A DNA stretch of 64,000 bases from NCBI RefSeq assembly GCF_035961655.1, contig NZ_CP108393.1, positions 6,371,001 to 6,435,000 on the forward strand. Direction: 5' to 3'. The notes beneath the pieces were generated by a model. The model saw only the letters and a program-made list of their open reading frames with translations. It was not told the DNA's origin and did not search any database. The translations under genes and the position numbers were made by a program. The stretch comes from Streptomyces sp. NBC_01317 (GTDB lineage: Bacteria; Actinomycetota; Actinomycetes; Streptomycetales; Streptomycetaceae). Shown one piece after another: positions 1-64,000 of this stretch. Numbering within the stretch: the stretch's first letter is position 1; each line of letters opens with the position of its first letter.

Positions 1-1
1 G

Positions 2-784
2 AAGGTCCGCGCCGTCGGGCAGGGGTACGCGAACGGGCTGGCCGGGATCGCCACCGACTTCGGCGTCTCCGTGGAGGAGCCCGCCGCCGCGCCCGCCCCC
101 GCGCAGGCCCCGCCCGCGCGCGCGGCCGACCCGCGCGTGTCCGCGCCCCCCGCCCCCGCGGCCCCGCCCGCACCGCAGGCCCCGGCGCCCTCCGCGCCCG
201 GCTCCGGCAAGATCAACCTCGACAAGGGCCGCGTCAGCCTCCAGAAGAACCAGACCGTCTCCCTGGTCAAGGGCGGCCGCCCGCTGCTCAGCAAGGTCAA
301 GATGGGCCTCGGCTGGGAGCCCGCGTACGGCGGCAAGGACATCGACCTCGACGCCTCCGTCATCGCCTACGGCCCGGACCGCAAGCACCTGGACAGCTGC
401 TACTTCGGCCGGCTGTCCATCCTCAACGGGGCGATCAAGCACTCCGGGGACAACCTCACCGGAGAGGGCGCGGGGGACGACGAGGTGATCGTCGTCGACC
501 TCGGCAGGCTGCCCGCCGAGGCGACCGGCCTGGTCTTCACCGTGAACTCGTTCACGGGCCAGAAGTTCAACGAGGTGGCCAAGGCCTACTGCCGGCTGAT
601 CGACGCGGCCACCGACGAGGAACTGGTGCGCTTCGACCTGACCGGGGCCGAGCCGCAGACCGGCGTGATGATGGCCAAGCTGATCAAGCAGTTCTCCGGC
701 GAGTGGGAGATGACCGGCCTCGGGGAGTTCGTGAAGTCCCGTACGGTCCGCGGCATGGTGAAGCCCGCGGCGAAGATCCTCTGA
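2..784 (+). CDS. TerD-family protein with two TerD domains, 5' end outside the window
   Basis: The reading frame is open from the first codon, so the gene starts upstream of the window. The first ~24 residues (KVRAVGQGYANGLAGIATDF) look like the C-terminal end of one TerD domain. A Pro/Ala-rich linker of about 45 residues follows, then a second TerD-type domain that opens with INLDKG and runs to the stop. It keeps LGWEP, DIDLDASVIAY and the acidic GAGDDEVIVVDL strand typical of the calcium-binding fold. TerD proteins belong to tellurite/stress-response systems of unclear biochemistry. A GTG at 71 could initiate a shorter protein but would cut the first domain, so I prefer the partial reading. 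No other ter gene is visible. Confidence 0.85.
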   Translation, partial: KVRAVGQGYANGLAGIATDFGVSVEEPAAAPAPAQAPPARAADPRVSAPPAPAAPPAPQAPAPSAPGSGKINLDKGRVSLQKNQTVSLVKGGRPLLSKVKMGLGWEPAYGGKDIDLDASVIAYGPDRKHLDSCYFGRLSILNGAIKHSGDNLTGEGAGDDEVIVVDLGRLPAEATGLVFTVNSFTGQKFNEVAKAYCRLIDAATDEELVRFDLTGAEPQTGVMMAKLIKQFSGEWEMTGLGEFVKSRTVRGMVKPAAKIL

Positions 785-896
785 GCCCGGGAGGCCGTCC
801 CGGGACCCTCAGGACGGCGTCCGGAACGCCCAGCGGGCCGCCACGGTCTCGACGACCGGTGGCGGCCCGGGGGCTCGGCCTTCTCCAGGCTCCGCT

Positions 897-1124
897 TCAG
901 AGCTTGGTCAGTTTGGAAAAGGGGGTCAGGATCCTTCCCTGGCGCCCCGAGAAATCGATGAGCACGGCGTGTTCGCCCTCGACTCCGATGACTCTTCCCA
1001 GCCCGAACTGGTCGTGGGAGACGCGGTCTCCGACATCGAACTGCTCGGGCGGGGGTGAGGCCGGGCCTTGGCGGTTGAAGGGACTGGACGGCAGGTGGCG
1101 CCGGGATCCGGCTGACTTTGTCAT
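897..1124 (-). CDS. small protein with a Tudor-like (UvrD/PcrA C-terminal-like) domain
   Basis: This is a 75-residue protein. After a basic, proline-rich stretch of about 30 residues it reads DVGDRVSHDQFGLGRVIGVE, then a beta-strand pattern ending in a basic tail. The GDRV-H--FG-G-V pattern matches the small barrel at the C terminus of UvrD/PcrA helicases and the CarD N terminus, which bind RNA polymerase. RNA polymerase or nucleic-acid binding is therefore possible but inferred. The start is the only ATG in frame that keeps the whole domain. Its 3' end lies about 110 bp from the convergent TerD gene. Confidence 0.6.
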   Translation of the reverse strand: MTKSAGSRRHLPSSPFNRQGPASPPPEQFDVGDRVSHDQFGLGRVIGVEGEHAVLIDFSGRQGRILTPFSKLTKL

Positions 1125-1243
1125 TACTTGGAGTATGCGCCCAAGGGGCCCCGCCGCGCCATGCCCGACCGCCGACCGGCCCGCCGGATCACCCGTTCCA
1201 GGGCCCTGCCGGGGGTCCCCGGAGCCCCGCGCGGGCCGCCCGG

Positions 1244-2662
1244 TCAGCGCCGGGGCGAACGCCGCCAGGGGCCGGTGACGGCCAGCATGATCCCCGGCTC
1301 CTGGATGTTGGCGTACAGGACGGCGCCGTCCGGAGAGAACACGACACCCGTGAATTCGCTGTCGTTGAGGTCGTTGCGCGCGAGGGGGTACGTGACCCCG
1401 CTCTCCGTCGCCCCGAAGAGATGCTGGACCCCCTCGCCGTCCTCCGCGAGGATCAGCCCGCCGTACGGCGAGACGGTGATGTTGTCCGGGCCGTCGAAGG
1501 CCCCGTCCCGGTCCGGGTCCGTGTTGACCCCCAGCAGCACCTTGAGGGTGAGCGTGCGGCGCCGGGGATCGTAGAACCAGACCTGCCCGTCGTGCGGGCG
1601 GCCGGGGCTCTCGTCGCGGGCGTACGAGGAGACGACGTACGCGCCCCCGTCCGCCCACCACATGCCCTCCAGCTTCCTGGCGCGGGTTACGTCCCCGTCG
1701 TCGAACTGCTCCCGCACCTCGACGGTCCGCGCCTGCCGGTCGGGCACCTCCAGCCAGTCCACGCCGTAGACCGTGCCGATCTTGGTCGCGCGCGAGAGGT
1801 CGTCCACGAAGCGCCCGCCCGCGTCGAAGCAGCGCGGAGCCTGGAGGACCCCCGCGTCGTCGGCGAGGTGACGGAGCCTGCCCCGGCCGTGCGCGAAGCC
1901 CTTCGGCGGGACCCAGCGGTAGAGCAGTCCGTTGGGGCCGTCCGCGTCCTCCGTCAGATAGGCGTGCCCGGTGCGCGGGTCGACCACGACGGCCTCGTGC
2001 TCGAACCGGCCGAACGCCTTGACCGGCCGGGGGTCGCGGTTGGCCCCGCGGTCGTACGGGTCCACCTCGAAGACAAAGCCGTGGTCCTTGGTCATCCCGT
2101 TCTGGCCGGCCCGGTCGGCGTTCTCCTCGCACGTCAGCCACGTGCCCCAAGAGGTCCGGCCGCCCGCGCAGTTCGTGGAGGTGCCGGCGATGCCGACCCA
2201 CTCGGCGGTACGGCCGTCGCGGTGCGTCTCCACGACGGTGCAGCCGCCGGCCGCCGCCGGGTCGTACACCAGCCCCTCGGCCAGCGGCACGGGGTACGGG
2301 TGGTCGGAGCGCGGGCCGTCCAGCTCGTGGTTGTTGACCAGCAGCGTCGTACCGCGCGGGCCGTCGAACGTGGCGGTGCCGTCGTGGTCCGACGGCGTGA
2401 ACTCGCCGGTCTCCAGCCGGGTGACCCCGCTGTGGGTGAGGACGCGGTACGAGAACCCCTCCGGCAGCGCGAGCATCCCGGCGGGGTCGGGGAGCAGCGG
2501 CCCGTACCCCGGCTGCGGCGCGGGTCCGCAGGACACCTCCGGCGCGTCCTCGGCGGCGAGGGCGCCGGGGGCGGTCGCGAGGGCTCCGGCGGCGCCCGTG
2601 AGGACGAGGCCGGCGCCGGTGAGGACGGACTTCCCGGAGAATTCCCTGCGGGTCAGCGGCAT
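1244..2662 (-). CDS. PhoX-like (DUF839) secreted phosphatase
   Basis: The 472-residue protein begins MPLTRREFSGKSVLTGAG, a twin-arginine signal, followed by an Ala/Gly-rich core with likely cleavage near residue 36. The body has features of the PhoX/DUF839 beta-propeller family: LVNNHE, a GTSTNCAGG segment before TWLTCEE, and FGRFEHEAVVVDP, where acidic and His residues ligand the Ca/Fe cofactor in PhoX. C-terminal strands include NITVSPYGG and FSPDGAVLYANIQ. PhoX enzymes hydrolyse phosphomonoesters outside the cell. A PHO-box-like repeat directly upstream supports a phosphate-starvation role. The gene is divergent from the SDR at 2762. Confidence 0.8.
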   Translation of the reverse strand: MPLTRREFSGKSVLTGAGLVLTGAAGALATAPGALAAEDAPEVSCGPAPQPGYGPLLPDPAGMLALPEGFSYRVLTHSGVTRLETGEFTPSDHDGTATFDGPRGTTLLVNNHELDGPRSDHPYPVPLAEGLVYDPAAAGGCTVVETHRDGRTAEWVGIAGTSTNCAGGRTSWGTWLTCEENADRAGQNGMTKDHGFVFEVDPYDRGANRDPRPVKAFGRFEHEAVVVDPRTGHAYLTEDADGPNGLLYRWVPPKGFAHGRGRLRHLADDAGVLQAPRCFDAGGRFVDDLSRATKIGTVYGVDWLEVPDRQARTVEVREQFDDGDVTRARKLEGMWWADGGAYVVSSYARDESPGRPHDGQVWFYDPRRRTLTLKVLLGVNTDPDRDGAFDGPDNITVSPYGGLILAEDGEGVQHLFGATESGVTYPLARNDLNDSEFTGVVFSPDGAVLYANIQEPGIMLAVTGPWRRSPRR

Positions 2663-2692
2663 CGCGGTGGCCTCCTGGGGCGTGGGGGTGTG

Positions 2693-2732
2693 GGAGAACA
2701 CGGTCGCGTGCGCGTATAAACAGCGGTTGAAC
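2693..2732 (-). promoter_or_regulatory. candidate PHO box upstream of the PhoX-like gene
   Basis: On the minus strand the units GTTCAAC, GTTTATA and, two steps further, GTTCTCC occur in the same 11-bp phase (starts at 2732, 2721 and 2699). Streptomyces PhoP binds 11-bp direct repeat units with a GTTCACC core. The first unit matches 6 of 7 bases and the others are degenerate. The location 31-70 bp upstream of a phosphatase start fits activation by PhoP. Confidence 0.45.
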
Positions 2733-2761
2733 AGCGTCCGACGTCCGAAAGGCCCGCGTCC

Positions 2762-3541
2762 ATGAACCTGCCGGTGACGTCTCTGCCCGCGACCGGTCGC
2801 CGTGTGCTCGTCAGCGGGGCCTCGCGGGGGCTCGGCCGCGCGGTGACCCAGGCCTTCGCCGCCAATGGCGACGTGGTCGCCGTCCACCACGGGACCCGCC
2901 TCGCCGATGCCCGGCTCACGCTGGAGTCCCTGTCCGGTACGGGCCACGTGCTGGTCGGCGGCGACCTCTCGGACCCGGCGGAGGCGGCACGGGTCGCGGA
3001 CGAGGCGGCGGACGCCTTGGGCGGGATCGACGTCCTGGTCAACAACGCGGCGGTCAACGAACGGCATCCGCTCCCGACGACGTCGTACGAGGAGTGGACG
3101 GAGATCTGGCAGCGCCACCTGTCCGTGAACGTCCTCGCCACGGCGCTGCTCAGCCATCGGGCGGCGCGGAACATGATCGACCGGGGGGTGGCGGGCCGGA
3201 TCGTGAACATCGGCTCACGCGGGGCGTACCGGGGTGAGCCGGACCACCCCGCCTACGGCGCGACGAAGGCGGCGGTGCATGCGATGGGGCAGTCCCTGGC
3301 GGTGTCCCTGGCCCCGTACGGCATCGGGGTGGCGTCGGTGGCGCCCGGCTTCTTCGAGACAGAGCGGGTGGCGGGGCGGTTGTCGGGGCCGGAGGGGGAG
3401 GGGATCCGGGCGCAGAGTCCGTTCGGGCGGGTGGGGACGGTCAGGGAGGTGGCGGGGGCGGTTTTCTGGTTGGCGTCGGCGGGGGCGGAGTGGTCGTCGG
3501 GAACGGTCCTGGACCTCAACGGAGCGTCGCACCTCCGGTGA
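2762..3541 (+). CDS. SDR family NAD(P)-dependent oxidoreductase
   Basis: The protein has 259 residues, the usual classical SDR length. The cofactor motif VSGASRGLG lies near residues 17-25, NNAA near 97, and the catalytic pair YGATK near 170 with an upstream Ser (IGSRG). The C terminus has the APGFFETERV loop and ends in WSSGTVLDLNGA, as in FabG-like enzymes. The substrate cannot be read from sequence. It is divergent from the phosphatase gene, with 99 bp between starts, and its 3' end faces repeat cluster A. Confidence 0.85.
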   Translation: MNLPVTSLPATGRRVLVSGASRGLGRAVTQAFAANGDVVAVHHGTRLADARLTLESLSGTGHVLVGGDLSDPAEAARVADEAADALGGIDVLVNNAAVNERHPLPTTSYEEWTEIWQRHLSVNVLATALLSHRAARNMIDRGVAGRIVNIGSRGAYRGEPDHPAYGATKAAVHAMGQSLAVSLAPYGIGVASVAPGFFETERVAGRLSGPEGEGIRAQSPFGRVGTVREVAGAVFWLASAGAEWSSGTVLDLNGASHLR

Positions 3542-3635
3542 GGGGTGCGGGTTACTGATTGTCCTCAATCGCCGGACGGGCTTGGTTGTGCCCGCTGCGG
3601 GCCGGCTTCTATGCGCGGGCCGGTTGCCGGGGGCC

Positions 3636-3749
3636 GGGCAGGGGTCGTGTCCTGCACTGCATGTTTTACGTCGCGTTCGGGGACTTCGGACATTCACGGT
3701 AGTCACGCGACACAAAACACGCTTTACGTTCCGGACACGACCCCTGCCC
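3636..3749. repeat. H1 hairpin element, cluster A
   Basis: Outer arms are perfect 17-bp inverted repeats (GGGCAGGGGTCGTGTCC at 3636-3652, complement at 3733-3749). Inside them GCATGTTTTACGTCGCGT pairs imperfectly with ACGCGACACAAAACACGC, leaving a loop of about 28 nt that contains GGACATTCACGGTAG. Copies with the same outer arms lie at 20491-20604 and 26958-27072. Confidence 0.85.
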
Positions 3750-3984
3750 GTCCCCCTTCCAGGCCCGCGTCAAGACAACCCCCGGCCCGTCCGGCCTTGG
3801 AGACCACCGGGGCACCATCCAGCCCGTCCGGCGTTTGAGGACATCGGTAACCCGCACTCGCGTACCGGGCAGAGGCCACCATCCAGCCCGTCCGGCGTTT
3901 GAGGACATCAGTAAGCCGCGTTCGCCCACCGGGCGCCAGGAGCTCCCCGCAGCGGGGGGTCGTTCGGCTCTCCCTCGGCGTGAG

Positions 3985-4125
3985 GGGGGTGGGGTCGGAG
4001 GAGGTGCGTGTGTCCGGACGTAAAGCGTGTTTTGTGGCGCATGGCTACCGTGAATGTCCGGGGTCCCCGAACGCGCCGTAAAACATGCAGTCCGGACATA
4101 CGTACCTCCGCAGGCCCCACCCCCC
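3985..4125. repeat. H2 hairpin element, cluster A
   Basis: Outer arms of about 34 nt pair imperfectly: the left ends in GTGCGTGTGTCCGGAC and the right begins GTCCGGACATACGTACCTCC. The inner core is the H1 core on the opposite strand (GTAAAGCGTGTTTTGTGGCG on plus). H1 and H2 of this cluster therefore carry related cores in inverted orientation with different outer stems. Confidence 0.85.
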
Positions 4126-4229
4126 GTCACCACGACACACCCAGCCCGTCCGGCGCTTGAGGACATCAGTGAGCCGCGCCCGCGCCCCGGGCAGAGGCCA
4201 ACCCAAGCCCGTCCGGCGCTTGAGGACAA

Positions 4230-5483
4230 TCAGTGTGCCGCGCCCACCACCTGGCGGCGGACAACAGCCCACGCCGTCGCCAGACCCACCACGCAGGCCG
4301 CGAGGAGCAGCGCGCCCACGTCCACGACCGCCACCAGGCCCGCGCCCAGCGCCAGCGCCACCGCGTTCGGTGCGTAGATCAGCGTCGTCGCGGTCGCGGA
4401 CACGCGGCCCAACACCGCCCCCGGAACCTCCCGCTGCACCGCGGTCATCGCCGCGATCAAGACGCACGGCAGCCCCGCCCCCACCCCCGCCGCGCTCGCC
4501 AGGACCGCCGCGTCGTGCGGGAGGGCCCGTAGCCCCAGGGACACCGCGAACACCGCGATCCCCGCCGCCGCGAACACCCGTTCCGGGAGCCGGCGGAGCA
4601 GTGGGCCCGCCAGGAGGCCGATCAGGACGGAACCGGCGCCCTGCACCGCGTACAGCACGCCCACGTACGCGGGGGAGCGGCCGAGGCCCTCGTCTACCAC
4701 CGCGTAGATCACCGCGCCGTTGAGCCCCGCCAGCAGCATCGTCACCGCCGCGGCCAGCACGAGGGGGCCTACGGCCGGGGTGTCCCGGAGCCGCCGTATC
4801 CCCTCCGCCGTCGCGGACCGCCGGCCGCCCCCGCGCGAAGGAACGGGCGGGGAAACAGGAGACTCCCGCACCCGCATCCGCGCGAACAGCCCCGCCGCCA
4901 AGGCGAACGTCGCCGCGTCCAGGAGGGCCACCGTACCCCCGCCGAACCGCGCGTACAGTGCCGCGCCCGCCAGCGGAGCCAGGAGCTTCATGCCCTCGTT
5001 GGCCGTCGTCCGCAGGCCGTTGAACCCGCCCAGCAGCCGCTGGTCGACCACCCCGGCGATCAGCGCCGTCTCCGCCGCGTCCATGACCACCCCGGTCATC
5101 CCGTACACGAACAGCACGGCGAAGAGGATCCAGATCCGGTCCGCCGAGCCGACGGCGAGGAGTGCCGTCAGCAGGAGCGCCATCCCCAGGTTGCAGACGA
5201 TCAGCAGCGGCCGCCGCCGCACCCGGTCGGCGATCCCGCCCAGCACCGGCCCCACCAGCGTCGGCGCCCACATCGCGAAGACGGTCAGCGCCGCCAGACT
5301 GTCCGAGCCGGTCAGGGACTTGACCCAGATCCCGGCGGTCAGCCACATCGCCGAGGTGCCGAATCCGGACACCACCACCCCGGCCAGGTACAGCCCCGCG
5401 TTGCGGTCCCGCAGTACCCCGCCAGCACGTTTTCCTTTACGTCGCATGGCGTCAGGGTGGTGGCTGAGGAGGGGGCCCGGCAT
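4230..5483 (-). CDS. MFS transporter (drug-exporter-like)
   Basis: The 417-residue protein has about twelve hydrophobic segments. The loop between helices 2 and 3 reads GGIADRVRRRPLL, the MFS motif A, near residue 83. The overall pattern (IWVKSLTGSDSLAAL, NGLRTTANEGMKLLAP) resembles the MFS-3 / macrolide-efflux-like group, so export of a small molecule is likely but the substrate is unknown. An ATG at 5447 would give a 405-residue protein starting MRRKGKR. I kept the longer form because a TAGGGC -10-like hexamer lies just upstream of it. The stop abuts a 22-bp repeat box. Confidence 0.8.
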   Translation of the reverse strand: MPGPLLSHHPDAMRRKGKRAGGVLRDRNAGLYLAGVVVSGFGTSAMWLTAGIWVKSLTGSDSLAALTVFAMWAPTLVGPVLGGIADRVRRRPLLIVCNLGMALLLTALLAVGSADRIWILFAVLFVYGMTGVVMDAAETALIAGVVDQRLLGGFNGLRTTANEGMKLLAPLAGAALYARFGGGTVALLDAATFALAAGLFARMRVRESPVSPPVPSRGGGRRSATAEGIRRLRDTPAVGPLVLAAAVTMLLAGLNGAVIYAVVDEGLGRSPAYVGVLYAVQGAGSVLIGLLAGPLLRRLPERVFAAAGIAVFAVSLGLRALPHDAAVLASAAGVGAGLPCVLIAAMTAVQREVPGAVLGRVSATATTLIYAPNAVALALGAGLVAVVDVGALLLAACVVGLATAWAVVRRQVVGAAH

Positions 5484-5642
5484 GGGGCAACCGCCCTATC
5501 CCGGGCCTCAGAAAGGACGCGGAAGGGCCTCGGAAAGATGTCGCGCCGGACAACGCTTAACACCCTGAAAACCTGAACCGTCCCTGACAGGTGGACAATC
5601 CCCCCTACCCCCCGCGACCGTCCGACCCCGGCGAGGAGCCCC

Positions 5643-7067
5643 ATGTCAGGCCAGGCAGCACACGAGAACGGCAGTGCCGTGGACCGGTACTTCAAGATCA
5701 GCGAGCGGGGTTCGACCTACGCCCGGGAGATACGCGGCGGCTTCGCCACGTTCTTCACGATGGCCTACATCCTCGTGCTCAACCCGATCATCCTCGGCAG
5801 CGCCGAGGACAAGTTCGGCGCCCACCTCTCCGGGCCCCAACTGGTCACCGCCACTGCGCTGGTCGCCGCCGTCATGACCGCGATCATGGGGCTCGGCGGC
5901 AATCTGCCGCTCGCCATCGCGGCCGGCCTCGGCCTCAACGCCGTGGTCGCCTTCCAGCTCGCCCCGCTGATGAGCTGGCCCGACGCGATGGGCCTGGTGG
6001 TGCTGGAAGGGCTGCTGATCTGCGTCCTGGTCGTCACCGGGCTGCGCGAGGCCGTCATGAACGCCATCCCGCAGTCCCTCAAGCAGGCCATCAGCGTCGG
6101 CATCGGGCTCTTCATCGCGTTCATCGGCTTCATCGACGCGGGCTTCGTCACCCGGATCCCCGGTGACACCGGCTCCGTACCCGTGCAACTCGGCGCCACC
6201 GGCCACCTCTCGGGCTGGCCCGTCCTGGTCTTCTGCCTCGGGGTGCTCCTCACCCTCGCGCTCGTGGCCCGCAAGGTGAAGGGCGCGATCCTCCTCGGCA
6301 TCGTCGTGACGACCCTCGTCGCCGTCCTCATCAACGAGATCGCCGACATCAAGCCCGCCGCGTGGGGGCTCACCGTGCCGTCCGTCCCCGACGACCTCGT
6401 CGCCGCACCGGACTTCGGGCTCATCGGCTCCTTCAGCCTCTTCGGCGCCTTCCAGCAGATCGGCGTGGTCACCCTCGTCCTGCTGGTCTTCACCCTCATC
6501 CTCAGCGACTTCTTCGACACCATGGGCACCGTCGTCGGCGTCTCCAACGAGGCCGGGCTCCTCGACGAGAACGGCAAGGTCCCGCACCTCGGCCGCGTCC
6601 TGCTCATCGACGGCGCGGCGGCGGTCGCGGGCGGCGCGGCCTCCGCCTCCTCCAACACCGCGTACATCGAATCGGCCGCGGGCGTCGGCGAAGGCGCCCG
6701 TACCGGCTTCGCCTCCGTCGTCACCGGCGCCCTGTTCGGCCTCTCGCTCTTCCTCGCGCCACTCGCGCTGGTCGTCCCCGCGCAGGCGGCGGCGCCCGCG
6801 CTCATCGTGGTGGGCTTCCTGCTGATGTCGCAGGTCCGGCACATCGACTGGGAGAAGTACGAGATCGCCGTCCCGGCCTTCCTGACGATCGCCGTCATGC
6901 CGTTCACGTACTCCATCACCAACGGCATCGGCGCCGGCTTCGTCGCGTACGTCGTCATCAAGACGGTGCTGGGCAGGGCGCGTGAGGTGCACTGGCTGCT
7001 CTGGGCCACCGCCGCCCTGTTCGTCGTCTACTTCGCGATCGACCCGATCGAGCAGTGGATCGGCTGA
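5643..7067 (+). CDS. NCS2-family (AzgA-type) purine permease
   Basis: The 474-residue membrane protein has the hallmarks of AzgA/GhxP-type hypoxanthine, guanine or adenine transporters: FATFFTMAYILVLNP near residue 35, GLGLNAVVAFQLAP, LSDFFDTMGTVVGV near 290, and the SSNTAYIESAAGVGEGARTG signature near 340. It probably imports purine bases by proton symport. GAGGAG lies 7 bp before the ATG. It is divergent from the MFS exporter, with about 160 bp between them. I looked for a purine riboswitch there and did not see one. Confidence 0.88.
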   Translation: MSGQAAHENGSAVDRYFKISERGSTYAREIRGGFATFFTMAYILVLNPIILGSAEDKFGAHLSGPQLVTATALVAAVMTAIMGLGGNLPLAIAAGLGLNAVVAFQLAPLMSWPDAMGLVVLEGLLICVLVVTGLREAVMNAIPQSLKQAISVGIGLFIAFIGFIDAGFVTRIPGDTGSVPVQLGATGHLSGWPVLVFCLGVLLTLALVARKVKGAILLGIVVTTLVAVLINEIADIKPAAWGLTVPSVPDDLVAAPDFGLIGSFSLFGAFQQIGVVTLVLLVFTLILSDFFDTMGTVVGVSNEAGLLDENGKVPHLGRVLLIDGAAAVAGGAASASSNTAYIESAAGVGEGARTGFASVVTGALFGLSLFLAPLALVVPAQAAAPALIVVGFLLMSQVRHIDWEKYEIAVPAFLTIAVMPFTYSITNGIGAGFVAYVVIKTVLGRAREVHWLLWATAALFVVYFAIDPIEQWIG

Positions 7068-7233
7068 CCGGCCCGACTGGGTGAGGCGGCAGGTAACGGC
7101 CGTGCAGGTCATGAGCGTTCTCCGTAACGCACGTGAAGCGTGTGCTCAACGAGGCAGTCATCGACGGGTGATGGAGTCGCGCACTGCACCCCCCGCACTT
7201 CCTCGCACGGCCCGGTGACCCCGGAGGTTCCCC

Positions 7234-7536
7234 TTGAGCCAGCTACAGCCGCCCACCCAGGAGCAGTTGGACGCCTACGTCAGGACCAGGCTCGCCCTGG
7301 CCGGCTTCGACCTCACCCTGCTGCCCGAGCAGTCCGACCCCGCGACCGGTGTCCCCACCCGCGCCCAGGTCCTGAACTCCCTGCGGTCCTTCGTCGCGTC
7401 GACGCCGGCCGCCATCGGCGGCTGGTCGCCGCCCGTGACGGGCACGCCCGCGCCTGAGTACGCCCAGCAGGCCTCGCCGCCGCTGCTCTACCCGTCGATC
7501 ACGGAAGCCTGGACCGGAAAGGCGGACGGACGATGA
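7234..7536 (+). CDS. hypothetical protein coupled to the amidase
   Basis: This 100-residue soluble protein starts at TTG, 7 bp after CGGAGG. I do not recognise a domain. The N-terminal half is helical (EQLDAYVRTRLALAGFDLTL), the middle has TRAQVLNSLRSFVASTPAAI, and the C-terminal third is Pro-rich with PPLLYPSITEAW. Its stop overlaps the amidase start (ATGA), so the two are probably translationally coupled. The amidase has a Tat signal and this protein has none, so an accessory or folding role is possible but speculative. Confidence 0.7.
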   Translation: MSQLQPPTQEQLDAYVRTRLALAGFDLTLLPEQSDPATGVPTRAQVLNSLRSFVASTPAAIGGWSPPVTGTPAPEYAQQASPPLLYPSITEAWTGKADGR

Positions 7537-9110
7537 GCCGCACCCTCAACCGCCGTGTCTTCCTGGCCGGTTCGGCCGCCGCGACCGGCGCCGTCGTCGG
7601 GGGTACGGCCCTGGCCGCGCCGGCCGCCGCGAGCCCGGCCACCGCCGCCGGGGCCGCGCCGTACCTCCCCGACATCCACGTACGGGACGCCGCGCGCCGC
7701 GATCCGACCGAGGCGACGCTCGCCGAGGCCGCCGTCCTGATGCGCCGGCGCAAGCTGAAGTCCGCGACGCTCGTGGAGGCGTACCTCGACCGGATAGAGG
7801 CCTTCGACTCCACGTACCAGGCGTACGCCGTGGTGACCGGCGCGACCGCGCTCACCGCCGCGCGCAAGGCCGACCGCGAGGGCAGACGAGGCGTGTTGAG
7901 CGGTATCCCGCTCTGCGTCAAGGACAACTACTTCACGCGCGGGGTGCCGACCCGCTGCAACTCCCTCATCTTCGAGGACTTCGTCCCCGACCACGACGCC
8001 ACCGCCGTCGCCCGGCTCACCGCCGCCGGCGGAATCGTCCTGGGCAAGGGGCAGATGGGCCCGCTCGCCACCACCCGGGCGACCACCCCCAACGGGACCG
8101 TCACCACCGTCAACGCCTGGACCCCCGACAACCCCGCCACCGATCCCGGCGGTTCGTCCACCGGGCCCGCCTGCTCCGTCGCCGGGCGGATGGCCTCGTC
8201 GTCCATCGGCACCCAGACCGGCGGATCCATCGTCCAGCCCTCCAACCGGCAGAACCTCACCGGCCTCAAGCCCACGATGGGCCGCGTCTCCGCGCACGGC
8301 GTCATCCCGCTTTCGTACACCCGCGACCACCCCGGGCCCCTGGCGCGCGACGCCATGGACGCCGCGCTCATGCTCTCCGTGATGGCAGGACCCGACCCGG
8401 CCGACCCGCGCACCCTCGGACTGCCGCGCCTGCCGGATCTCGTACGGGCCGCCACCCCGGTCCTGTCCCGGGGCAAGGTGAAGCTGCGCCGCGCGACCCG
8501 GATCGGGGTGCCCGCCGACTTCCTGAACAGCGCCGCCGACGTGCGCCGGGCGTTCCTCACCACGCTCGACGCCATCCCGGGGGTGACGCTGGTCGACGTC
8601 ACGTACCCCGCCGACTGGGGACTGCTCACCGGCACGTTCAACGACGCCCGGCTCTCCGAGCGCACCGAGCCGTTCCGGCACTGGCTCCAGGAGGACCCCA
8701 CCAAGTTCGGCGTCTCGCTGCTCAGTTGGCTCCAGGGGCTGATGCTGTCCGGCGACGAGTGGATCACCGCGCAGCGGGCCAAGAACCATCTGCTGCGTGA
8801 AGTGCTCGATGGGGTCATGGCCCGCTGCGACGTCCTGCTCCAGACGGGTCCCGTGCCCTTCGACATCCTCGGGCTGCCCGAAATCGCCTTTCCCGCCGGG
8901 TTCGTGGCGGGGATACCGTCCGGCGTCATCCTCGGCGGTCAGCCGTACGAGGAGGACCGGCTGCTGGAGGTCGCGTCGGCCTACCAGGCGGTGACCGACT
9001 GGCACACCCGCCGCCCGGCCGACCCGTCACCGGCCGCCGCGGGCAAGCGCCTGGCGGCCGCACCGCGCCCCCGGTTGAGCGCGGAGGAGGCGGCGGCGCA
9101 GAGCGCGTGA
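7533..9110 (+). CDS. Tat-exported amidase (amidase signature family)
   Basis: The 525-residue protein begins LNRRVFLAGSAAATGA, a twin-arginine signal with a likely AxA cleavage near residue 34. The Ser-cisSer-Lys triad can be placed: Lys in PLCVKDNYF (about residue 130), the cis-Ser in GGSSTGPACS (about 207), and the nucleophile in GTQTGGSIVQP (about 232), where canonical enzymes read GTDTGGSIR. The family hydrolyses amide bonds in small molecules or peptides. The exact substrate is unknown. The start overlaps the stop of the 100-residue partner. Confidence 0.85.
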   Translation: MSRTLNRRVFLAGSAAATGAVVGGTALAAPAAASPATAAGAAPYLPDIHVRDAARRDPTEATLAEAAVLMRRRKLKSATLVEAYLDRIEAFDSTYQAYAVVTGATALTAARKADREGRRGVLSGIPLCVKDNYFTRGVPTRCNSLIFEDFVPDHDATAVARLTAAGGIVLGKGQMGPLATTRATTPNGTVTTVNAWTPDNPATDPGGSSTGPACSVAGRMASSSIGTQTGGSIVQPSNRQNLTGLKPTMGRVSAHGVIPLSYTRDHPGPLARDAMDAALMLSVMAGPDPADPRTLGLPRLPDLVRAATPVLSRGKVKLRRATRIGVPADFLNSAADVRRAFLTTLDAIPGVTLVDVTYPADWGLLTGTFNDARLSERTEPFRHWLQEDPTKFGVSLLSWLQGLMLSGDEWITAQRAKNHLLREVLDGVMARCDVLLQTGPVPFDILGLPEIAFPAGFVAGIPSGVILGGQPYEEDRLLEVASAYQAVTDWHTRRPADPSPAAAGKRLAAAPRPRLSAEEAAAQSA

Positions 9111-9122
9111 GGTGAGCGCCGG

Positions 9123-9169
9123 CCTGCGGGTCGTACCACCCCCGATCGGTGGTGCGTGCGACCCGCAGG
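9123..9169. terminator. bidirectional terminator between amidase and PBP genes
   Basis: CCTGCGGGTCG (9123-9133) pairs with CGACCCGCAGG (9159-9169), and a second inner stem is formed by ACCACC and GGTGGT. A TATTTT tract follows on the plus strand. It lies between convergent stop codons. Confidence 0.75.
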
Positions 9170-10618
9170 CTATTTTAAGGCCGCCGCCATCATCTTCTGC
9201 GCCACCGGCGCCGCCAGGCCGTTGCCGCTGACCTCCGCGCGCGCCGCGTCCGAGTCCTCCACGACCACCGCGACCGCCACCTCGTTCCCGGTCGCGCCGT
9301 CCTTCGCGTAGGACGTGAACCAGGCATACGGCGTCTGGCTGTTGTCGACACCGTGCTGCGCCGTACCGGTCTTGCCGCCCACCTCCGCGCCCGGCACGCG
9401 CGCGTTCGTGCCCGTACCCGACTCGACCACCGTCCGCATCGCGCTGCGCAGCTGCTGCGCCGTCGAGGAGGAGACGATACGGGTCGTGTCCCCGTCCTGG
9501 TACGACTGGAGGGTGTCGCCGTCGCCGTTCACGACCTTCGACACCAGGTGCGGGGCCGCGAGCAGCCCGTCGTTCGCCAGCGCCGACGACACCATCGCCA
9601 TCTGGAGCGGGGTCGCGGTCACATCGAACTGGCCGATGCCCGACAGGCCCGTCTGCGCCCGGTCCATGCCGGTCGGGTAGACGCTCTTCGCCGCCCGCAC
9701 CGGCATGTCCTGCGCCGCGTTGTCGAAGCCGTACTTCTTCGCCATCGCCGCGACCTTGTCCTGCCCCAGGTCGTCGGCCATCTTCGCGAAGACCGTGTTG
9801 CACGAGTAGCGCAGCGCGTTTCTGATCGAGGCGTTCTCGCAGGGGTCGGACGCGCTCTCGTTGCGCAGCACGGTGGTCGTGTCCGGCAGGGTGTACGGGT
9901 CCGGGCTGTCCGTCGGCACGTCGACGGAGCCGTACAGCCCGTCCTCCAGCGCCGCCGACGCCACGACCAGCTTGAACGTCGACCCGGGCGGCAGGGGCTG
10001 CCGCAGCGCGCGGTTGAGCATCGGCATGTCCTTGTCCGCGCTCAGTTGCTGCCAGGCTGTGCCGTCCGTCGTCCCGCTGATGGTCGAGGGGTCATACGAC
10101 GGGGTCGAGACGACCGCCAGCACGCGCCCGGTCTTCGGGTCGAGCGCGACCGCCGCGCCCTTCTTGTCGCCGAGGGCGTCGTACGCGGCCTTCTGCACGC
10201 CGGGCTCGATCGTCGTCAGCACGTCACCGGGCTCGGTCCGCTCGCCGGTGAGCGCGTCGAGCGGGTTGCCCAGGCGGGGGTCCTTGCCGTCGAGGACGTC
10301 GCCGTAGATGCCCTCCAGCTGGGTGGAGCCGTACACCTGCGAGCTGAAACCGGTGACGGCGGCGTAGAGCTCGCCGTCCGTGTACGTCCGCTCGTAGGCG
10401 AGATCGCCGCCGGCGGTCCGCCGGGACCCGGTGACCGGCGAACCGGCCACGACGATGTCACCCAGCGGCTGCGCGTACCGCGCGATGGCGTTCCGCTGGT
10501 TGTACTTGCTGTCCGCGAGGGCGCGGGCGTCGTACGCCTGGAGCCAGGTGACCCGCACGAGGAGTGCGAGGACCAGCAGCAGGCAGAACACCGAGGCGCG
10601 TCTGATCGTCTTGTTCAT
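9170..10618 (-). CDS. class B penicillin-binding protein (PbpA-like transpeptidase)
   Basis: The 482-residue protein has one N-terminal membrane helix (residues 8-25), a dimerisation/linker region, and a transpeptidase domain with all three motifs: PGSTFK (SxxK, Ser near 213), YSCN (SxN, near 270) and GGKTGTAQ (KTG, near 415). It cross-links peptidoglycan at the outer membrane face. Streptomycetes carry several PbpA-like paralogues, and this one is not beside ftsW/rodA genes. The penultimate codon is TTA (9178-9176), the rare leucine codon read by the bldA tRNA, which would make full-length synthesis bldA-dependent. Confidence 0.88.
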   Translation of the reverse strand: MNKTIRRASVFCLLLVLALLVRVTWLQAYDARALADSKYNQRNAIARYAQPLGDIVVAGSPVTGSRRTAGGDLAYERTYTDGELYAAVTGFSSQVYGSTQLEGIYGDVLDGKDPRLGNPLDALTGERTEPGDVLTTIEPGVQKAAYDALGDKKGAAVALDPKTGRVLAVVSTPSYDPSTISGTTDGTAWQQLSADKDMPMLNRALRQPLPPGSTFKLVVASAALEDGLYGSVDVPTDSPDPYTLPDTTTVLRNESASDPCENASIRNALRYSCNTVFAKMADDLGQDKVAAMAKKYGFDNAAQDMPVRAAKSVYPTGMDRAQTGLSGIGQFDVTATPLQMAMVSSALANDGLLAAPHLVSKVVNGDGDTLQSYQDGDTTRIVSSSTAQQLRSAMRTVVESGTGTNARVPGAEVGGKTGTAQHGVDNSQTPYAWFTSYAKDGATGNEVAVAVVVEDSDAARAEVSGNGLAAPVAQKMMAAALK

Positions 10619-10729
10619 CCCGTACGGGAGACGAGCGGAACGGCGGCCCGCGTTCCCCCGGGCCGCCGTTCTCAGGAACTCTTCATGTCGTGGCGGGAGA
10701 CCGCCGGGCCGGCAGATCGGCTGAAATCG

Positions 10730-11500
10730 TCAGAGCCGCCGTGTCGCGAGCGTCAGCCGGTCGCGGGCGTCGAACAGCGCGTCCTTGATCAGCTGCTCGT
10801 GCCCCGGGGTCAGCCGCGCCACCGGCACCGAGCAGCTGATCGCGTCCCGCGCCGGGGTGCGGTACGGGATCGCGATGCCGAAGCAGCGCAGCCCGAGGGT
10901 GTTCTCCTCGCGGTCCACCGAGTAGCCCTGCTCCCGGATGAGGCGCAGGTCCTCGATCAGCTTCTCGCGGTCGGTGATCGTGTGCTCGGTCAGCGCGGGC
11001 AGCGTCTCGGGCAGCATCTTGCGGACCTGCTCGTCGCTGTGGGTGGCGAGCAGCGCCTTGCCGAGCGACGTCGAGTGCGCGGGGAGCCGGCGGCCGACGC
11101 GGGTGAAGGGGCGCAGGTAGTGCTGGGACTGGCGGGTGGCGAGATACACCACGTTCGTCCCGTCCAGGCGCGCCAGGTGGATGGTCTCGGTGGTGTCGTC
11201 GGAGAGCCGGTCCAGCGTGGGGCGGGCCGCGGCGACGACCTCGTCCCCGTCGATGTACGACGTGCCGACCAGCAGGGCCCGCACGCCGATCCCGTACCGC
11301 GTCCCCGTCGCGTCCGTCTCCACCCAGCCCAGCTCGACCAGCGTGCGCAGCAGCATGTAGAGGCTGGACTTGGGGTAGCCGACCGCTTCCTGGACGGCGG
11401 CGAGGGAGTGCATGCCGGGCCGTCCGGCGAAGTATTCGAGCAGCTCCACCGTCCTGACCGCCGACTTGACTTGTGCCCCACCGGATTCCGCAGCCGACAT
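10730..11500 (-). CDS. IclR-family transcriptional regulator
   Basis: This is a 256-residue protein. A winged helix occupies residues 10-70 (SAVRTVELLEYFAGRPGMHS, then YPKSSLYMLLRTL as recognition helix). An IclR effector domain follows with HSTSLGKALLA and a C-terminal GLRCFGIAIPYR...ISCSVPVARLT. An upstream in-frame start at 11593 would add 31 residues lacking family character, so I chose the ATG at 11500. It is divergent from the aldehyde dehydrogenase gene and probably controls it through the palindrome at 11597-11630. Confidence 0.85.
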   Translation of the reverse strand: MSAAESGGAQVKSAVRTVELLEYFAGRPGMHSLAAVQEAVGYPKSSLYMLLRTLVELGWVETDATGTRYGIGVRALLVGTSYIDGDEVVAAARPTLDRLSDDTTETIHLARLDGTNVVYLATRQSQHYLRPFTRVGRRLPAHSTSLGKALLATHSDEQVRKMLPETLPALTEHTITDREKLIEDLRLIREQGYSVDREENTLGLRCFGIAIPYRTPARDAISCSVPVARLTPGHEQLIKDALFDARDRLTLATRRL

Positions 11501-11596
11501 CGTCTCTCGCCCTTCCGGCCCGACAGGCTTCCGGCCCGACGGACCGCTCTTGACCACACAGAACGCCCGGAAATAGAGTCCCTGTGGATTCACTAT

Positions 11597-11630
11597 CAGG
11601 AACTGTGTTCAGAATACCGAACAACTCCTG
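11597..11630. promoter_or_regulatory. probable IclR operator
   Basis: The core TGTTCAGAATACCGAACA (11606-11623) has 5-bp perfect arms with 8 bases between. It sits inside a wider imperfect dyad from CAGGAA to CTCCTG. It lies between the divergent IclR and dehydrogenase starts. Confidence 0.55.
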
Positions 11631-11670
11631 GTGGATGGCAGAGGTTCGCAAGGCCGGGAAGGAAGCCGTC

Positions 11671-13206
11671 GTGACAGCAGCACCAGTCTGGAGTGTCGAC
11701 CCCCGAACGGGGAACCCACGCGAGCAGGTTGCCGACGAGGCGACGGCCGAGGAGGTCGACTCCGCGGTGCGCCGGGCACGGGCCGCCGGGGCGGGGCTCG
11801 CCGACCGTACCGTCCGCGCCGCCCTCCTCCGTACCGCCGCCGACCTCCTGGACGAGGCGGTCGAGCACGTCATCGAGGCGGCGGACGCCGAGACGGCCCT
11901 CGGACCGGTCCGGTTGCGGGGCGAACTCGCCCGTACGACCGCCCAGTTGCGCGCCTTCGCCGGGGTGGTGGACGAGGGCGCCTTCCTCGACATCCGCATC
12001 GACCACGCCGACGCGACCCGCACCCCGCCGTGGCCCGACCTGCGCCGCTGGAAGGTGCCGCTGGGCGTCGTCGCCGTCTACTCGGCGAGCAACTTCCCGC
12101 TCGCCTTCTCCGTTCCCGGGGGCGACACCGCGAGCGCGCTGGCGGCCGGCTGCCCGGTGGTCGTCAAGGCGCACCCCGACCACCCCGCCACCTCCGAGCT
12201 GTGCGCGTCCGTGCTGCGCAGGGCGGCGGTCCGGGTCGGCCTGGACGAGGACGTCCTGATCGTCGTGCACGGCTTCGAGGCGGGCGTCGAGCTGGTCAGG
12301 CACCCGCTGGTGTCGGCGGCGGGCTTCACCGGCTCGATCCGCGGCGGCCGCGCCCTCTTCGACGCGGCGGCGGCCCGGCCCGCGCCGATCCCCTTCTACG
12401 GCGAGCTGGGCTCCCTCAACCCTGTGGTGATCACCGAGGCCGCGGCGGCCGAGCGGGCGGAGCAGATCGGCGCCGGGCTGGCCGGTTCGATGACGCTGGG
12501 CGCGGGGCAGTTCTGCACCAAGCCGGGCTTCGTCCTCGCGCCGGCGGGCGCGGCGGGGGACAGCCTGCTGAAGACCCTCACCAGCGCCGTCAGCGAGACC
12601 GAGCCCGGCGTGATGCTGGACCACCGGATGCGGGACGCGTTTGTCGCGGGGGTACGGGAACGGGCCGCGCTCCCCGGCGTCGACGCCCCGATCACGCCGG
12701 GCGCGGGCGGCGAGCACACCGTGAGCGCGGGCTTCCTGACCGTACCTGCGGAACTGCTCACGGCGGAGGGCGGCCCGCACGACCTCCTGCTGGAGGAGTG
12801 CTTCGGCCCGGTGACGGTGGTCGCGCGCTACACGTCGGCGGACGAGATCGGCGCGGTCCTGTCCCGGCTGCCGGGCAACCTCACGGCGACGCTCCAGCTG
12901 TCGGACGCGGAGGGCGAGGGCACGGCGCCCGGCGCCGCCGAACTGCTGGCCGAGCTGGTCCCGCTGGCGGGCCGCGTCCTGGTCAACGGCTGGCCGACGG
13001 GCGTGGCGGTGGCTCCGGCCCAGCAGCACGGGGGCCCGTACCCGGCGACCACATCCACCTCCACGTCGGTGGGCGCGACGGCGATCGAACGCTGGCTGCG
13101 CCCGGTCTCGTACCAGTCGACGCCGGCGGCGCTGCTGCCGCCGGAGCTGCGGGACGAGAACGCGCTGGGGCTGCCGCGGCGGGTGGATGACGTGCCGCGG
13201 CGCTGA
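11671..13206 (+). CDS. aldehyde dehydrogenase, alpha-ketoglutarate-semialdehyde type
   Basis: The 511-residue protein fits the 2,5-dioxovalerate dehydrogenase branch of aldehyde dehydrogenases. Visible residues are the oxyanion Asn in YSASNFPLAF, the general base Glu in FYGELGSLNP (about 245) and the nucleophilic Cys in GAGQFCTKPG (about 282). The branch oxidises alpha-ketoglutarate semialdehyde to 2-oxoglutarate in sugar-acid or hydroxyproline breakdown. The GTG start has GGGAAGGAA 6 bp upstream, and earlier in-frame codons overlap the operator. Partner sugar-acid dehydratase genes are not in the window. Confidence 0.82.
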   Translation: MTAAPVWSVDPRTGNPREQVADEATAEEVDSAVRRARAAGAGLADRTVRAALLRTAADLLDEAVEHVIEAADAETALGPVRLRGELARTTAQLRAFAGVVDEGAFLDIRIDHADATRTPPWPDLRRWKVPLGVVAVYSASNFPLAFSVPGGDTASALAAGCPVVVKAHPDHPATSELCASVLRRAAVRVGLDEDVLIVVHGFEAGVELVRHPLVSAAGFTGSIRGGRALFDAAAARPAPIPFYGELGSLNPVVITEAAAAERAEQIGAGLAGSMTLGAGQFCTKPGFVLAPAGAAGDSLLKTLTSAVSETEPGVMLDHRMRDAFVAGVRERAALPGVDAPITPGAGGEHTVSAGFLTVPAELLTAEGGPHDLLLEECFGPVTVVARYTSADEIGAVLSRLPGNLTATLQLSDAEGEGTAPGAAELLAELVPLAGRVLVNGWPTGVAVAPAQQHGGPYPATTSTSTSVGATAIERWLRPVSYQSTPAALLPPELRDENALGLPRRVDDVPRR

Positions 13207-13244
13207 GGCCGGGCGGGTGCGGGTCTGTGGGTGGTACGGCTCTT

Positions 13245-13275
13245 CCGGGCGTACGGTCACCCGGGCGTACGGTCA
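13245..13275 (+). repeat. 15-bp tandem direct repeat in a gene-poor gap
   Basis: CCGGGCGTACGGTCA occurs at 13245-13259 and 13261-13275. The gap 13207-13485 is otherwise GC-skewed low-complexity sequence in which I see no gene. Confidence 0.6.
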
Positions 13276-13485
13276 TCGCGACCGGTCCGGCGGGCGTGCC
13301 CGAGGCGGGCGGGCGGCCGGCGGCCGGCGGGCAGGCGGGCCGCCGCCCGGTCGCCCGTACGCGGCTCGCGGCGGTCCGTACGCCGGTCGCGGACCGGGCC
13401 TTTCGCTCGACCGGCACCGTCGCCAACCGGCGCCTTCGCTTCACGGGAGTGCAACCGGGCCGCCCGCCCCCACGTCTCCGTCACC

Positions 13486-13989
13486 ATGGTCATCAGACGA
13501 GCCGTCCCCGCCGACCTCGACCCGATCACCGCGTTCCACGCGGAGGCGCGGGCCACGTACTACCGGGGCCATGTCCCGGACGAGGAGTTCGAAGGACCGG
13601 CCGAGCGTGCCCGTACGCGCGCCAACTGGGCCACCGCCTTGAGCCGCGAGGAGCCGGGCGCGGCGGTGCTGTGCGCGGAGCACGAGGGCCGGCCGGTGGG
13701 CGTGGCCGCGTATCGCACGGTCGACGGCGTGACGACCCTCACCCAGCTCCACGTCGCTCCCGCCCACTGGCGGCGGGGAATCGGTGCCGCGCTGCACGAG
13801 GCGTGCGTGGCGGCCTGGCGGCGGGACGGGGTGGCCACGGCGCGCCTGGAGGTCTTCGAACACAACAAGCGCGCGCAGGCGTTCTACGCGGCGCACGGTT
13901 GGCACCCGGACCCGGAGAACCCGCGCGACGACACGCACTTGATCCTGCGCCTGGAGGTAGGCCAGGACCAGGATCTGCGTCAGGGGTAG
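13486..13989 (+). CDS. GNAT-family N-acetyltransferase
   Basis: The 167-residue protein starts MVIRRAVPADLDPI, the typical first strand of GNAT folds. The acetyl-CoA loop reads LHVAPAHWRRGIGAALHEA near residues 82-100, followed by ARLEVFEHNKRAQAFYAAHGW, the standard motif B and helix. The acceptor substrate is unknown. The frame is open further upstream but has no family character there. It overlaps the convergent YdeI-like gene by 10 bp. Confidence 0.85.
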   Translation: MVIRRAVPADLDPITAFHAEARATYYRGHVPDEEFEGPAERARTRANWATALSREEPGAAVLCAEHEGRPVGVAAYRTVDGVTTLTQLHVAPAHWRRGIGAALHEACVAAWRRDGVATARLEVFEHNKRAQAFYAAHGWHPDPENPRDDTHLILRLEVGQDQDLRQG

Positions 13990-14558
13990 ACCTTCTTCCG
14001 CTCCGCGAGCATCGCCACGTACTTCGCGATGCGCCGGGCGCGGGTCTCGGGCCGCTTGGCGTCATGGACCTGGTGGAGGACGGAGAAGCGGTTACGGCTG
14101 TCGAGCGTGGCGAAGAACTCGGCCGCCACGGGCTCCGCCGCGAGGGCGGCGGCGAGATCGTCCGGTACGGAGATGGTCCTGGGCCCGTCGTACGCGGCCT
14201 CCCACCGCCCGTCGGCCTTGGCCCGCGCCACCTCGGCGAGCCCGGCGTCCCGCATGCGGCCGGACGCGATCAGCGCCTCGACCTTGTCACGGTTGATCTT
14301 CGACCACTTGCTGCGGGCCCGCCGGGGCGTGAACCGCTGCAACCAGTGGGTGTCCTCGGCGGCTTTCCGCTTCTGCCCGTCGATCCACCCGTGGCAGAGG
14401 GCCACGTCGAGCGCCTGCGCGTAGTCGAACGTCGCGACCCCGGGCGTCTTCTTCCTCAGCTTGAGCCAAATCCCGTCGGCGGACGCGTGATGCGCGACCA
14501 GCCACACCTCGAACGCCTCGGCGCTCTCGAACGACACACTTTCCGGTTCCTCAGCCAC
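13980..14558 (-). CDS. YdeI/OmpD-associated-family protein
   Basis: The 192-residue protein shows the conserved pattern of this family: FEVWLVAHHASADGIWLKL near the N terminus, then DVALCHGWIDGQKR and FTPRRARSKWSKINRDKVE. A lysine/arginine-rich C-terminal tail (PETRARRIAKYVAM) follows. Some relatives are linked to bacteriocin or antimicrobial tolerance, but the biochemical role is unknown. The GTG at 14558 gives the family's usual length. A far upstream ATG would run into the regulatory region of the XRE gene. Confidence 0.78.
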   Translation of the reverse strand: MAEEPESVSFESAEAFEVWLVAHHASADGIWLKLRKKTPGVATFDYAQALDVALCHGWIDGQKRKAAEDTHWLQRFTPRRARSKWSKINRDKVEALIASGRMRDAGLAEVARAKADGRWEAAYDGPRTISVPDDLAAALAAEPVAAEFFATLDSRNRFSVLHQVHDAKRPETRARRIAKYVAMLAERKKVYP

Positions 14559-14665
14559 AACGCCAGTCAAGCACAGGCATTTTCCGTCACGAAGCGATAG
14601 CAGCGCGTAACATCGGATACCGCCCGACCTCCAACCGACCCTCGGCACCAAGGGGTTGCAGCCAC

Positions 14666-15499
14666 ATGGCACCACGCCCACGCGAACTGACACCGGACCG
14701 CTCGGCCCGCCACCTGTTCGGCTCCGAAATGCGCCGCCACCGCGAACTGGCCGGCATGAGCCTGGAGAGCCTTGCGGGGGTCCTGAGATACGCGAAGAGC
14801 TCACTGGCCCGCTACGAAACGGCGGACGCGATGATTCCCCCGGACCTCCCGGGACGCCTGGACGCGGCGTTCGGGACGGACGGGTTGTTCGAGAAGCTGT
14901 ACGGGTTGGCGAAGTACGAGATCCACCCGGACCGATACCGGCGCCTCATGGAGTTGGAGGCGCGGGCGCGGATCATCGACGAGTACGCAGGTCACGTTGT
15001 GCCAGGGCTCTTCCAGACGGAGGACTACGCCCGCGCACTCTTCCGGGTCACCAACCCACGGGCCACGGCGGAGCAGATCGAGGAGAAGGTGGCAGCGAGG
15101 TTGAGCAGGCAGGCGTTGCTGACGGCCGATTCGGGGCCGGACCTGTCCGTAATTCTGGACGAGTCGGTGATACGCCGTACCGTCGGCGGTCCTGCGGTCA
15201 TGCGGCAGCAACTCGCGCGCCTGCACGACCTGGTGGACACCCCGACGACCACGATTCAACTGCTGCCCTTCGCGCATGGTGGGCACGCGTTGCTGGGTGG
15301 CGGCATGCTGCAACTGATGACGATGGGCGACAAGTCGTCGGTGGTCTACGAAGAGGGCCTGACCTCGGGCACGTTGGTGGAGGACGAGGAAATCGTCAGA
15401 ACTCGCCGCCGAGACTACGATCTGATGAGGGCTTATGCCCTGTCGCCCCGCGATACGGCGGCACACATCCGATCGGCCATGGAGGCACTTCCCTCATGA
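14666..15499 (+). CDS. XRE-family regulator with DUF5753 domain
   Basis: The 277-residue protein has an N-terminal helix-turn-helix (FGSEMRRHRELAGMSLESLA, then YAKSSLARYETADAMIPPDL) and a C-terminal DUF5753 domain (PGLFQTEDYARALF, ILDESVIRRTVGG, LPFAHGGHALLGGGMLQLM). Such proteins, in the WhiJ/AbaA-like group, pair with a DUF397 partner and tune development or secondary metabolism in streptomycetes. Its stop overlaps the DUF397 start (ATGA), the usual arrangement. Confidence 0.9.
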   Translation: MAPRPRELTPDRSARHLFGSEMRRHRELAGMSLESLAGVLRYAKSSLARYETADAMIPPDLPGRLDAAFGTDGLFEKLYGLAKYEIHPDRYRRLMELEARARIIDEYAGHVVPGLFQTEDYARALFRVTNPRATAEQIEEKVAARLSRQALLTADSGPDLSVILDESVIRRTVGGPAVMRQQLARLHDLVDTPTTTIQLLPFAHGGHALLGGGMLQLMTMGDKSSVVYEEGLTSGTLVEDEEIVRTRRRDYDLMRAYALSPRDTAAHIRSAMEALPS

Positions 15500-15726
15500 G
15501 CAGCAGCAAGGACCTCACGAGCGCGCAGTGGACCAAGTCCAGCTACAGCAACGGGGACGGCGGCTCCTGCGTGGAGTGGGCACCGGAGTATGCCGCGACC
15601 TCAGGAGCTGTCCCGGTGCGGGACAGCAAGGACCCCGCCGGTCCCGCCCTCCTGCTCCGGTCCGCGGCCTTCTCCGCCTTCGTTCGGGCCGTTCGGGCTG
15701 GAGAGCTCGGCGGGGGTGCTTGGTAG
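15496..15726 (+). CDS. DUF397 protein, partner of the XRE regulator
   Basis: The 76-residue protein carries the complete DUF397 signature: WTKSSYSNGDGGSCVEWA, VPVRDSKDP and FSAFVRAVRAGEL. Members act with the adjacent XRE/DUF5753 regulator, apparently as antagonist or co-regulator. Translational coupling to the upstream gene supports a common complex. Confidence 0.9.
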   Translation: MSSSKDLTSAQWTKSSYSNGDGGSCVEWAPEYAATSGAVPVRDSKDPAGPALLLRSAAFSAFVRAVRAGELGGGAW

Positions 15727-15841
15727 GAACGGCGGAAGCCCCGCCGCGAGCGCCAGCCTTGTGCCGAAATGGGACCTTATGTGTGCTTGAGTGACCATCA
15801 CGGTCATATGTGCATGCCCACGGTAATGAGGGTGCGTGGTG

Positions 15842-16702
15842 ATGAACGAGCTCAACAACGCGGTCGCCGTGGTGACCGGGGCGACGAGTGGCATCGGTGC
15901 GGCGATCGCGCGCAGGTTCGCCGCGGAGGGGGCTCGTGTCGTACTGGTCGGGCGGCGGTCGGACCGGGGGGAGGCGCTCGCGGCGGAGCTGGGCGGCGAG
16001 GCGTCGTTCCAGCGTGCCGACGTGACCAGGGAAGAGGACGTCGAGCAGCTGTCCTCCGCCGTCGAGGAGCGGTACGGCAGGGTCGACGTTCTGGTGAACT
16101 GCGCCGGCGCCCCCGCCACCCTGGGCAGCATCGCGGAGACGGACGTCGAGCGGTTTCGCCAGGCCTACGACGTGAACGTCTGCGGACCGCTGCTGATGAT
16201 GAAACACCTGTCCCCCGGGATGCGGGAGCGAGGCTCCGGCAGCATCGTCAACCTCTCCAGCGTCGCCGGGTTCCGCACGGTGCTCACCGGGGTGGACTAC
16301 TCCGTGTCCAAGGCGGCCCTCCTCCAGTTGAGCGCCTGGGCGGCCGTCGAACTGGCGCCGTACGGGGTACGGGTCAACAGCGTCTCCCCGGGCCTGGTCC
16401 TGACCGGGATCTTCGGCAAGGTGGCCGGCCTCGGTGACAAGGCCGCGGACTCCCAGGAAGCCATCGACGCCCTCTCGGCGAAGATCGCACCGCGTCTGGG
16501 GCGGACCATCCCGGCGAGTCGTCCAGGACTGCCCGAGGAGGTCGCGGCCGCGGTGCTCTACCTGGCGGGACCGGCGTCGGCCTTCGTCAACGGGCACAAC
16601 CTCGTACTCGACGGCGGACAGACGCTGGGCCAGCCGTACGAGGTGATGCGCGCACAGCGTGCGGCGATGGCCGCCGCGTTCCAGGGCGTGGCCCCCTCGT
16701 AG
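15842..16702 (+). CDS. SDR family oxidoreductase
   Basis: The 286-residue classical SDR shows TGATSGIG near residue 13, NCAG near 88, the catalytic Ser in NLSSVAG and the Tyr/Lys pair YSVSK near 155, and a C-terminal NGHNLVLDGGQT. The substrate is unknown. The ATG is 9 bp from GAGGG, and GTG codons at 15836 and 15839 are alternatives. TGACCATCACGGTCA (15792-15806), a 5-bp-arm palindrome, lies upstream. It is followed by a TetR gene and an alpha/beta hydrolase on the same strand. Confidence 0.85.
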   Translation: MNELNNAVAVVTGATSGIGAAIARRFAAEGARVVLVGRRSDRGEALAAELGGEASFQRADVTREEDVEQLSSAVEERYGRVDVLVNCAGAPATLGSIAETDVERFRQAYDVNVCGPLLMMKHLSPGMRERGSGSIVNLSSVAGFRTVLTGVDYSVSKAALLQLSAWAAVELAPYGVRVNSVSPGLVLTGIFGKVAGLGDKAADSQEAIDALSAKIAPRLGRTIPASRPGLPEEVAAAVLYLAGPASAFVNGHNLVLDGGQTLGQPYEVMRAQRAAMAAAFQGVAPS

Positions 16703-16773
16703 CTCGACCATCTTCCGGGCGCGCCCGCGCGCCATGCGCGCAGGGGAGAAGATGCGGGTTACATGCAGATCGC

Positions 16774-16803
16774 CATACAGTCTGTATGAACATCGGGTAT
16801 AGT
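16774..16803 (+). promoter_or_regulatory. TetR operator and promoter
   Basis: CATACAGTCTGTATG (16774-16788) is a perfect 7-bp-arm palindrome with a single central base. A -10-like TATAGT follows at 16798-16803, placing the operator across the -35 region. This fits autorepression by the TetR protein encoded immediately downstream. Confidence 0.7.
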
Positions 16804-16877
16804 GTGGGGGAGTGAACGGACAGGCCGGCCCCACGCCAGTCGGACCGCCGTCCGGAACCCCTCTCGGGAGGCGACCC

Positions 16878-17510
16878 ATGACGTCCGTGACGCGGCGGCA
16901 AAACCATGATCATGAGCGCCGGTCCGCGGCGACGGAAGCCAAGCTGCTCTCGGCCGTGGAAAGGCTCCTCGACGCGGGTGAGTCCTTCACGGACCTCAGC
17001 GTGCAGCGCATCATCGGGGAGGCCGGGGTGTCCCGGGCCACGTTCTACGCGTACTTCCCGGGGAAGCCGGACATCCTCAAGCGGCTGGCGGAAAAGGTCA
17101 GGGACGCCTCCCTGGCCCTGGCCCAGCAGTGGGACCCGGGGGCGGGCGAGGACGGTGCGGACCGGTACACGCGGTTCTTCGAGGACGTGCTCGCCCTCCA
17201 CCGGGCACACCACCCGGTGCTTTCCGCGGTGCGCGAGGTCGCGACGTACGACTCGGCGGTACGGGACTTCTACACCGCCGACCTGGAGGGGTTCGACGAG
17301 GCCGTACTCGCGACGCTCCTCCAGCAGCAGCACGTGGGCGCCACACCGGCCGACCTCGATGCCGTGGCCGCGAGCCGGGTCATCGTCTGGGGCGGAGCGC
17401 AGGCCATGGCCCGTCACATCAGCGTGGACGACGGGAGCGGTGATGCCGCACTGGCCCGCGAACTCGGACGGATCTGGTGGTACGGCGCCTACCGCCGCCC
17501 CGCCGGGTAA
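16878..17510 (+). CDS. TetR-family transcriptional regulator
   Basis: The 210-residue protein has the N-terminal HTH pattern TEAKLLSAVERLLDAGESFT, followed by VQRIIGEAGVSRATFYAYFP near residue 45. The C-terminal helical domain is variable. The ATG follows GGGAGG by 6 bp. A GTG at 16812, 8 bp after the TATAGT hexamer, could start a near-leaderless form 22 residues longer. It probably controls itself, the SDR and/or the downstream hydrolase. Confidence 0.85.
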   Translation: MTSVTRRQNHDHERRSAATEAKLLSAVERLLDAGESFTDLSVQRIIGEAGVSRATFYAYFPGKPDILKRLAEKVRDASLALAQQWDPGAGEDGADRYTRFFEDVLALHRAHHPVLSAVREVATYDSAVRDFYTADLEGFDEAVLATLLQQQHVGATPADLDAVAASRVIVWGGAQAMARHISVDDGSGDAALARELGRIWWYGAYRRPAG

Positions 17511-17557
17511 GGCCGACCGGGCTCACGAACGAACTTTCCACCGAGTAAGGATTTGCC

Positions 17558-18274
17558 ATGAGTGACATAGCTTCGACGTATGTTCTGATCCCTGGTGCGT
17601 GGCACGGTGCGTGGTCCTGGCGCCCGGTCGCCGAGCGGCTGCGGGCCGCCGGGCACCGCGCCGTCTGCCTCACCCTTCCCGGCACGGGAGACGGCGACGA
17701 TCCCTCGGGGATCAGGCTCCAGGACGCCGTGGACCATGTGGTGTCCGAGGTGGAGCGGCTGGGTCTCACCGACGTGACCCTGGTCGCCCACAGCTGGGGC
17801 GGATATCCGCTGGCCGGTGCGGCGCACCGCCTGTCGGGCAGGGTCTCCCGGGCCGTCTTCTACGCCGCGCAAGTTCCCCTGCGCGGCAGGTCGCTGCTGG
17901 ACGACAACCCGCCGGAAGCCGCGGCATGGCTGCGGAGCCTGATCCAAGCCTCCCCGACCCACTCCATCCCGCCGACACTGGAGTTCGTCCAGGGCATCTT
18001 CATGCAGGGCGCCGACGAGGGAGCCCAGCGTCTGGTCGCGGAGCTGTTGACGCCGCTGCCCGGCAACTACTTCCTCGACGCACTCGACGTCCCCGGCGTG
18101 ACCGAACTTGGCATTCCCGCGGTCTACCTCCTCGGCGAGGACGACCGTGCGCTTCCCCTCCCGGGCGCCGAGTTCGCGGCGCGGCTCGGGCTGGAACCCG
18201 TCATGGTCCCCGGGACCCACGAGGGCCTGCTGACTCACCCCGACGAGATCGCCAAGGCGATCCTGAACGGCTGA
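17558..18274 (+). CDS. alpha/beta hydrolase (EstC / methylesterase-like)
   Basis: The 238-residue hydrolase opens YVLIPGAWHGAWSWRPVAERL, the oxyanion-hole region of the hydroxynitrile-lyase/methylesterase-like branch. The nucleophile lies in VAHSWGGYPLAG (about residue 80). LLGEDDRALP holds the probable acid, and MVPGTHEGLLTHPDEIA the catalytic His. The substrate is probably a small ester. It lies 47 bp after the TetR gene and may be co-transcribed with it. Confidence 0.83.
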   Translation: MSDIASTYVLIPGAWHGAWSWRPVAERLRAAGHRAVCLTLPGTGDGDDPSGIRLQDAVDHVVSEVERLGLTDVTLVAHSWGGYPLAGAAHRLSGRVSRAVFYAAQVPLRGRSLLDDNPPEAAAWLRSLIQASPTHSIPPTLEFVQGIFMQGADEGAQRLVAELLTPLPGNYFLDALDVPGVTELGIPAVYLLGEDDRALPLPGAEFAARLGLEPVMVPGTHEGLLTHPDEIAKAILNG

Positions 18275-18437
18275 CACTCCGGCCGCGAACCTCGCCCCGG
18301 GAGCCGGGAAGCGCTCGGGGCGGTCGGCTCGGTGGGTCGGGGGAATGAGGGGCGGGCTTCGGTCGTTGCCGTAGCGGCGGAGGGGGCCTCCGTGTGCGTC
18401 GGGACTATGGGCCGTGGGCCTGGGGAGAAGCTGAGAG

Positions 18438-19175
18438 ATGCGCGTCGAGATCTGGAGTGACATCGCCTGCCCGTGGTGTTATGTCGGGAAGGCCCGCTTT
18501 GAGAAGGGGTTGGCGGCGTTCGCGCACCGGGACGACGTCGAGGTGGTGCACCGGTCGTTCGAGCTGGATCCCGGGCGGGCCAAGGGGGACACCGCTCTGG
18601 TGGTCGACATGCTGGCCACCAAGTACGGGCGTACCCGTGAAGAGGCTCGTTCCATGGAGGAGAACGTCGCGTCCAACGCGCGCTCCGAGGGCCTTGAGTA
18701 CCGGATCGACGGGCGTGACCACGGCAGCACCTTCGACATCCACCGGCTGCTCCATCTCGCCAAGGCGCGCGGGCGCCAGGACGAGCTGCTGAGCCTCGCC
18801 TACCGGGCGAACTTCGCCGAGGAGCGGTCCGTCTTCGACTCCGAGACCCTTGTCGCGCTCGCGGTCGAGGCCGGTCTCGACGAGGCGGAGGCGCGGGCCG
18901 TGCTCGCCGACGCGGACGCCTACGCCGACGACGTACGGGCCGACGAGCGTGAGGCGGCCGAACTGGGCGCGAACGGGGTGCCGTTCTTTGTGCTCGACCG
19001 GCGGTACGGAGTCTCCGGCGGGCAGCCCGCCGAGGTGTTCACCCAGGCACTGGAACAGGCGTGGCGGGGCCGGGTCATCACCGAGATCGGTCAGAACACG
19101 GGCGACGCGGAGGCCTGCGGGCCCGACGGATGTGCGGTCCCGCACGCCGGGCCGCACGCGGGTGCGCGCGCATAA
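18438..19175 (+). CDS. DsbA-family (FrnE-like) oxidoreductase
   Basis: The 245-residue protein has a thioredoxin fold with the active site DIACPWCYVGK at residues 8-18, then FELDPG and an inserted helical domain (TFDIHRLLHLAKARGRQDEL). It closes with the cis-Pro region GANGVPFFVLDRRYGVSGGQP. This matches FrnE/2-hydroxychromene-isomerase-like DsbA proteins, which are cytoplasmic. No signal peptide is seen. A Cys-containing tail (EACGPDGCAVPH) may bind metal or form a second dithiol. Confidence 0.87.
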   Translation: MRVEIWSDIACPWCYVGKARFEKGLAAFAHRDDVEVVHRSFELDPGRAKGDTALVVDMLATKYGRTREEARSMEENVASNARSEGLEYRIDGRDHGSTFDIHRLLHLAKARGRQDELLSLAYRANFAEERSVFDSETLVALAVEAGLDEAEARAVLADADAYADDVRADEREAAELGANGVPFFVLDRRYGVSGGQPAEVFTQALEQAWRGRVITEIGQNTGDAEACGPDGCAVPHAGPHAGARA

Positions 19176-19268
19176 GCCCTGGTCAGGGGCTATCCATAAG
19201 CAACTCTGGGGTGTTTCCTTCACCGATACGCGATTGACCCGGGGTGGTGGCGGACCCAGGGTGGGTTC

Positions 19269-20327
19269 ATGACCACCCTGGGGGGCGCCGAGTTCGCGCC
19301 CGAGACGACGTACCTGAACACATCGACCGCCGGACTGCTGCCCCGTAGCTCCGTCGAGGCCGTACGGGACCTCGCCGCCAAGAGCGCCACGGGCTCCTAC
19401 GACGGGTCGGACGGCTACGAGTCCGCCGAGTCCGCCCGCGCCTCCTTCGCCCGGATCGCCGGGGTCGACCCCGGCCGGGTCGCCCTCGGCGGGTCGGTCG
19501 CGGCACATGTCGCGCTGGTCGCGGCGTCGTTGCCGGCCGGGGCGGAAGTGCTGTTCCCCGAGGGGGAGTTCAGCTCCGTCATCACCCCGTTCACCATCCG
19601 TGGCGACCTCAAGCTGCGGTACGTACCGCTGGACGCCCTCGCGGAGTCCGTACGGCCCGGCACGGCGCTGGTCGCCTTCTCCGTGGTCCAGTCGGTGGAC
19701 GGCCGGCTGGCCGACACTGCGGCGATCCTCGCGGCGGCTTCCGCGCACGGGGCCCGCACGCTCGCCGACTTGAGCCAGGCGGCGGGGTGGCTGCCGCTGG
19801 ACGCGGGCGCCTTCGACTACACCGTGACCGGTGGCTTCAAGTTCCTGCTCAGCCCGCGAGGCGTGTCGTTCCTGACGGTGACGGAGGAGGCGCAGGGTTT
19901 GTTGCCGCCGCTGTACGCGGGGTGGGTGGCGGCGGAGTCCCCGTGGGAGAGCACGTACGGCCCGGTCGAGCGGTTCGCGACCACGGCACGGCGGTTGGAC
20001 GCGCCGCCGTCCTTCCTCGCGTATCACGCTGCCGCGCGGTCCTTGGCGCTGCTGGAGGCGACGGGGATCGAGGCGATTCACGCGCACGCGGTGTCGCTGG
20101 CTTCGCTCTTTCGGGACGGGGTGGCGGGGTTGGGGTTCTCGCCGGTGGGGGCGGGGGGTGGCGGGGCGTCCGCGATTGTGGCGGTGCCGGGGTTGGGGGA
20201 GAGGCAGGCGTCGCTTTTGGGGGCGGGGGTGGTGGTGGCTGCGCGTGGGGGGAACTTGCGGGTGGCGTTCCATCTGTACAACTCGTCTGCCGACGTGGCC
20301 CTTGCGCTTGAGGTCCTCGGGGGTTGA
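19269..20327 (+). CDS. class V aminotransferase family PLP enzyme
   Basis: The 352-residue protein has fold-type I class V features: TTYLNTSTAGLLP at the N terminus, ADLSQAAGWLPLDAGAFDY with the Asp that contacts the PLP nitrogen, and the PLP-binding Lys in TGGFKFLLSPRG near residue 195. It resembles IscS/SufS-like and kynureninase-like enzymes but lacks an evident desulfurase Cys loop, so aminotransferase or lyase activity is equally possible. The last ~200 bp use a more G-biased third position than the start. Its 3' end faces repeat cluster B. Confidence 0.8.
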   Translation: MTTLGGAEFAPETTYLNTSTAGLLPRSSVEAVRDLAAKSATGSYDGSDGYESAESARASFARIAGVDPGRVALGGSVAAHVALVAASLPAGAEVLFPEGEFSSVITPFTIRGDLKLRYVPLDALAESVRPGTALVAFSVVQSVDGRLADTAAILAAASAHGARTLADLSQAAGWLPLDAGAFDYTVTGGFKFLLSPRGVSFLTVTEEAQGLLPPLYAGWVAAESPWESTYGPVERFATTARRLDAPPSFLAYHAAARSLALLEATGIEAIHAHAVSLASLFRDGVAGLGFSPVGAGGGGASAIVAVPGLGERQASLLGAGVVVAARGGNLRVAFHLYNSSADVALALEVLGG

Positions 20328-20490
20328 TGGGCCTGGCGGCCGGCTTTTGTCCTCAGTCGCCGGACGGGCTTGGTTTGTGCGTCTGCCCGGTGCGGGCGGG
20401 TGCGGGTTACTGCTTGTCCTCAATCGCCGGACGGGCTTGGTGGTGCCCGCTGCGGGCCGGGGCTTTGTCTGCGGGTTGTTGCCGGGGGCC

Positions 20491-20604
20491 GGGCAGGGGT
20501 CGTGTCCTGCACTGCATGTTTTACGTCGCGTTCGGGGACTTTGGACATTCACGGTAGTCATGCGACACAAAACACGCTTTACGTTCCGGACACGACCCCT
20601 GCCC
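20491..20604. repeat. H1 hairpin element, cluster B
   Basis: The 17-bp perfect outer arms are identical to cluster A H1 (20491-20507 and 20588-20604), and total length is the same at 114 nt. The loop contains GGACATTCACGGTAG, as in cluster A. Confidence 0.85.
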
Positions 20605-20819
20605 GTCCCCCTTCCAGGCCCGCGCCAAAACAAGCAGGCCCGCCCCGGTCTTTAAGCCGGTCCGGCGCTTGAGGACATCGGTGAGCCGCGCTCGCGCACC
20701 GCGCAGGGGCACCATCCAGCCCGTCCGGCGATTGAGGACGTTGGTAGGCGGCACCGTCCACCGGGGGAAACTGACCCACCCCGCAGCGGGGGGTCGTTGC
20801 GTCTCCCGTCGGCGTGAGG

Positions 20820-20959
20820 GGGGTGGGGTCGGAGGAGGTGCGTGTGTCCGGACGTAAAGCGTGTTTTGTGGCGCATGGCTACCGTGAATGTTCGGGGTTC
20901 CTGAGGCGCCGTAAAACATGCAGTCCGGACATACGTACCTCCGGAGGCCCCGGCCCCCG
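20820..20959. repeat. H2 hairpin element, cluster B
   Basis: The arm and core sequences match cluster A H2 (GTGCGTGTGTCCGGAC on the left, GTCCGGACATACGTACCTCC on the right). The loop differs slightly (CCGTGAATGTTCGGGG on plus). Confidence 0.85.
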
Positions 20960-21094
20960 TCACCACGACAAACCCAAGCCTGTCCGGCGATTGAGGACAA
21001 TCAGTAAGCCGCGCCCGCGCACCGGGCAGAGGCCAACCCAAGCCCGTCCGGCGATTGAGGACATCAGTAAGCGCAACGGACACCGTGGCAGAGG

Positions 21095-22024
21095 CTAGGA
21101 ACGAGGACGCCGCCGCGTAAACGCGAGGCCGCCGCCAAGTGCGAGGAGCACCACCGCTCCCCCCGCCACATACACCGCCCCACCCCCACCCGTCTCCGCC
21201 AACCGCTCCGGCGCCACCGTCTGCGGCTTCACATCAGGCGCCGACGGCGATGGCGTGGACCTCAAGGCCGAAGGACTCGCACACGTCGCCTCCGCCAACG
21301 TCACCTCACCCCGCACATCCGCCACGTTCAGGTTCAGCGGGTTCACCGACACGCGAAGCCGAAGCGCCACCGCCGCCGCCGTCCGCGACGTGGTCGTCGT
21401 CTTCGATAGGTCGAGCGTCACGTTCCCGACGCCCGGGACCTCGACCCGCGTCGGGCCGCCCGCGGACAGCGACACACGCTTGCCCAGCACCGTCACGTCG
21501 CCCAGCAGCTCGGACTCGGCCACCGGCCGCTTCCCGGTCTCGCAGACCGCCTTGGACGTGACCTGCTGGATCTCGATCAGCGAGAGCAACGGCAGCCCGG
21601 GGACGTGCACCTTCGCGCGGGCGAGGTTCGCGTACCCCTCCGCCCCGCGGTCGTCCACCGTGGCCCGCGACGTCGCCACGTCCGCGCGCAGGACGGTGAA
21701 CGGCCTGCCCCGGTCGACCCCGTCCAGCTCCACGGTCAACGTGGACCTGTCCGCGTCGGCCGGCGCCTGTACGTCGTTGAGCGCGGCCCGCAGCGGAACA
21801 TCGACGGTCTTGTTGAGCAGGGACACGTCGAGCCCGGTCCGCAGGACCACCGCGGTCGCCCGGCCGTCGCCCTCGGTGACGTCCGTGGCCCGCGCGGGCG
21901 CGGCCAGGAAGGCCGGGCCCGCCGTCAACGCGGCGGCGGCGACCGCCACGGCGGCGGCGCGACGGCGAGCGGGCACGCGGAAGGTGGTGTTGCTGTTCAA
22001 GGGTGGAACCCCCACAAGAGACAT
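21095..22024 (-). CDS. sortase-anchored cell-wall protein (LAETG motif)
   Basis: The protein has an N-terminal signal peptide (RRRAAAVAVAAAALTAGPAF, ending AAPARA) and a C-terminal sorting signal: LAETG, a hydrophobic helix (AVYVAGGAVVLLALGG) and a basic tail TRRRPRS. LAXTG is the class E sortase motif used by streptomycetes. The ~220-residue extracellular region is beta-rich with a Thr/Ser segment (KTTTTSRTAA) and one Cys pair. I recognise no enzyme fold, so it may be a surface structural protein. The start is uncertain: TTG at 22000 has GGGGG at good spacing and gives a tidier signal peptide than the ATG at 22024. No sortase gene is adjacent. Confidence 0.75.
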   Translation of the reverse strand: MSLVGVPPLNSNTTFRVPARRRAAAVAVAAAALTAGPAFLAAPARATDVTEGDGRATAVVLRTGLDVSLLNKTVDVPLRAALNDVQAPADADRSTLTVELDGVDRGRPFTVLRADVATSRATVDDRGAEGYANLARAKVHVPGLPLLSLIEIQQVTSKAVCETGKRPVAESELLGDVTVLGKRVSLSAGGPTRVEVPGVGNVTLDLSKTTTTSRTAAAVALRLRVSVNPLNLNVADVRGEVTLAEATCASPSALRSTPSPSAPDVKPQTVAPERLAETGGGGAVYVAGGAVVLLALGGGLAFTRRRPRS

Positions 22025-22114
22025 GGTGTCGCCGGCCACCGACACGGGGACACGCGGCGGCGGCGACTGAGACACCGGAATCTTTACGCACTGAGAGTGA
22101 ACCGGCGGACACCT

Positions 22115-22130
22115 GGGGTGAGTTCACCCC
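22115..22130. promoter_or_regulatory. 16-bp palindrome in the gap between two minus-strand genes
   Basis: GGGGTGAGTTCACCCC has perfect 7-bp arms. It lies about 90-105 bp upstream of the LAETG gene start and could be an operator, or the stem of a terminator for the amidohydrolase gene. Confidence 0.4.
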
Positions 22131-22307
22131 AAAGGGGGGTTTCCGACTACGGGTTCGATTCCGCTGGCGCACGCGTTCCCCGGAGTGCCGCGAATGACGC
22201 GGTCAGGGTGGTGCGCCGGTCGTACCGGAGCGTGGAACATGTGAGGTGGTTCAACGAGACGGCGGGCCGCGCGTCACGCTGAGTCAACCCGGCGATCCTG
22301 CGGCGCG

Positions 22308-23399
22308 TCAGCCGACCACCCGCCCGTTCAGCACGATCACCCGCGGAGCCGCCAGCACCCGTACGTCCGCGCGCGGATCCTCGTCGTACACCACAAGATC
22401 CGCGGGCGCCCCCTCGTCCAGGGCCGGGCGCCCGAGCCAGCGGCGGGCCGCCCAGGTCGTCGCGGAGAGCGCGTCCAGCGGTGGGATGCCGGCCGTGACG
22501 AGTTCGGCGACCTCCGCCGCCGCGAGGCCGTGGGCGAGGGCGCCGCCCGCGTCCGTACCGACGAAGACGGGGATGCCGGCGTCGTACGCCGCGCGGACGG
22601 TGTCGTAGCGCCGCTCGTACAGCCGGTTCAGGTGCGCCGACCAGCGCGGGAACTTCTCCGCGCCGCCCGCCGCGAGCCGCGGGAACGTGGCGATGTTGAC
22701 CAGGGTCGGGACGATCGCGACCCCGTGCTCGGCGAAGAGCGGAATGGTGTCCTCCGTCAGCCCCGTCGCGTGCTCGACGCAGTCGATGCCCGCCTCGACC
22801 AGTTCGCGCAGCGCGACCTCGGCGAAGCAGTGCGCCGTGACGCGCGCGCCCAGCCGGTGCGCCTCGGCGATCGCGGCCACCACCGCCTCGCGCGGCCAGC
22901 AGGCGGCGAGATCGCCCTCCTCGCGGTCGATCCAGTCGCCGACGAGCTTGACCCAGCCGTCCCCCCGCCGCGCTTCCCGGGAGACGTACGCGACGAGGTC
23001 CTCGGGCTCGATCTCGTACGCGAAGTTACGGATGTAGCGCCGGGTCCTCGCGATGTGGCGGCCGGCCCGGATGATCTTGGGCAGATCCTCCCGGTCGTCG
23101 ATCCAGCGGGTGTCCGCCGGTGACCCGGCGTCCCTGAGCAGCAGAGTCCCGGCATCGCGGTCGCCGAGCGCCTGCTTCTCGCTGGTCGCCGCGTCGACCG
23201 CGCCGTGGTGGTCGAGCCCGACATGGCAGTGGGCGTCGACCAGGCCGGGGAGGGCCCAGCCCGTGACCGTACGGACCTCGCGGGCGCCCGGCGGCCGGGT
23301 GTAGGTGATCCGGCCGCCGACCACCCACAGTTCGTCCCTGACCTCCTCGGGGCCGACGAGCACCCGCCCCTTCACCCGCAGCACCGCGTGATCACTCAT
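22308..23399 (-). CDS. amidohydrolase (imidazolonepropionase-like)
   Basis: The 363-residue metallohydrolase shows the beta-sandwich strand ends (VTGWALPGLVDAHCHVGLDH, with the HxH metal pair), then VTAHCFAEVALRELVEAGID and DCVEHATGLTED with metal-binding His residues. VFVGTDAGGALAHG supplies the catalytic Asp, and LDALSATTWAARRWL is the usual helix. The substrate is unknown. The ATG at 23399 gives the normal N terminus, and upstream residues are unrelated. It is divergent from the aminotransferase at 23501. Confidence 0.83.
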   Translation of the reverse strand: MSDHAVLRVKGRVLVGPEEVRDELWVVGGRITYTRPPGAREVRTVTGWALPGLVDAHCHVGLDHHGAVDAATSEKQALGDRDAGTLLLRDAGSPADTRWIDDREDLPKIIRAGRHIARTRRYIRNFAYEIEPEDLVAYVSREARRGDGWVKLVGDWIDREEGDLAACWPREAVVAAIAEAHRLGARVTAHCFAEVALRELVEAGIDCVEHATGLTEDTIPLFAEHGVAIVPTLVNIATFPRLAAGGAEKFPRWSAHLNRLYERRYDTVRAAYDAGIPVFVGTDAGGALAHGLAAAEVAELVTAGIPPLDALSATTWAARRWLGRPALDEGAPADLVVYDEDPRADVRVLAAPRVIVLNGRVVG

Positions 23400-23500
23400 G
23401 GGCAGCACTGTACGAGGACGATCAGGGGGTCTCACAGAGCGGTGAGTATCCTCGGTGGGGACGAACAGAACCTCCGCACCCCCTGCCGAGAGAGCCCCCC

Positions 23501-24599
23501 GTGACACATCCGCTGCTGGGCCTCGCCCCGCTGACCGCCGCGCACTTCGCCACCATCGAGCGGCGGGTCGCCGCCCTCCTCGCGACGGACAACGACGTCG
23601 TGATCATGCAGGGCGAGGCCCTGCTCCCTCTGGAGGCCTGTATACGCGGCGGCGCCCGGCCCGGTTCGACCGCGCTGAACGTGGTGACGGGGCCCTACGG
23701 CCAGACCTTCGGGAACTGGCTGCGCGACTGCGGCGCGAAGGTCGTGGACCTGGAGGTGCCCTTCGACACGGCGGTCACCGCGGCGCAGGTCGAGCAGGCG
23801 CTCGCCGCGCACCCGGAGACCGACTTCGTGTCGCTGGTGCACGCCGAGGCGGCGACCGGCAACACCAACCCGGTCGCGGAGATCGGAGAGGTCGTACGGG
23901 CGCACGGCGCGCTCTTCATGCTCGACGCGGTCGCGTCGGTGGCCGCCGAACCGCTGCTTCCGGACGCCTGGGGCGTGGATCTGTGCGTGATCGGCGCGCA
24001 GAAGGCGATGGGCGGGCCCGCCGGGGTCTCGGTCGTGTCGGTGAGCGAGCGCGCGTGGGAGCGGTTCGCCGCGAATCCGCGGGCGCCGCGGCGCTCGTAC
24101 CTCTCGCTCCTCGACTGGAAGGAGCGCTGGATCGACAGCGGCCGCCGCGCGCTGCCGCACGCGCCCGCCCAGCTGGAGATGCTGGCGCTGGAGGCGTCGG
24201 TGGAACGTATCGAGGAGGACGGTCTCGCCGCGGTGACGGCCCGGCACGCTTCCGCCGCGCGGGCGGCACGCGCGGGTGCGCGGGCGCTGGGCGGCGGGGT
24301 CGAGCCGTTTGTGGGCGCGGACGCGGCGGCGGCTCCGGTGGCCACCACGATCCGGGTCCCGGCCGGGGTCGACGCGTCCGGGGTGGTGGCGAAGGCGCTC
24401 GCCTCGGACGCCTCGCTGCCGTTGGTCGCGGGGGGGCGGCGCGCTCGCGTCGGAGATGGTCCGTGTGAACCACTACGGCCCCGACGCGACGGAGGACGCC
24501 GTACGGACCTCGCTCCTCGCCCTGGGCGCGGCGCTCGGGGAGAGCGGGGTCACGGTGTGCGTGGAGGCGGCGGCGAGGGCGGTCGAGGAGTCCTGGTGA
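23501..24599 (+). pseudogene. class V aminotransferase, frameshifted at a G7 tract
   Basis: The first ~308 codons read as an alanine-glyoxylate-type aminotransferase: VVTGPYGQTFGNWLRDCG, FMLDAVASVAAEPL with the PLP Asp, and the PLP Lys in CVIGAQKAMGGPAGVSV. At a run of seven G (24430-24436) the frame breaks and continues as Arg/Gly-rich sequence. In the +1 frame the normal end follows: ALASEMVRVNHYGPDATEDA to EESW, stop at 24597-24599. Removing one G restores a 365-residue protein of normal length. The cause is either a sequencing/assembly indel or a real frameshift. Confidence 0.8.
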
Positions 24600-24657
24600 G
24601 TACGGGAGAGGGCGGGGCCGGTCACGAGAACCCGGCCCCGCCCCCTCCCGTCGGGAC

Positions 24658-25725
24658 TCAGCCCGCCAGTGCGGGGTAGTCCGTGAAGCCCTTCTCCGTA
24701 CCGCCGAAGAATGTGGACGGGTCAGGGGTGTTGTACGGGCCGCCGGCCTTGAGCCGCGCCGGGAGGTCCGGGTTGGCGAGGAAGAGCTGGCCGAAGGAGA
24801 TGAGGTCGGCGACGCCGTCCTCGATCAGCTTGAGCTCCTCGGCGCTGGTGGGCCCGTCGGTCTTGGCGTTGAGGACGAGCGTCCCGGAGAAGTGCTTGCG
24901 CAGGACGAGCGTCAACTCACGGCTGTACTCGACCACATGGACGTACGCGAGACCCAGCGTCTCGAACTGCTGGACCAACGACGTGTACGTGGCCTCCAGT
25001 TCGCCCTCCGCGCCGATGTCGTTGAGGGGGTTTCCGGGCGAGATGCGGATCGCGGTGCGCTCGGCGCCGATCTCGGCGACGACGGCGCGGGCCACCTCGA
25101 CCGCGAAGCGCGTACGGCCCTCGACGGAACCGCCCCACTCGTCGGTGCGCGCGTTGGTGGTGTCCGACAGGAACTGGTGGATCAGGTAACCGTTGGCGCC
25201 GTGCAGCTCCACGCCGTCGAAGCCGGCGTCGATCGCGTTACGGGCCGCCGCGGCGAAGTCGCCGATCGTCGCCCGTATCTCGTCGGACGTCAGCTCGCGG
25301 GGCGTGACGAAGTCCTTCGGACCGTCGTGGAGGTAGACCTGCCCCTTCGCGGCGATCGGGGAGGGGGCGACCGGGACCAGGTCGTCGGGCAGCAGGTCGG
25401 GGTGGCCGATCCGGCCGGAGTGCATGACCTGCGCGAAGATCGTGCCGCCCTTGGCGTGCACGGCGTCGGTGACCTTGCGCCAGCCGGCGATCTGCTCCTC
25501 GCTGTGCAGGCCGGGAGTGTCCGGGTACCCCTGCCCGATGACGGACGGCTGGATCCCCTCGGTGATCACCAGACCGGCCGAGGCCCGCTGGGCGTAGTAC
25601 TCGGCGACAACGTCGGTGGGCGCGTGGCTGGGACCGTAGGAACGGCTCCGGGTCATGGGCGCCAGGGCGATGCGGTTGGCGAGCTGCGTACCCGAGAGGT
25701 CGATCGGGTCGAACGCGGTGGTCAT
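24658..25725 (-). CDS. ene-reductase of the old yellow enzyme family
   Basis: The 355-residue FMN barrel begins FDPIDLSGTQLANRIALAPM and has TEGIQPSVIGQGYP, QVMHSGRIGHPDLL, the substrate-binding GFDGVELHGANGYLIHQFLS with the His/Asn pair, and SVEGRTRF. The C-terminal phosphate-binding segment is ADLISFGQLFLANPDLPARL. It reduces activated C=C bonds of enals, enones or nitro compounds with NAD(P)H, often during electrophile stress. It is divergent from a MarR gene, and shared operator-like boxes in the 109-bp gap suggest repression by that protein. Confidence 0.88.
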   Translation of the reverse strand: MTTAFDPIDLSGTQLANRIALAPMTRSRSYGPSHAPTDVVAEYYAQRASAGLVITEGIQPSVIGQGYPDTPGLHSEEQIAGWRKVTDAVHAKGGTIFAQVMHSGRIGHPDLLPDDLVPVAPSPIAAKGQVYLHDGPKDFVTPRELTSDEIRATIGDFAAAARNAIDAGFDGVELHGANGYLIHQFLSDTTNARTDEWGGSVEGRTRFAVEVARAVVAEIGAERTAIRISPGNPLNDIGAEGELEATYTSLVQQFETLGLAYVHVVEYSRELTLVLRKHFSGTLVLNAKTDGPTSAEELKLIEDGVADLISFGQLFLANPDLPARLKAGGPYNTPDPSTFFGGTEKGFTDYPALAG

Positions 25726-25764
25726 GGTGACTCCAAAGGCACGGTGGGCCGGCGGCACGGTATG

Positions 25765-25827
25765 TGGTCGGCCAAGTAAACAACCGCGAGTCACTCTAGC
25801 TCATTCCTTGGCCGACCAAGCTAAACT
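25765..25827. promoter_or_regulatory. MarR operators and leaderless MarR promoter
   Basis: TGGTCGGCCAAG (25765-25776) and the near-palindrome CTTGGCCGACCAAG (25807-25820) are the same box in opposite orientations between the divergent OYE and MarR starts. A -10 element TAAACT (25822-25827) ends exactly 7 bp before the MarR ATG, so the MarR transcript probably begins at the start codon. The second box lies in the spacer of that promoter. Confidence 0.65.
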
Positions 25828-25834
25828 TGGTGGC

Positions 25835-26449
25835 ATGACTTCCGACGACCCCGCGTGTCCGGGCGAAGCGCCCGGTTGGACCGGTGACGTGCCTGGTGGG
25901 AGGCGTGTTGCCCCGGGCGGGACGCGTGTCGCTCCGCGTGGGGCGCATGACGCTCCGCGTGAGGCACGCGACACCCCGCCTGGGGTGCATGACGCTCCGA
26001 GCGGGATGCGCGGCAGCCCTGTGAGCAACGCTCTGTCCCGGATCGCTCGCCTGCACCGCATCGCGGCGGGCAAGCTGCTCCAGCGGACCGGGCTCTACCC
26101 GGGGCAGGAGTTCCTGATGATGCACCTGTGGAACGCGGGTCCTGTCCGCCAGGCCGAGCTGATCAAGGCGATGGACGTGGATCCGTCGACGGTCACGAAG
26201 ATGCTCCAGCGCCTGGACCAGGCGGGGTATGTGACGCGGACGTCCGACCCGCTGGACCGGCGGGCGGTCCTGGTCGAGTCGACGCGGGACAGCTGCGCGC
26301 TGCGGTCCGAGGTGAAGGACGCGTGGGGGGAGCTGGAGGAGCACACGTTGGCGGGGCTGGATGAGGGGGAGCGGGGGGAGTTGGCGCGGCTGCTGTCGAA
26401 GGTGGAGGCGAATTTGTGCCGGCAGGCGTCGGAGTGCGGTGACGCGTAG
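25835..26449 (+). CDS. MarR-family regulator with N-terminal heptapeptide repeats
   Basis: The 204-residue protein has a normal MarR core from about residue 64: SNALSRIARLHRIAAGKLLQ, the recognition region VDPSTVTKMLQRLDQAGYVT, and the wing RTSDPLDRRAVLVE. Before it lie six 7-residue repeats (residues 21-62) encoded by a 21-bp tandem repeat, each ending in Pro, for example GGRRVAP, GGTRVAP, RGAHDAP. This extension is not part of the MarR fold. The gene probably controls itself and the divergent ene-reductase, and its mRNA appears leaderless. Confidence 0.85.
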   Translation: MTSDDPACPGEAPGWTGDVPGGRRVAPGGTRVAPRGAHDAPREARDTPPGVHDAPSGMRGSPVSNALSRIARLHRIAAGKLLQRTGLYPGQEFLMMHLWNAGPVRQAELIKAMDVDPSTVTKMLQRLDQAGYVTRTSDPLDRRAVLVESTRDSCALRSEVKDAWGELEEHTLAGLDEGERGELARLLSKVEANLCRQASECGDA

Positions 26450-26578
26450 CGGGTGTCCGTTGCGCCTATTTGTTTGTCCTCAATCGCCGGACGGGCTTGT
26501 TCGTGGCGTCTGCCCGGTGCGCGGGCGCGGCTTACTGATGTCCTCAATCGCCGGACGGGCTGGGTGTGTCGTGGTGGC

Positions 26579-26719
26579 GGGGGGCGGGGCCTGCGGAGGT
26601 ACGTATGTCCGGACTGCATGTTTTACGGCGCCTCAGGGACTCGCATAGTTCACCGGTAGTCATGCGCCACAAAACACGCTTTACGTCCGGACACACGCAC
26701 CTCCTCCGACCCCACCCCC
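26579..26719. repeat. H2 hairpin element, cluster C
   Basis: The arms match H2 of clusters A and B in reverse orientation (GGAGGTACGTATGTCCGGAC on the left). The loop is altered to AGTTCACCGGTAG where A and B read ACATTCACGGTAG. Confidence 0.85.
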
Positions 26720-26957
26720 CTCACGCCGAGGGTGAGCTGAACGACCCCGCCGGTCCGGGGAGCCTCGCCTCTGCCCGGTGGACGGTGCCGCTTACCAATG
26801 TCCTCAAGCGCCGGACGGGCTGGAGTGTGGCCTCTGCCCGGTACGCGAGCGCGGCTTACTGATGTCCTCAATCGCCGGACGGGCTGGAAGTGGCCCCGGT
26901 GGTCTCCAAGGCCGGACGGGCCGGGGGTTGTCTTGGACGCGGGCGTGGAAGGGGGAC

Positions 26958-27072
26958 GGGCAGGGGTCGTGTCCGGAACGTAGAGCGTGTTTTGTGTCGC
27001 GTGGCTACCGGTGAACTGAACAAGTCCCCGAACGCGACGTAAAACATGCAGTGCAGGACACGACCCCTGCCC
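26958..27072. repeat. H1 hairpin element, cluster C
   Basis: The same perfect 17-bp arms as clusters A and B (26958-26974 and 27056-27072) enclose a core in reverse orientation. The loop on the minus strand contains AGTTCACCGGTAG, identical to the H2 loop of this cluster. Confidence 0.85.
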
Positions 27073-27251
27073 GGCCCCCGGCGACAACCCGCACCCAGGC
27101 CACCGGGCCGCAGCGGGCAAAATCAAGCCCGTCCGGCGATTGAGGACAATCAGTAAGCCGCACCCGCCCGCACCGGGCAGACGCACAAACAAAGCCCGTC
27201 CGGCGCCTGAGGACAAAGGAGCGCTACGCCCCCACCGCTACGCCCCCACCG

Positions 27252-28313
27252 CTACGGGCCCACGGCAACAAGCGCCTGGTCGAGCGCCTGCAAGAAATGG
27301 TTCGTCGTCGCCCTGTCCCGCACCGCCACCCGCAGCCACCTCCCGTCCAGCCCCGGAAACGTGTCCCCCCGCCGCGCAGCGAACCCCAGTGACCGCAGCC
27401 GGGTCCGGACCGCGTCCGCCCGGGCCATGTGGAGGAGGACAAAGGGACCCGACGCCCCGGGGACCACCCGTACCTCCTCGAACTCCGCGAGCCCCGCGAG
27501 CAAGTGGCGGCGGTCCAGGGCGATGAGGCACGCCGCCGACTCCGCCTCCGCCAGCGCCGCCGGCGACACGCACGCCTCCGCCGCCGCCAGCGCCGGCGTC
27601 GACACCGGCCACAGCGGCTGCGCCCGCTCCAGCGCGGCGATGGTCTCCGGCGCGGCCAGGACGTACCCGATGCGCAGGCCCGCCAGGCCCCAGGTCTTCG
27701 TGAGGCTGCGGATCACCACCAAGCCGGGCACGTCGACGCGGCCGGACAGGGCCTGCGGTTCACCCGGCACCGCGTCCATGAACGCCTCGTCCACCACCAG
27801 CGTCCGCCCCGGCCGGGCGAGCGAGGCGATCGCCGCCGCCGGGTGCAGGACGGACGTCGGGTTCGTGGGGTTGCCCAGGACGACCAGATCCGCGTCCTCC
27901 GGCACCGCCGCCGGATCGAGCCGGAAGCCGTCCGACGCGCGGAGCAGCACCCGCCGTACGGTGTGCCCCGCGTCCCGCAGCGCCGCCTCCGGCTCGGTGA
28001 ACTGGGGGTGCACGACCACCGGCCGCGCGACCCGCAGCGCCCGCGCCAGCAGGACGAACGCCTCCGCCGCCCCCGCCGTCAGCAGCACCCGCTCCGCCGG
28101 CAGCCCGTGCCGCGCCGCGACCGCCGCGCGGGCCGCCCGCCCGTCGGGGTACGCGGCGAGGCCGCTGATCGAGTCCGCGATCCGGGCGCGCAGCCAGGCC
28201 GGGGGAGTGCCGGTACGGACGTTGACCGCGAGGTCGATGAGCGCGCCGGAGCAGTCCCGTACCTCGGCGTCGCCGTGATGCCCGAGGTCATGCGTATCAG
28301 CGCGCGTAGACAT
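27252..28313 (-). CDS. cobC: CobC-like PLP aminotransferase of cobalamin synthesis
   Basis: The 353-residue class I/II PLP enzyme shows YPDGRAARAAVAARHGL, LTAGAAEAFVLLARAL, VVLGNPTNPTSV with the Asn contacting PLP, VVDEAFMDAVPGE, and the PLP Lys in VVIRSLTKTWGLAGLRIGY. This pattern is shared by threonine-phosphate decarboxylase (CobC/CobD) and histidinol-phosphate aminotransferase. The position beside cobE and the cob operon favours the cobalamin role: making the aminopropanol moiety of the nucleotide loop. A GTG 9 bp upstream of the ATG is an alternative start. Confidence 0.78.
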   Translation of the reverse strand: MSTRADTHDLGHHGDAEVRDCSGALIDLAVNVRTGTPPAWLRARIADSISGLAAYPDGRAARAAVAARHGLPAERVLLTAGAAEAFVLLARALRVARPVVVHPQFTEPEAALRDAGHTVRRVLLRASDGFRLDPAAVPEDADLVVLGNPTNPTSVLHPAAAIASLARPGRTLVVDEAFMDAVPGEPQALSGRVDVPGLVVIRSLTKTWGLAGLRIGYVLAAPETIAALERAQPLWPVSTPALAAAEACVSPAALAEAESAACLIALDRRHLLAGLAEFEEVRVVPGASGPFVLLHMARADAVRTRLRSLGFAARRGDTFPGLDGRWLRVAVRDRATTNHFLQALDQALVAVGP

Positions 28314-28484
28314 GGCTGCCACAGGCCCGCTCGTAGTCGTACAGAGGGGGGTCGGCGGTTATGGGGGTCACCGGGCTCCTTCCGAATGCCCCGGGGTCAC
28401 CGGGGCGTCACGACGCGCCCCGCGGTGTACCGCGTGGCCGCTGTTGTCTACCGTCTACACCTGCGCCGTGTCCAGGCCCATCCG

Positions 28485-28871
28485 TTACACCCGGCCCGGG
28501 TGGCGGGCGACCGCGCAGGTGGCGGAGGCGGCCCGGCCGGGGGGCCGTGAGGTCCGTTTCGGTACGAGGAGCTCGCCGCCACGGGCCAGCGCCGCGGCCT
28601 CCGCGACGGACGGCGTCCCGAGGGCGGCGAGCGCCGCCGGGGACGGATTCGGTACGGCGACTCCCGCGAGGAAGGCCGCCGGGTACCCCCGTACCGGCAC
28701 TCCGAGCCGCGCGGCGGCGGCCGTGATTCCCGTCTCACCGGCGCGGGTGTCGACGGTCGCCAGTTCTACGACGTCGTCCGCCACGAGCCCCGCCTCCCGC
28801 AGGGTTTCCTCGATCAGGCCGAGCATTTCCCCGGCGGGGACGCCCGCGCGGGCCCCGACGCCGACGACCAG
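28485..28871 (-). CDS. cobE: CobE / CbiG C-terminal domain protein
   Basis: The roughly 128-residue protein reads VVGVGARAGVPAGEMLGLIE, ELATVDTRAGETGI, LGVPVRGYPAAFLAGV and VAEAAALARGGELLVPKRTS. These are the conserved blocks of CobE/CbiG_C, which takes part in corrin-ring contraction and methylation steps. No ATG, GTG or TTG lies at the expected start: the family N terminus aligns with CTG at 28871, which has GGGG upstream. The frame is open far upstream across the ZIP gene but without family character. An unusual start or a small sequence error is possible. Confidence 0.72.
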   Translation of the reverse strand: MVVGVGARAGVPAGEMLGLIEETLREAGLVADDVVELATVDTRAGETGITAAAARLGVPVRGYPAAFLAGVAVPNPSPAALAALGTPSVAEAAALARGGELLVPKRTSRPPGRAASATCAVARHPGRV

Positions 28872-28922
28872 CGGGGACCCCGGATGTGCGCGGGAGGGGC
28901 CCGATCGGCTAAGCAGGGGCCC

Positions 28923-29687
28923 ATGGCGGTCTTCGTCGCGCTCGGCGCGTTCCTCATGACCCTCTTCGGAGGCTGGACGGCACAACGCGTCACCGACCGC
29001 CGGCACCTCGTGCTGGGCCTGGCGGGCGGGCTGATGCTGGGGGTGGTCGGGCTCGACCTCCTGCCGGAGGCGATGCGCGCGGCGGGCGAGGAGATCTTCG
29101 GCGTACCGCAGGCCCTGCTGCTGTTCGTGGGCGGCTTCCTCGTCGCCCATCTGGTCGAACGGCTGCTGGCCGTCCGCCAGGCGTCGCACGGCGCGGACCC
29201 GAAGGAGAGCGAGGCGCTCGACGGCCACGACAGCCATGCCCACGCCCGCGTGCCGCAGGTCGGGCTGACGGCCGCCGCCGCGATGGTCGGCCACAGCCTG
29301 ATGGACGGTATCGCGCTCGGCGCGGCCTTCCAGGTCGGCGGGGGCATGGGCGCGGCCGTCGCGCTCGCCGTCGTCGCCCACGACTTCGCGGACGGGTTCA
29401 ACACGTACACCCTGACCAGCCTGTACGGGAACGACCGCCGCAAGGCGCTCACGATGCTCGTCGCGGACGCCGTCGCGCCGGTGGTCGGCGCCGCGTCGAC
29501 GCTGCTGTTCACACTCCCCGAGGAACTGCTCGGCAGCTATCTCGGGTTCTTCGGCGGCGCCCTGCTCTACCTGGCCGCCGCCGAGATCCTCCCCGAGGCG
29601 CACCACGACCACCCGGCGCGCTCCACGGTGCTGTGCACGATCGCGGGCGCGGCGTTCATCTGGCTGGTGGTGGGCATCGCCGGCTGA
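28923..29687 (+). CDS. ZIP-family divalent metal transporter
   Basis: The 254-residue membrane protein has about eight hydrophobic helices. A His-rich loop (HDSHAHARV) precedes the metal-binding helices VGHSLMDGIALGAAFQVGG and VVAHDFADGFNTYTL, the H-S-x-x-D-G and H-D-x-x-D-G signatures of ZIP transporters. A later helix is YLAAAEILPEAHHDHP. It imports zinc or a related metal. The chosen ATG follows GGGGCCC, and a GTG-type extension upstream is less likely. It is convergent with cobB, 8 bp away, inside the cobalamin locus, so cobalt is a conceivable substrate but this is inference. Confidence 0.83.
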   Translation: MAVFVALGAFLMTLFGGWTAQRVTDRRHLVLGLAGGLMLGVVGLDLLPEAMRAAGEEIFGVPQALLLFVGGFLVAHLVERLLAVRQASHGADPKESEALDGHDSHAHARVPQVGLTAAAAMVGHSLMDGIALGAAFQVGGGMGAAVALAVVAHDFADGFNTYTLTSLYGNDRRKALTMLVADAVAPVVGAASTLLFTLPEELLGSYLGFFGGALLYLAAAEILPEAHHDHPARSTVLCTIAGAAFIWLVVGIAG

Positions 29688-29695
29688 CGGGCACG

Positions 29696-31060
29696 TCATC
29701 CGGCACACCGCTCCACGAACCGCCGGGCCATCAGGGGTGTCGCGGCCCAGTGCGTGTGCAGATAGCTGGCATGCACCCCCCGCTGTACGAAGCCTTCGAG
29801 GCGCCGCTCCGGGTGCACCACCCCCCAGGCGGGCGCCGCGCCCGCGCCCGGCTCCAGCACCGTGCGGTGGAACTCGTGCCCCCGTACGCGCGTCCCCGCC
29901 ACCGCCAGCGCACTGTCACCGACGGCCACCGCCTCCCGGTAGCCGAGCGTCAGCCGCCCCGACATCCGCCCGTCGGCGTCCAGCACCCCGCACATCGGCT
30001 TCCCGTCCAGGGACCGTGCGAGATACAGCAGCCCCGCGCACTCGGCCGCCACCGGCGCCCCGGAGTGCGCCAGTTCCGAAACCGCCTTGCGCAGCCGCTC
30101 GTTGGCGGACAGCTCCGGCGCGTACACCTCGGGGAAGCCGCCACCGATCACCAACCCCCGCGTGCCGTCCGGCAGTTGTTCGTCCCGCAGTGGATCGAAG
30201 GGCACGACGTCCGCGCCGGCCGCCGTGAGCAGTTCGGTGTGTTCGGCGTACGAGAACGTGAACGCGGACCCGGCGGCCACCGCCACCACCGGCCGGGAGA
30301 GCCGGGAGCCGACCGGTTCGACCTCCGGGGACCACGGGGTCACGTCCAGCGCGGGCGCGCTGCGCGCCAGGGCCAGCAGCGCCTCCAGGTCACACCCGTC
30401 GCGCACCCGCCCGGCCAACTCCCGCATCGATCCCACCGCGTCCGCGTGGCGCTCGGCGACGGGCACCAGACCCAAGTGGCGGGAAGGCGTGGTGACGTGT
30501 TCGGTCCGCCGCAGCACCCCCATGACCGGTACGCCCGACTCGTCCAGCGCCTCACGCAACAGCAGTTCGTGCCGGTCCGAGGCGACCTTGTTGAGGATCA
30601 CCCCGCCGATCCGCACCTCCGGGTCCCAGGACGCGAAGCCGTGCACCAGCGCCGCCACCGATCGCGACTGCGACGAGGCGTCCACGACCAGCACCACCGG
30701 CGCGCGCAAGAGCTTCGACACCTGGGCGGTGGAGGCGAGTTCGCCCTGCCCGGACGCGCCGTCGTAGAGGCCCATCACCCCCTCCACGATGGCGAGATCG
30801 CACCCCGCCGCGCCGTGCGCGAAGAGCGGCCCGATCAGGGCCGTACCACTCATGTACGCGTCGAGGTTGCGCCCCGGCCGCCCGGGACCGCCCGCCGAGA
30901 CCGCGAGCGTGTGATAGCCGGGGTCGATGTAGTCGGGCCCCACCTTGTGGGGGGACACGGCGAGTCCACGCTCCGAGAAGGCCGCCATCAGCCCGGTCGC
31001 GACCGTGGTCTTCCCGCTGCCCGACGACGGCGCGGCGATCACCAGCCGGGGGACACTCAC
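29696..31060 (-). CDS. cobB: cobyrinate a,c-diamide synthase
   Basis: The 454-residue enzyme has an N-terminal ATP-grasp-like P-loop (APSSGSGKTTVATGLMAAF), GPDYIDPGYH and EGVMGLYDGASG. The C-terminal type I glutamine amidotransferase domain has VIGGGFPEVYAPELSAN and the nucleophile Cys in AAECAGLLYLARS. It amidates the a and c side chains of cobyrinate using glutamine and ATP. The GTG start overlaps the cobO stop (GTGA), indicating coupling in the operon cobD-cobQ-chelatase-cobO-cobB. Confidence 0.9.
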   Translation of the reverse strand: MSVPRLVIAAPSSGSGKTTVATGLMAAFSERGLAVSPHKVGPDYIDPGYHTLAVSAGGPGRPGRNLDAYMSGTALIGPLFAHGAAGCDLAIVEGVMGLYDGASGQGELASTAQVSKLLRAPVVLVVDASSQSRSVAALVHGFASWDPEVRIGGVILNKVASDRHELLLREALDESGVPVMGVLRRTEHVTTPSRHLGLVPVAERHADAVGSMRELAGRVRDGCDLEALLALARSAPALDVTPWSPEVEPVGSRLSRPVVAVAAGSAFTFSYAEHTELLTAAGADVVPFDPLRDEQLPDGTRGLVIGGGFPEVYAPELSANERLRKAVSELAHSGAPVAAECAGLLYLARSLDGKPMCGVLDADGRMSGRLTLGYREAVAVGDSALAVAGTRVRGHEFHRTVLEPGAGAAPAWGVVHPERRLEGFVQRGVHASYLHTHWAATPLMARRFVERCAG

Positions 31061-31656
31061 CACTCGATGCCCCTCTGGCCCTTCTGCCCCGCGTCCATCG
31101 GGTGCTTGACCTTCGTCATCTCCGTGACGAGGTCCGCGAACTCCACCAGTTTCTCCGGGGCGTTGCGGCCGGTGACGACCACATGCTGGGTGCCGGGCCG
31201 GGTACGCAGCACCTCGATCACCTCGTCCGTGTCCACCCACCCCCAGTGCAGCGGGTACATGAACTCGTCCAGCACGTACAGCTTGTGGGTCTCCGCCGCC
31301 AGGTCGCGCTTGACCTGTTCCCAACCCTCCCGCGCCGCCTCCTCGTTGGACAACTGGCTGTCGCGCTGCACCCACGACCAGCCCTCGCCCATCTTGTGCC
31401 AGGCGACCGAACCGCCCTCGCCGCTCGCCCCCAGCACCTTGAGCGCCTGCTCCTCGCCGACCTTCCACTTCGCCGACTTCACGAACTGGAACACCCCGAT
31501 CGGCCACCCCTGCGTCCACGCGCGCAGCGCCAGCCCGAACGCCGCCGTCGACTTGCCCTTGCCCACCCCGGTGTGGACGAGGACGAGCGGGCGGTTGCGG
31601 CGCTGACGGGTGGTGAGCCCGTCGTCCGGTACGGTCTCCGGCTGTCCCTGCGGCAT
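31057..31656 (-). CDS. cobO: cob(I)yrinic acid a,c-diamide adenosyltransferase
   Basis: The 199-residue enzyme has the CobA/CobO P-loop HTGVGKGKSTAAFGLALRA, FVKSAKWKVGEEQALK, WVQRDSQLSNEEAAREGWEQ, LYVLDEFMYPLHWGWVD and VVVTGRNAPEKLVEFADLVT. It transfers the 5'-deoxyadenosyl group to the corrin cobalt. The ATG overlaps the chelatase stop by one base (TAATG) and the stop overlaps cobB, so the three genes form one coupled unit. Confidence 0.93.
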   Translation of the reverse strand: MPQGQPETVPDDGLTTRQRRNRPLVLVHTGVGKGKSTAAFGLALRAWTQGWPIGVFQFVKSAKWKVGEEQALKVLGASGEGGSVAWHKMGEGWSWVQRDSQLSNEEAAREGWEQVKRDLAAETHKLYVLDEFMYPLHWGWVDTDEVIEVLRTRPGTQHVVVTGRNAPEKLVEFADLVTEMTKVKHPMDAGQKGQRGIEW

Positions 31657-33644
31657 TACGCGGCCCTCCGTCGGTTGCCCTGTACGTCCCTGACCAGGCC
31701 GGCGATGCTGTCGGCCCGCAGATCGTCCAGCGTGATGCACGTGCCTCCCAGATCGCCGGCGAGTGTCCCGGCGAGCCCGAGCCGTACGATCCCCGACTCG
31801 CAGTCCACGACCACCGACGCGGTCCCCTCCGACGCGTGCAGCCGCGCGGCGCGCGCCGCGAGCGCGACCGGATCCGCGCCGCCCGTCGCCCGTCCGTCGG
31901 TCACCACGACGAGCAGCGGCCGGCGCGCGGGATCCCGCAGCCGCTCCACCCGCAGCACGTCGTGGGCCTTCAACAGCCCCGCGGCCAGGGGCGTCCGGCC
32001 CCCGGTGGGCAGCGACTCCAGCCGCGCCGCCGCGGCGTCCACGGACGACGTCGGGGGCAGTGCCACCTCGGCGTCGTTGCCCCGGAAGGTCACCAGCCCG
32101 ACCTTGTCGCGCCGCTGGTACGCGTCGAGCAGCAGCGAGAGCACCGCGCCCTTCACCGCGCTCATCCGCCGCTTGGCGGCCATGGACCCGGAGGCGTCGA
32201 CCACGAAGAGCACCAGATTGCCCTCGCGCCCCTCCCGAGTGGCCTGCCGCAGATCGTCCTTGCGTATGACCAGACCGGCCCCGCTGCGACCACGCGCCCG
32301 CTGGTGCGGGGCGGCGGCCTGCACGGTCGCGGCGAGATGCAGCTTGGTCAGCGCACCCCGGGGCCGGCGTGACCCGGTGGTCCTGCCGTGCTCGGTGCGT
32401 GCCCGCGAGCGGCGCCCGGCGGCCCCTTCCCCGAGGCCGGGAACGCTGAGCATTTTTGTACGGTACGGCTCACCGGCCCGCACGGCGGCCTGCTCGCCAC
32501 CCCCGCCCCCGGGCCGCGGCGACGCGGCGGGCGCGTCGTCGCCCTCCTCGGACCCCGAGTCCTCCGGCGCGTCGGGCCCACCCTCAGGCGCAGGCCCGCC
32601 CCCGGGCCCATCGGGATCGGGATCGTCGTCCTCGCCCTTGAACTCCTCCAACGTGTCGTCGAGCTTGTCCTGATCAAGTCCGGGCGCGTCGAACGGATTG
32701 CGCCGCCGCCGGTGCGGCAACGCGAGCAGCGCGGCCTGCCGGACGTCCTCGGCGAGCACGTCCGTACGCCCGGCCCACGCGGCCAGCGCCGTCGCGGTCC
32801 GCGCCATCACGATGTCGGCGCGCATCCCGTCCACCTCGAAGGCGGCGCAGGTGGCGGCGATCTGCAACAAGGCCGCGTCCCCGAGCCGTACGTCCGACAG
32901 CAGCGCCCGCGCGGCAACGATCCGCTCCCGCAGCGCACTCTCTTCCTCGGCCCAACGCCCCGCGAATCCGGCCGGATCGTCGTCGTAGGCGAGCCGCCGC
33001 CGTACGACCTCGACCCGCGTCTCGGGCTCCCGCGACGCGGCGACCTCCACGGTCAGCCCGAACCGGTCGAGCAACTGCGGCCGCAGCTCGCCCTCTTCGG
33101 GGTTCATCGTCCCGACGAGCAGAAACCGCGCGGCATGCCGTACGGAAACCCCTTCACGCTCGACGTACGAGGCGCCCATGGCGGCGGCGTCCAACAGGAG
33201 GTCGACCAGGTGATCGTGGAGCAGATTCACCTCATCCACGTACAACACCCCACGATGGGCATCGGCAAGAAGCCCCGGCTCAAAGGCCTTCACGCCCTCC
33301 GACAGGGCCCGCTCGATGTCGAGCGCCCCCACAAGCCGGTCCTCCGAGGCCCCGACGGGCAACTCAACCATCCGCGCGGGCCGCAGAGCACCCGGCCCCA
33401 CCTCATGGGGCCCATCAGGACACAACGGATCAGGCAGGGCGGGATCACAACTGAACCGGCACCCACCCACCACCTCAACCTCGGGCATCAACGCGGAGAG
33501 CGCCCGCACGGCAGTGCTCTTGGCGGTGCCCTTCTCACCCCGAACCAGCACACCACCCACCGCCGGACTGACGGCGTTCAACAGCAGCGCGAGCCGTAGA
33601 TCGTCCATTCCGACGACAGCGGTAAACGGGAAAGGGGTACTCAT
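31656..33644 (-). CDS. putative cobaltochelatase subunit (ChlI-ChlD fusion type)
   Basis: The 662-residue protein joins an N-terminal AAA+ module (Walker A VRGEKGTAKSTAV, Walker B VLYVDEVNLLHD, then LVGTMNPEEGELRPQLLDRF) to an acidic Pro/Gly linker (residues ~345-430) and a C-terminal VWA domain with an intact MIDAS (VVDASGSMAAKRRM, VTDGRATGG). This is the layout of magnesium-chelatase-like proteins. In a cob operon it most likely powers cobalt insertion together with a CobN-type subunit encoded elsewhere. GGAG lies 7 bp before the ATG. Confidence 0.85.
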   Translation of the reverse strand: MSTPFPFTAVVGMDDLRLALLLNAVSPAVGGVLVRGEKGTAKSTAVRALSALMPEVEVVGGCRFSCDPALPDPLCPDGPHEVGPGALRPARMVELPVGASEDRLVGALDIERALSEGVKAFEPGLLADAHRGVLYVDEVNLLHDHLVDLLLDAAAMGASYVEREGVSVRHAARFLLVGTMNPEEGELRPQLLDRFGLTVEVAASREPETRVEVVRRRLAYDDDPAGFAGRWAEEESALRERIVAARALLSDVRLGDAALLQIAATCAAFEVDGMRADIVMARTATALAAWAGRTDVLAEDVRQAALLALPHRRRRNPFDAPGLDQDKLDDTLEEFKGEDDDPDPDGPGGGPAPEGGPDAPEDSGSEEGDDAPAASPRPGGGGGEQAAVRAGEPYRTKMLSVPGLGEGAAGRRSRARTEHGRTTGSRRPRGALTKLHLAATVQAAAPHQRARGRSGAGLVIRKDDLRQATREGREGNLVLFVVDASGSMAAKRRMSAVKGAVLSLLLDAYQRRDKVGLVTFRGNDAEVALPPTSSVDAAAARLESLPTGGRTPLAAGLLKAHDVLRVERLRDPARRPLLVVVTDGRATGGADPVALAARAARLHASEGTASVVVDCESGIVRLGLAGTLAGDLGGTCITLDDLRADSIAGLVRDVQGNRRRAA

Positions 33645-33718
33645 GGGGCTCCTTGGAGTGCGGTCAGTACGTGTCGGACTACCGGCGGCAGGTGGCTGCT
33701 CAACCCCCACCGGCGCGA

Positions 33719-33832
33719 GGGGGTCGGGGTCGGAGGAGGCATGGGTGTCCGGACGTAAAGCGTCGCAACTCGCGCGAAGCGCGGTGAGGATAGCAGTCCG
33801 GACACCCGTGCCTCCGTAGGCCCCGGCCCCCG
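33719..33832. repeat. H2-armed hairpin with a different core, inside the cob operon
   Basis: Two 36-nt arms are complementary at about 30 positions, ending in GGGTGTCCGGAC and GTCCGGACACCC. GTAAAGCG follows the left arm and GCA precedes the right, as in H2. The central part (TCGCAACTCGCGCGAAGCGC onward) is unrelated to the H1/H2 core. It lies in the 247-bp gap between cobQ and the chelatase gene, the only gap in an otherwise overlapping operon. Confidence 0.8.
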
Positions 33833-33891
33833 CCCCCGGCGACGTACCCGAGCCCAACGCGCCCCCGACAACGCGCCCCCGCCGGACGGCG

Positions 33892-35436
33892 TCACGGCGC
33901 ACCCGGCGGAATGAACGGCAGCCCCCCAGGAGCGCCCCCCTCGATCAGCCGCCACAACGCATCCGTGTCCGCGTGCTCCTCCACCAGGTCCCCCAGCAGA
34001 TCGAGCTGTTCCTCCCGCAGTGCCCCGAAGCTCGTGTCCGGCGCCGGTACGAACCGCCGCCCCGCCTCCCGCGCGACCTCCACGAGGAACCGCCGCCGGA
34101 ACGCGTCGTTCTCCAGCACCCCGTGCCAGTGCGTCCCCCGCACAGAACCCACCCGGCACCCGTCCAGCGCCACCCCGCCCCCGTCGGAGACGAACGCCGG
34201 GCCGCCGCCGACCTCCGCGACCCCGTGGTGGATCTCGTACCCCTCCACAGGCTCACCGAGGGCGACGCCCACCGGCCGCCCCAGCGTCTTCTCGCGCGCG
34301 AACCGCACCCGTACCGGCAGCAGTCCCAGCCCCGCCACAATCCCGGCCCGCGACTCCACCTCGTCGTCGATCAGCTCGCCGAGCACCTGGTAGCCGCCGC
34401 AGATGCCCAGCACCGGGCGACCCGACGCCGCCCGCCGCGCCACCGCGTCCGCGAGCCCGCGCTCCCGCAGCCAGGCCAGGGCGCGCACGGTGCCGCGGGT
34501 GCCGGGTATGACGACCAGGTCCGCGTCGGCCAGTTCCTCCGCCCGGTCCACGAACCGCACCACCACACCCGGCTCCGCCGCCAACGCGTCCACGTCGGTG
34601 AAGTTCGACATCAGCGGTACGGCGCACACCGCGACGCGCAGGACGTCCTCGCCGTACGGAACGGACGCCGCGGACTCCCGTACCGACCCGCGGAGCGACA
34701 CCCGCAGCCCGTCCTCCTCGTCGATGCCGAGGCCGGGCCGCCACGGCAGCACACCGAGGGTCGCCCGCCCGGTCAGCCCGCGCAGCATCTCCAACCCCGG
34801 TTCCAGCAAGGACACATCGCCCCGGAACTTGTTGACGACGTACCCCGCGACCAGCGCCTGGTCCTCGGCGCTCAGCAGCGCCGTCGTCCCGAAGAACGAG
34901 GCGAAGACCCCGCCCCGGTCGATGTCCCCGACCACGACGACCGGCAGGCGGGCGGCGCGGGCGATGCCCATGTTCACGATGTCGGTGCGGCGGAGGTTGA
35001 TCTCGGCGGGGCTGCCGGCGCCTTCGCAGATCACGGCGTCGTACGTACGGCGCAGCTCGGCGAGGCACTCCAGTACGGTCCCCAGCAGCGCTTCCTGGCG
35101 GCCCCCGTGGTAGCCCCTGGCGCTCATCTCGCCCACCGGGCGCCCCATGAGGACCACTTGACTGCTCCGGTCGCTGCCGGGCTTCAGCAGTACGGGGTTC
35201 ATCAGCGCGGTCGGCTCGATACGGGCGGCCTGCGCCTGCATGGCCTGGGCCCGGCCGATCTCGGCGCCTTCGCGCGTCACGAACGAGTTGAGGGACATGT
35301 TCTGGCCCTTGAAGGGCGCGACGTTGACACCTTGCCGCACGAGCCACCGGCAGACGCCCGCGGTGACGACGCTCTTGCCCGCGTCGGAGGTGGTCCCGGC
35401 GATGAGCACCCCACCCCCCACCCCGTCCCGCCTCAC
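33892..35436 (-). CDS. cobQ: cobyric acid synthase
   Basis: The 514-residue enzyme has the N-terminal nucleotide-binding domain (LIAGTTSDAGKSVVTAGVCR, APFKGQNMSLNSFVT, GAGSPAEINLR) and a C-terminal glutamine amidotransferase domain (VIPGTRGTVRALAWL, nucleophile Cys in GICGGYQVLGE near residue 345, GTHWHGVLEN). It amidates side chains b, d, e and g of adenosyl-cobyrinate diamide. The GTG start overlaps the cobD stop (GTGA). Confidence 0.93.
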   Translation of the reverse strand: MRRDGVGGGVLIAGTTSDAGKSVVTAGVCRWLVRQGVNVAPFKGQNMSLNSFVTREGAEIGRAQAMQAQAARIEPTALMNPVLLKPGSDRSSQVVLMGRPVGEMSARGYHGGRQEALLGTVLECLAELRRTYDAVICEGAGSPAEINLRRTDIVNMGIARAARLPVVVVGDIDRGGVFASFFGTTALLSAEDQALVAGYVVNKFRGDVSLLEPGLEMLRGLTGRATLGVLPWRPGLGIDEEDGLRVSLRGSVRESAASVPYGEDVLRVAVCAVPLMSNFTDVDALAAEPGVVVRFVDRAEELADADLVVIPGTRGTVRALAWLRERGLADAVARRAASGRPVLGICGGYQVLGELIDDEVESRAGIVAGLGLLPVRVRFAREKTLGRPVGVALGEPVEGYEIHHGVAEVGGGPAFVSDGGGVALDGCRVGSVRGTHWHGVLENDAFRRRFLVEVAREAGRRFVPAPDTSFGALREEQLDLLGDLVEEHADTDALWRLIEGGAPGGLPFIPPGAP

Positions 35437-36686
35437 AACGGCCTCCCCACACCCGCACCGTCACCGGCGCCCGAGCCGAGACCCGCACCGTCAAGGGCGC
35501 CCGCGCCGACGCCCCGGTCGGCCCCCGCACCCGTTCCGGAAACCGCCGCGTACGCGAACCGCCCCGCCACGCACACCGCCAGCGCCAATCCGCTCACCCG
35601 CCGGGACAACCGCACGGCCCGTTCGATGTCGGCGATCTCCACGGGCCGGCCGCCGCCGTTCAGTACCGGGCGGTGTTCGACCCGGCCGCCGTACGCGAGC
35701 GTTCCGCCCAGCCGTACGCCCAGCGCCCCCGCGAACGAGGCCTCCACCGGGCCCGCGTTGGGGCTCGGGTGCTTGCGCGCGTCGTCGCGCCACGCCCGCC
35801 ACGCCCCGCGCGGATCGCCGCCCGCGACGACGGCCAGCGCGGCGGTCAGCCGGGCGCCTGGCGCGCCCGCCACGTCGTCGAGACGGGCCGAGGCCCAGCC
35901 GAACCGGCGGTATTTCGGGGACTTGTGCCCCACCATGGCGTCCAGTGTGTTCACGGCCCGGAACCCGGCCAGCCCGGGGACCCCGGCCAGGGCGCCCCAC
36001 ACGAGCGCGCCCACCACCGCGTCGGAGGTGTTCTCGGCGACGGACTCCACGACGGCCCGCGCGATCTGCTGGGCGTCGAGGGACTGCGGGTCACGGCCGC
36101 ACAGGTGCGGCAGCCGCTCCCGGGCCAGTTCGACGTCCCCGGCGGAGAGCGCCCGGCCGATGGCACGCGCCTCGCGCGCCAGTGACGTACCGCCGACGAC
36201 GGACCAGGTGGCGGCGGCGGTCAGCGCGACCGAGGCGACCCGCCGGCCCGCGAGCCCGGCACCTCCGGCTGCTCCGGTACGTTCCGCCGTCCCGGCAACT
36301 CCCGCCGTCCCGGCACCCGCACGCCCTCGCGCCCCACGTCCCCGCGCCCCGCGTGCCACCACCGCGCCCAGGCCCACCGCCCCGCCCGCGCAGACCAGCG
36401 TGTGCAACGCGCCCCAGCCACGGTGGTCCCGCCACAGGGCGCGCTCCACGCCCCCCGCGGCCCGTCCGAACGCCGCGACCGGATGGCCCCGGCGCGGATC
36501 GCCCAGCAGAAGGTCGGCGAGCAGCCCGCCCGCGGCCCCGTACGCGTGGACCCACGCGGCGTCCCAGCCGGCCGACCGGGCCGGCCGACCAGAGGCCCCC
36601 GCTGCGGAAGTGACCGAAACGGCGGGGCTGGTGGCGGCGACAGAAGCGACAGAAGCGGCGGCACGGACGCAGGCGCGGCCAGGCAT
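35433..36686 (-). CDS. cobD: adenosylcobinamide-phosphate synthase CobD/CbiB
   Basis: The 417-residue membrane protein has the CbiB pattern: GGLLADLLLGDPRRGHPVAAFG, LVGRDPQ-like LCGRDPQSLDAQQIARAVVE, SVAENTSDAVVGALVWGALA, FRAVNTLDAMVGHKSPKYRRFGW split across a loop, and HPSPNAGPVEASFAGALGV. It attaches aminopropanol phosphate to cobyric acid. The first ~45 residues are a low-complexity Ala/Ser extension, and the Gly/Ala C-terminal tail (about 30 residues) is also unusual. It is first in the operon, directly behind the cobalamin riboswitch. Confidence 0.9.
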   Translation of the reverse strand: MPGRACVRAAASVASVAATSPAVSVTSAAGASGRPARSAGWDAAWVHAYGAAGGLLADLLLGDPRRGHPVAAFGRAAGGVERALWRDHRGWGALHTLVCAGGAVGLGAVVARGARGRGARGRAGAGTAGVAGTAERTGAAGGAGLAGRRVASVALTAAATWSVVGGTSLAREARAIGRALSAGDVELARERLPHLCGRDPQSLDAQQIARAVVESVAENTSDAVVGALVWGALAGVPGLAGFRAVNTLDAMVGHKSPKYRRFGWASARLDDVAGAPGARLTAALAVVAGGDPRGAWRAWRDDARKHPSPNAGPVEASFAGALGVRLGGTLAYGGRVEHRPVLNGGGRPVEIADIERAVRLSRRVSGLALAVCVAGRFAYAAVSGTGAGADRGVGAGALDGAGLGSGAGDGAGVGRPL

Positions 36687-36699
36687 GGCGACGTGTCCT

Positions 36700-36875
36700 C
36701 ACTCAGGGTCCGCGCCCCGGCTCGACGGAAAACGCGGCGGCGAGAGTTCCTGGCTCCCGGGGACGTTTCCCCGGAGGGACACCGTGCCCGGTGACAGTGG
36801 CGGGACCGCGCCGGATTCGCACCGGCTTCCTCTGCTGCCGCCGTAATTGGCCCCGGCAGTCCACCACGCTGCGAG
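36700..36875 (-). promoter_or_regulatory. cobalamin riboswitch upstream of cobD
   Basis: On the minus strand the order is GGAAGCCGGTGCGAATCCGG, then CGGTCCCGCCACTGTCAC, which holds the invariant B12 box GCCACTG (36801-36795), then GAGCCAGGAACTCTCGCC, a near match to the conserved downstream helix. The cobD ATG follows the end of the element by about 15 nt, with GAGTGAGGA as ribosome site, so control is likely translational. Outer boundaries are approximate. Confidence 0.9.
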
Positions 36876-36934
36876 AACGCCCGTCAACCCGCCCTTGACC
36901 TGCGGCGGGGCAGTGTGCGAAGCCCCACACGAAA

Positions 36935-36958
36935 GGCCCGGGGGCAGGCCCCCGGGCC
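36935..36958. terminator. hairpin terminator after the phosphate-transport genes
   Basis: A perfect 10-bp stem (GGCCCGGGGG and CCCCCGGGCC) with a 4-nt loop lies 17 bp beyond the stop of the 78-residue protein and upstream of the riboswitch. No T-tract is present, as is common in high-GC actinomycetes. Confidence 0.65.
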
Positions 36959-36975
36959 GAGCGCGGTACGTACGG

Positions 36976-37212
36976 TCAGGCCACGATCAGGTAGATGCCG
37001 TACGCCACGGCCGCCGCGCACAGCGCGAAGCACGCGTAGGCGCCGGTGCGCGCCAGGGCCACGGAGCCCCCCGCCGACCCGCCGGACTCCGAGGCCGCCG
37101 ACTCCTGCTTGGCCAGGGCCACGATGCCGAGGGTGAACAGGCCCACCAGACCGATGGTGGACACGAGGCTGACGCCGAACACGGAGCCGAGGGCTGCCCA
37201 GTCGATTTTCAT
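36976..37212 (-). CDS. small membrane protein co-transcribed with the phosphate transporter
   Basis: The 78-residue protein has two hydrophobic helices (residues 10-32 and 53-77) separated by a Gly/Ser-rich acidic loop (KQESAASESGGSAGGS). I recognise no domain. GGAAG precedes the ATG. It begins 27 bp after the Pit gene and ends at a terminator, so it is probably an accessory subunit of that transporter. Confidence 0.75.
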   Translation of the reverse strand: MKIDWAALGSVFGVSLVSTIGLVGLFTLGIVALAKQESAASESGGSAGGSVALARTGAYACFALCAAAVAYGIYLIVA

Positions 37213-37239
37213 GTGATCGCTTCCTTAGACCGTGGCGGT

Positions 37240-38511
<1,272 letters not shown>

Positions 38512-38544
38512 TTACCCAGGCAATCGTTCGACGTCGGTGGCCAC

Positions 38545-38581
38545 GGTGAACGTAAGGATGCAGGGTGAACGGAAGGTTAAC
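38545..38581 (-). promoter_or_regulatory. PHO box upstream of the phosphate transporter
   Basis: On the minus strand GTTAACCTTCC and GTTCACCCTGC form two adjacent 11-bp units (38581-38560), and a third perfect GTTCACC lies 8 bp further (38551-38545). This matches the Streptomyces PhoP consensus (GTTCACC with 4-bp spacers) and ends 34 bp before the Pit start. Confidence 0.8.
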
Positions 38582-38679
38582 TAGGGAGGTACTCGGAGTG
38601 TCTCTCCTGAACGGCTCTCCGAGCGCCTGATGTGTTGTCCGACCTGCCCTTTTTCCGCCCGGGCTGGCAAGATCGCCAT

Positions 38680-39342
38680 ATGACTGATCATCTGCCTGCG
38701 GACGCGCGCCACCGGGCCTGGGCCGAGCTGGTGGCGACCGCGCGCAGGACCACCGCGGAAGGGCTCGTCGTGGGGACGTCGGGCAATGTCTCCGTACGGG
38801 TCGGGGACGAGGTCCTCGTCACCCCGAGCGGGGTGCCGTACGACCGCCTCACACCCGGCGACCTGGTCGCCGTCGACCTCTCCGGACGCCAGGTCTCCGG
38901 CCGGCTCGGCCCGACGAGCGAACTGCCGCTCCACCTGGAGATCTACCGCACCACGGACGCCTCCGCCGTGGTCCACACGCACGCCGTCCACGCCGCCGCC
39001 GTCTCGACCCTCGTCACCGAACTGCCGCTGATCCACTACATGGCGGCGGCCCTCGGCGGCCCGGTGCGGGTCGCCCCCTACGCCACGTACGGCACACCCG
39101 AACTGGCCGCGCACATGCGCGACGCCCTGCGCGACCGTACGGGCTGCCTGCTCAGGAACCACGGCACCGTCACCTACGGCGACTCCCTGGACCGGGCGTA
39201 CGACCGCACGGCCCAGCTGGAGTGGATGTGCCGCGTCTGGCTCACGGCGTCCTCGGTCCCCGGCCGCACCCCGGCCCTGCTCTCCGAGTCCCAGGTCGCC
39301 GAGGTCGGCGAGAAGCTCAAGGGCTACGGCCAGAAGCCCTGA
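38680..39342 (+). CDS. class II aldolase/adducin family protein
   Basis: The 220-residue protein has the fuculose-aldolase-like fold: VVGTSGNVSVRVGDEVLVTP, GRLGPTSELPLHLEIYRT with the catalytic Glu, and the zinc site ASAVVHTHAVHAAAVS, where HTH supplies two ligands. The later LLRNHGTVTYG contributes the third His. Likely reactions are retro-aldol cleavage or decarboxylation of a phosphorylated sugar. The ATG at 38680 gives a normal start. Confidence 0.87.
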   Translation: MTDHLPADARHRAWAELVATARRTTAEGLVVGTSGNVSVRVGDEVLVTPSGVPYDRLTPGDLVAVDLSGRQVSGRLGPTSELPLHLEIYRTTDASAVVHTHAVHAAAVSTLVTELPLIHYMAAALGGPVRVAPYATYGTPELAAHMRDALRDRTGCLLRNHGTVTYGDSLDRAYDRTAQLEWMCRVWLTASSVPGRTPALLSESQVAEVGEKLKGYGQKP

Positions 39343-39443
39343 GACCCACGGGGGGTGCCCGCGAACCGGCGGCCGCCACCGCCCGCAGCCCTGACGGCCC
39401 ACGTCCGGTGGCCGTCCGCCGCCGCCGTACCGACACTGAGGAA

Positions 39444-40571
39444 ATGCGCCCGGCAACTGTGACGGCAGCGGCCGTCTCCACATTCATCGGTGTCGGCGCG
39501 GCCGCGGTGGCGGCCGGCCGGTACGCCAGCGATGCCGCGCTCAAGGCATCGCCCGGGCGCCCCCTGCCCGGAGACCCCTGGCTGACCGTGCACGCCACGG
39601 CCGCCGGACACGTCACCCTGACCCGCTGCCTCGCCTCCGTACGGCCCGGTACGTACGGTCTTGAGGCCCCCGGCCTGCACGCGGTGGTCGGGCCCGTCCT
39701 CGACGGGGAGGCGCGCGACGCCGACACCGTCGTACGGCGGCTGGAACGCGTCAGCCGCGGCACGCTCTCCCGAGGCGCGCGTGTGCGGCTCACCCCCCAG
39801 CTGTACAGCGGCGACCCCACCACGGCCCTCGGGCTCGACCACAAGGATGTCGAGATCCCCGGCGAACTGGGCGCGCTGCCCGCGTGGTTCGTACCGGGGG
39901 AACGCGAGACCTGGGTGATCACCACCCACGGCCTGGGCACCACCCGCGAGCACCCGCTGAACCTCCTGCCGTTCCTCGCCGGCCAGCGCTTCCCGGTGCT
40001 CGACCTCGCCTACCGGGGCGACGCGGGCGCGCCCCGCTCCCCGGACGGCCTCGGGCACCTCGGCGACTCCGAATGGCGCGACCTCGACGCCGCGATCCGC
40101 TACGCCGTCCGGTACGGCGCCGAGCGGGTGATCCTGTACGGCTGGTCCACCGGCGCCTCCATGGCGCTGCGCGCCGCCGCGGACTCCACGCTCACCGCCC
40201 GGATCTCCGGCCTGGTGCTGGACTCGCCGGTGCTCGACTGGGAGTCCACGCTGCGGGCGCTCGCCTCGGCCCGCCGGGTCCCGGCGGCGCTGATGCCGCT
40301 CGCCGTCAGGGCGGCCCAGGGGAGCACCGGACTGCACGGGAACCGGCTGCGCCGGGCCGCCGACCCCCGGAACCTGCGGGTCCCGACCCTGATCTTCCAC
40401 GGCCCCGGCGACCTCCTCACGCCGTGGGAACCGGCCCGCGCCCTCGCCGCCCACCGGCCGGAACTGATCTCCCTCCACCCCGTGGCGCACGCCCCGCACG
40501 GCGCGATGTGGAACGCCGATCCCGAGGACTACGAGGAAACCCTCCGCCGCTTCCTCGTCCCCCTGATGTGA
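39444..40571 (+). CDS. membrane-anchored alpha/beta hydrolase
   Basis: The 375-residue protein has an N-terminal hydrophobic segment (VTAAAVSTFIGVGAAAVAAG), then about 120 residues of unknown fold and a C-terminal hydrolase core: THGLGTTREHPLNLLPFLAG, the nucleophile in VILYGWSTGASMALRAA (about residue 235), HGPGDLLTPWE with the acid, and HAPHGAMWNADPEDYE with the His. The substrate is unknown. The ATG follows GAGGAA directly. Confidence 0.78.
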   Translation: MRPATVTAAAVSTFIGVGAAAVAAGRYASDAALKASPGRPLPGDPWLTVHATAAGHVTLTRCLASVRPGTYGLEAPGLHAVVGPVLDGEARDADTVVRRLERVSRGTLSRGARVRLTPQLYSGDPTTALGLDHKDVEIPGELGALPAWFVPGERETWVITTHGLGTTREHPLNLLPFLAGQRFPVLDLAYRGDAGAPRSPDGLGHLGDSEWRDLDAAIRYAVRYGAERVILYGWSTGASMALRAAADSTLTARISGLVLDSPVLDWESTLRALASARRVPAALMPLAVRAAQGSTGLHGNRLRRAADPRNLRVPTLIFHGPGDLLTPWEPARALAAHRPELISLHPVAHAPHGAMWNADPEDYEETLRRFLVPLM

Positions 40572-40752
40572 CGGACGGCCGCGGCGGACGCACCGCCACC
40601 CCCGCGCACCGTCCGCCGGGACTCCGGAAGCGCGCTTTCACCCCATCCGTACCACTCCGTTGACCTTGTGGGAGGGGCTCCCTTCACCGGGTCAGGAGCG
40701 AGGGAAGAGGTTCCGTTTGGGCTTTCGGGCAGTCACCGGGAAGACTGCCCCC

Positions 40753-42234
40753 GTGACGTCCCGAAAGCCTGATGAGCAATTGGCGCGCAACTCCAGACTC
40801 CGACTTGTCACCCCGAGGCCGTTGACCACGGCACGACGGGCTGTGACCGACGGGCGCAGCCGCCCCGCACCCCGGCCGCCCGAGGGCACTCCGCCACCGG
40901 CGGAGCTGGCCCGTCAGGCGAGGGCCGTCCTCGCCGACGCCGTACGGATCGCCCGCTGGGCGGCCGCCGACCGTGACCCCGGAGCGGGTCATCTCGCCGC
41001 GCACACCCAGGAACGGGCCTCGGCCGCGCTGGACCTGACGGCGGAACAGGTCCGGGCGAGCTGGGACCGCGCCCGGCTGGCCGGGCTGGTCGAGCTGCAC
41101 GGCGGGACCGTGCGCCCCGGCTGGCGGCTCCAGGCCTGGGACCGCGACGACAGTGCCGTCCTGCGCGGCTGGGTGGCGCTCTTCGACGCCTGGTCCCTCG
41201 TCCACCCCGCCCCCGACGACGTCGCCCCGGCGACCGTCGCCGAGGTGGTCGAGGCCGTCCCGCAGGTGCTCTCCCTGTTGCAGCTGTCCGCCGGCCCCGT
41301 GACCGCCCCGGCGCTGCTGGACCTGCTCCAGCAGCGCGTCGCGGAACTCCACGAGGAGCGCTGCGAGGTACCGGAGGTGCCGTACGGCCCCGAGGGCGCG
41401 GAAGCGTCCGGCACGGCCGTCCCGGCGGACGAGGGGATGGAAGCGGCCCCCGACACCACGGACGCTCCGGACGTCTCCGATGCCACCGGCGCTCCGGAGG
41501 CCTCCGCCGAGGCGCTGCTGCCTCCGCTCCTCGACTGGGCCCTGGAGGGCCTGGCCGCCGTCGGCGCGCTGACGCTGGGCAAGGGGCAGGCCACCCTCAC
41601 CCCCCTCGGCAACTGGGCGGTCTGGGTCAAGCTGGAGCAGATCTGCGTCGCCGCGCAGAGCCCCGCGGGCAACATCGAGCAGCACGCCCAGGACATGCTC
41701 CGCGGCTGCGCCCGGCTCACCCCGGGGCCGGCGCGCGCCGAATACCGCGCCTGGCTCGCCGCGCGCACCGTCGGGAGCGCCATCACCGAACTGCTCGCCG
41801 TCGCCCGCGGTGAGGACGCGCTGCTGCGCGGGCTCGCCTTCGAGGCGCTGCGGGTCGTCGGAGCACCCGCCGAGCCGTCCGTACGGGCCGTGGTGAACGA
41901 CACCTCCCTGCGGCCGTACGCGCTCCTCTGGCTGGCGGAGTACGAAGGCGCCGACCCCGACGACGCCGCCGACGTCCTGACCCGTGAGGAGGCGACCTGG
42001 CTCTGGGTCGACACCGCGGCGGCCGTCGCGGACCACGGGGAGACCGACCTGCTGGTACGGCACCTGGAGTCCGCCGTGCAGGGCACGGTGCCCGCCCTGC
42101 TCAGGGAGGTCAGGGCGATCGGCCATCCCCGTACGGTCCAGGTCCTGGTCGCCCTCGCCGCGGCCCACCCGGACCCGGCCCTCGCCAAGGCCGTGCGCCG
42201 GGCCGCGTTCCAGGTGCACACCGGGGGCGCGTGA
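40753..42234 (+). CDS. conserved hypothetical protein with a HEAT-like C terminus
   Basis: I do not recognise this 493-residue cytosolic protein. Residues ~50-130 are helical with a possible winged-helix stretch (AALDLTAEQVRASWDRARLA, then LVELHGGTVRPGW). An acidic Pro/Ala/Thr linker (about residues 210-260) separates it from LTLGKGQATLTPLGNWAVWV, a second winged-helix-like element. The C-terminal 150 residues resemble HEAT/ARM helices (LLRGLAFEALRVVG, VLVALAAAHPDPALAKAVRR). The GTG start is tentative, and the frame is open to 40660. Confidence 0.55.
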   Translation: MTSRKPDEQLARNSRLRLVTPRPLTTARRAVTDGRSRPAPRPPEGTPPPAELARQARAVLADAVRIARWAAADRDPGAGHLAAHTQERASAALDLTAEQVRASWDRARLAGLVELHGGTVRPGWRLQAWDRDDSAVLRGWVALFDAWSLVHPAPDDVAPATVAEVVEAVPQVLSLLQLSAGPVTAPALLDLLQQRVAELHEERCEVPEVPYGPEGAEASGTAVPADEGMEAAPDTTDAPDVSDATGAPEASAEALLPPLLDWALEGLAAVGALTLGKGQATLTPLGNWAVWVKLEQICVAAQSPAGNIEQHAQDMLRGCARLTPGPARAEYRAWLAARTVGSAITELLAVARGEDALLRGLAFEALRVVGAPAEPSVRAVVNDTSLRPYALLWLAEYEGADPDDAADVLTREEATWLWVDTAAAVADHGETDLLVRHLESAVQGTVPALLREVRAIGHPRTVQVLVALAAAHPDPALAKAVRRAAFQVHTGGA

Positions 42235-42322
42235 GCCCCCAACGCCAAGGTGGCGCCCCCGCCCGTGCGGCGGGGCGCCCCCGCCCGAACCCCGCCCAGA
42301 CAAAGCAGTTGCGTGGCCCCGC

Positions 42323-42328
42323 TAGACT
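42323..42328 (+). promoter_or_regulatory. -10 element of a leaderless promoter before the ABC-F gene
   Basis: TAGACT ends 7 bp before the ATG of the seven-codon peptide at 42336, the spacing expected when transcription starts at the A of the start codon. No good -35 hexamer is visible. Confidence 0.6.
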
Positions 42329-42335
42329 GGTGGCT

Positions 42336-42359
42336 ATGGCACTTCTCCTTGTGCATTAG
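42336..42359 (+). CDS. seven-residue leader peptide MALLLVH
   Basis: ATG GCA CTT CTC CTT GTG CAT TAG is a complete reading frame that starts where the mRNA is predicted to start, so it would be translated leaderlessly. It ends 64 bp before the ABC-F start codon. The downstream sequence can fold AAGACTC (42369-42375) onto GAGTCTT (42414-42420), which covers the ABC-F ribosome site. This is the layout of a translational attenuator in which ribosome stalling on the peptide frees the downstream gene. Confidence 0.65.
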   Translation: MALLLVH

Positions 42360-42368
42360 CCGGCGTCG

Positions 42369-42420
42369 AAGACTCTCCTCCGCCTGCCCTCTTCCGCCGT
42401 CCATACCGCCTTGGAGTCTT
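42369..42420 (+). promoter_or_regulatory. candidate attenuator stem sequestering the ABC-F ribosome site
   Basis: The perfect 7-bp arms AAGACTC and GAGTCTT enclose 38 nt. The 3' arm overlaps the TTGGAG ribosome-binding site that precedes GTG at 42424. Confidence 0.55.
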
Positions 42421-42423
42421 TCC

Positions 42424-44022
42424 GTGATCACCGCAACCGGTGTAGAACTGCGCGCCGGAGCCCGCGTCCTCATCGAGTCCGCCTCGTTCCGTATCGCCAA
42501 GGGGGACCGCATCGGTCTCGTCGGGCGCAACGGCGCGGGCAAGACCACCCTCACCAAGTGCCTCGCCGGCGAGGGGATCCCGGCCGCCGGGTCCATCACC
42601 CGCTCCGGTGAGGTCGGCTACCTCCCGCAGGACCCGCGCACCGGCGACCTGGACGTCCTCGCCCGCGACCGCGTCCTGTCCGCCCGCGACCTCGACTCCG
42701 TCCTGAGGAAGATGCGGGAGAACGAGGAGCGGATGGCCAACGGCCAGGGCGCCACCCGCGAGAAGGCCATGCGGAAGTACGAGCGCCTGGAGACGGAGTT
42801 CCTCACCAAGGGCGGGTACGCCGCCGAGGCCGAGGCCGCCACCATCGCCGCCGCGCTGGGCCTGCCCGACCGGGTGCTCGGCCAGCCCCTCCACACCCTC
42901 TCCGGCGGTCAGCGCCGCCGGATCGAGCTGGCCCGCATCCTCTTCTCCGACGCGGACACCCTCCTTCTCGACGAGCCCACGAACCACCTGGACGCGGACT
43001 CCATCGTCTGGCTGCGCGACTACCTCAAAAGCTACCGCGGCGGCTTCATCGTGATCTCCCACGATGTCGAGCTGGTCGAGACGGTGGTCAACAAGGTCTT
43101 CTACCTGGACGCCAACCGCGCCCAGATCGACGTCTACAACATGGGCTGGAAGCTCTACCAGCAGCAGCGCGAGTCGGACGAGAAGCGCCGCAAGCGCGAG
43201 CGGGCCAACGCCGAGAAGAAGGCCGCGACCCTGAACTCCCAGGCCGACAAGATGCGCGCGAAGGCCACCAAGACCGTCGCCGCGCAGAACATGGCCCGCC
43301 GCGCCGAGCGGCTGCTGTCCGGTCTTGAGCAGGTACGCCAGTCCGACAAGGTCGCCAAGCTCCGCTTCCCCGAGCCCGCGCCCTGCGGCAAGACCCCGCT
43401 GACGGCGGAGGGCCTGTCCAAGTCGTACGGCTCGCTGGAGATCTTCACCGACGTCGACCTCGCCATCGACAAGGGCTCCCGGGTGGTCATCCTCGGCCTC
43501 AACGGCGCGGGCAAGACGACGCTGCTGCGGCTGCTGGCCGGGGTCGAGAAGCCGGACACCGGAGCGGTCACCCCGGGCCACGGCCTCAAGCTGGGGTATT
43601 ACGCGCAGGAGCACGAGACCCTGGACCCCGAGCGCTCCGTCCTGGAGAACATGCGCTCCTCCGCGCCCGACCTGGACCTGGTCGAGGTCCGCAAGACGCT
43701 CGGTTCCTTCCTCTTCTCCGGGGACGACGTCGACAAGCCCGCCGGGGTCCTGTCCGGCGGCGAGAAGACCCGTCTCGCGCTGGCCACCCTCGTCGTCTCG
43801 GCGGCCAACGTGCTGCTCCTCGACGAGCCGACGAACAACCTCGACCCGGCCAGCCGCGAGGAGATCCTCGGGGCCCTCCGTACGTACAAGGGCGCCGTCA
43901 TCCTCGTCACACACGACGAGGGTGCCGTCCACGCGCTGGAGCCCGAGCGGATCATCCTGCTGCCCGACGGGGTCGAGGACCTCTGGGGCGCCGACTACGC
44001 GGACCTCGTGGCGCTCGCCTGA
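42424..44022 (+). CDS. ABC-F family ATPase (ribosome-associated)
   Basis: The 532-residue protein has two ABC cassettes and no membrane segments. The first cassette has GRNGAGKTTLTKCLAG, LSGGQRRRIELARIL and LLLDEPTNHLDADS. The second has GLNGAGKTTLLRLLAG, LSGGEKTRLALATLVV and LLLDEPTNNLDPAS. Between them is a charged linker (residues ~240-310, rich in EKRRKRERANAEKKAAT), the P-site tRNA interaction motif of ABC-F proteins. Members protect ribosomes from antibiotics or rescue stalled translation. Which of these applies here is not readable. The leader peptide and attenuator upstream favour antibiotic-induced expression. Confidence 0.88.
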   Translation: MITATGVELRAGARVLIESASFRIAKGDRIGLVGRNGAGKTTLTKCLAGEGIPAAGSITRSGEVGYLPQDPRTGDLDVLARDRVLSARDLDSVLRKMRENEERMANGQGATREKAMRKYERLETEFLTKGGYAAEAEAATIAAALGLPDRVLGQPLHTLSGGQRRRIELARILFSDADTLLLDEPTNHLDADSIVWLRDYLKSYRGGFIVISHDVELVETVVNKVFYLDANRAQIDVYNMGWKLYQQQRESDEKRRKRERANAEKKAATLNSQADKMRAKATKTVAAQNMARRAERLLSGLEQVRQSDKVAKLRFPEPAPCGKTPLTAEGLSKSYGSLEIFTDVDLAIDKGSRVVILGLNGAGKTTLLRLLAGVEKPDTGAVTPGHGLKLGYYAQEHETLDPERSVLENMRSSAPDLDLVEVRKTLGSFLFSGDDVDKPAGVLSGGEKTRLALATLVVSAANVLLLDEPTNNLDPASREEILGALRTYKGAVILVTHDEGAVHALEPERIILLPDGVEDLWGADYADLVALA

Positions 44023-44068
44023 GGCTCCCCGGCCACGTGAGGCGCGGTTCCCGTCCGGGGCCGCGCCC

Positions 44069-44124
44069 GGTGATCCACATCCGGTGATCCACTCCCGATG
44101 GATCATTCGGCTCAGCGGTGATCC
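44069..44124 (+). repeat. GGTGATCC repeats in a 399-bp gap
   Basis: GGTGATCCAC occurs at 44069 and 44083 (14-bp period) and GGTGATCC at 44117, with GGATCA between. The same octamer occurs upstream of the conservon (49213 reversed, 49279, 49294). The gap 44023-44421 otherwise shows no gene. Confidence 0.5.
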
Positions 44125-44421
44125 TTCATCTGAGTGAGACGGTCTCGTACTCCGGCGCGTCGTGAGACGGACCGGACCGTACCCGACCCCGCTCTGGCCA
44201 TTTTCCGACATCAGGCTTCTGACCTGCGCCTTCGGTTAAAGAGCGGGTCAAGAGCGGCTGCGGCCCTGTCCGGAATTCAGTCAGAACTCGGCGTCCCTGA
44301 CGTACGCGGCCCCCGAAGCGCGCCAAAGCTCGTCGCACGGACCTTGCCGAATGGGTGGCCAGGACGGCGCCAAGGGGTGATCATGAGAAGTCCAGAGCGC
44401 ACTTCCCACGAGGAGGCACGG

Positions 44422-44643
44422 GTGGCCGAGACTCTGAAGAAGGGCAGCCGGGTAACCGGCGCCGCGCGCGACAAGCTCGCGGCAGACCTGAAGAAGAAAT
44501 ACGACAACGGTGCGAGCATCCGGGCGCTGGCCGAAGAAACAGGCCGCTCCTACGGATTCGTCCACCGGATGCTCAGCGAGTCCGGAGTCACACTCCGGGG
44601 ACGCGGCGGAGCGACGCGAGGCAAGAAGGCCGCTGCGGCCTGA
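44422..44643 (+). CDS. small helix-turn-helix protein
   Basis: The 73-residue basic protein reads LADLKKKYDNGASIRALAEE then TGRSYGFVHRMLSESGVTLR, a complete helix-turn-helix like those of recombinase/resolvase C termini, and ends in a Gly/Lys-rich tail (RGKKAAAA). It presumably binds DNA. GTG at 44422 follows AGGAGG by 5 bp and is preferred over the ATG at 44383. Confidence 0.78.
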   Translation: MAETLKKGSRVTGAARDKLAADLKKKYDNGASIRALAEETGRSYGFVHRMLSESGVTLRGRGGATRGKKAAAA

Positions 44644-44771
44644 CGACCGAACGTGGCTCCTCCCGGCCACCGGTTCGGTGGTGGCCACCCGGCCGACCGC
44701 GACGTCGGCCTGGTGGTTACTGTGCAGTCACTTAGCTCGAACGGCTGACTGCCCGAACCGGAGGCGCCCCC

Positions 44772-45563
44772 ATGACTTCGCTCGATCCAGTACTCGACAA
44801 GGACGGCGTACGGCTCACCGTCGAGGACGCGGTCGCCACGGTGACGTTGACCAACCCGGCCAAACGCAACGCTCAGTCTCCCGCTCTGTGGCGGGCGTTG
44901 TCGGAAGCCGGACGGTCGTTGCCGGGCAGTGTGCGGGTTGTCATCCTGCGCGGTGAGGGAGTCTCCTTCTCCGCCGGGCTCGACCGGCAGGCGTTCACCC
45001 CCGAGGGGTTCGACGGGGAGCCTACTTTCCTCGATCTCGCGCGCGAGTCCGACGAGGCTCTCGACGCGGCGATCGCCGGGTACCAGGACGGATTCACCTG
45101 GCTGCGGCGCAACGACCTCGTGTCGATCGCGGCGGTCCAGGGGCATGCCATCGGGGCGGGCTTCCAGCTCGCCCTGGCGTGCGATCTCCGGGTGGTGACG
45201 CCCGACGTCCAGTTCGCCATGCGCGAGACCGGCCTCGGCATCGTCCCCGACCTCACCGGTACGCATCCGCTGGTGGCACTGGTGGGATACGCCCGCGCGC
45301 TGGAGATCTGCGCGACGGGCCGCTTCGTCCAGGCGGCGGAGGCCGAGCGCACCGGGCTCGCCAACCTCGTGGTCGGTACGGACGAGCTGGACGCGGCGGT
45401 GAAGGACCTGGCGGCCGCGCTGCTGGCGGCTCCGCGCGACGCGGTGATCGAGACGAAGGCGCTGCTGGCCGGCGCGGCGGGCCGCACCTTCGACGAACAG
45501 CGCGCCGCCGAGCGCGCCGCACAGGCGCGCCGCCTCCGCGACCTGGCGGGCCTGTCGGACTGA
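44772..45563 (+). CDS. enoyl-CoA hydratase/isomerase (crotonase) family protein
   Basis: The 263-residue protein has VTLTNPAKRNAQSPALWRAL, FSAGLDRQAF for CoA binding, VQGHAIGAGFQLALACDLRV as the oxyanion-hole motif, and FAMRETGLGIVPDLTGTHPL. One catalytic Glu position is met by RETGLG. The second, usually Glu/Gly in GxxPxxGGT, is Asp-Leu-Thr here, so hydratase activity is not assured. It acts on an acyl-CoA substrate. CGGAGG precedes the ATG. Confidence 0.85.
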   Translation: MTSLDPVLDKDGVRLTVEDAVATVTLTNPAKRNAQSPALWRALSEAGRSLPGSVRVVILRGEGVSFSAGLDRQAFTPEGFDGEPTFLDLARESDEALDAAIAGYQDGFTWLRRNDLVSIAAVQGHAIGAGFQLALACDLRVVTPDVQFAMRETGLGIVPDLTGTHPLVALVGYARALEICATGRFVQAAEAERTGLANLVVGTDELDAAVKDLAAALLAAPRDAVIETKALLAGAAGRTFDEQRAAERAAQARRLRDLAGLSD

Positions 45564-45652
45564 CGACGCGCCCCTGCTGCCCCTGACGGGTGGCCCCGGA
45601 CCGTACGGGAAGCCCCGCCTCCCGTACGGCCCCGCGCCCCCGGGCACGCCCC

Positions 45653-46435
45653 TCAGTCCTCGGCCGGCCCGTGGTCGGCCTGCGCCTCCACCGCCGTGAC
45701 CAGCACCGTCACCGGCGACGTCCCCGTCGCGGTCACCGCCTCGCGGACCGCTCGTGCCACCGTCGGCGCGTGGTGGCCCGGTGCCGTCGCCACCTCCACC
45801 CGTACCTGGTCCCAGGTGACGGTCACCGCCGTGCCCAGGGTCCCGGTCAGGTACGCGACCCCCGGCACCCCGGCCGCCGCCCGCGCCGCCTCGCCCTTCG
45901 CCGGAGCGGCCCGTCCCCCGACCGGCCCAGTGGCCGCCGACTTTCTGACGGCCTCCGCCCCCGGCCCGGCGGCCGGCTCCACCAGGCCCGTGATCCGCAG
46001 GTCGACCTCCGCCACGTCCAGCCCCAGCCGCTCCTCCGCCGCCCCGGCCAGCACCTCGCGCAACCGCTGCGCCACCACCATCAGCGGCTCACCCGTCGTC
46101 GCCGTGAACTCCCCGTCGATCCGCAGCGGTACGGATACGGCCGCACCCGGCGCCGGGGGCACCACGGGCAGCCCCGGCCCGTCCCGGTCGGCCGGGGAGA
46201 GCCACAACCCGCCCAGCGACGCGCCCGGCACCCCCACCGCCGCGCGCCGCAGCTCCGCCGTCGCCGCCTGCTCCGTCACCCAGATGCCCTCGGACGGACC
46301 GCCCGAAGGGAGCAGCCGGCCCAGACCCAGCCGCTGCCGCACCGCGGCCGTCCATCCGGGGGAGCCCTGGCCGTCGGTGCCCCGGTCCGAGGTGTCCGAA
46401 GGGCCCTGGCCGTCCCTGCTGTGCGCTGTCGTCAT
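45653..46435 (-). CDS. Asp23-cluster-associated protein, divergent
   Basis: The 260-residue protein has an acidic Ser/Asp N terminus, then WVTEQAATAELRRAAVGVPG and two beta-alpha repeats (VVAQRLREVLAGAAEERLGL with DVAEVDLRITGLVE; HAPTVARAVREAVTATGTSP with VTVLVTAVEAQ). The strand-helix-strand pattern resembles two degenerate Asp23/Gls24 units. Streptomyces homologues are often annotated with an unrelated viral P10 name, which I would not follow. It is divergent from the Asp23 gene, and CCGTATGTACGG (46448-46459) lies in the gap. Confidence 0.65.
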   Translation of the reverse strand: MTTAHSRDGQGPSDTSDRGTDGQGSPGWTAAVRQRLGLGRLLPSGGPSEGIWVTEQAATAELRRAAVGVPGASLGGLWLSPADRDGPGLPVVPPAPGAAVSVPLRIDGEFTATTGEPLMVVAQRLREVLAGAAEERLGLDVAEVDLRITGLVEPAAGPGAEAVRKSAATGPVGGRAAPAKGEAARAAAGVPGVAYLTGTLGTAVTVTWDQVRVEVATAPGHHAPTVARAVREAVTATGTSPVTVLVTAVEAQADHGPAED

Positions 46436-46522
46436 GTCCCCAGCCTGCCGTATGTACGGTGCGTAACGGCCCAAGCACCCCTAATGTGTGCAAAGGAGTC
46501 GATCACCGAGCGGAAAGGGCGA

Positions 46523-47026
46523 ATGGCGATGTCAGACACCGCATCCCGTAATCAGTCCGAGTCTTCCGTCAGGGAGGGGGTGGGAGACGAGGGGCGCAGG
46601 GTCTCCGCGGGCAAGCGCGGCGGCGGCGCCCCCGGCTCGCGCGGCCGTACCACCATCGCCGACGGCGTGGTGGAGAAGATCGCCGGTCTCGCGGCCCGTG
46701 ACGTGGTCGGCGTGCACGCCATGGGCAGCGGGATGTCCCGCACCTTCGGCGCCGTCCGCGACCGGGTGCCCGGCACCGGGTCGTCCAAGTCCGTCAGCCG
46801 GGGCGTGAAGGCCGAGGTCGGCGAGGTGCAGGCCGCCCTCGACCTGGAGATCGTCGTCGACTACGGCGTGTCGATCACCGAGGTCGCCCGGGTGGTGCGG
46901 GAGAACGTCATCTCCGCCGTGGAGCGGATGACGGGCCTGGAGGTCGTCGAGGTCAACATCGCGGTCAGCGACGTCAAGCTGCCCGACGAAGAGGACGACG
47001 ACGACTCGGACACCCGAGTCCAGTAA
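46523..47026 (+). CDS. Asp23/Gls24 envelope-stress protein
   Basis: The 167-residue protein has a basic disordered N terminus, then the Asp23 core: RGRTTIADGVVEKIAGLAAR, DVVGVHAMG, VQAALDLEIVVDYGVSITEV, ARVVRENVISAVERMTGLEV and VNIAVSDVKLPDEEDDDD with an acidic tail. In firmicutes Asp23 binds AmaP at the membrane, and the AmaP-like gene is five genes downstream here. The next four genes run in the same direction with short gaps or overlaps. Confidence 0.88.
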   Translation: MAMSDTASRNQSESSVREGVGDEGRRVSAGKRGGGAPGSRGRTTIADGVVEKIAGLAARDVVGVHAMGSGMSRTFGAVRDRVPGTGSSKSVSRGVKAEVGEVQAALDLEIVVDYGVSITEVARVVRENVISAVERMTGLEVVEVNIAVSDVKLPDEEDDDDSDTRVQ

Positions 47027-47067
47027 GGGGTGGGGGAGACGGACGCGAAGCGGAGAAGGAGCGCACG

Positions 47068-47259
47068 ATGAGCATGGCGATGGTCGGTGTGTTGGCCGGT
47101 ATCGCGCTCGGGTTCGCCGGATATTTCGGCGGTTTCGGAGCGTTTGTGGTGGTGGCCGTGCTGGGCGCGGCCGGGTTTGTCGCCGGGAAGTTCGCGGACG
47201 GCGATCTGGAGCCCGGCGACTTCTTCCGCAGTCGCGACCGCGACGGCCGGCGGCGGTGA
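47068..47259 (+). CDS. small membrane protein of the Asp23 cluster
   Basis: The 63-residue protein has one or two membrane helices (residues 4-40, Gly/Ala/Phe-rich) and a charged tail (DLEPGDFFRSRDRDGRRR). It has the size and topology of DUF2273-like proteins that accompany Asp23 genes. GAAGGAGCG precedes the ATG. Confidence 0.7.
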   Translation: MSMAMVGVLAGIALGFAGYFGGFGAFVVVAVLGAAGFVAGKFADGDLEPGDFFRSRDRDGRRR

Positions 47260-47265
47260 TCCCGC

Positions 47266-47613
47266 GTGGCCGGTGACCAGGTGGTGGCCGCCGAGCGCGG
47301 AGTGACGACGATCGCGGACCGCGTCGTGGCGAAGATCGCCGCGCGCGCCGCGAGGGAGGCGCTCGACCGCGTACCGGAAGGCGGGGAGGCACCGCACGCC
47401 TCGGTGACGGTGCATCACGGCGCCGCGCGGGTGCGGGTCGGACTGGAGCTGGACTACCCCTCCGACATCGGCGCCCGCTGCGGCGCCGTACGGCAGCGGG
47501 TCGCCCAGCGGGTGCACGGGCTGGCGGGTGTGGAGGTGGCCGAGGTGGTGGTCCAGGTCGAACGCCTGCACTCCGTGCACACGCGGGGCGCCGACCGGGG
47601 GAGGATCCGATGA
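47266..47613 (+). CDS. second Asp23-family protein
   Basis: The 115-residue protein repeats the Asp23 pattern (RGVTTIADRVVAKIAARAAR, VTVHHGAARVRVGLELDYPS, VRQRVAQRVHGLAGVEVAEV) without the long N-terminal extension of the first copy. GTG starts 7 bp after the previous stop, and its own stop overlaps the next start (ATGA). Confidence 0.8.
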   Translation: MAGDQVVAAERGVTTIADRVVAKIAARAAREALDRVPEGGEAPHASVTVHHGAARVRVGLELDYPSDIGARCGAVRQRVAQRVHGLAGVEVAEVVVQVERLHSVHTRGADRGRIR

Positions 47614-48374
47614 GCGGACCATCCGACGAGTCGCACGAGTCGCACGAGCCCGGCGGGTCCCACGTGTCGGACGCGCGACACGGGCGACACGGGCGACACG
47701 GCCGGGACGGCGGCGTCGACCTCGCCAAGCACGGGGAGGGAGACGGTGTCCCGCCGGCCGGCGGGTCCGCCGCGGCCGCGAGCCACGAGCCGAGACCCCC
47801 CTCCCCGGACGGCGCCACCGTCTCCGGTGGCAAAGCGGGCCGCTTCTGGTCCGCGCGCCGGATCCCCGCCGCCGTGGCCGCCGCGATCATCCTGGGCGCC
47901 GCCGGCCTGGTGCTGTACGACGTCGCGGCGGTACGGGCCGGGCACCACGCGATGTACTGGCGCCGCAGACTGGCCGAGGAACTGGCCGAACAGCCGCTCG
48001 ACGAGACGTGGCTCATGCTCTCGGCCTGTGTGGCGATGGCACTCGGCGTCTGGCTGATCCTCCTCGCCCTGACCCCGGGCCTCCGCGCCCTGCTCCCGAT
48101 GCGCCGCGACTTCGGCCACGTACGGGCCGGCCTCGACCGGTCCGCCGCCGCGCTCGTCCTGCGCGACCGGGCCATGGAGGTCTCGGGCGTACGGTCCGCG
48201 CGGGTCCGGGTGCGCCGGCGCAAGGCACGGGTCCGCGCGCTGTCCCACTTCCGTGAACTGGACGACGTACGGGCCGATCTGGACAGCGCCCTCGGCGCCG
48301 GCCTGGGGGACCTGGGTCTCGCCAGGCCGCTCGCCCTGTCGGTACGGGTCCGCAGGCCCAAGAAGAAGGGGTGA
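47610..48374 (+). CDS. DUF6286-type membrane protein
   Basis: The 254-residue protein has a hydrophilic N terminus with a His-rich repeat (HGRHGRHGRDG), two membrane helices (RIPAAVAAAIILGAAGLVLYD near 90 and LSACVAMALGVWLILLALTP near 145) and a C-terminal domain with Asp23-like strand/helix alternation (VSGVRSARVRVRRRKARVRA). It is translationally coupled to the preceding Asp23-family gene. Confidence 0.72.
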   Translation: MSGPSDESHESHEPGGSHVSDARHGRHGRHGRDGGVDLAKHGEGDGVPPAGGSAAAASHEPRPPSPDGATVSGGKAGRFWSARRIPAAVAAAIILGAAGLVLYDVAAVRAGHHAMYWRRRLAEELAEQPLDETWLMLSACVAMALGVWLILLALTPGLRALLPMRRDFGHVRAGLDRSAAALVLRDRAMEVSGVRSARVRVRRRKARVRALSHFRELDDVRADLDSALGAGLGDLGLARPLALSVRVRRPKKKG

Positions 48375-48378
48375 CCGG

Positions 48379-49125
48379 ATGAGCCGGCGCGGCGAGAAGC
48401 GCGGGACGGACCGTCAGGCGAAGAAGGAGCAGAAGGAACAGAAGCAGTGGCGGTCGAGGCAGGCCAAGAAGGCGAAGCACGAGCAGAGCGAGAAGAAGGC
48501 CGGCCACGGCCACGGGGGCGCGTCCAAGCCCGGCCGTACCGGCGGGGTGTTCCGGATCGTCAACCGGGTCCTGCTCGGTCTCCTCGGCCTGGTGCTGCTC
48601 CTCGCCGGGGGTGTGGTGGTCGCCCAGGGGCAGGGCTGGTCGGTGCCCGGCTGGTGGCCGTACAGCGGACCGCACGACGTCCTGCTGACCCGTCACAACC
48701 GGCAGCGCTACCGCGACGACGGCTGGTGGTGGCCGGTGATCATCGCCGCCCTGGCGGTCATCGTGGTCCTGACGCTGTGCTGGCTGCTGGCACAGTTCCG
48801 GCGGGCGCGGCTGGCCGAAATTCTCGTCGAGAGCGGCGACGGTGAAGGCGCGCTGCTGCGCGGGCGGGCACTCGAAGGGGTGCTGGAGAGCGAGGCGGGG
48901 TCCCTCGATGGAGTGGCAGGTGCGCGCGCCAGGTTGACGGGCCGTCGTACGGCGCCCGCCGCGCGGGTCCAGCTCCTGCTGGAGCCGCACGCCGATCCCG
49001 GCGGCGCGATGAACCGCCTGACGGGCGAGGCGCTGGCCCACGCGCGCGGCTCCGCCGGGCTGGAGGCGCTGCCGGCGGAGGTCAGGCTGCGGGCCGCCAA
49101 GCATCGCCCCGAGAGAGTGAATTGA
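48379..49125 (+). CDS. amaP: AmaP-like alkaline-shock membrane anchor
   Basis: The 248-residue protein starts with about 55 Lys/Glu/Gln-rich residues, has a first helix (VLLGLLGLVLLLAGGVVVAQ), an extracytoplasmic loop with Trp residues (GWSVPGWWPYSGP, DGWWWPV), a second helix (VIIAALAVIVVLTLCWLLAQ) and a cytoplasmic domain. This is the AmaP layout: a membrane anchor that recruits Asp23. It ends the cluster. Confidence 0.75.
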   Translation: MSRRGEKRGTDRQAKKEQKEQKQWRSRQAKKAKHEQSEKKAGHGHGGASKPGRTGGVFRIVNRVLLGLLGLVLLLAGGVVVAQGQGWSVPGWWPYSGPHDVLLTRHNRQRYRDDGWWWPVIIAALAVIVVLTLCWLLAQFRRARLAEILVESGDGEGALLRGRALEGVLESEAGSLDGVAGARARLTGRRTAPAARVQLLLEPHADPGGAMNRLTGEALAHARGSAGLEALPAEVRLRAAKHRPERVN

Positions 49126-49198
49126 CGGAGAGTGGTCGATCGGTGACGCATCTGGTGTCTCTGTAGCCCCATTCGTCCCATGGTTTCTGATTCTCCCG

Positions 49199-49301
49199 TT
49201 GACTGGTCCTATGGATCACCGATAGGGCTATACGGCGGCCCGGAGCGGCGGCCGGATTCTCTGTGGCCCGTTTCGGCCGGTGATCCGTGCGGCGGCGGTG
49301 A
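49199..49301 (+). promoter_or_regulatory. probable conservon promoter region with GGTGATCC repeats
   Basis: TTGACT (49199-49204) is followed after 18 bp by TAGGGC (49223-49228). CCTAT and ATAGG form an inverted pair around GGATCACC (49213-49220). Two further GGTGATCC copies lie at 49279 and 49294. Confidence 0.4.
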
Positions 49302-49392
49302 TCCGCGCGACAACAGTGAAACGGCGACGACAGTGATGTGACGGGGTTACAGCTATGGCAAGTGGTGCCACTGCCGGTCCACGGCGGTGTGA

Positions 49393-50769
49393 GTGATGCC
49401 CGTTCCGTGGTGGCGGCAGAGACGGCGGGCCGAGAGCGCCCTGGCCGACGCGCAGTCCGTGTTCGACGCGCGGCTGGCGTACGGCGAGAGACTCCAGCAG
49501 GACCGGGTGGCCGCGCTGGAGGGCGAGATCGCCCGGCTGGGCGCGGAGCTGGCCGGGAAGGACGACCTGGTGCGGTCGGTCGTCGCCGAGGTGCGCCACA
49601 CGGCCGCCACCCGGCTGCCCGAGCTGGCGATGGCCACCGCGCACCCCCACGTGGTGGTCCCCGGGCTGCGCGACGAACAGCTGGCCGGCTCCGAGATCGA
49701 TGTGTCGCTCGGCCAGGTGCTCGACCAGGTGCGGCAGCTGGTCGTGGACGAGCGGGTACGGGGCGACGACGCGGCCAAGGCCGTGATGCGGGGCGTCATG
49801 GGCAAGCTCCAGGCGCTCCACTACCGGCAGCAGACCTTCCTCCAGGGCATGCAGGAGCGGTACGACCATCCGGACGTGGCCGAGGACCTGGTGCGCCTGG
49901 ACGAGCTCAACGAGCTGAACCTCCGGCTCGTCCAGGGCCTGGCCGTGATGTGCGGGAGGTGGCCGGGGCTGGCCCGGGGGGACTCGCCGGTGCAGGGCAT
50001 CGTCAAGAGCGCCGCCGGGCGGGTCGTCGGCTACCAGCGGATCGCGACGCCCAGCTACCACGTCCGCGGCCGGCTGGGGGTGGTGGCCCGCGCCGTCGAA
50101 CCGCTGGCCATGGTCCTCGCCGAGCTGCTCGACAACGCGCTCAGCCACTCCCCGAGCAACATCGACATCGAGGTGGAGGTGAAACACGGCGCGAGCGGCT
50201 GCACCTTCTTCATCACCGACTGGGGACTGGGCATGGAGGCGGACGAGCTGGCGCGGGCCAACGGGCTCGCCGCCGGTGATCTGGCGCTGCTCTTCACCGA
50301 GCTGGAGGGCGAACCGCCCGGCATCGGCCTGCCGGTGGCCGGTGCCATCGCCCGGCAGTACGGCCTGCGCACCGTCCTGGAGCGGGCCCCGTACAGCAAC
50401 GGGCTGCGCGCCGCCGTCCTCGTACCGGAGTCACTGCTGATCATGGTCAAGGAGGACTCGGTGGCGCCGAACACGGTGTCACCCAACGTGCCCTCCCCAC
50501 GCGTTCCGATCCTGGGCGACGAGGAGCCGCTTCCCGTGCATGTTTCCGCGTACACCCCCGCGACGGGCCCGGGCGGTCTGCCCCAGCGCAGGGGGATGCG
50601 CGCCCGGGCGGCGGCCGGCGCGGCCGGCGGCGTCCCCGACGCGCCCGGTGCGCCGGATCCCAGCCCGGCGGAGAACCAGAGCCGGTGGGCCGCGGTCCAG
50701 TCCGGCACGGCGGCCGGCCGCGCCGCCCCGGACCAGCCCGACCACCCCTCCGAAGAAGGACAGCCATGA
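49393..50769 (+). CDS. cvnA: conservon sensor-kinase-like protein CvnA
   Basis: The 458-residue protein has an N-terminal coiled coil (residues ~12-55), a helical middle region (RLDELNELNLRLVQGLAVMC) and a HATPase domain with N box LAELLDNALSHSP, G1 ITDWGLGME and G2 PPGIGLPVAGAIA. The tail from residue ~350 is disordered and Pro/Ala-rich. I see no membrane helix, so this is the short cytosolic type of CvnA. Conservons act as G-protein-like switches in streptomycete development. The stop overlaps cvnB (ATGA). Confidence 0.88.
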   Translation: MMPVPWWRQRRRAESALADAQSVFDARLAYGERLQQDRVAALEGEIARLGAELAGKDDLVRSVVAEVRHTAATRLPELAMATAHPHVVVPGLRDEQLAGSEIDVSLGQVLDQVRQLVVDERVRGDDAAKAVMRGVMGKLQALHYRQQTFLQGMQERYDHPDVAEDLVRLDELNELNLRLVQGLAVMCGRWPGLARGDSPVQGIVKSAAGRVVGYQRIATPSYHVRGRLGVVARAVEPLAMVLAELLDNALSHSPSNIDIEVEVKHGASGCTFFITDWGLGMEADELARANGLAAGDLALLFTELEGEPPGIGLPVAGAIARQYGLRTVLERAPYSNGLRAAVLVPESLLIMVKEDSVAPNTVSPNVPSPRVPILGDEEPLPVHVSAYTPATGPGGLPQRRGMRARAAAGAAGGVPDAPGAPDPSPAENQSRWAAVQSGTAAGRAAPDQPDHPSEEGQP

Positions 50770-51224
50770 TGATCGATGGACGCCGTGAGCCGAAGCTCCG
50801 GACGACGGACGAACCGATGTCGTGGGTGCTCGAACCGCTGATGGACATCCCGCACGTACGGCACGGTGTGGTCCTCGCCTCCGACGGCCTGGTCCAGGGG
50901 CGCTCCACGAACCTGCCCCGGGTGGACGCGGAGGGCGCGTCGGCCATGCTCGCCGGCATCATCTCCTCCTCCCGCGGCCTCCTCGGCGCCTTCGCGGGCT
51001 CCGACGGCCCGGAGGACGTACGGCAGGTGGTCGTCGAGGGCCACCACGGCTACGTGTTCCTCACCGGCGCCGGCCGGAACGCGGTGATCGCCGTCTACAC
51101 CGACACCGACGTCGACCTGGGCGTCGTGGCGCACGAGGTACAGGTCCAGGTGAAGAAACTGGGCCGCGCCATGAGCACCCCGGCACGCCAGCACGGGAGC
51201 GGCGCTGTGGGTGCGGTGTCATGA
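50766..51224 (+). CDS. cvnB: roadblock/LC7 protein CvnB
   Basis: The 152-residue protein reads MSWVLEPLMDIPHVRHGVVLASDGL, then AEGASAMLAGIISSSRGLLG and YVFLTGAGRNAVIAVYTDTD, the roadblock/LC7 fold. It probably serves as the GTPase-activating or scaffold partner of CvnD, as MglB does for MglA. The start overlaps cvnA, and the stop overlaps the cvnC start. Confidence 0.92.
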   Translation: MMIDGRREPKLRTTDEPMSWVLEPLMDIPHVRHGVVLASDGLVQGRSTNLPRVDAEGASAMLAGIISSSRGLLGAFAGSDGPEDVRQVVVEGHHGYVFLTGAGRNAVIAVYTDTDVDLGVVAHEVQVQVKKLGRAMSTPARQHGSGAVGAVS

Positions 51225-51586
51225 CTCCGGAACGGGCGTCGAGGCCGCTCGTACGGCCCTACGTCGAGACCGGCGGCCGGGCCAGGGCCGAACGCTGCGC
51301 GCTCGAACGGATCACCCTCCTCCACCGCGTCGGCGGCGAACTCCCGCGCGGCCTGAGCGACAAGCAGCGCGAGGCCATGGAACTGCTCAGGGCCGGTGCC
51401 CTGTCCCTGGTGGAGACCGCCTCGTACCTGCGGCTGCCCGTCTCGCTGTCGAAGGTCGTGCTGGCGGACCTCATCGCGGCGGGATGCCTCAAGGCCCGCC
51501 CGCCCGCGCCCCTCGCGGCGCAGCACGACCCCGAGATGCTGAGAAAGGTGCTCGATGGACTTCGCCGGGCCAAGTCCTCTCCGTGA
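51221..51586 (+). CDS. cvnC: DUF742 protein CvnC
   Basis: The 121-residue protein has the DUF742 pattern: LVRPYVETGGRARAERCALE, then a winged-helix-like stretch MELLRAGALSLVETASYLRL with PVSLSKVVLADLIAAGCLKA. It is the third conservon member. Its last 32 bp overlap cvnD, a longer overlap than the other junctions. Confidence 0.92.
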   Translation: MTPERASRPLVRPYVETGGRARAERCALERITLLHRVGGELPRGLSDKQREAMELLRAGALSLVETASYLRLPVSLSKVVLADLIAAGCLKARPPAPLAAQHDPEMLRKVLDGLRRAKSSP

Positions 51587-52172
51587 GGCCCCGCACAGCC
51601 CGCCCCCGGCCCGCCTGCCCGAGAACGCCCTGATGCTCAAGGTGGTGGTCGCCGGACCGTTCGCGGTCGGCAAGACCACCTTCGTCAGCGCCGTGTCCGA
51701 GATCCAGAGCCGGCACACCGAAGAGCTGATGACACAGGCCGGCGCGCTGGTCGACGACCTGGACGGGGTCGACGCCAAGACCCACACCACGGTCGGCACC
51801 GACTTCGGCCGGCTCACGCTGGACGACCGCCTCGTCCTGTACCTGTTCGGCAGCCCCGGGCAGAAGCGGTTCCGCGTCCTGTGGGACGACATCGTCCGGG
51901 GCGCGCTGGGCATCCTGGTGCTGGTCGACACCGGCAGGCTGGACGCCGCGTTCGAGGTGATGGACATGGTGGAGGCGGCGGGGCTGCCGTACGTCGTCGG
52001 CGTCAACCGCTTCCCCGCGTCACCGGTCCACTCGCCGGACGACGTGCGCGTGGCGCTCGACCTGCCGCCGGGCACCCCGGTCGTCGGGCTCGACGCGCGG
52101 GACCGCGACGCGTGCCTGGACGCGCTGATCACGATGACCCAACACGTCCTGTCCCCGCTGGAGATGGTGTGA
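51555..52172 (+). CDS. cvnD: conservon GTPase CvnD
   Basis: The 205-residue small GTPase has G1 VAGPFAVGKTTFVSA near residue 32, a switch region with HTTVGTDFGRLTL, G3 LYLFGSPGQKRFR (DxxG replaced by GSPG, usual in this family), and VVGVNRF where NKxD is reduced to Asn. It is the MglA-like member of the conservon. A later ATG (MLKVVVAG) would omit the first 26 residues. Confidence 0.92.
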   Translation: MDFAGPSPLREAPHSPPPARLPENALMLKVVVAGPFAVGKTTFVSAVSEIQSRHTEELMTQAGALVDDLDGVDAKTHTTVGTDFGRLTLDDRLVLYLFGSPGQKRFRVLWDDIVRGALGILVLVDTGRLDAAFEVMDMVEAAGLPYVVGVNRFPASPVHSPDDVRVALDLPPGTPVVGLDARDRDACLDALITMTQHVLSPLEMV

Positions 52173-53413
52173 CCACCCCGCTGACGTCCGACCTGACCCG
52201 GCTGTACGGCCCCGAGTTCGCCGCCGACGCCTACGGGATCTACCGGCGGCTGCGCGCCGAGGGCAAGGTGGTGCCGGTCGAGTTCGCCCCCGGGGTCCCG
52301 GCCATGCTGGTCACGGATTTCGACACCGCGCTGGAGGTCCTGTACGGCACCGGCCTCTGGTCCAAGGACCCGCGTCCCTGGCAGACGTCCCACATGCCCG
52401 CCGACTCGCCGCTGCTGTCCATGCTGGGCTACCAGCGCAGCCCGATGTTCACCGACGGCGAGGAACACGCCCGGTACCGGGGCGCGGTCTCCGACAGCCT
52501 CGGCCGCTTCGAGCCGCACGTGCTGCGCGGCATGGTGCGGCGCAGCGCCGACCGGCTCATCCAGGGGTTCGCGGCGCGGGGGGAGTGCGATCTGGTCGCG
52601 GAGTTCGCGATGGGGCTGCCGGTCCTGCTGTTCAACGAGATGTTCGGCGTTCCCGACCGGGAGAGCACGCGGCTCGCCACCTCGATCGCCGCGTTCACGA
52701 GCGCGCACCAGGAGCAGGCCAAGGTCGCCTGGGACGCCTATCTCGGCTACATCGGCGAGCTGGTCGACCTCCGGGTGCGCGAGCCGGGCCAGGATCTGAC
52801 GTCCTGGCTGCTGTCCCATCCGGCGCGGCTCACCACGCAGGAGGTCGTGGAGGAGCTGCTCCTCTTCGTCGGCGCGGCCTACGAGCCCACGAGCGGGCTG
52901 ATCGCCAACAGCCTGCACCGCATGCTGACCGAGGACCGGTACTACAGCACGCTCACGGACGGGGCGCTGACCGTGCACGACGCGCTGCGGGTCGTGCTCT
53001 GGAAGCAGGCGCCGGTGGCCAACTACGGGGCCCACTACCCCCGTCAGGACACCGTGCTGGCGGGGGTGCCGGTCCCGGCGCACAGCCTGGTCCTGATCTC
53101 CTTCGCGGCGATCAACGACGGGCTGGCGCCCGAGCGGCCCGAGGAGGCGGGGAACGGGGGCCGTTCGCATCTGGCGTTCTCGGCGGGGCCGCATGCCTGT
53201 CCGGCGAAGGACCCGAGCGTGCAGATCGCGGTGACGGCCGTGGAACGCCTCACGTCGTGGCTCCCCACGCTGGAACTGGCCGTCCCCGCCGCGGAGATCG
53301 TCTGGCGCCCCACAGGCTTCCTCCGCGCCCTCACCCGCCTACCGGTCCGCTTCACCCCGATCCACCCGGACCAGGAGGGAACCACCCCGTGGACGTCCCC
53401 GGCGTCGGCGTAG
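52169..53413 (+). CDS. cvnE: conservon cytochrome P450 lacking the ExxR motif (CYP157-like)
   Basis: The 414-residue P450 has the heme loop HLAFSAGPHACPAK (Cys near 344) and an I-helix with LLLFVGAAYEPTSGLIANSL. In the K helix, where P450s carry ExxR, the sequence is RVVLWKQAPVANYG (Trp near 278): neither Glu nor Arg is present. Loss of ExxR is known for the CYP157 family, where the motif reads EQSLW and which is linked to conservons. Electron partners are not encoded nearby. The GTG start overlaps the cvnD stop. Confidence 0.85.
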   Translation: MTTPLTSDLTRLYGPEFAADAYGIYRRLRAEGKVVPVEFAPGVPAMLVTDFDTALEVLYGTGLWSKDPRPWQTSHMPADSPLLSMLGYQRSPMFTDGEEHARYRGAVSDSLGRFEPHVLRGMVRRSADRLIQGFAARGECDLVAEFAMGLPVLLFNEMFGVPDRESTRLATSIAAFTSAHQEQAKVAWDAYLGYIGELVDLRVREPGQDLTSWLLSHPARLTTQEVVEELLLFVGAAYEPTSGLIANSLHRMLTEDRYYSTLTDGALTVHDALRVVLWKQAPVANYGAHYPRQDTVLAGVPVPAHSLVLISFAAINDGLAPERPEEAGNGGRSHLAFSAGPHACPAKDPSVQIAVTAVERLTSWLPTLELAVPAAEIVWRPTGFLRALTRLPVRFTPIHPDQEGTTPWTSPASA

Positions 53414-53440
53414 CCCTTGAGGCGCGGGCAGCTGCGGGGT

Positions 53441-53541
53441 GTCCTCAATCGCCGGACGGGCTGAATAGCCCACCCCGAGGCGCCGGCGGCTGCGTCCCCG
53501 AGCGCCGACGGGCCTGTCAAGCCCGTCCGGCGATTGAGGAC
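53441..53541. repeat. inverted pair of 22-bp boxes between convergent genes
   Basis: GTCCTCAATCGCCGGACGGG (with CT following) at 53441-53462 and its exact complement at 53520-53541 form a 22-bp perfect stem with a 57-nt spacer, between the P450 and SDR stop codons. The boxes are the same as in clusters A-C but without H1 or H2. A bidirectional terminator role is plausible. Confidence 0.8.
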
Positions 53542-53576
53542 ACGGTGCGGCCGGAGGCCGCGAAACGCGCCCGCAC

Positions 53577-54332
53577 CTAGAAGCCGTGCCGCGCACCCCC
53601 GTCCACCGGCACCATCACCCCCGTCAGGTACGACGCCGCGGGCGAGAGCAGAAACGCCGCCGTTCTGCCGAACTCCGCCGGCGTCCCGTACCGCCGCAGC
53701 GGGATACGGGCCTCCTGCCGCGCCCGCGCGGCCTCCGCGTCGCCCGACAGGGCGTCCAGTTCGCGGACGCGGTCCGTGTCGATGCGGGACGGCAGCAGGC
53801 CCAGCACCCGTATCCCCCGCGGACCCACCTCCGCCGCCAGGGACTTCGCGAAGCCCGCAAGCCCCGGCCGCAGCCCGTTCGACAGCGTCAGGCCCGGTAT
53901 CGGCTCGTGGACCGACCCGGACAGCACCAGCCCGATCACCCCGCCCTCACCCAGCTCCGCCGCCGCGGCCCGCGCCAGCCGTACCGCCCCGAGGAACACC
54001 GACTCGAACGCCGTCCGCCACTGCTCGTCCGTGTGGCCCGTGGCCGTCCCGGCCGGCGGACCGCCGACACTGATCAGCATCCCGTCGAACCGCCCGAACC
54101 GCTCCCGGGCGGCGGCCGTCAGCCGCCCCGCCACCTCCGGGTCCGCGTTGTCGGCGGCCACCCCGTGCGCGCCGGGGCCCAGCTCCCGCGCCGCCCCGGC
54201 CACCCCCGCCGCGTCCCGCCCGGTGATCACCACCCGCGCGCCGTCCGCGACCAGCGCCTCCGCCGCCGCGCGGCCAAGGCCCCGTGAGGCACCGGTGACA
54301 ACATAGACGCGGTCCTTCAGCCCAAGATCCAT
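53577..54332 (-). CDS. SDR-family protein with a non-canonical active site
   Basis: The 251-residue protein has an intact cofactor motif (VVTGASRGLGRAAAE) and an SDR C terminus (PAASYLTGVMVPVDGGARHGF). The NNAG region is ISVGGPPAG, and the catalytic segment reads LVLSGSVHEPIPGLTLSNGL followed by RPGLAGF. Asn stands where Tyr is expected and Pro where Lys is expected, so normal hydride-transfer chemistry is doubtful. It lies 5 bp after the GH15 gene and probably shares its transcript. Confidence 0.82.
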   Translation of the reverse strand: MDLGLKDRVYVVTGASRGLGRAAAEALVADGARVVITGRDAAGVAGAARELGPGAHGVAADNADPEVAGRLTAAARERFGRFDGMLISVGGPPAGTATGHTDEQWRTAFESVFLGAVRLARAAAAELGEGGVIGLVLSGSVHEPIPGLTLSNGLRPGLAGFAKSLAAEVGPRGIRVLGLLPSRIDTDRVRELDALSGDAEAARARQEARIPLRRYGTPAEFGRTAAFLLSPAASYLTGVMVPVDGGARHGF

Positions 54333-54337
54333 GCGCC

Positions 54338-56122
54338 CTATCGCGCCGTGCCGTCCTTGGCCAGCAGCACGGCGGTCCCCACCAGCCCGATGTGACTGAA
54401 CGCCTGCGGGAAGTTGCCCAGTTGGCGCCCCGCCACCGGGTCGTACTCCTCCGACAGCAGCCCCACGTCGTTGCGCAGCTCCAGCAGCCGGGCGAACAAC
54501 TCCTCCGCCTCGTCGTGGCGCCCGGTCATCCGCAGCGCGTCGGCCAGCCAGAACGAGCAGACGAGGAACGTGCCCTCGCCGCCCGGCAGTCCGTCCACCA
54601 GCGGGCCCTCGGTGCTGTAGCGCCGGACGAACCCGCCCTGCATCAGCTCCTCCCTGACCGCGTCGACCGTGCCCACGACCCGGGGATCGTCCGCCGGCAG
54701 GAAGCCGACCTGCGGGATCAGCAGCGCCGCCGCGTCCAGCTCCGCGGAGCCGTACGACTGCGTGAAGGTGTTCCGTACCGGGTCGTACCCCTTCGCGCAG
54801 ACCTCGTCGTGCACCTCGTCCCGCATCGCCCGCCACCGCGCCACGTCCCCGGGCAGCGACGGGTCGTCCTCCAGGGTCCGTACGGCACGGTCGGCGGCCA
54901 CCCAGGCCATCACCTTCGAGTGCACGAAGTGCCTGCGGGGGCCGCGCACCTCCCACAGCCCCTCGTCCGGTTCGCGCCACCGCGACTCCAGGAACCCGAG
55001 CAGGCTGAGCTGGAGCTTCCACGCGTGCGAGGTCGCGGGCAGACCCGAGGCGCGCGCCAGGTGCAGGGAGTCCATGACCTCGCCGTACACGTCGAGCTGG
55101 AGCTGCTCGACGGCCTCGTTGCCGGTACGGACGGGGGAGGACCCCTCGTACCCCCGCAGCCAGGACAGTTCGGTCTCCGGCAGCCGGCGCTCGCCCCCGA
55201 CCCCGTACATGATCTGGAGGTCCGCCGGATCGCCGGCGACCGCGCGCAGCAGCCAGTCGCGCCAGGCCGCCGCCTCGTCCAGGTAGCCGGCCGACAGCAG
55301 GGCGCCCAGCACCAGCGTCGAGTCGCGCAGCCAGCAGTAGCGGTAGTCCCAGTTCCGTACCCCGCCGATCTCCTCGGGCAGCGAGGTGGTGGGCGCGGCG
55401 ATGATCCCGCCCGTCGGGGCGTAGATGAGCGCCTTGAGGGTGATCAGTGAGCGCATGACGGCGTCCCGGTGCGGCCCGTCGTACCGGCAGCGCGCGGACC
55501 ACTCGCGCCAGTCCTCCAGGCTCTGTTCCAGCGCCTCGTACGGATCGATCCGCTCGGGGCGCTCCTTGTGGGAGGGATGCCAGGTGAGGACGAACGCCAC
55601 CTGCTCGCCGGCGCCGACGGTGAACGACGAGAAGGTGGTGAAGTGCTGGCCCCACGTCTTGACGTGCGGCTCGCTGCGCAGCCACACGGAGTCCGGCCCC
55701 GCGACGGCGACCCGGTGGCCGTCCGAGCGCCGCATCCAGGGCACGACCGAGCCGTAGTCGAAGCGCAGCCGCAGGGTGGACCGCATCTCCACCGAGCCGC
55801 TGAGGCCCTCCACGATCCGCACGATGTCGGGTGCGGTGTCGCGCTGCGGCATGAAGTCGGTGACCTTCACCGAGCCGGTACGCGTCTCCCAGACGGACTC
55901 CAGGACGAGCGTGTCGCCCACGTACGAACGCCGGGTGCTGTCACCGGCGTCCTTGGGGGCGATCCGCCAGTGGCCGTTGTCCTCGTCGCCGAGCAGCGCC
56001 GCGAAGCAGGCCGCCGAGTCGAAGCGAGGAAGGCACAGCCAGTCGATGGAGCCGTTCCTGCCGACCAGGGCGGCGGTCTGGAGATCGCCGATGAGCGCGT
56101 AGTCCTCGATGCGTGGAGTCAC
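54338..56122 (-). CDS. glycoside hydrolase family 15 protein (glucoamylase/trehalase-like)
   Basis: The 594-residue protein has the bacterial GH15 layout: an N-terminal beta-sandwich (IEDYALIGDLQTAALVGRNG, SIDWLCLPRFDSAACFAALL) and an (alpha/alpha)6 barrel with NWDYRYCWLRDSTLVLGALL, the general acid in EPDEGLWEVRG and the general base in GLLSEEYDPVAGRQLGNFPQ. Actinobacterial relatives include trehalases as well as glucan-releasing enzymes, and the choice cannot be made here. No signal peptide is seen, so it acts in the cytoplasm, perhaps in trehalose or glycogen turnover. Confidence 0.88.
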   Translation of the reverse strand: MTPRIEDYALIGDLQTAALVGRNGSIDWLCLPRFDSAACFAALLGDEDNGHWRIAPKDAGDSTRRSYVGDTLVLESVWETRTGSVKVTDFMPQRDTAPDIVRIVEGLSGSVEMRSTLRLRFDYGSVVPWMRRSDGHRVAVAGPDSVWLRSEPHVKTWGQHFTTFSSFTVGAGEQVAFVLTWHPSHKERPERIDPYEALEQSLEDWREWSARCRYDGPHRDAVMRSLITLKALIYAPTGGIIAAPTTSLPEEIGGVRNWDYRYCWLRDSTLVLGALLSAGYLDEAAAWRDWLLRAVAGDPADLQIMYGVGGERRLPETELSWLRGYEGSSPVRTGNEAVEQLQLDVYGEVMDSLHLARASGLPATSHAWKLQLSLLGFLESRWREPDEGLWEVRGPRRHFVHSKVMAWVAADRAVRTLEDDPSLPGDVARWRAMRDEVHDEVCAKGYDPVRNTFTQSYGSAELDAAALLIPQVGFLPADDPRVVGTVDAVREELMQGGFVRRYSTEGPLVDGLPGGEGTFLVCSFWLADALRMTGRHDEAEELFARLLELRNDVGLLSEEYDPVAGRQLGNFPQAFSHIGLVGTAVLLAKDGTAR

Positions 56123-56213
56123 TCTGGGCCTGTTCCCACGTCAACGGGGGGTTAGGCCCTGCCCGGAGGCCCTGTCCGTCCGAATCTTCGCGGGTCGGAC
56201 GGATCTTCGCGCC

Positions 56214-57029
56214 TCAGACGGACGCCGGGGACGGCTCGGGGGCGCCCTGCTGTTCCGCGTCCGACCCGGAGTCCGCGTCGGCCGCCGCCGCGCGGTCGCG
56301 CTTCTCCCGGCGTACGAGTACCACGAAGCCGACCGGCACCCCGGCGGCGAACAGCCACCACTGGACCGCGTACGCCATGTGCGGGCCGATCGAGCCGTCG
56401 TCGGGGTCCGGGATCTGCTGGGGGGAGCGGCCGGCCGGGACCGGTGAGGTCAGCTCGACGTAACCGCCGAGGACCGTGCGGTCCAGGTACGCGGCCTGTT
56501 CCTCGCTGTTGATCAGCATGACCTGGCGGGGCGGCAGGTCCCGCAGGTCGCGGATGCCGCTGCCCTTCGTCGTCTCGTCGGCCTTGAGCCGGCCCGTGAT
56601 CGTGACCTCGCCCGAGGGCGGGGCCGGGATCTTCGGGAAGGCCCGCTGGTCGTCGCCGGACGGGATCCAGCCCCGGTTGACGATCAGCGCGCGGCCGTCG
56701 TCGAGGACGAGCGGGATCAGGACGTGGTAGCCGACCTGTTCGTCACTGGACGTACGGCGGCGGACGACCACCTCGTGGGCGGTGTCGAAGCGGCCCGTGG
56801 CGGTGACCCGGCGCCAGTAGTCGGAGTACGGGACGGTGTGCCCGGGGGAGGTCAGCTCGGTGACCGGGACGGGCTTCGCCTTGAGGTTGTCCGAGATCAG
56901 CGTGTTCTGGGCGACCTTGTGCTCGTGCCGGTGAAGCTGCCAGAAACCCAGCTCGATCATCGTCGGGATGAGGGCGAGCGAGAGCAGGGCGAGAATCACC
57001 CACTGCCGGGTGAACAGGAAGCGGTACAC
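56214..57029 (-). CDS. SURF1-family cytochrome oxidase assembly protein
   Basis: The 271-residue protein has an N-terminal helix (VILALLSLALIPTMIELGFW, followed by QLHRHEHK), an extracytoplasmic domain with RGWIPSGDD, VTITGRLKADETTKGSGIRD and a C-terminal helix (MAYAVQWWLFAAGVPVGFVV). SURF1 helps heme a insertion into cytochrome c oxidase. GTG at 57029 starts at the conserved YRFLFTRQW and follows GAAGG. GTG at 57086 would add 19 residues. Confidence 0.88.
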   Translation of the reverse strand: MYRFLFTRQWVILALLSLALIPTMIELGFWQLHRHEHKVAQNTLISDNLKAKPVPVTELTSPGHTVPYSDYWRRVTATGRFDTAHEVVVRRRTSSDEQVGYHVLIPLVLDDGRALIVNRGWIPSGDDQRAFPKIPAPPSGEVTITGRLKADETTKGSGIRDLRDLPPRQVMLINSEEQAAYLDRTVLGGYVELTSPVPAGRSPQQIPDPDDGSIGPHMAYAVQWWLFAAGVPVGFVVLVRREKRDRAAAADADSGSDAEQQGAPEPSPASV

Positions 57030-57107
57030 GCCTTCGACGGTACCCGCCGGGGGCCGGGCGCCGGACGGCGGGTACGAATCGGTCACCCGTGGGCGCGTAC
57101 GGACCCG

Positions 57108-58109
57108 TCACCTCTCCGTGGAAGCGGGGGCGTCACCACCGGCGGGCGTGACGTCCCGCAGCAGCTGGGTGAAGGCGGCCTCGTCGATGACCGGTGTGCC
57201 GTACGACACCGCCTTGACGGTCTTGGACGTCGAGGACTCCGGGTCGTTGGTCACCAGCAGGCTGGTCAGCCGGGACACACTCGTCGCGACGTGCAGCCCC
57301 GCCTCCACCGCCCGGTCCTCCAGCAGTTCACGGTCCACGGACGTGTCGCCCGAGAACGCCACGCGCATCCCCTGCACGAGCGACTTGCCCGTCTCGTAAC
57401 GCCCCGGGTTCGGATACGGGCAGGACGGGCGCTTCCGCGAGGGCCGCCAGGTCGACTGGCCCGCCGGACGGTACGACGACTGGTGGCCGATCCGGGGGCG
57501 CGCGGGTGTGTCCGACCACTCCGTGAGCGGCAGGCATTCGAGGAGCGGCAGCCGTACGCCGTCCCGCGCCGCCGCGTGCAGACTCGGCCGGAACGCCTCG
57601 GCCAGCACCCGCGCGTCGTCCAGCGCGTGGTGCGCGCGCTGCTGCACCACGCCGAAGTGCGCGGCCAGCGACTCCAGTTTGTGGTTGGGCAGGGGCAGGG
57701 CCAGTTCCTTGGACAGCGCGATCGTGCACAGCCGCTGGCGGGTGGGCGCCGCGCCGCCCGCGCGGGCGTACTCCCGGGCGATCATCGACCAGTCGAAGAT
57801 CGCGTTGTGCGCCACCAGCACCCGGCCCTCCAGGCGCTCGGCGAACTCGGCGGCGATGTCCGGGAAGAGCGGGGCGCTCTCCAGGACGTCGCTCGTCAGT
57901 CCATGGATCCAGACGGGTCCCGGATCGCGCTCCGGGTTGACGAGTGTGTACCAGTGGTCCTCGACCTCGCCCCGGACGTCCAGGCGGTAGACGGCGGCGG
58001 ACACTATCCGGTCGTCGCGGGCGAGGCCGGTGGTCTCCACGTCGACGACCGCGTACCCCTGCGGGTAGGCGGCCGGCCACATCGTCGCTGTCGTCTGGTC
58101 GTCGAGCAT
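57108..58109 (-). CDS. DEDDh exonuclease with C-terminal BRCT-like domain
   Basis: The 333-residue protein has the DnaQ-type motifs Exo I VVDVETTGL, Exo II LVAHNAIFDWSMIA and Exo III HHALDDARVLAEAF. After a basic linker (QSTWRPSRKRPSCPYP) the C-terminal ~90 residues read GMRVAFSGDTSVDRELLEDR and VSRLTSLLVTNDPESSTSKT, a BRCT-type fold. It trims 3' DNA or RNA ends in repair, proofreading or RNA turnover. GTG at 58115 is an alternative start. Confidence 0.85.
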   Translation of the reverse strand: MLDDQTTATMWPAAYPQGYAVVDVETTGLARDDRIVSAAVYRLDVRGEVEDHWYTLVNPERDPGPVWIHGLTSDVLESAPLFPDIAAEFAERLEGRVLVAHNAIFDWSMIAREYARAGGAAPTRQRLCTIALSKELALPLPNHKLESLAAHFGVVQQRAHHALDDARVLAEAFRPSLHAAARDGVRLPLLECLPLTEWSDTPARPRIGHQSSYRPAGQSTWRPSRKRPSCPYPNPGRYETGKSLVQGMRVAFSGDTSVDRELLEDRAVEAGLHVATSVSRLTSLLVTNDPESSTSKTVKAVSYGTPVIDEAAFTQLLRDVTPAGGDAPASTER

Positions 58110-58246
58110 GGTCACAGAGAATACGGGCCGCGACTGACAGTGTGCTCGCCCGGGCGGCCCGCGAAGACGCGCGCCCCGCCGCCGGGCGGTCCGTCAAGTG
58201 CGGGTCGCTGTCGCGCCGGTGACGGCCCGGGTGAGACTCTCGCCGG

Positions 58247-58963
58247 ATGACCGACTCCACCACCGCCCACGCCGAGCCCCACGGCGACGCCCTCGGCACC
58301 CGCCTCAACTGGCTGCGCGCGGCCGTCCTCGGCGCCAACGACGGGATCGTCTCGACCGCGGGCCTGGTGGTCGGCGTGGCCGGCGCCACCGACGCCAGGG
58401 GCACGCTGCTGACGGCGGGTCTGGCGGGCCTGTTGGCCGGGTCGATGTCGATGGCGACGGGGGAGTACGTGTCGGTCTCCACCCAGCGCGACTCGGAGCG
58501 GGCCGCGCTGGCCGTGGAACGCCGCGAGCTGCGGGAGCAGCCGGAGGCCGAACTCGAAGAGCTGACCGGGCTGTTGGCGGAGCGCGGCCTGTCGGCGGAG
58601 GTGGCGCGCGAGGCGGCGGAGCAGCTGACGGCGCGTGACGCGCTGCGCGCCCACGCGAGCGAGGAGCTGGGCATCAACCCCGACGCCCTGACCAACCCGT
58701 GGCACGCGGCGGGGGCGAGCTTCCTGTCGTTCACGGCGGGCGCCCTGCTGCCGCTCCTCGTGATCGTCCTGCTCCCGACGGCGTTCCGGGTGCCGGTCAC
58801 GGTCCTGGCGGTCCTGGTGGCCCTCGCCCTGACGGGCTGGGGCAGCGCGAAGCTGGGCGCGGCCCCGAGGACACGCGCGGTGCTGCGGAACATGGGCGGG
58901 GGAGCGGTGGCCATGGGGGTGACGTACGGCGCGGGCGCGCTGCTCGGGGCGGCGGGCGTGTGA
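58247..58963 (+). CDS. VIT1/CCC1-family transporter
   Basis: The 238-residue membrane protein starts LNWLRAAVLGANDGIVSTAG, the VIT1 signature, followed by MSMATGEYVSVSTQRDSERA. A cytoplasmic helical domain (AELEELTGLLAERGLSAEVA) and three C-terminal helices follow (FTAGALLPLLVIVLLPTAFR). The family exports or sequesters iron and manganese. The product appears complete. It stops one base before the homologous part of the truncated dehydrogenase. Confidence 0.85.
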   Translation: MTDSTTAHAEPHGDALGTRLNWLRAAVLGANDGIVSTAGLVVGVAGATDARGTLLTAGLAGLLAGSMSMATGEYVSVSTQRDSERAALAVERRELREQPEAELEELTGLLAERGLSAEVAREAAEQLTARDALRAHASEELGINPDALTNPWHAAGASFLSFTAGALLPLLVIVLLPTAFRVPVTVLAVLVALALTGWGSAKLGAAPRTRAVLRNMGGGAVAMGVTYGAGALLGAAGV

Positions 58964-58964
58964 G

Positions 58965-59909
58965 GCGCTCCCTTCCGGCGACAGCGACCTGTGGCCCTAC
59001 CGGGGTGAGTCGCCCCGGGAGGCCGGCGCACGCATCGGGCACGAGTTCCTCGGGGTCGTCGAGGAGACCGGCTCCGGGGTGGCGGGCTTCGCGGCCGGTG
59101 ATCTGGTCGTCGCGCCCTTCATGTGGGCAGACGGGACCTGTGACTTCTGCCACGAAGGGCTGCCCACGTCCTGCGTGCGCGGCGGCTTCTGGGGCGGGGA
59201 CGGCACCGACGGCGGCCAGGGCGAGGCCGTCCGCGTGCCCTTCGCCGACGGCACGCTCGTCGGACTCCCGGCCGACGCGCTCTCCGACGGCCGGCTGCTG
59301 ACCGCGCTGCTCGCCCTCTCCGACGTGATGGGCACCGGACACCACGCGGCGGTCGGCGCCGGGGTGCGGCCCGGCAGCACGGTCGCCGTCGTCGGGGACG
59401 GCGCCGTGGGGCTGTGCGCGGTGCTGGCCGCCCGGCGGCTGGGCGCCGGGCGCATCATCGCGCTGGGCCGCCACCAGGCCCGTACGGACCTCGCCAGGAC
59501 CTTCGGCGCCACCGACGTGGTCGCGGAGCGCGGCGACGCGGCCGTGGCGGCCGTACGCGAGCTGACCCGGGGTCAGGGCGCCCACGCCGTCGTCGAGGCG
59601 GTCGGTACCGAGCAGTCGATGCGTACGGCCCTGAGGATCACCCGCGACGGCGGGGCGATCGGCTATGTCGGCGCGCCCCACGGCAGCGGTACGGGCCTGG
59701 ACCTGCGGCACATGTTCGACCGGAACATCGCCCTGCGCGGCGGCCTCGCGCCGGTCGGCGCGTACCTCCCCGAGCTGCTGCCCGACGTGCTGGACGGTTC
59801 CCTCGACCCGTCGCCCGTCTTCGACCTGACGGTGTCTCTGGACGACGTGGCGGAGGGCTACAAGGCCATGGACACCCGTACGGCAGTCAAGGTGCTCATC
59901 ACGATGTGA
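58965..59909 (+). pseudogene. zinc alcohol dehydrogenase lacking its N terminus
   Basis: Homology to medium-chain zinc dehydrogenases begins abruptly with SDLWPYRGESPREAGARIGH, right after the VIT1 stop, and runs to the normal C terminus (KAMDTRTAVKVLITM). It includes the structural zinc region (CDFCHEGLPTSC) and the Rossmann motif (VAVVGDGAVGLCAVLAARRL). The first ~38 residues, including the catalytic zinc Cys of the usual CxCGSDLW, are absent and replaced by ALPSGD. No start codon precedes the homology. GTG at 59079 could start a 276-residue fragment that would lack the active site. Confidence 0.75.
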
Positions 59910-59934
59910 CCCGGTCCCGCGGTGAGCGACGACC

Positions 59935-59962
59935 GCGGGCCGCCCCCGGAGGGACGGCCCGC
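59935..59962. terminator. terminator between dehydrogenase remnant and subtilase
   Basis: GCGGGCCG (59935-59942) and CGGCCCGC (59955-59962) form a perfect 8-bp stem with a 12-nt loop between convergent stop codons. Confidence 0.65.
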
Positions 59963-60002
59963 GTCGTGAGGTGTGGCTCTCATCCGTGCGGATGACCGGA
60001 TG

Positions 60003-61541
60003 TCAGTGCTTGAAGCGGCTCACCGCGTCCAGCGCGTTGGTGATACCGGCACCGTAGAAGCTGTTGTACCGCTTGCTCCCGGTGCAGGTCGCGTCGATCC
60101 TGCCGTCGTTGTTGTAGTCGTACGCCGCCGGGCAGGCCGTGTCGTCGGCCTGGGCGATCAGCAGCGACTTGATCACCGCGGCCGAGGCGTGCGGGTAGGT
60201 CGACTTCAGGAGCGCCGCCACACCCGCGACGTGCGGGGAGGCCATCGACGTACCGGACAGGTAGCCCCACGAGCCGCCCGGCAGCGTGCCCAGGATGGAG
60301 CCGCTGGTGGCCGGCGCGTCCGGGACCTGGTAACGGTCGCCGCCCGGCGCCGCGATGTCGATGATGCCCAGACCGTAGTTCGAGTACGAGGACTTGCCCG
60401 CCTTCGAACCCGTGGCCGCGACCGTCACGACACCCGGGAGCTGGGTCGGTATGTCCAGGCACTCGGACGGGTCGATCACCCGGTCGCCGGGGATGGTGTC
60501 GTTCGGGCTGGACGAGTCGGTGATCGAGTCGGACGCGAGGTCGTACGCCTCGTTGCCCGCCGCCGCCACGTTGACCGCGCCCTTGCTCTCCGCGTACTTC
60601 GAGGCCCGGGTGATGGCGTCGACGAGCGCCTTCTGGTCCGGGTCGTTCTTGCAGTTGAAGTACCACGGGTCGGTGTAATAGCTGTTGTTGGTCACGTCGA
60701 CACCGTGGTCGGCGGCCCAGACGAAGCCACAGACGACCGCCTCGGTGTAGAAGAACCCGGCCGGCGTCGAGACCTTGATGCCGGCCACCTTCACGCCCGG
60801 GGCGACCCCCGTCATGCCGATGCCGTTCTTCGCGGCCGCGATCTCACCCGCCACGTGCGTGCCGTGCGAGCTCTCCCCGGCCTGCGGACGCCAGGCGCCG
60901 TCCGTCGTGTCGGGCTTGCCCGTCACGCAGTTGACCGACGCGGCGCGGTCGAAGTTCGGCGCGAGGTCGGGGTGCGTGTCGTCGACGCCCGTGTCGATGA
61001 CGGCGACCGTGACCTTCCGGCTGCCGAGGGTCTTCTCGTGCGCCTTGTCCGCCTTGATGGCGGGCAGGTCCCACTGCAACGGCTCCAGCGGGTCCTGCGC
61101 GGCGGTCTTGTCCGAGGTCGCCGCGGCGAGCTCCGCGGAGGTGAGCGCGCGGGGCGCGCCCTCGTCCGTGGTGGACTGCGCCGGCAGCGGCGCGGTGCGG
61201 GTGGCACCGGCCGAGTCGACGCCCCTGACCTTGCGCACGGACTTCGCGAAGTCGGGGTTCTGCGAGGACGCGACTATGACGCCTATGCGGTCGTAGGAGG
61301 TCACGACCGTGCCACCGGCCCGGCCGATGGCCTTCTCCACCGACTTGAGCGTGGAACGCCCGCCGTGCGTGTTGACGACGTACGACAGCTTGGGGCCGTC
61401 CGTGACGACCGGCGCCGGGGCGGCCGGTGCCGCCGGGGCGGCCGTCGCCGTGGCGCTCGGGAGGAAACCGAGCGAAGCGGTGAGCGCCAGACCTGCGGGC
61501 AGCGCGAGTACGCGTCTGCGTCTGGATCCCAGATGAGCCAT
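60003..61541 (-). CDS. secreted S8-family serine protease (subtilase)
   Basis: The 512-residue preproprotein has a signal peptide (RRRRVLALPAGLALTASLGF, cleavage near ATA), an inhibitor-like prodomain (KLSYVVNTHGGRSTLKSVEK) and a peptidase domain with catalytic Asp in VAVIDTGVDDTHPDL (about 183), His in SHGTHVAGEIAA (about 227), oxyanion Asn in NVAAAGNEA and Ser in LSGTSMASPHVAGVAALL (about 433). The C-terminal part has a Cys-bounded DYNNDGRIDATC, a possible calcium site. It is probably an extracellular peptidase of broad specificity. Confidence 0.9.
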   Translation of the reverse strand: MAHLGSRRRRVLALPAGLALTASLGFLPSATATAAPAAPAAPAPVVTDGPKLSYVVNTHGGRSTLKSVEKAIGRAGGTVVTSYDRIGVIVASSQNPDFAKSVRKVRGVDSAGATRTAPLPAQSTTDEGAPRALTSAELAAATSDKTAAQDPLEPLQWDLPAIKADKAHEKTLGSRKVTVAVIDTGVDDTHPDLAPNFDRAASVNCVTGKPDTTDGAWRPQAGESSHGTHVAGEIAAAKNGIGMTGVAPGVKVAGIKVSTPAGFFYTEAVVCGFVWAADHGVDVTNNSYYTDPWYFNCKNDPDQKALVDAITRASKYAESKGAVNVAAAGNEAYDLASDSITDSSSPNDTIPGDRVIDPSECLDIPTQLPGVVTVAATGSKAGKSSYSNYGLGIIDIAAPGGDRYQVPDAPATSGSILGTLPGGSWGYLSGTSMASPHVAGVAALLKSTYPHASAAVIKSLLIAQADDTACPAAYDYNNDGRIDATCTGSKRYNSFYGAGITNALDAVSRFKH

Positions 61542-61671
61542 GGGTTCTCCACATCATCCGTGAGAGCCGCCCACGCGCATGACGCGCGTGGACAGGTGCA
61601 TGATCAGCGAAAACTACCGTCGACCACCCCCGCGTATCAATGACTTCAGGGACGGCGAGCCACCGGTCAAG

Positions 61672-61715
61672 AAGAAAATCCGCCCCGTTCAACAAGAAAA
61701 TCCGCCCCGTTGAAC
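61672..61715 (+). repeat. tandem 18-bp direct repeat upstream of the symporter operon
   Basis: AAGAAAATCCGCCCCGTT occurs at 61672-61689 and 61694-61711, a 22-bp period equal to two helical turns. GTTCAAC (61687-61693) and GTTGAAC (61709-61715) flank the second copy as an inverted pair. It lies about 115-155 bp before the DUF485 start in an otherwise gene-free 286-bp gap. Confidence 0.65.
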
Positions 61716-61827
61716 CGCTTCGCCACGCCTTCCGTGCCGTTGTCAGAGGGACGCGCAACATCACACGCCTACCCGTGCGAGGTCCCTCATGTCAGTCCCC
61801 ACCGTGCCCCCGTCACGAGGAGATTCC

Positions 61828-62220
61828 GTGGCTTCCGATGCACCGCCGCCCCCGGGCGGAACGGACACCAGCCCCGCCCGGCCCACCCAGGACCGGCCCG
61901 CGCACCAGCCCACCACCGCCCAGTACGCCGAGGTGCAGGAGAGCGCCGAGTTCGGCGAACTGCGCCGCACCTACCGCTCCTTCGCGTTCCCGCTGACCGT
62001 CGCCTTCATCGCCTGGTACCTGCTGTACGTCCTGCTGTCCAACTACGCGGGCGGCTTCATGGGCACCAAGCTCTTCGGCAACATCAACGTCGCGCTCGTC
62101 CTCGGCCTCGCCCAGTTCCTGACGACGTTCCTGATCGCCTGGTTCTACGCGCGGTACGCGGCGCAGAAGCTCGACCCGAAGGCGGACGTCATCAAGTCCC
62201 GTATGGAGGCGGACGCATGA
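61828..62220 (+). CDS. DUF485 membrane protein, partner of the symporter
   Basis: The 130-residue protein has a Pro-rich hydrophilic N terminus, then FGELRRTYRSFAFPLTVAFI, a first helix (AWYLLYVLLSNYAGGFMG) and a second (INVALVLGLAQFLTTFLIAW) ending FYARYAAQKLDP. This is the DUF485/YjcH pattern that accompanies acetate symporters. GTG at 61828 has GAGGAG at good spacing. The ATG at 61789 is a weaker alternative. The stop overlaps the symporter start (ATGA). Confidence 0.87.
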   Translation: MASDAPPPPGGTDTSPARPTQDRPAHQPTTAQYAEVQESAEFGELRRTYRSFAFPLTVAFIAWYLLYVLLSNYAGGFMGTKLFGNINVALVLGLAQFLTTFLIAWFYARYAAQKLDPKADVIKSRMEADA

Positions 62221-63848
62221 GCCACCCACTCCCGCTCCAGCTCGCGGCCACCTCGGACGCCAGCGAACACCGGCCGCTGATCATCACGCTCTTCGCTCTG
62301 TTCGTCGTCGCGACCCTCGTCATCACCGTCTGGGCCGGCCGCCAGACCAAGAGCGCCTCCGACTTCTACGCGGGCGGGCGCCAGTTCACCGGATTCCAGA
62401 ACGGGCTCGCGGTCTCCGGCGACTACATGTCCGCCGCGTCCTTCCTCGGTATCGCCGGCGCCATCGCCCTCTTCGGCTACGACGGCTTCCTCTACTCGAT
62501 CGGCTTCCTGGTCGCCTGGCTCGTCGCGCTGCTGCTCGTCGCGGAACCGCTGCGCAACTCCGGCCGGTACACGATGGGCGACGTCCTCGCGTACCGCATG
62601 CGTCAGCGCCCGGTCCGTACCGCCGCGGGCGCCTCGACCATCGTCGTCTCGATCTTCTACCTGCTCGCGCAGATGGCCGGCGCGGGCGTGCTGGTCTCCC
62701 TGCTGCTCGGCATCACCAGCGACGCGGGCAAGATCGCCATCGTCGCGCTGGTCGGCCTGCTGATGATCGTGTACGTCACCATCGGCGGGATGAAGGGCAC
62801 CACCTGGGTCCAGATGGTCAAGGCGGTCCTGCTGATCGCGGGCACCATCCTGATCACCTTCCTGATCCTGCTGAAGTTCCACTTCAACGTCTCCGACCTG
62901 CTGGGCACGGCCGCCTCCAACAGCGGCAAGGGCTCCGCCTTCCTGGAGCCGGGGCTCAAGTACGGGGCCACGGAGGTCTCCAAGCTGGACTTCCTCTCGC
63001 TGGGCATCGCCCTGGTGCTCGGCACCGCGGGCCTGCCGCACATCCTGATCCGCTTCTACACCGTGCCCACCGCCAAGGCCGCCCGTAAGTCGGTGATCTG
63101 GGCGATCGGCATCATCGGCGCCTTCTACCTGATGACCATCGTCCTCGGCTTCGGCGCCGCCGCCCTGCTCAAGCCCGGCGACATCATCGCCTCCAACAAG
63201 GCGGGCAACACGGCGGCCCCGCTCGCCGCCCTGGAGATCGGTGGCGGAGCCGGCTCGACCGGCGGCGCCATCCTGCTCGCCGTCATCTCCGCGGTGGCCT
63301 TCGCCACCATCCTCGCGGTGGTCGCGGGCCTCACCCTGGCGTCCTCGTCGTCGTTCGCGCACGACATCTACGCCAACGTGATCCGCCGCGGCCAGGCGAC
63401 CGAGAAGGAAGAGGTACGGGCGGCCCGCTGGGCCACCGTCGCCATCGGGATCGTCTCCATCGCGCTGGGCGCCCTCGCCCGCGACCTGAACGTGGCCGGA
63501 CTGGTCGCGCTCGCGTTCGCCGTGGCCGCCTCCGCGAACCTGCCGACCCTGCTCTACAGCCTCTTCTGGAAGAGGTTCACGACCGCGGGCGCCCTCTGGT
63601 CGATCTACGGCGGCCTGGCCTCGTCCGTCCTGCTGGTGCTGTTCTCACCGGTCGTCTCGGGCAAGCCCACCTCGATGTTCCCCGGCGTGGACTTCCACTT
63701 CTTCCCGCTGGAGAACCCCGGCCTGATCTCCATCCCGCTGGGCTTCCTGCTCGGCTGGGTGGGCACGCTCGTCTCCAAGGAGGAGCCGGACACGGGCAAG
63801 TACGCGGAGCTGGAGGTCAAGTCCCTGACCGGCACCGGGGCGCACTGA
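62217..63848 (+). CDS. actP: cation/acetate symporter (ActP-like, SSS family)
   Basis: The 543-residue membrane protein has about thirteen helices and the sodium/solute symporter features SASDFYAGGRQFTGFQNGLA, SGDYMSAASFLGIAGAIALF, VGLLMIVYVTIGGMKGTTWV and GTAGLPHILIRFYTVPTAKA. Close similarity to ActP/MctC points to acetate or short monocarboxylates as substrate. It is coupled to the DUF485 gene, and the promoter region has 22-bp-period direct repeats. Confidence 0.9.
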   Translation: MSHPLPLQLAATSDASEHRPLIITLFALFVVATLVITVWAGRQTKSASDFYAGGRQFTGFQNGLAVSGDYMSAASFLGIAGAIALFGYDGFLYSIGFLVAWLVALLLVAEPLRNSGRYTMGDVLAYRMRQRPVRTAAGASTIVVSIFYLLAQMAGAGVLVSLLLGITSDAGKIAIVALVGLLMIVYVTIGGMKGTTWVQMVKAVLLIAGTILITFLILLKFHFNVSDLLGTAASNSGKGSAFLEPGLKYGATEVSKLDFLSLGIALVLGTAGLPHILIRFYTVPTAKAARKSVIWAIGIIGAFYLMTIVLGFGAAALLKPGDIIASNKAGNTAAPLAALEIGGGAGSTGGAILLAVISAVAFATILAVVAGLTLASSSSFAHDIYANVIRRGQATEKEEVRAARWATVAIGIVSIALGALARDLNVAGLVALAFAVAASANLPTLLYSLFWKRFTTAGALWSIYGGLASSVLLVLFSPVVSGKPTSMFPGVDFHFFPLENPGLISIPLGFLLGWVGTLVSKEEPDTGKYAELEVKSLTGTGAH

Positions 63849-63902
63849 TCCCGCACGTCCCTCACCCCGTCCGGACACCCCGCACCGGGTGGGCGGGCCT
63901 CC

Positions 63903-63940
63903 CCGCGGCCGCGGCGCGGAACTCCGCGACGCGGCCGCGG
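63903..63940. terminator. terminator after the symporter gene
   Basis: CCGCGGCCGCG (63903-63913) and CGCGGCCGCGG (63930-63940) form a perfect 11-bp stem, with an inner CGCGG/CCGCG stem. It lies 55 bp after the symporter stop. The rest of the window end shows no further gene. Confidence 0.7.
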
Positions 63941-64000
63941 CGTCTCCCGTGACCCCTGGGAATCTGCTGTTGTCGGTGGTCTGACGTAGGCTCGACCTGT

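Follow-up and report, generated by a model that had tools for sequence, protein, structure and literature searches.

The 688-bp gap at 3542–4229, between the stop codons of two convergent genes in the 64,000-nucleotide stretch of Streptomyces sp. NBC_01317 DNA analysed here (the window), is mostly repeated sequence and carries two large hairpins, H1 and H2, whose related cores lie on opposite strands amid arrays of a 22-bp box. The arrangement is dispersed through this genome, and we lean, with modest confidence, towards the interpretation that it is a non-coding element of the REP/REPIN kind, unusually large, RAYT-less, and probably doubling as a bidirectional terminator. Genes were called with a purpose-made codon-score caller, and the parts of the gap and its flanks are as follows:

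2762–3541, + strand: left convergent gene, a short-chain dehydrogenase (SDR; Pfam adh_short_C2, 3.1e-43)
3560–3583, − strand: leftmost 22-bp box, facing outward
3629–3756, − strand: hairpin H1 with its outer arms (128 nt), sense strand GTAAAGC...GCAGT (core model match at 3636–3747, 105.4 bits)
3778–3802, + strand: degenerate box of family D3
3820–3843, + strand: box
3884–3907, + strand: box, 64 bp after the box at 3820–3843
3984–4125, + strand: hairpin H2 with its outer arms (142 nt; core model match at 4000–4111, 104.3 bits)
4142–4165, + strand: box
4205–4228, + strand: rightmost box, adjoining the stop codon of the − strand gene
4230–5483, − strand: right convergent gene, an MFS transporter (Pfam MFS_1, 3.9e-24)

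The H1 core (3636–3747) has its sense on the − strand and the H2 core (4000–4111) on the + strand, and the two cores form 74-nt inverted arms with 92% complementarity. An earlier reading of this DNA from sequence only had described two long hairpins, of 114 and about 140 nt, in one intergenic gap with related cores on opposite strands, and this description is borne out, the lengths fitting those found here. It had also called the outer stems unrelated, which holds for their outermost part but not beside the core, where GTGTCCGGA(A)C is common to both. The 22-bp boxes that it placed around the hairpins are present, with one on the − strand at the left and, on the + strand, one degenerate box and four good ones, the latter arranged as two pairs 63–64 bp apart. 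The outermost boxes point outward at 29 of 30 loci in this genome and, as in a MITE, the gap is bounded by terminal inverted repeats (arms 3537–3592 and 4196–4251, 82% complementary).

A sixteen-base arm pattern, allowing up to three mismatches, occurs six times in the window compared with 0.03 expected, and the design recurs twice more, as the sequence-only reading had stated. Both further cassettes, at 20491–20944 and 26593–27072, lie between convergent genes, and a variant absent from that reading brings the hairpins of the window to seven:

20491–20602, − strand: second cassette, H1 (core model match)
20834–20944, + strand: second cassette, H2 (core model match)
26593–26704, − strand: third cassette, in mirror order, H2 (core model match)
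26960–27072, + strand: third cassette, in mirror order, H1 (core model match)
33735–33817, + strand: single variant hairpin between tandem − strand genes, with the kernel GGAC-GTAAAGC...GCA-GTCC retained and a different apical part

Across the whole genome the core arm ACGTARAGCGTGTTTTGTG, searched with up to three mismatches, has 94 copies, of which 93 are exact and one has a single mismatch, none having two or three; the backwards control sequence has no copies. The 94 arms resolve into 43 pairs and eight singles, and all 43 pairs have the order '− then +'. Arm-to-arm distances within pairs range from 146 to 401 bp, for the most part in increments of about 62 bp, the pattern that gain or loss of whole box units would produce. 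Both members could be typed in 30 distinct pairs, and each of these consists of one H1 and one H2 (16 as H1-H2 and 14 as H2-H1). The whole-genome search that the earlier reading had proposed thus finds H1 and H2 recurring together beyond the window, the opposite of one outcome that it had named as refuting its proposal. With a 106-bp H1 query, six genome copies are identical. The box CCCGTCCGGCGNTTGAGGA is still more abundant, with 318 exact genome copies and none in the control, and the vicinity of some outward-facing box pairs, such as C1:839668(−)/839721(+), lacks a core arm. In Embleya NZ_CP108777.1, from another genus of Streptomycetaceae, 16 places also match the box portion of the query, and because of these many matches the box seems to be an older, separate repeat.

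Both hairpins fold far better than chance. As RNA, H1 (3625–3760) reaches −78.8 kcal/mol (z −8.8) and H2 (3980–4130) −110.7 kcal/mol (z −11.8), values that no shuffle among 200 equalled for either hairpin, and the cores also fold as single-stranded DNA (z −8.6 for H1 and −6.9 for H2). Across 42 aligned hairpins, of which this genome supplies seven, the commonest core is GTAAAGCGTG(A/T)TTTGTGGCGC - loop - GCGCCGTAAA(A/T)CATGCA. The family model has 36 pairs and loops mostly of 31–38 nt, and a 5′ GTAAA facing a single A is a conserved unpaired motif inside the 112-nt hairpin. The sequence of the outer stem varies by species with pairing retained, 16 of 20 outer pairs being altered on both sides, and the covariation score for the whole structure is 0.304, compared with 0.097 for shuffled and at most 0.081 for slid alignments. 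G·U wobbles are retained on one strand in 42 of 42 and 41 of 42 hairpins.

The copies within this genome differ little in their stems. Differences per column among 35 H1 sites are 0.012 and 0.002 in the two stem arms, 0.228 in the loops and 0.307 and 0.104 outside, and among 32 H2 sites they are 0.004 and 0.007 in the stems, 0.265 in the loops and 0.242 and 0.103 outside; the comparison admits copies with up to three substitutions per arm, and no arm had two or three mismatches. The stems are therefore constrained and the loops drift about as the surroundings do. No H1 loop is identical to an H2 loop, yet they have long segments in common while the stems stay distinct, which hints at loop exchange between H1 and H2 copies.

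The hairpins have a clear preference for certain gaps. From 97 hairpins in other genomes, 16 duplicates, 12 at contig edges and one inside a called ORF were dropped, and the remaining 68, with both neighbours called, lie in 33 convergent, 32 tandem and three divergent gaps. The other gaps of the loci, a baseline of 199 that includes loci of this genome and in which orthologues are not collapsed, comprise 24 convergent, 89 tandem and 86 divergent gaps, giving p values of 2e-9 for convergent enrichment and 2e-10 for divergent depletion. When related sites are collapsed, by a procedure that joins sites through any similar flank and may over-collapse, there are 14 convergent, 19 tandem and two divergent gaps among 35, and the p values become 2e-4 and 6e-6. 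In this genome, 30 sites comprise 16 convergent, 13 tandem and one divergent gap, and 29 of the 30 lie behind at least one gene. In tandem gaps the hairpin is on the strand of the genes 16 times and on the opposite strand 16 times (seven and 12 after collapsing). Tabulating orientation against the direction of the flanking genes, as had been suggested, therefore indicates that location counts (behind genes and away from promoters) and that the strand of transcription does not. There is likewise no replichore polarity among 40 H1 places on both halves of the chromosome, with the origin taken as central (9+/6− and 13+/12−). Beside a phosphoglucomutase/phosphomannomutase gene, both here and in three further Streptomyces (L013, L171, L172, L174), the gap bears hairpins, reflecting either shared descent or a preferred site.

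Two orthologous gaps bear on the history of the element. Following the SRP54 gene (Pfam assignment), the gap measures 651 bp here and is filled by a cassette, and in G008 and G005 it measures about 60–75 bp and, as judged by eye, contains a plain hairpin. Of 13 relatives, only these two have the flanking pieces side by side (0.9–10 kb apart in the other 11). The search for empty sites in relatives that the sequence-only reading had called for thus yielded two short gaps of this kind but neither an exact empty site nor a target-site duplication, none of the relatives being close and their flanks being at most 86% identical. At a convergent ABC/MFS gap (Pfam), the query matched 366 of 392 genomes, mostly through the ABC gene, and among the 30 returned loci that were read, 16 have both genes, nine with the hairpin and seven lacking it according to a fuzzy pattern that may miss decayed copies. 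The hairpin is in one orientation in six loci and in the other in three, corresponding to two groups of species. Three of the seven hairpin-less loci have remnants (half an outer arm in L237 and L245, and a cut-out look with one arm left in L236), which point to loss, and because gaps without the hairpin exist it is dispensable at this site. Most simply, the sequences suggest that the ABC/MFS hairpin is an old one that has descended vertically, underwent a single inversion and can be dispensed with, with reciprocal loss from an ancestral pair being a possible alternative source of the opposite orientations. These copies, which look old and vertical, are unlike those of a hopping element and count against a mobile reading.

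The hairpins could be host-maintained bidirectional terminators only, inherited vertically at gene 3′ ends and immobile, with selection and gene conversion keeping their copies similar. We consider this rather unlikely as a full account, but several observations agree with it: the position behind genes, the indifference to strand, the plain hairpins at the SRP54 gap in two relatives, and the pattern of differences among 11 filled ABC/MFS copies (hand-chosen rows, with L227, whose loop is nearly deleted, left out, and with L230 and L101 identical), where the core arms (0.066 and 0.084) and outer stems (0.092 and 0.098) vary less than the ABC coding sequence (0.119) and much less than the loop (0.503). 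A terminator, however, needs no conserved core, fixed heterodimer order or box arrays, and neither the presence of the same cassette in unrelated gaps nor its patchy distribution fits such an origin. On both strands, the 25 nt that follow H1 and H2 are also free of any T-run, such that neither has the form of an intrinsic terminator, a G+C-rich hairpin followed by a T-run, although termination may also proceed with no T-run. A terminator scan of 3400–4400 returned nothing, but it takes loops of 3–8 only and could not score H1 or H2; a promoter scan found none, although it was expected to find none. We retain bidirectional termination as the most likely role of the REPIN-like element in place, suggested by the plain hairpins of the two relatives at the SRP54 gap but, given the missing T-runs, only inferred.

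The family is patchily distributed. Scanning a single genome of each species for the pattern gave 57 stretches, all from Streptomyces bar L121 (Verrucomicrobiales), which has no partner arm and was rejected as a chance match. With a covariance model, scoring 9–12 candidates per genome under strict filters, matches were found in 75 of 392 sampled Streptomyces genomes, in 56 of 293 genomes of the order (two of nine genera, with one genome only from another genus) and in three of 345 genomes of the class (one of 126 genera), some of the 75 and 56 matching genomes carrying short forms only. The short form, the kernel alone (pattern GACGTAAAGC-NNN-GCAGTC), occurs in 10 of 295 genomes. Same-gap pairs in loci fetched from other genomes, most of them chosen because listings already showed pairs, have the order '− then +' in 14 of 15 cases (nine of ten long and five of five short). 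The exception, '+ then −', is in S. antimicrobicus (L090, 2078–2150(+) and 2368–2441(−)), and the pair order is thus not absolute across species. Contigs or stretches often end in or beside hairpins (L075, L078, L085, L086, L105, L116 and L124; C53, C57, C83 and C94 of G265), and draft genomes may therefore undercount them. Phage records gave no matches, and a single exact short-form match in viral contigs was set aside as probable chance after pattern and gene scans. Four plasmid records match, of which two from Embleya and one from NBC_01351 match in the box part only, judging by query coordinates, and the NBC_01298 plasmid has a real hairpin; one Embleya region was opened and was without annotation. 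The linear Streptomyces plasmid L127 (NZ_CP108416.1) has one hairpin between co-directional genes and is a possible vehicle between strains.

This distribution weakens the proposal of the sequence-only reading that the locus is a chromosome-organisation element. If the hairpins bound a topoisomerase or a protein that organises the chromosome, within convergent gaps that are positively supercoiled and much as BIMEs bind gyrase in E. coli, this would account for the convergent enrichment and for palindromic, paired sites, but 317 of the 392 genomes of the genus have no model match under the strict filters used and the H1 strands are mixed on both chromosome halves, and we find this explanation improbable.

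We searched for a mover of the REPIN-like element. The Y1/RAYT transposase domain (PF01797) has no match in this genome, and a RAYT was accordingly rejected as the mover here. It is found in four of 23 genomes, three of 12 carriers and one of 11 lacking a model match, indicating no clear association with the element, and the same search gives matches in five of 14 control genomes. Among 814 called proteins beside hairpins, grouped into 468 clusters, none of the 14 largest has the look of a transposase family travelling with the element, as read from the start of one member per cluster. Hairpins 1.9–4.3 kb apart in L171–L175 could bracket an autonomous copy, but the seven proteins scanned between or beside them include no transposase and are three phosphomutases, an acetyltransferase, a TAP-like hydrolase, a PH domain protein and an FAD/HEAT protein.

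A different activity is conceivable at such structures, in which the hairpin is a folded single-strand recombination or inversion site that an enzyme or replication template-switching flips, with loops exchanged between copies. The opposite orientations of the ABC/MFS hairpin in two species groups, the long segments common to H1 and H2 loops and the conserved asymmetric bulge are all compatible with this. Inversion across long inverted arms nonetheless requires no dedicated enzyme, the opposite orientations could also stem from an ancestral pair that lost one member or the other, and no recombinase was identified, making this, too, a doubtful explanation. The weakest alternative, that these are structured non-coding RNAs or mRNA 3′-end elements acting on one strand, is very improbable, since strong RNA folding, the one-strand conservation of G·U wobbles and the short abundant transcripts at palindromes in S. 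coelicolor and E. coli noted in available portions of one study (PMC4681348) are set against the lack of strand preference in tandem gaps, before and after collapsing, and the absence of any Rfam family at gathering score in 3400–4400 (six sub-threshold miRNA-type matches, the best with 36.8 bits against a cut-off of 72).

For the three identities offered by the sequence-only reading, orientation thus lends nothing to a structured RNA locus, and a non-autonomous mobile element fares best. The 43 genome places and the short plain hairpin that is all two relatives have at the SRP54 gap speak for mobility, and the lack of a transposase, exact empty site or target duplication, together with one single hairpin that is apparently vertical across species, speaks against it.

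Among known systems, the BIMEs of E. coli, which are associated with gyrase/IHF binding, are palindromes mixed with other motifs at gene 3′ ends; the mosaic at gene 3′ ends is alike here, but motif sequence, size and box arrays differ. The attC sites of integrons, which are folded, bulged single-strand sites that go with an integron integrase and R boxes, have only a general likeness to the hairpins described here. The closest parallel is with REPINs, REP doublets that are associated with RAYT transposases and whose predicted active form is a hairpin, which according to the available part of their description are extragenic inverted pairs of imperfect palindromes dispersed as doublets, with conserved ends, a less conserved spacer and compensatory changes (PMC3116915). 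Doublets arranged as inverted repeats are likewise found in all 43 pairs here and in 14 of 15 in the fetched loci, and the two are also alike in that the asymmetric bulge is conserved, the pairs face outward and the strand of transcription is immaterial. The differences, as far as that portion describes REPINs, are that REPs are short whereas our hairpins are about 112–142 nt, that the core arms here are 146–401 bp apart in steps near 62 bp and form a heterodimer with two outer stems, and that there is no Y1/RAYT gene and 93 of 94 arms are perfect. The GTAG tag of REPIN/RAYT systems is not present, the unpaired motif being GTAAA opposite A within a 112-nt hairpin.

In the accessible sections of a survey of GTAG- and CGTC-tagged REPs, opposite-orientation dimers are common, often with two unlike partners, and CGTC-tagged families with no linked transposase are described (PMC3733652), and an element of this kind is to that extent already known. 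The tagged REPs there have stems of 5–13 bp and loops of 2–20, far smaller than the hairpins here, and the CGTC-tagged form (an 8–9 bp stem, a 4–5 nt loop and a terminal unpaired CGTC) differs from our 36 pairs and loops mostly of 31–38 nt. Those sections mention untagged REP-like families in M. tuberculosis, do not contain the word Streptomyces, and do not describe a conserved internal bulge, comparable size, box arrays or near-perfect arms (PMC3733652). A 2025 REP survey, in its available text, names three other actinomycete species (PMC12306157). The MRSC-65-2 motif, as partially available, is a single long covarying stem with dozens of copies per genome, proposed to be selfish and possibly acting as DNA (PMC11109978); it is set apart by its description, since it spans diverse phyla and has a conserved UYCCGG repeat, whereas our element, whose conserved core is another one, was confined to Streptomycetaceae within the sampling. 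Term-seq of S. clavuligerus revealed bidirectional 3′ ends between opposed transcripts, with no repeated paired hairpin family described in the available text (PMC8269248), and the short abundant transcripts at palindromes in S. coelicolor and E. coli, a large number of which lie in 3′ UTRs, are mostly taken as decay intermediates in the portions available (PMC4681348). None of six core and box strings occurs in the open-licence papers searched, and no description of such a Streptomyces repeat family was recognised there among the matches listed.

A plausible model for the REPIN-like element is as follows. The unit is a large, imperfect hairpin whose asymmetric core (5′ GTAAA facing a single A, followed by conserved paired arms) is conserved, whose outer stem covaries and is specific to the species, and whose apical loop is free; H1 and H2, with their differing outer stems, are locked as an outward-facing heterodimer amid 22-bp box arrays, and this cassette has been copied to about 50 intergenic gaps of this genome. 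The cassette sits as a unit in unrelated gaps, which argues that something copies it. A factor may read the asymmetric core in DNA, probably as a folded single strand, much as RAYTs do with REP hairpins, and such DNA-level reading would explain both the perfect arms and the indifference to the strand of transcription. Once in place, H1 and H2 would most likely end transcription from both sides. The structure with its covariation and constraint, the dispersal, the pairing rule, the position and the two orientations at one orthologous site are observed; the enzyme, the reading at DNA level, the vertical descent with inversion at that site and the termination are inferred. More tentatively, we suggest a RAYT-independent hairpin-copying system, in which a candidate enzyme would recognise the folded, bulged DNA core GGAC-GTAAA-GC...GC-A-GTCC, keep the arms identical, spread outward heterodimers to gene 3′ ends and be able to flip a hairpin in place, with the outer stem drifting by species and the loop free.

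Streptomyces are heavily engineered, yet such a repeat family was not met in the open-licence literature among the matches listed. If the interpretation as a REPIN-like element is correct, a single mobile module, which may terminate transcription from either side, occupies some fifty gaps of this genome, and a RAYT is not required for REP-like elements to persist. The near-perfect arms, free loops, heterodimer order and presence of both orientations at one site would make REP-like copying and upkeep testable in Streptomyces, a genus that is not pathogenic.
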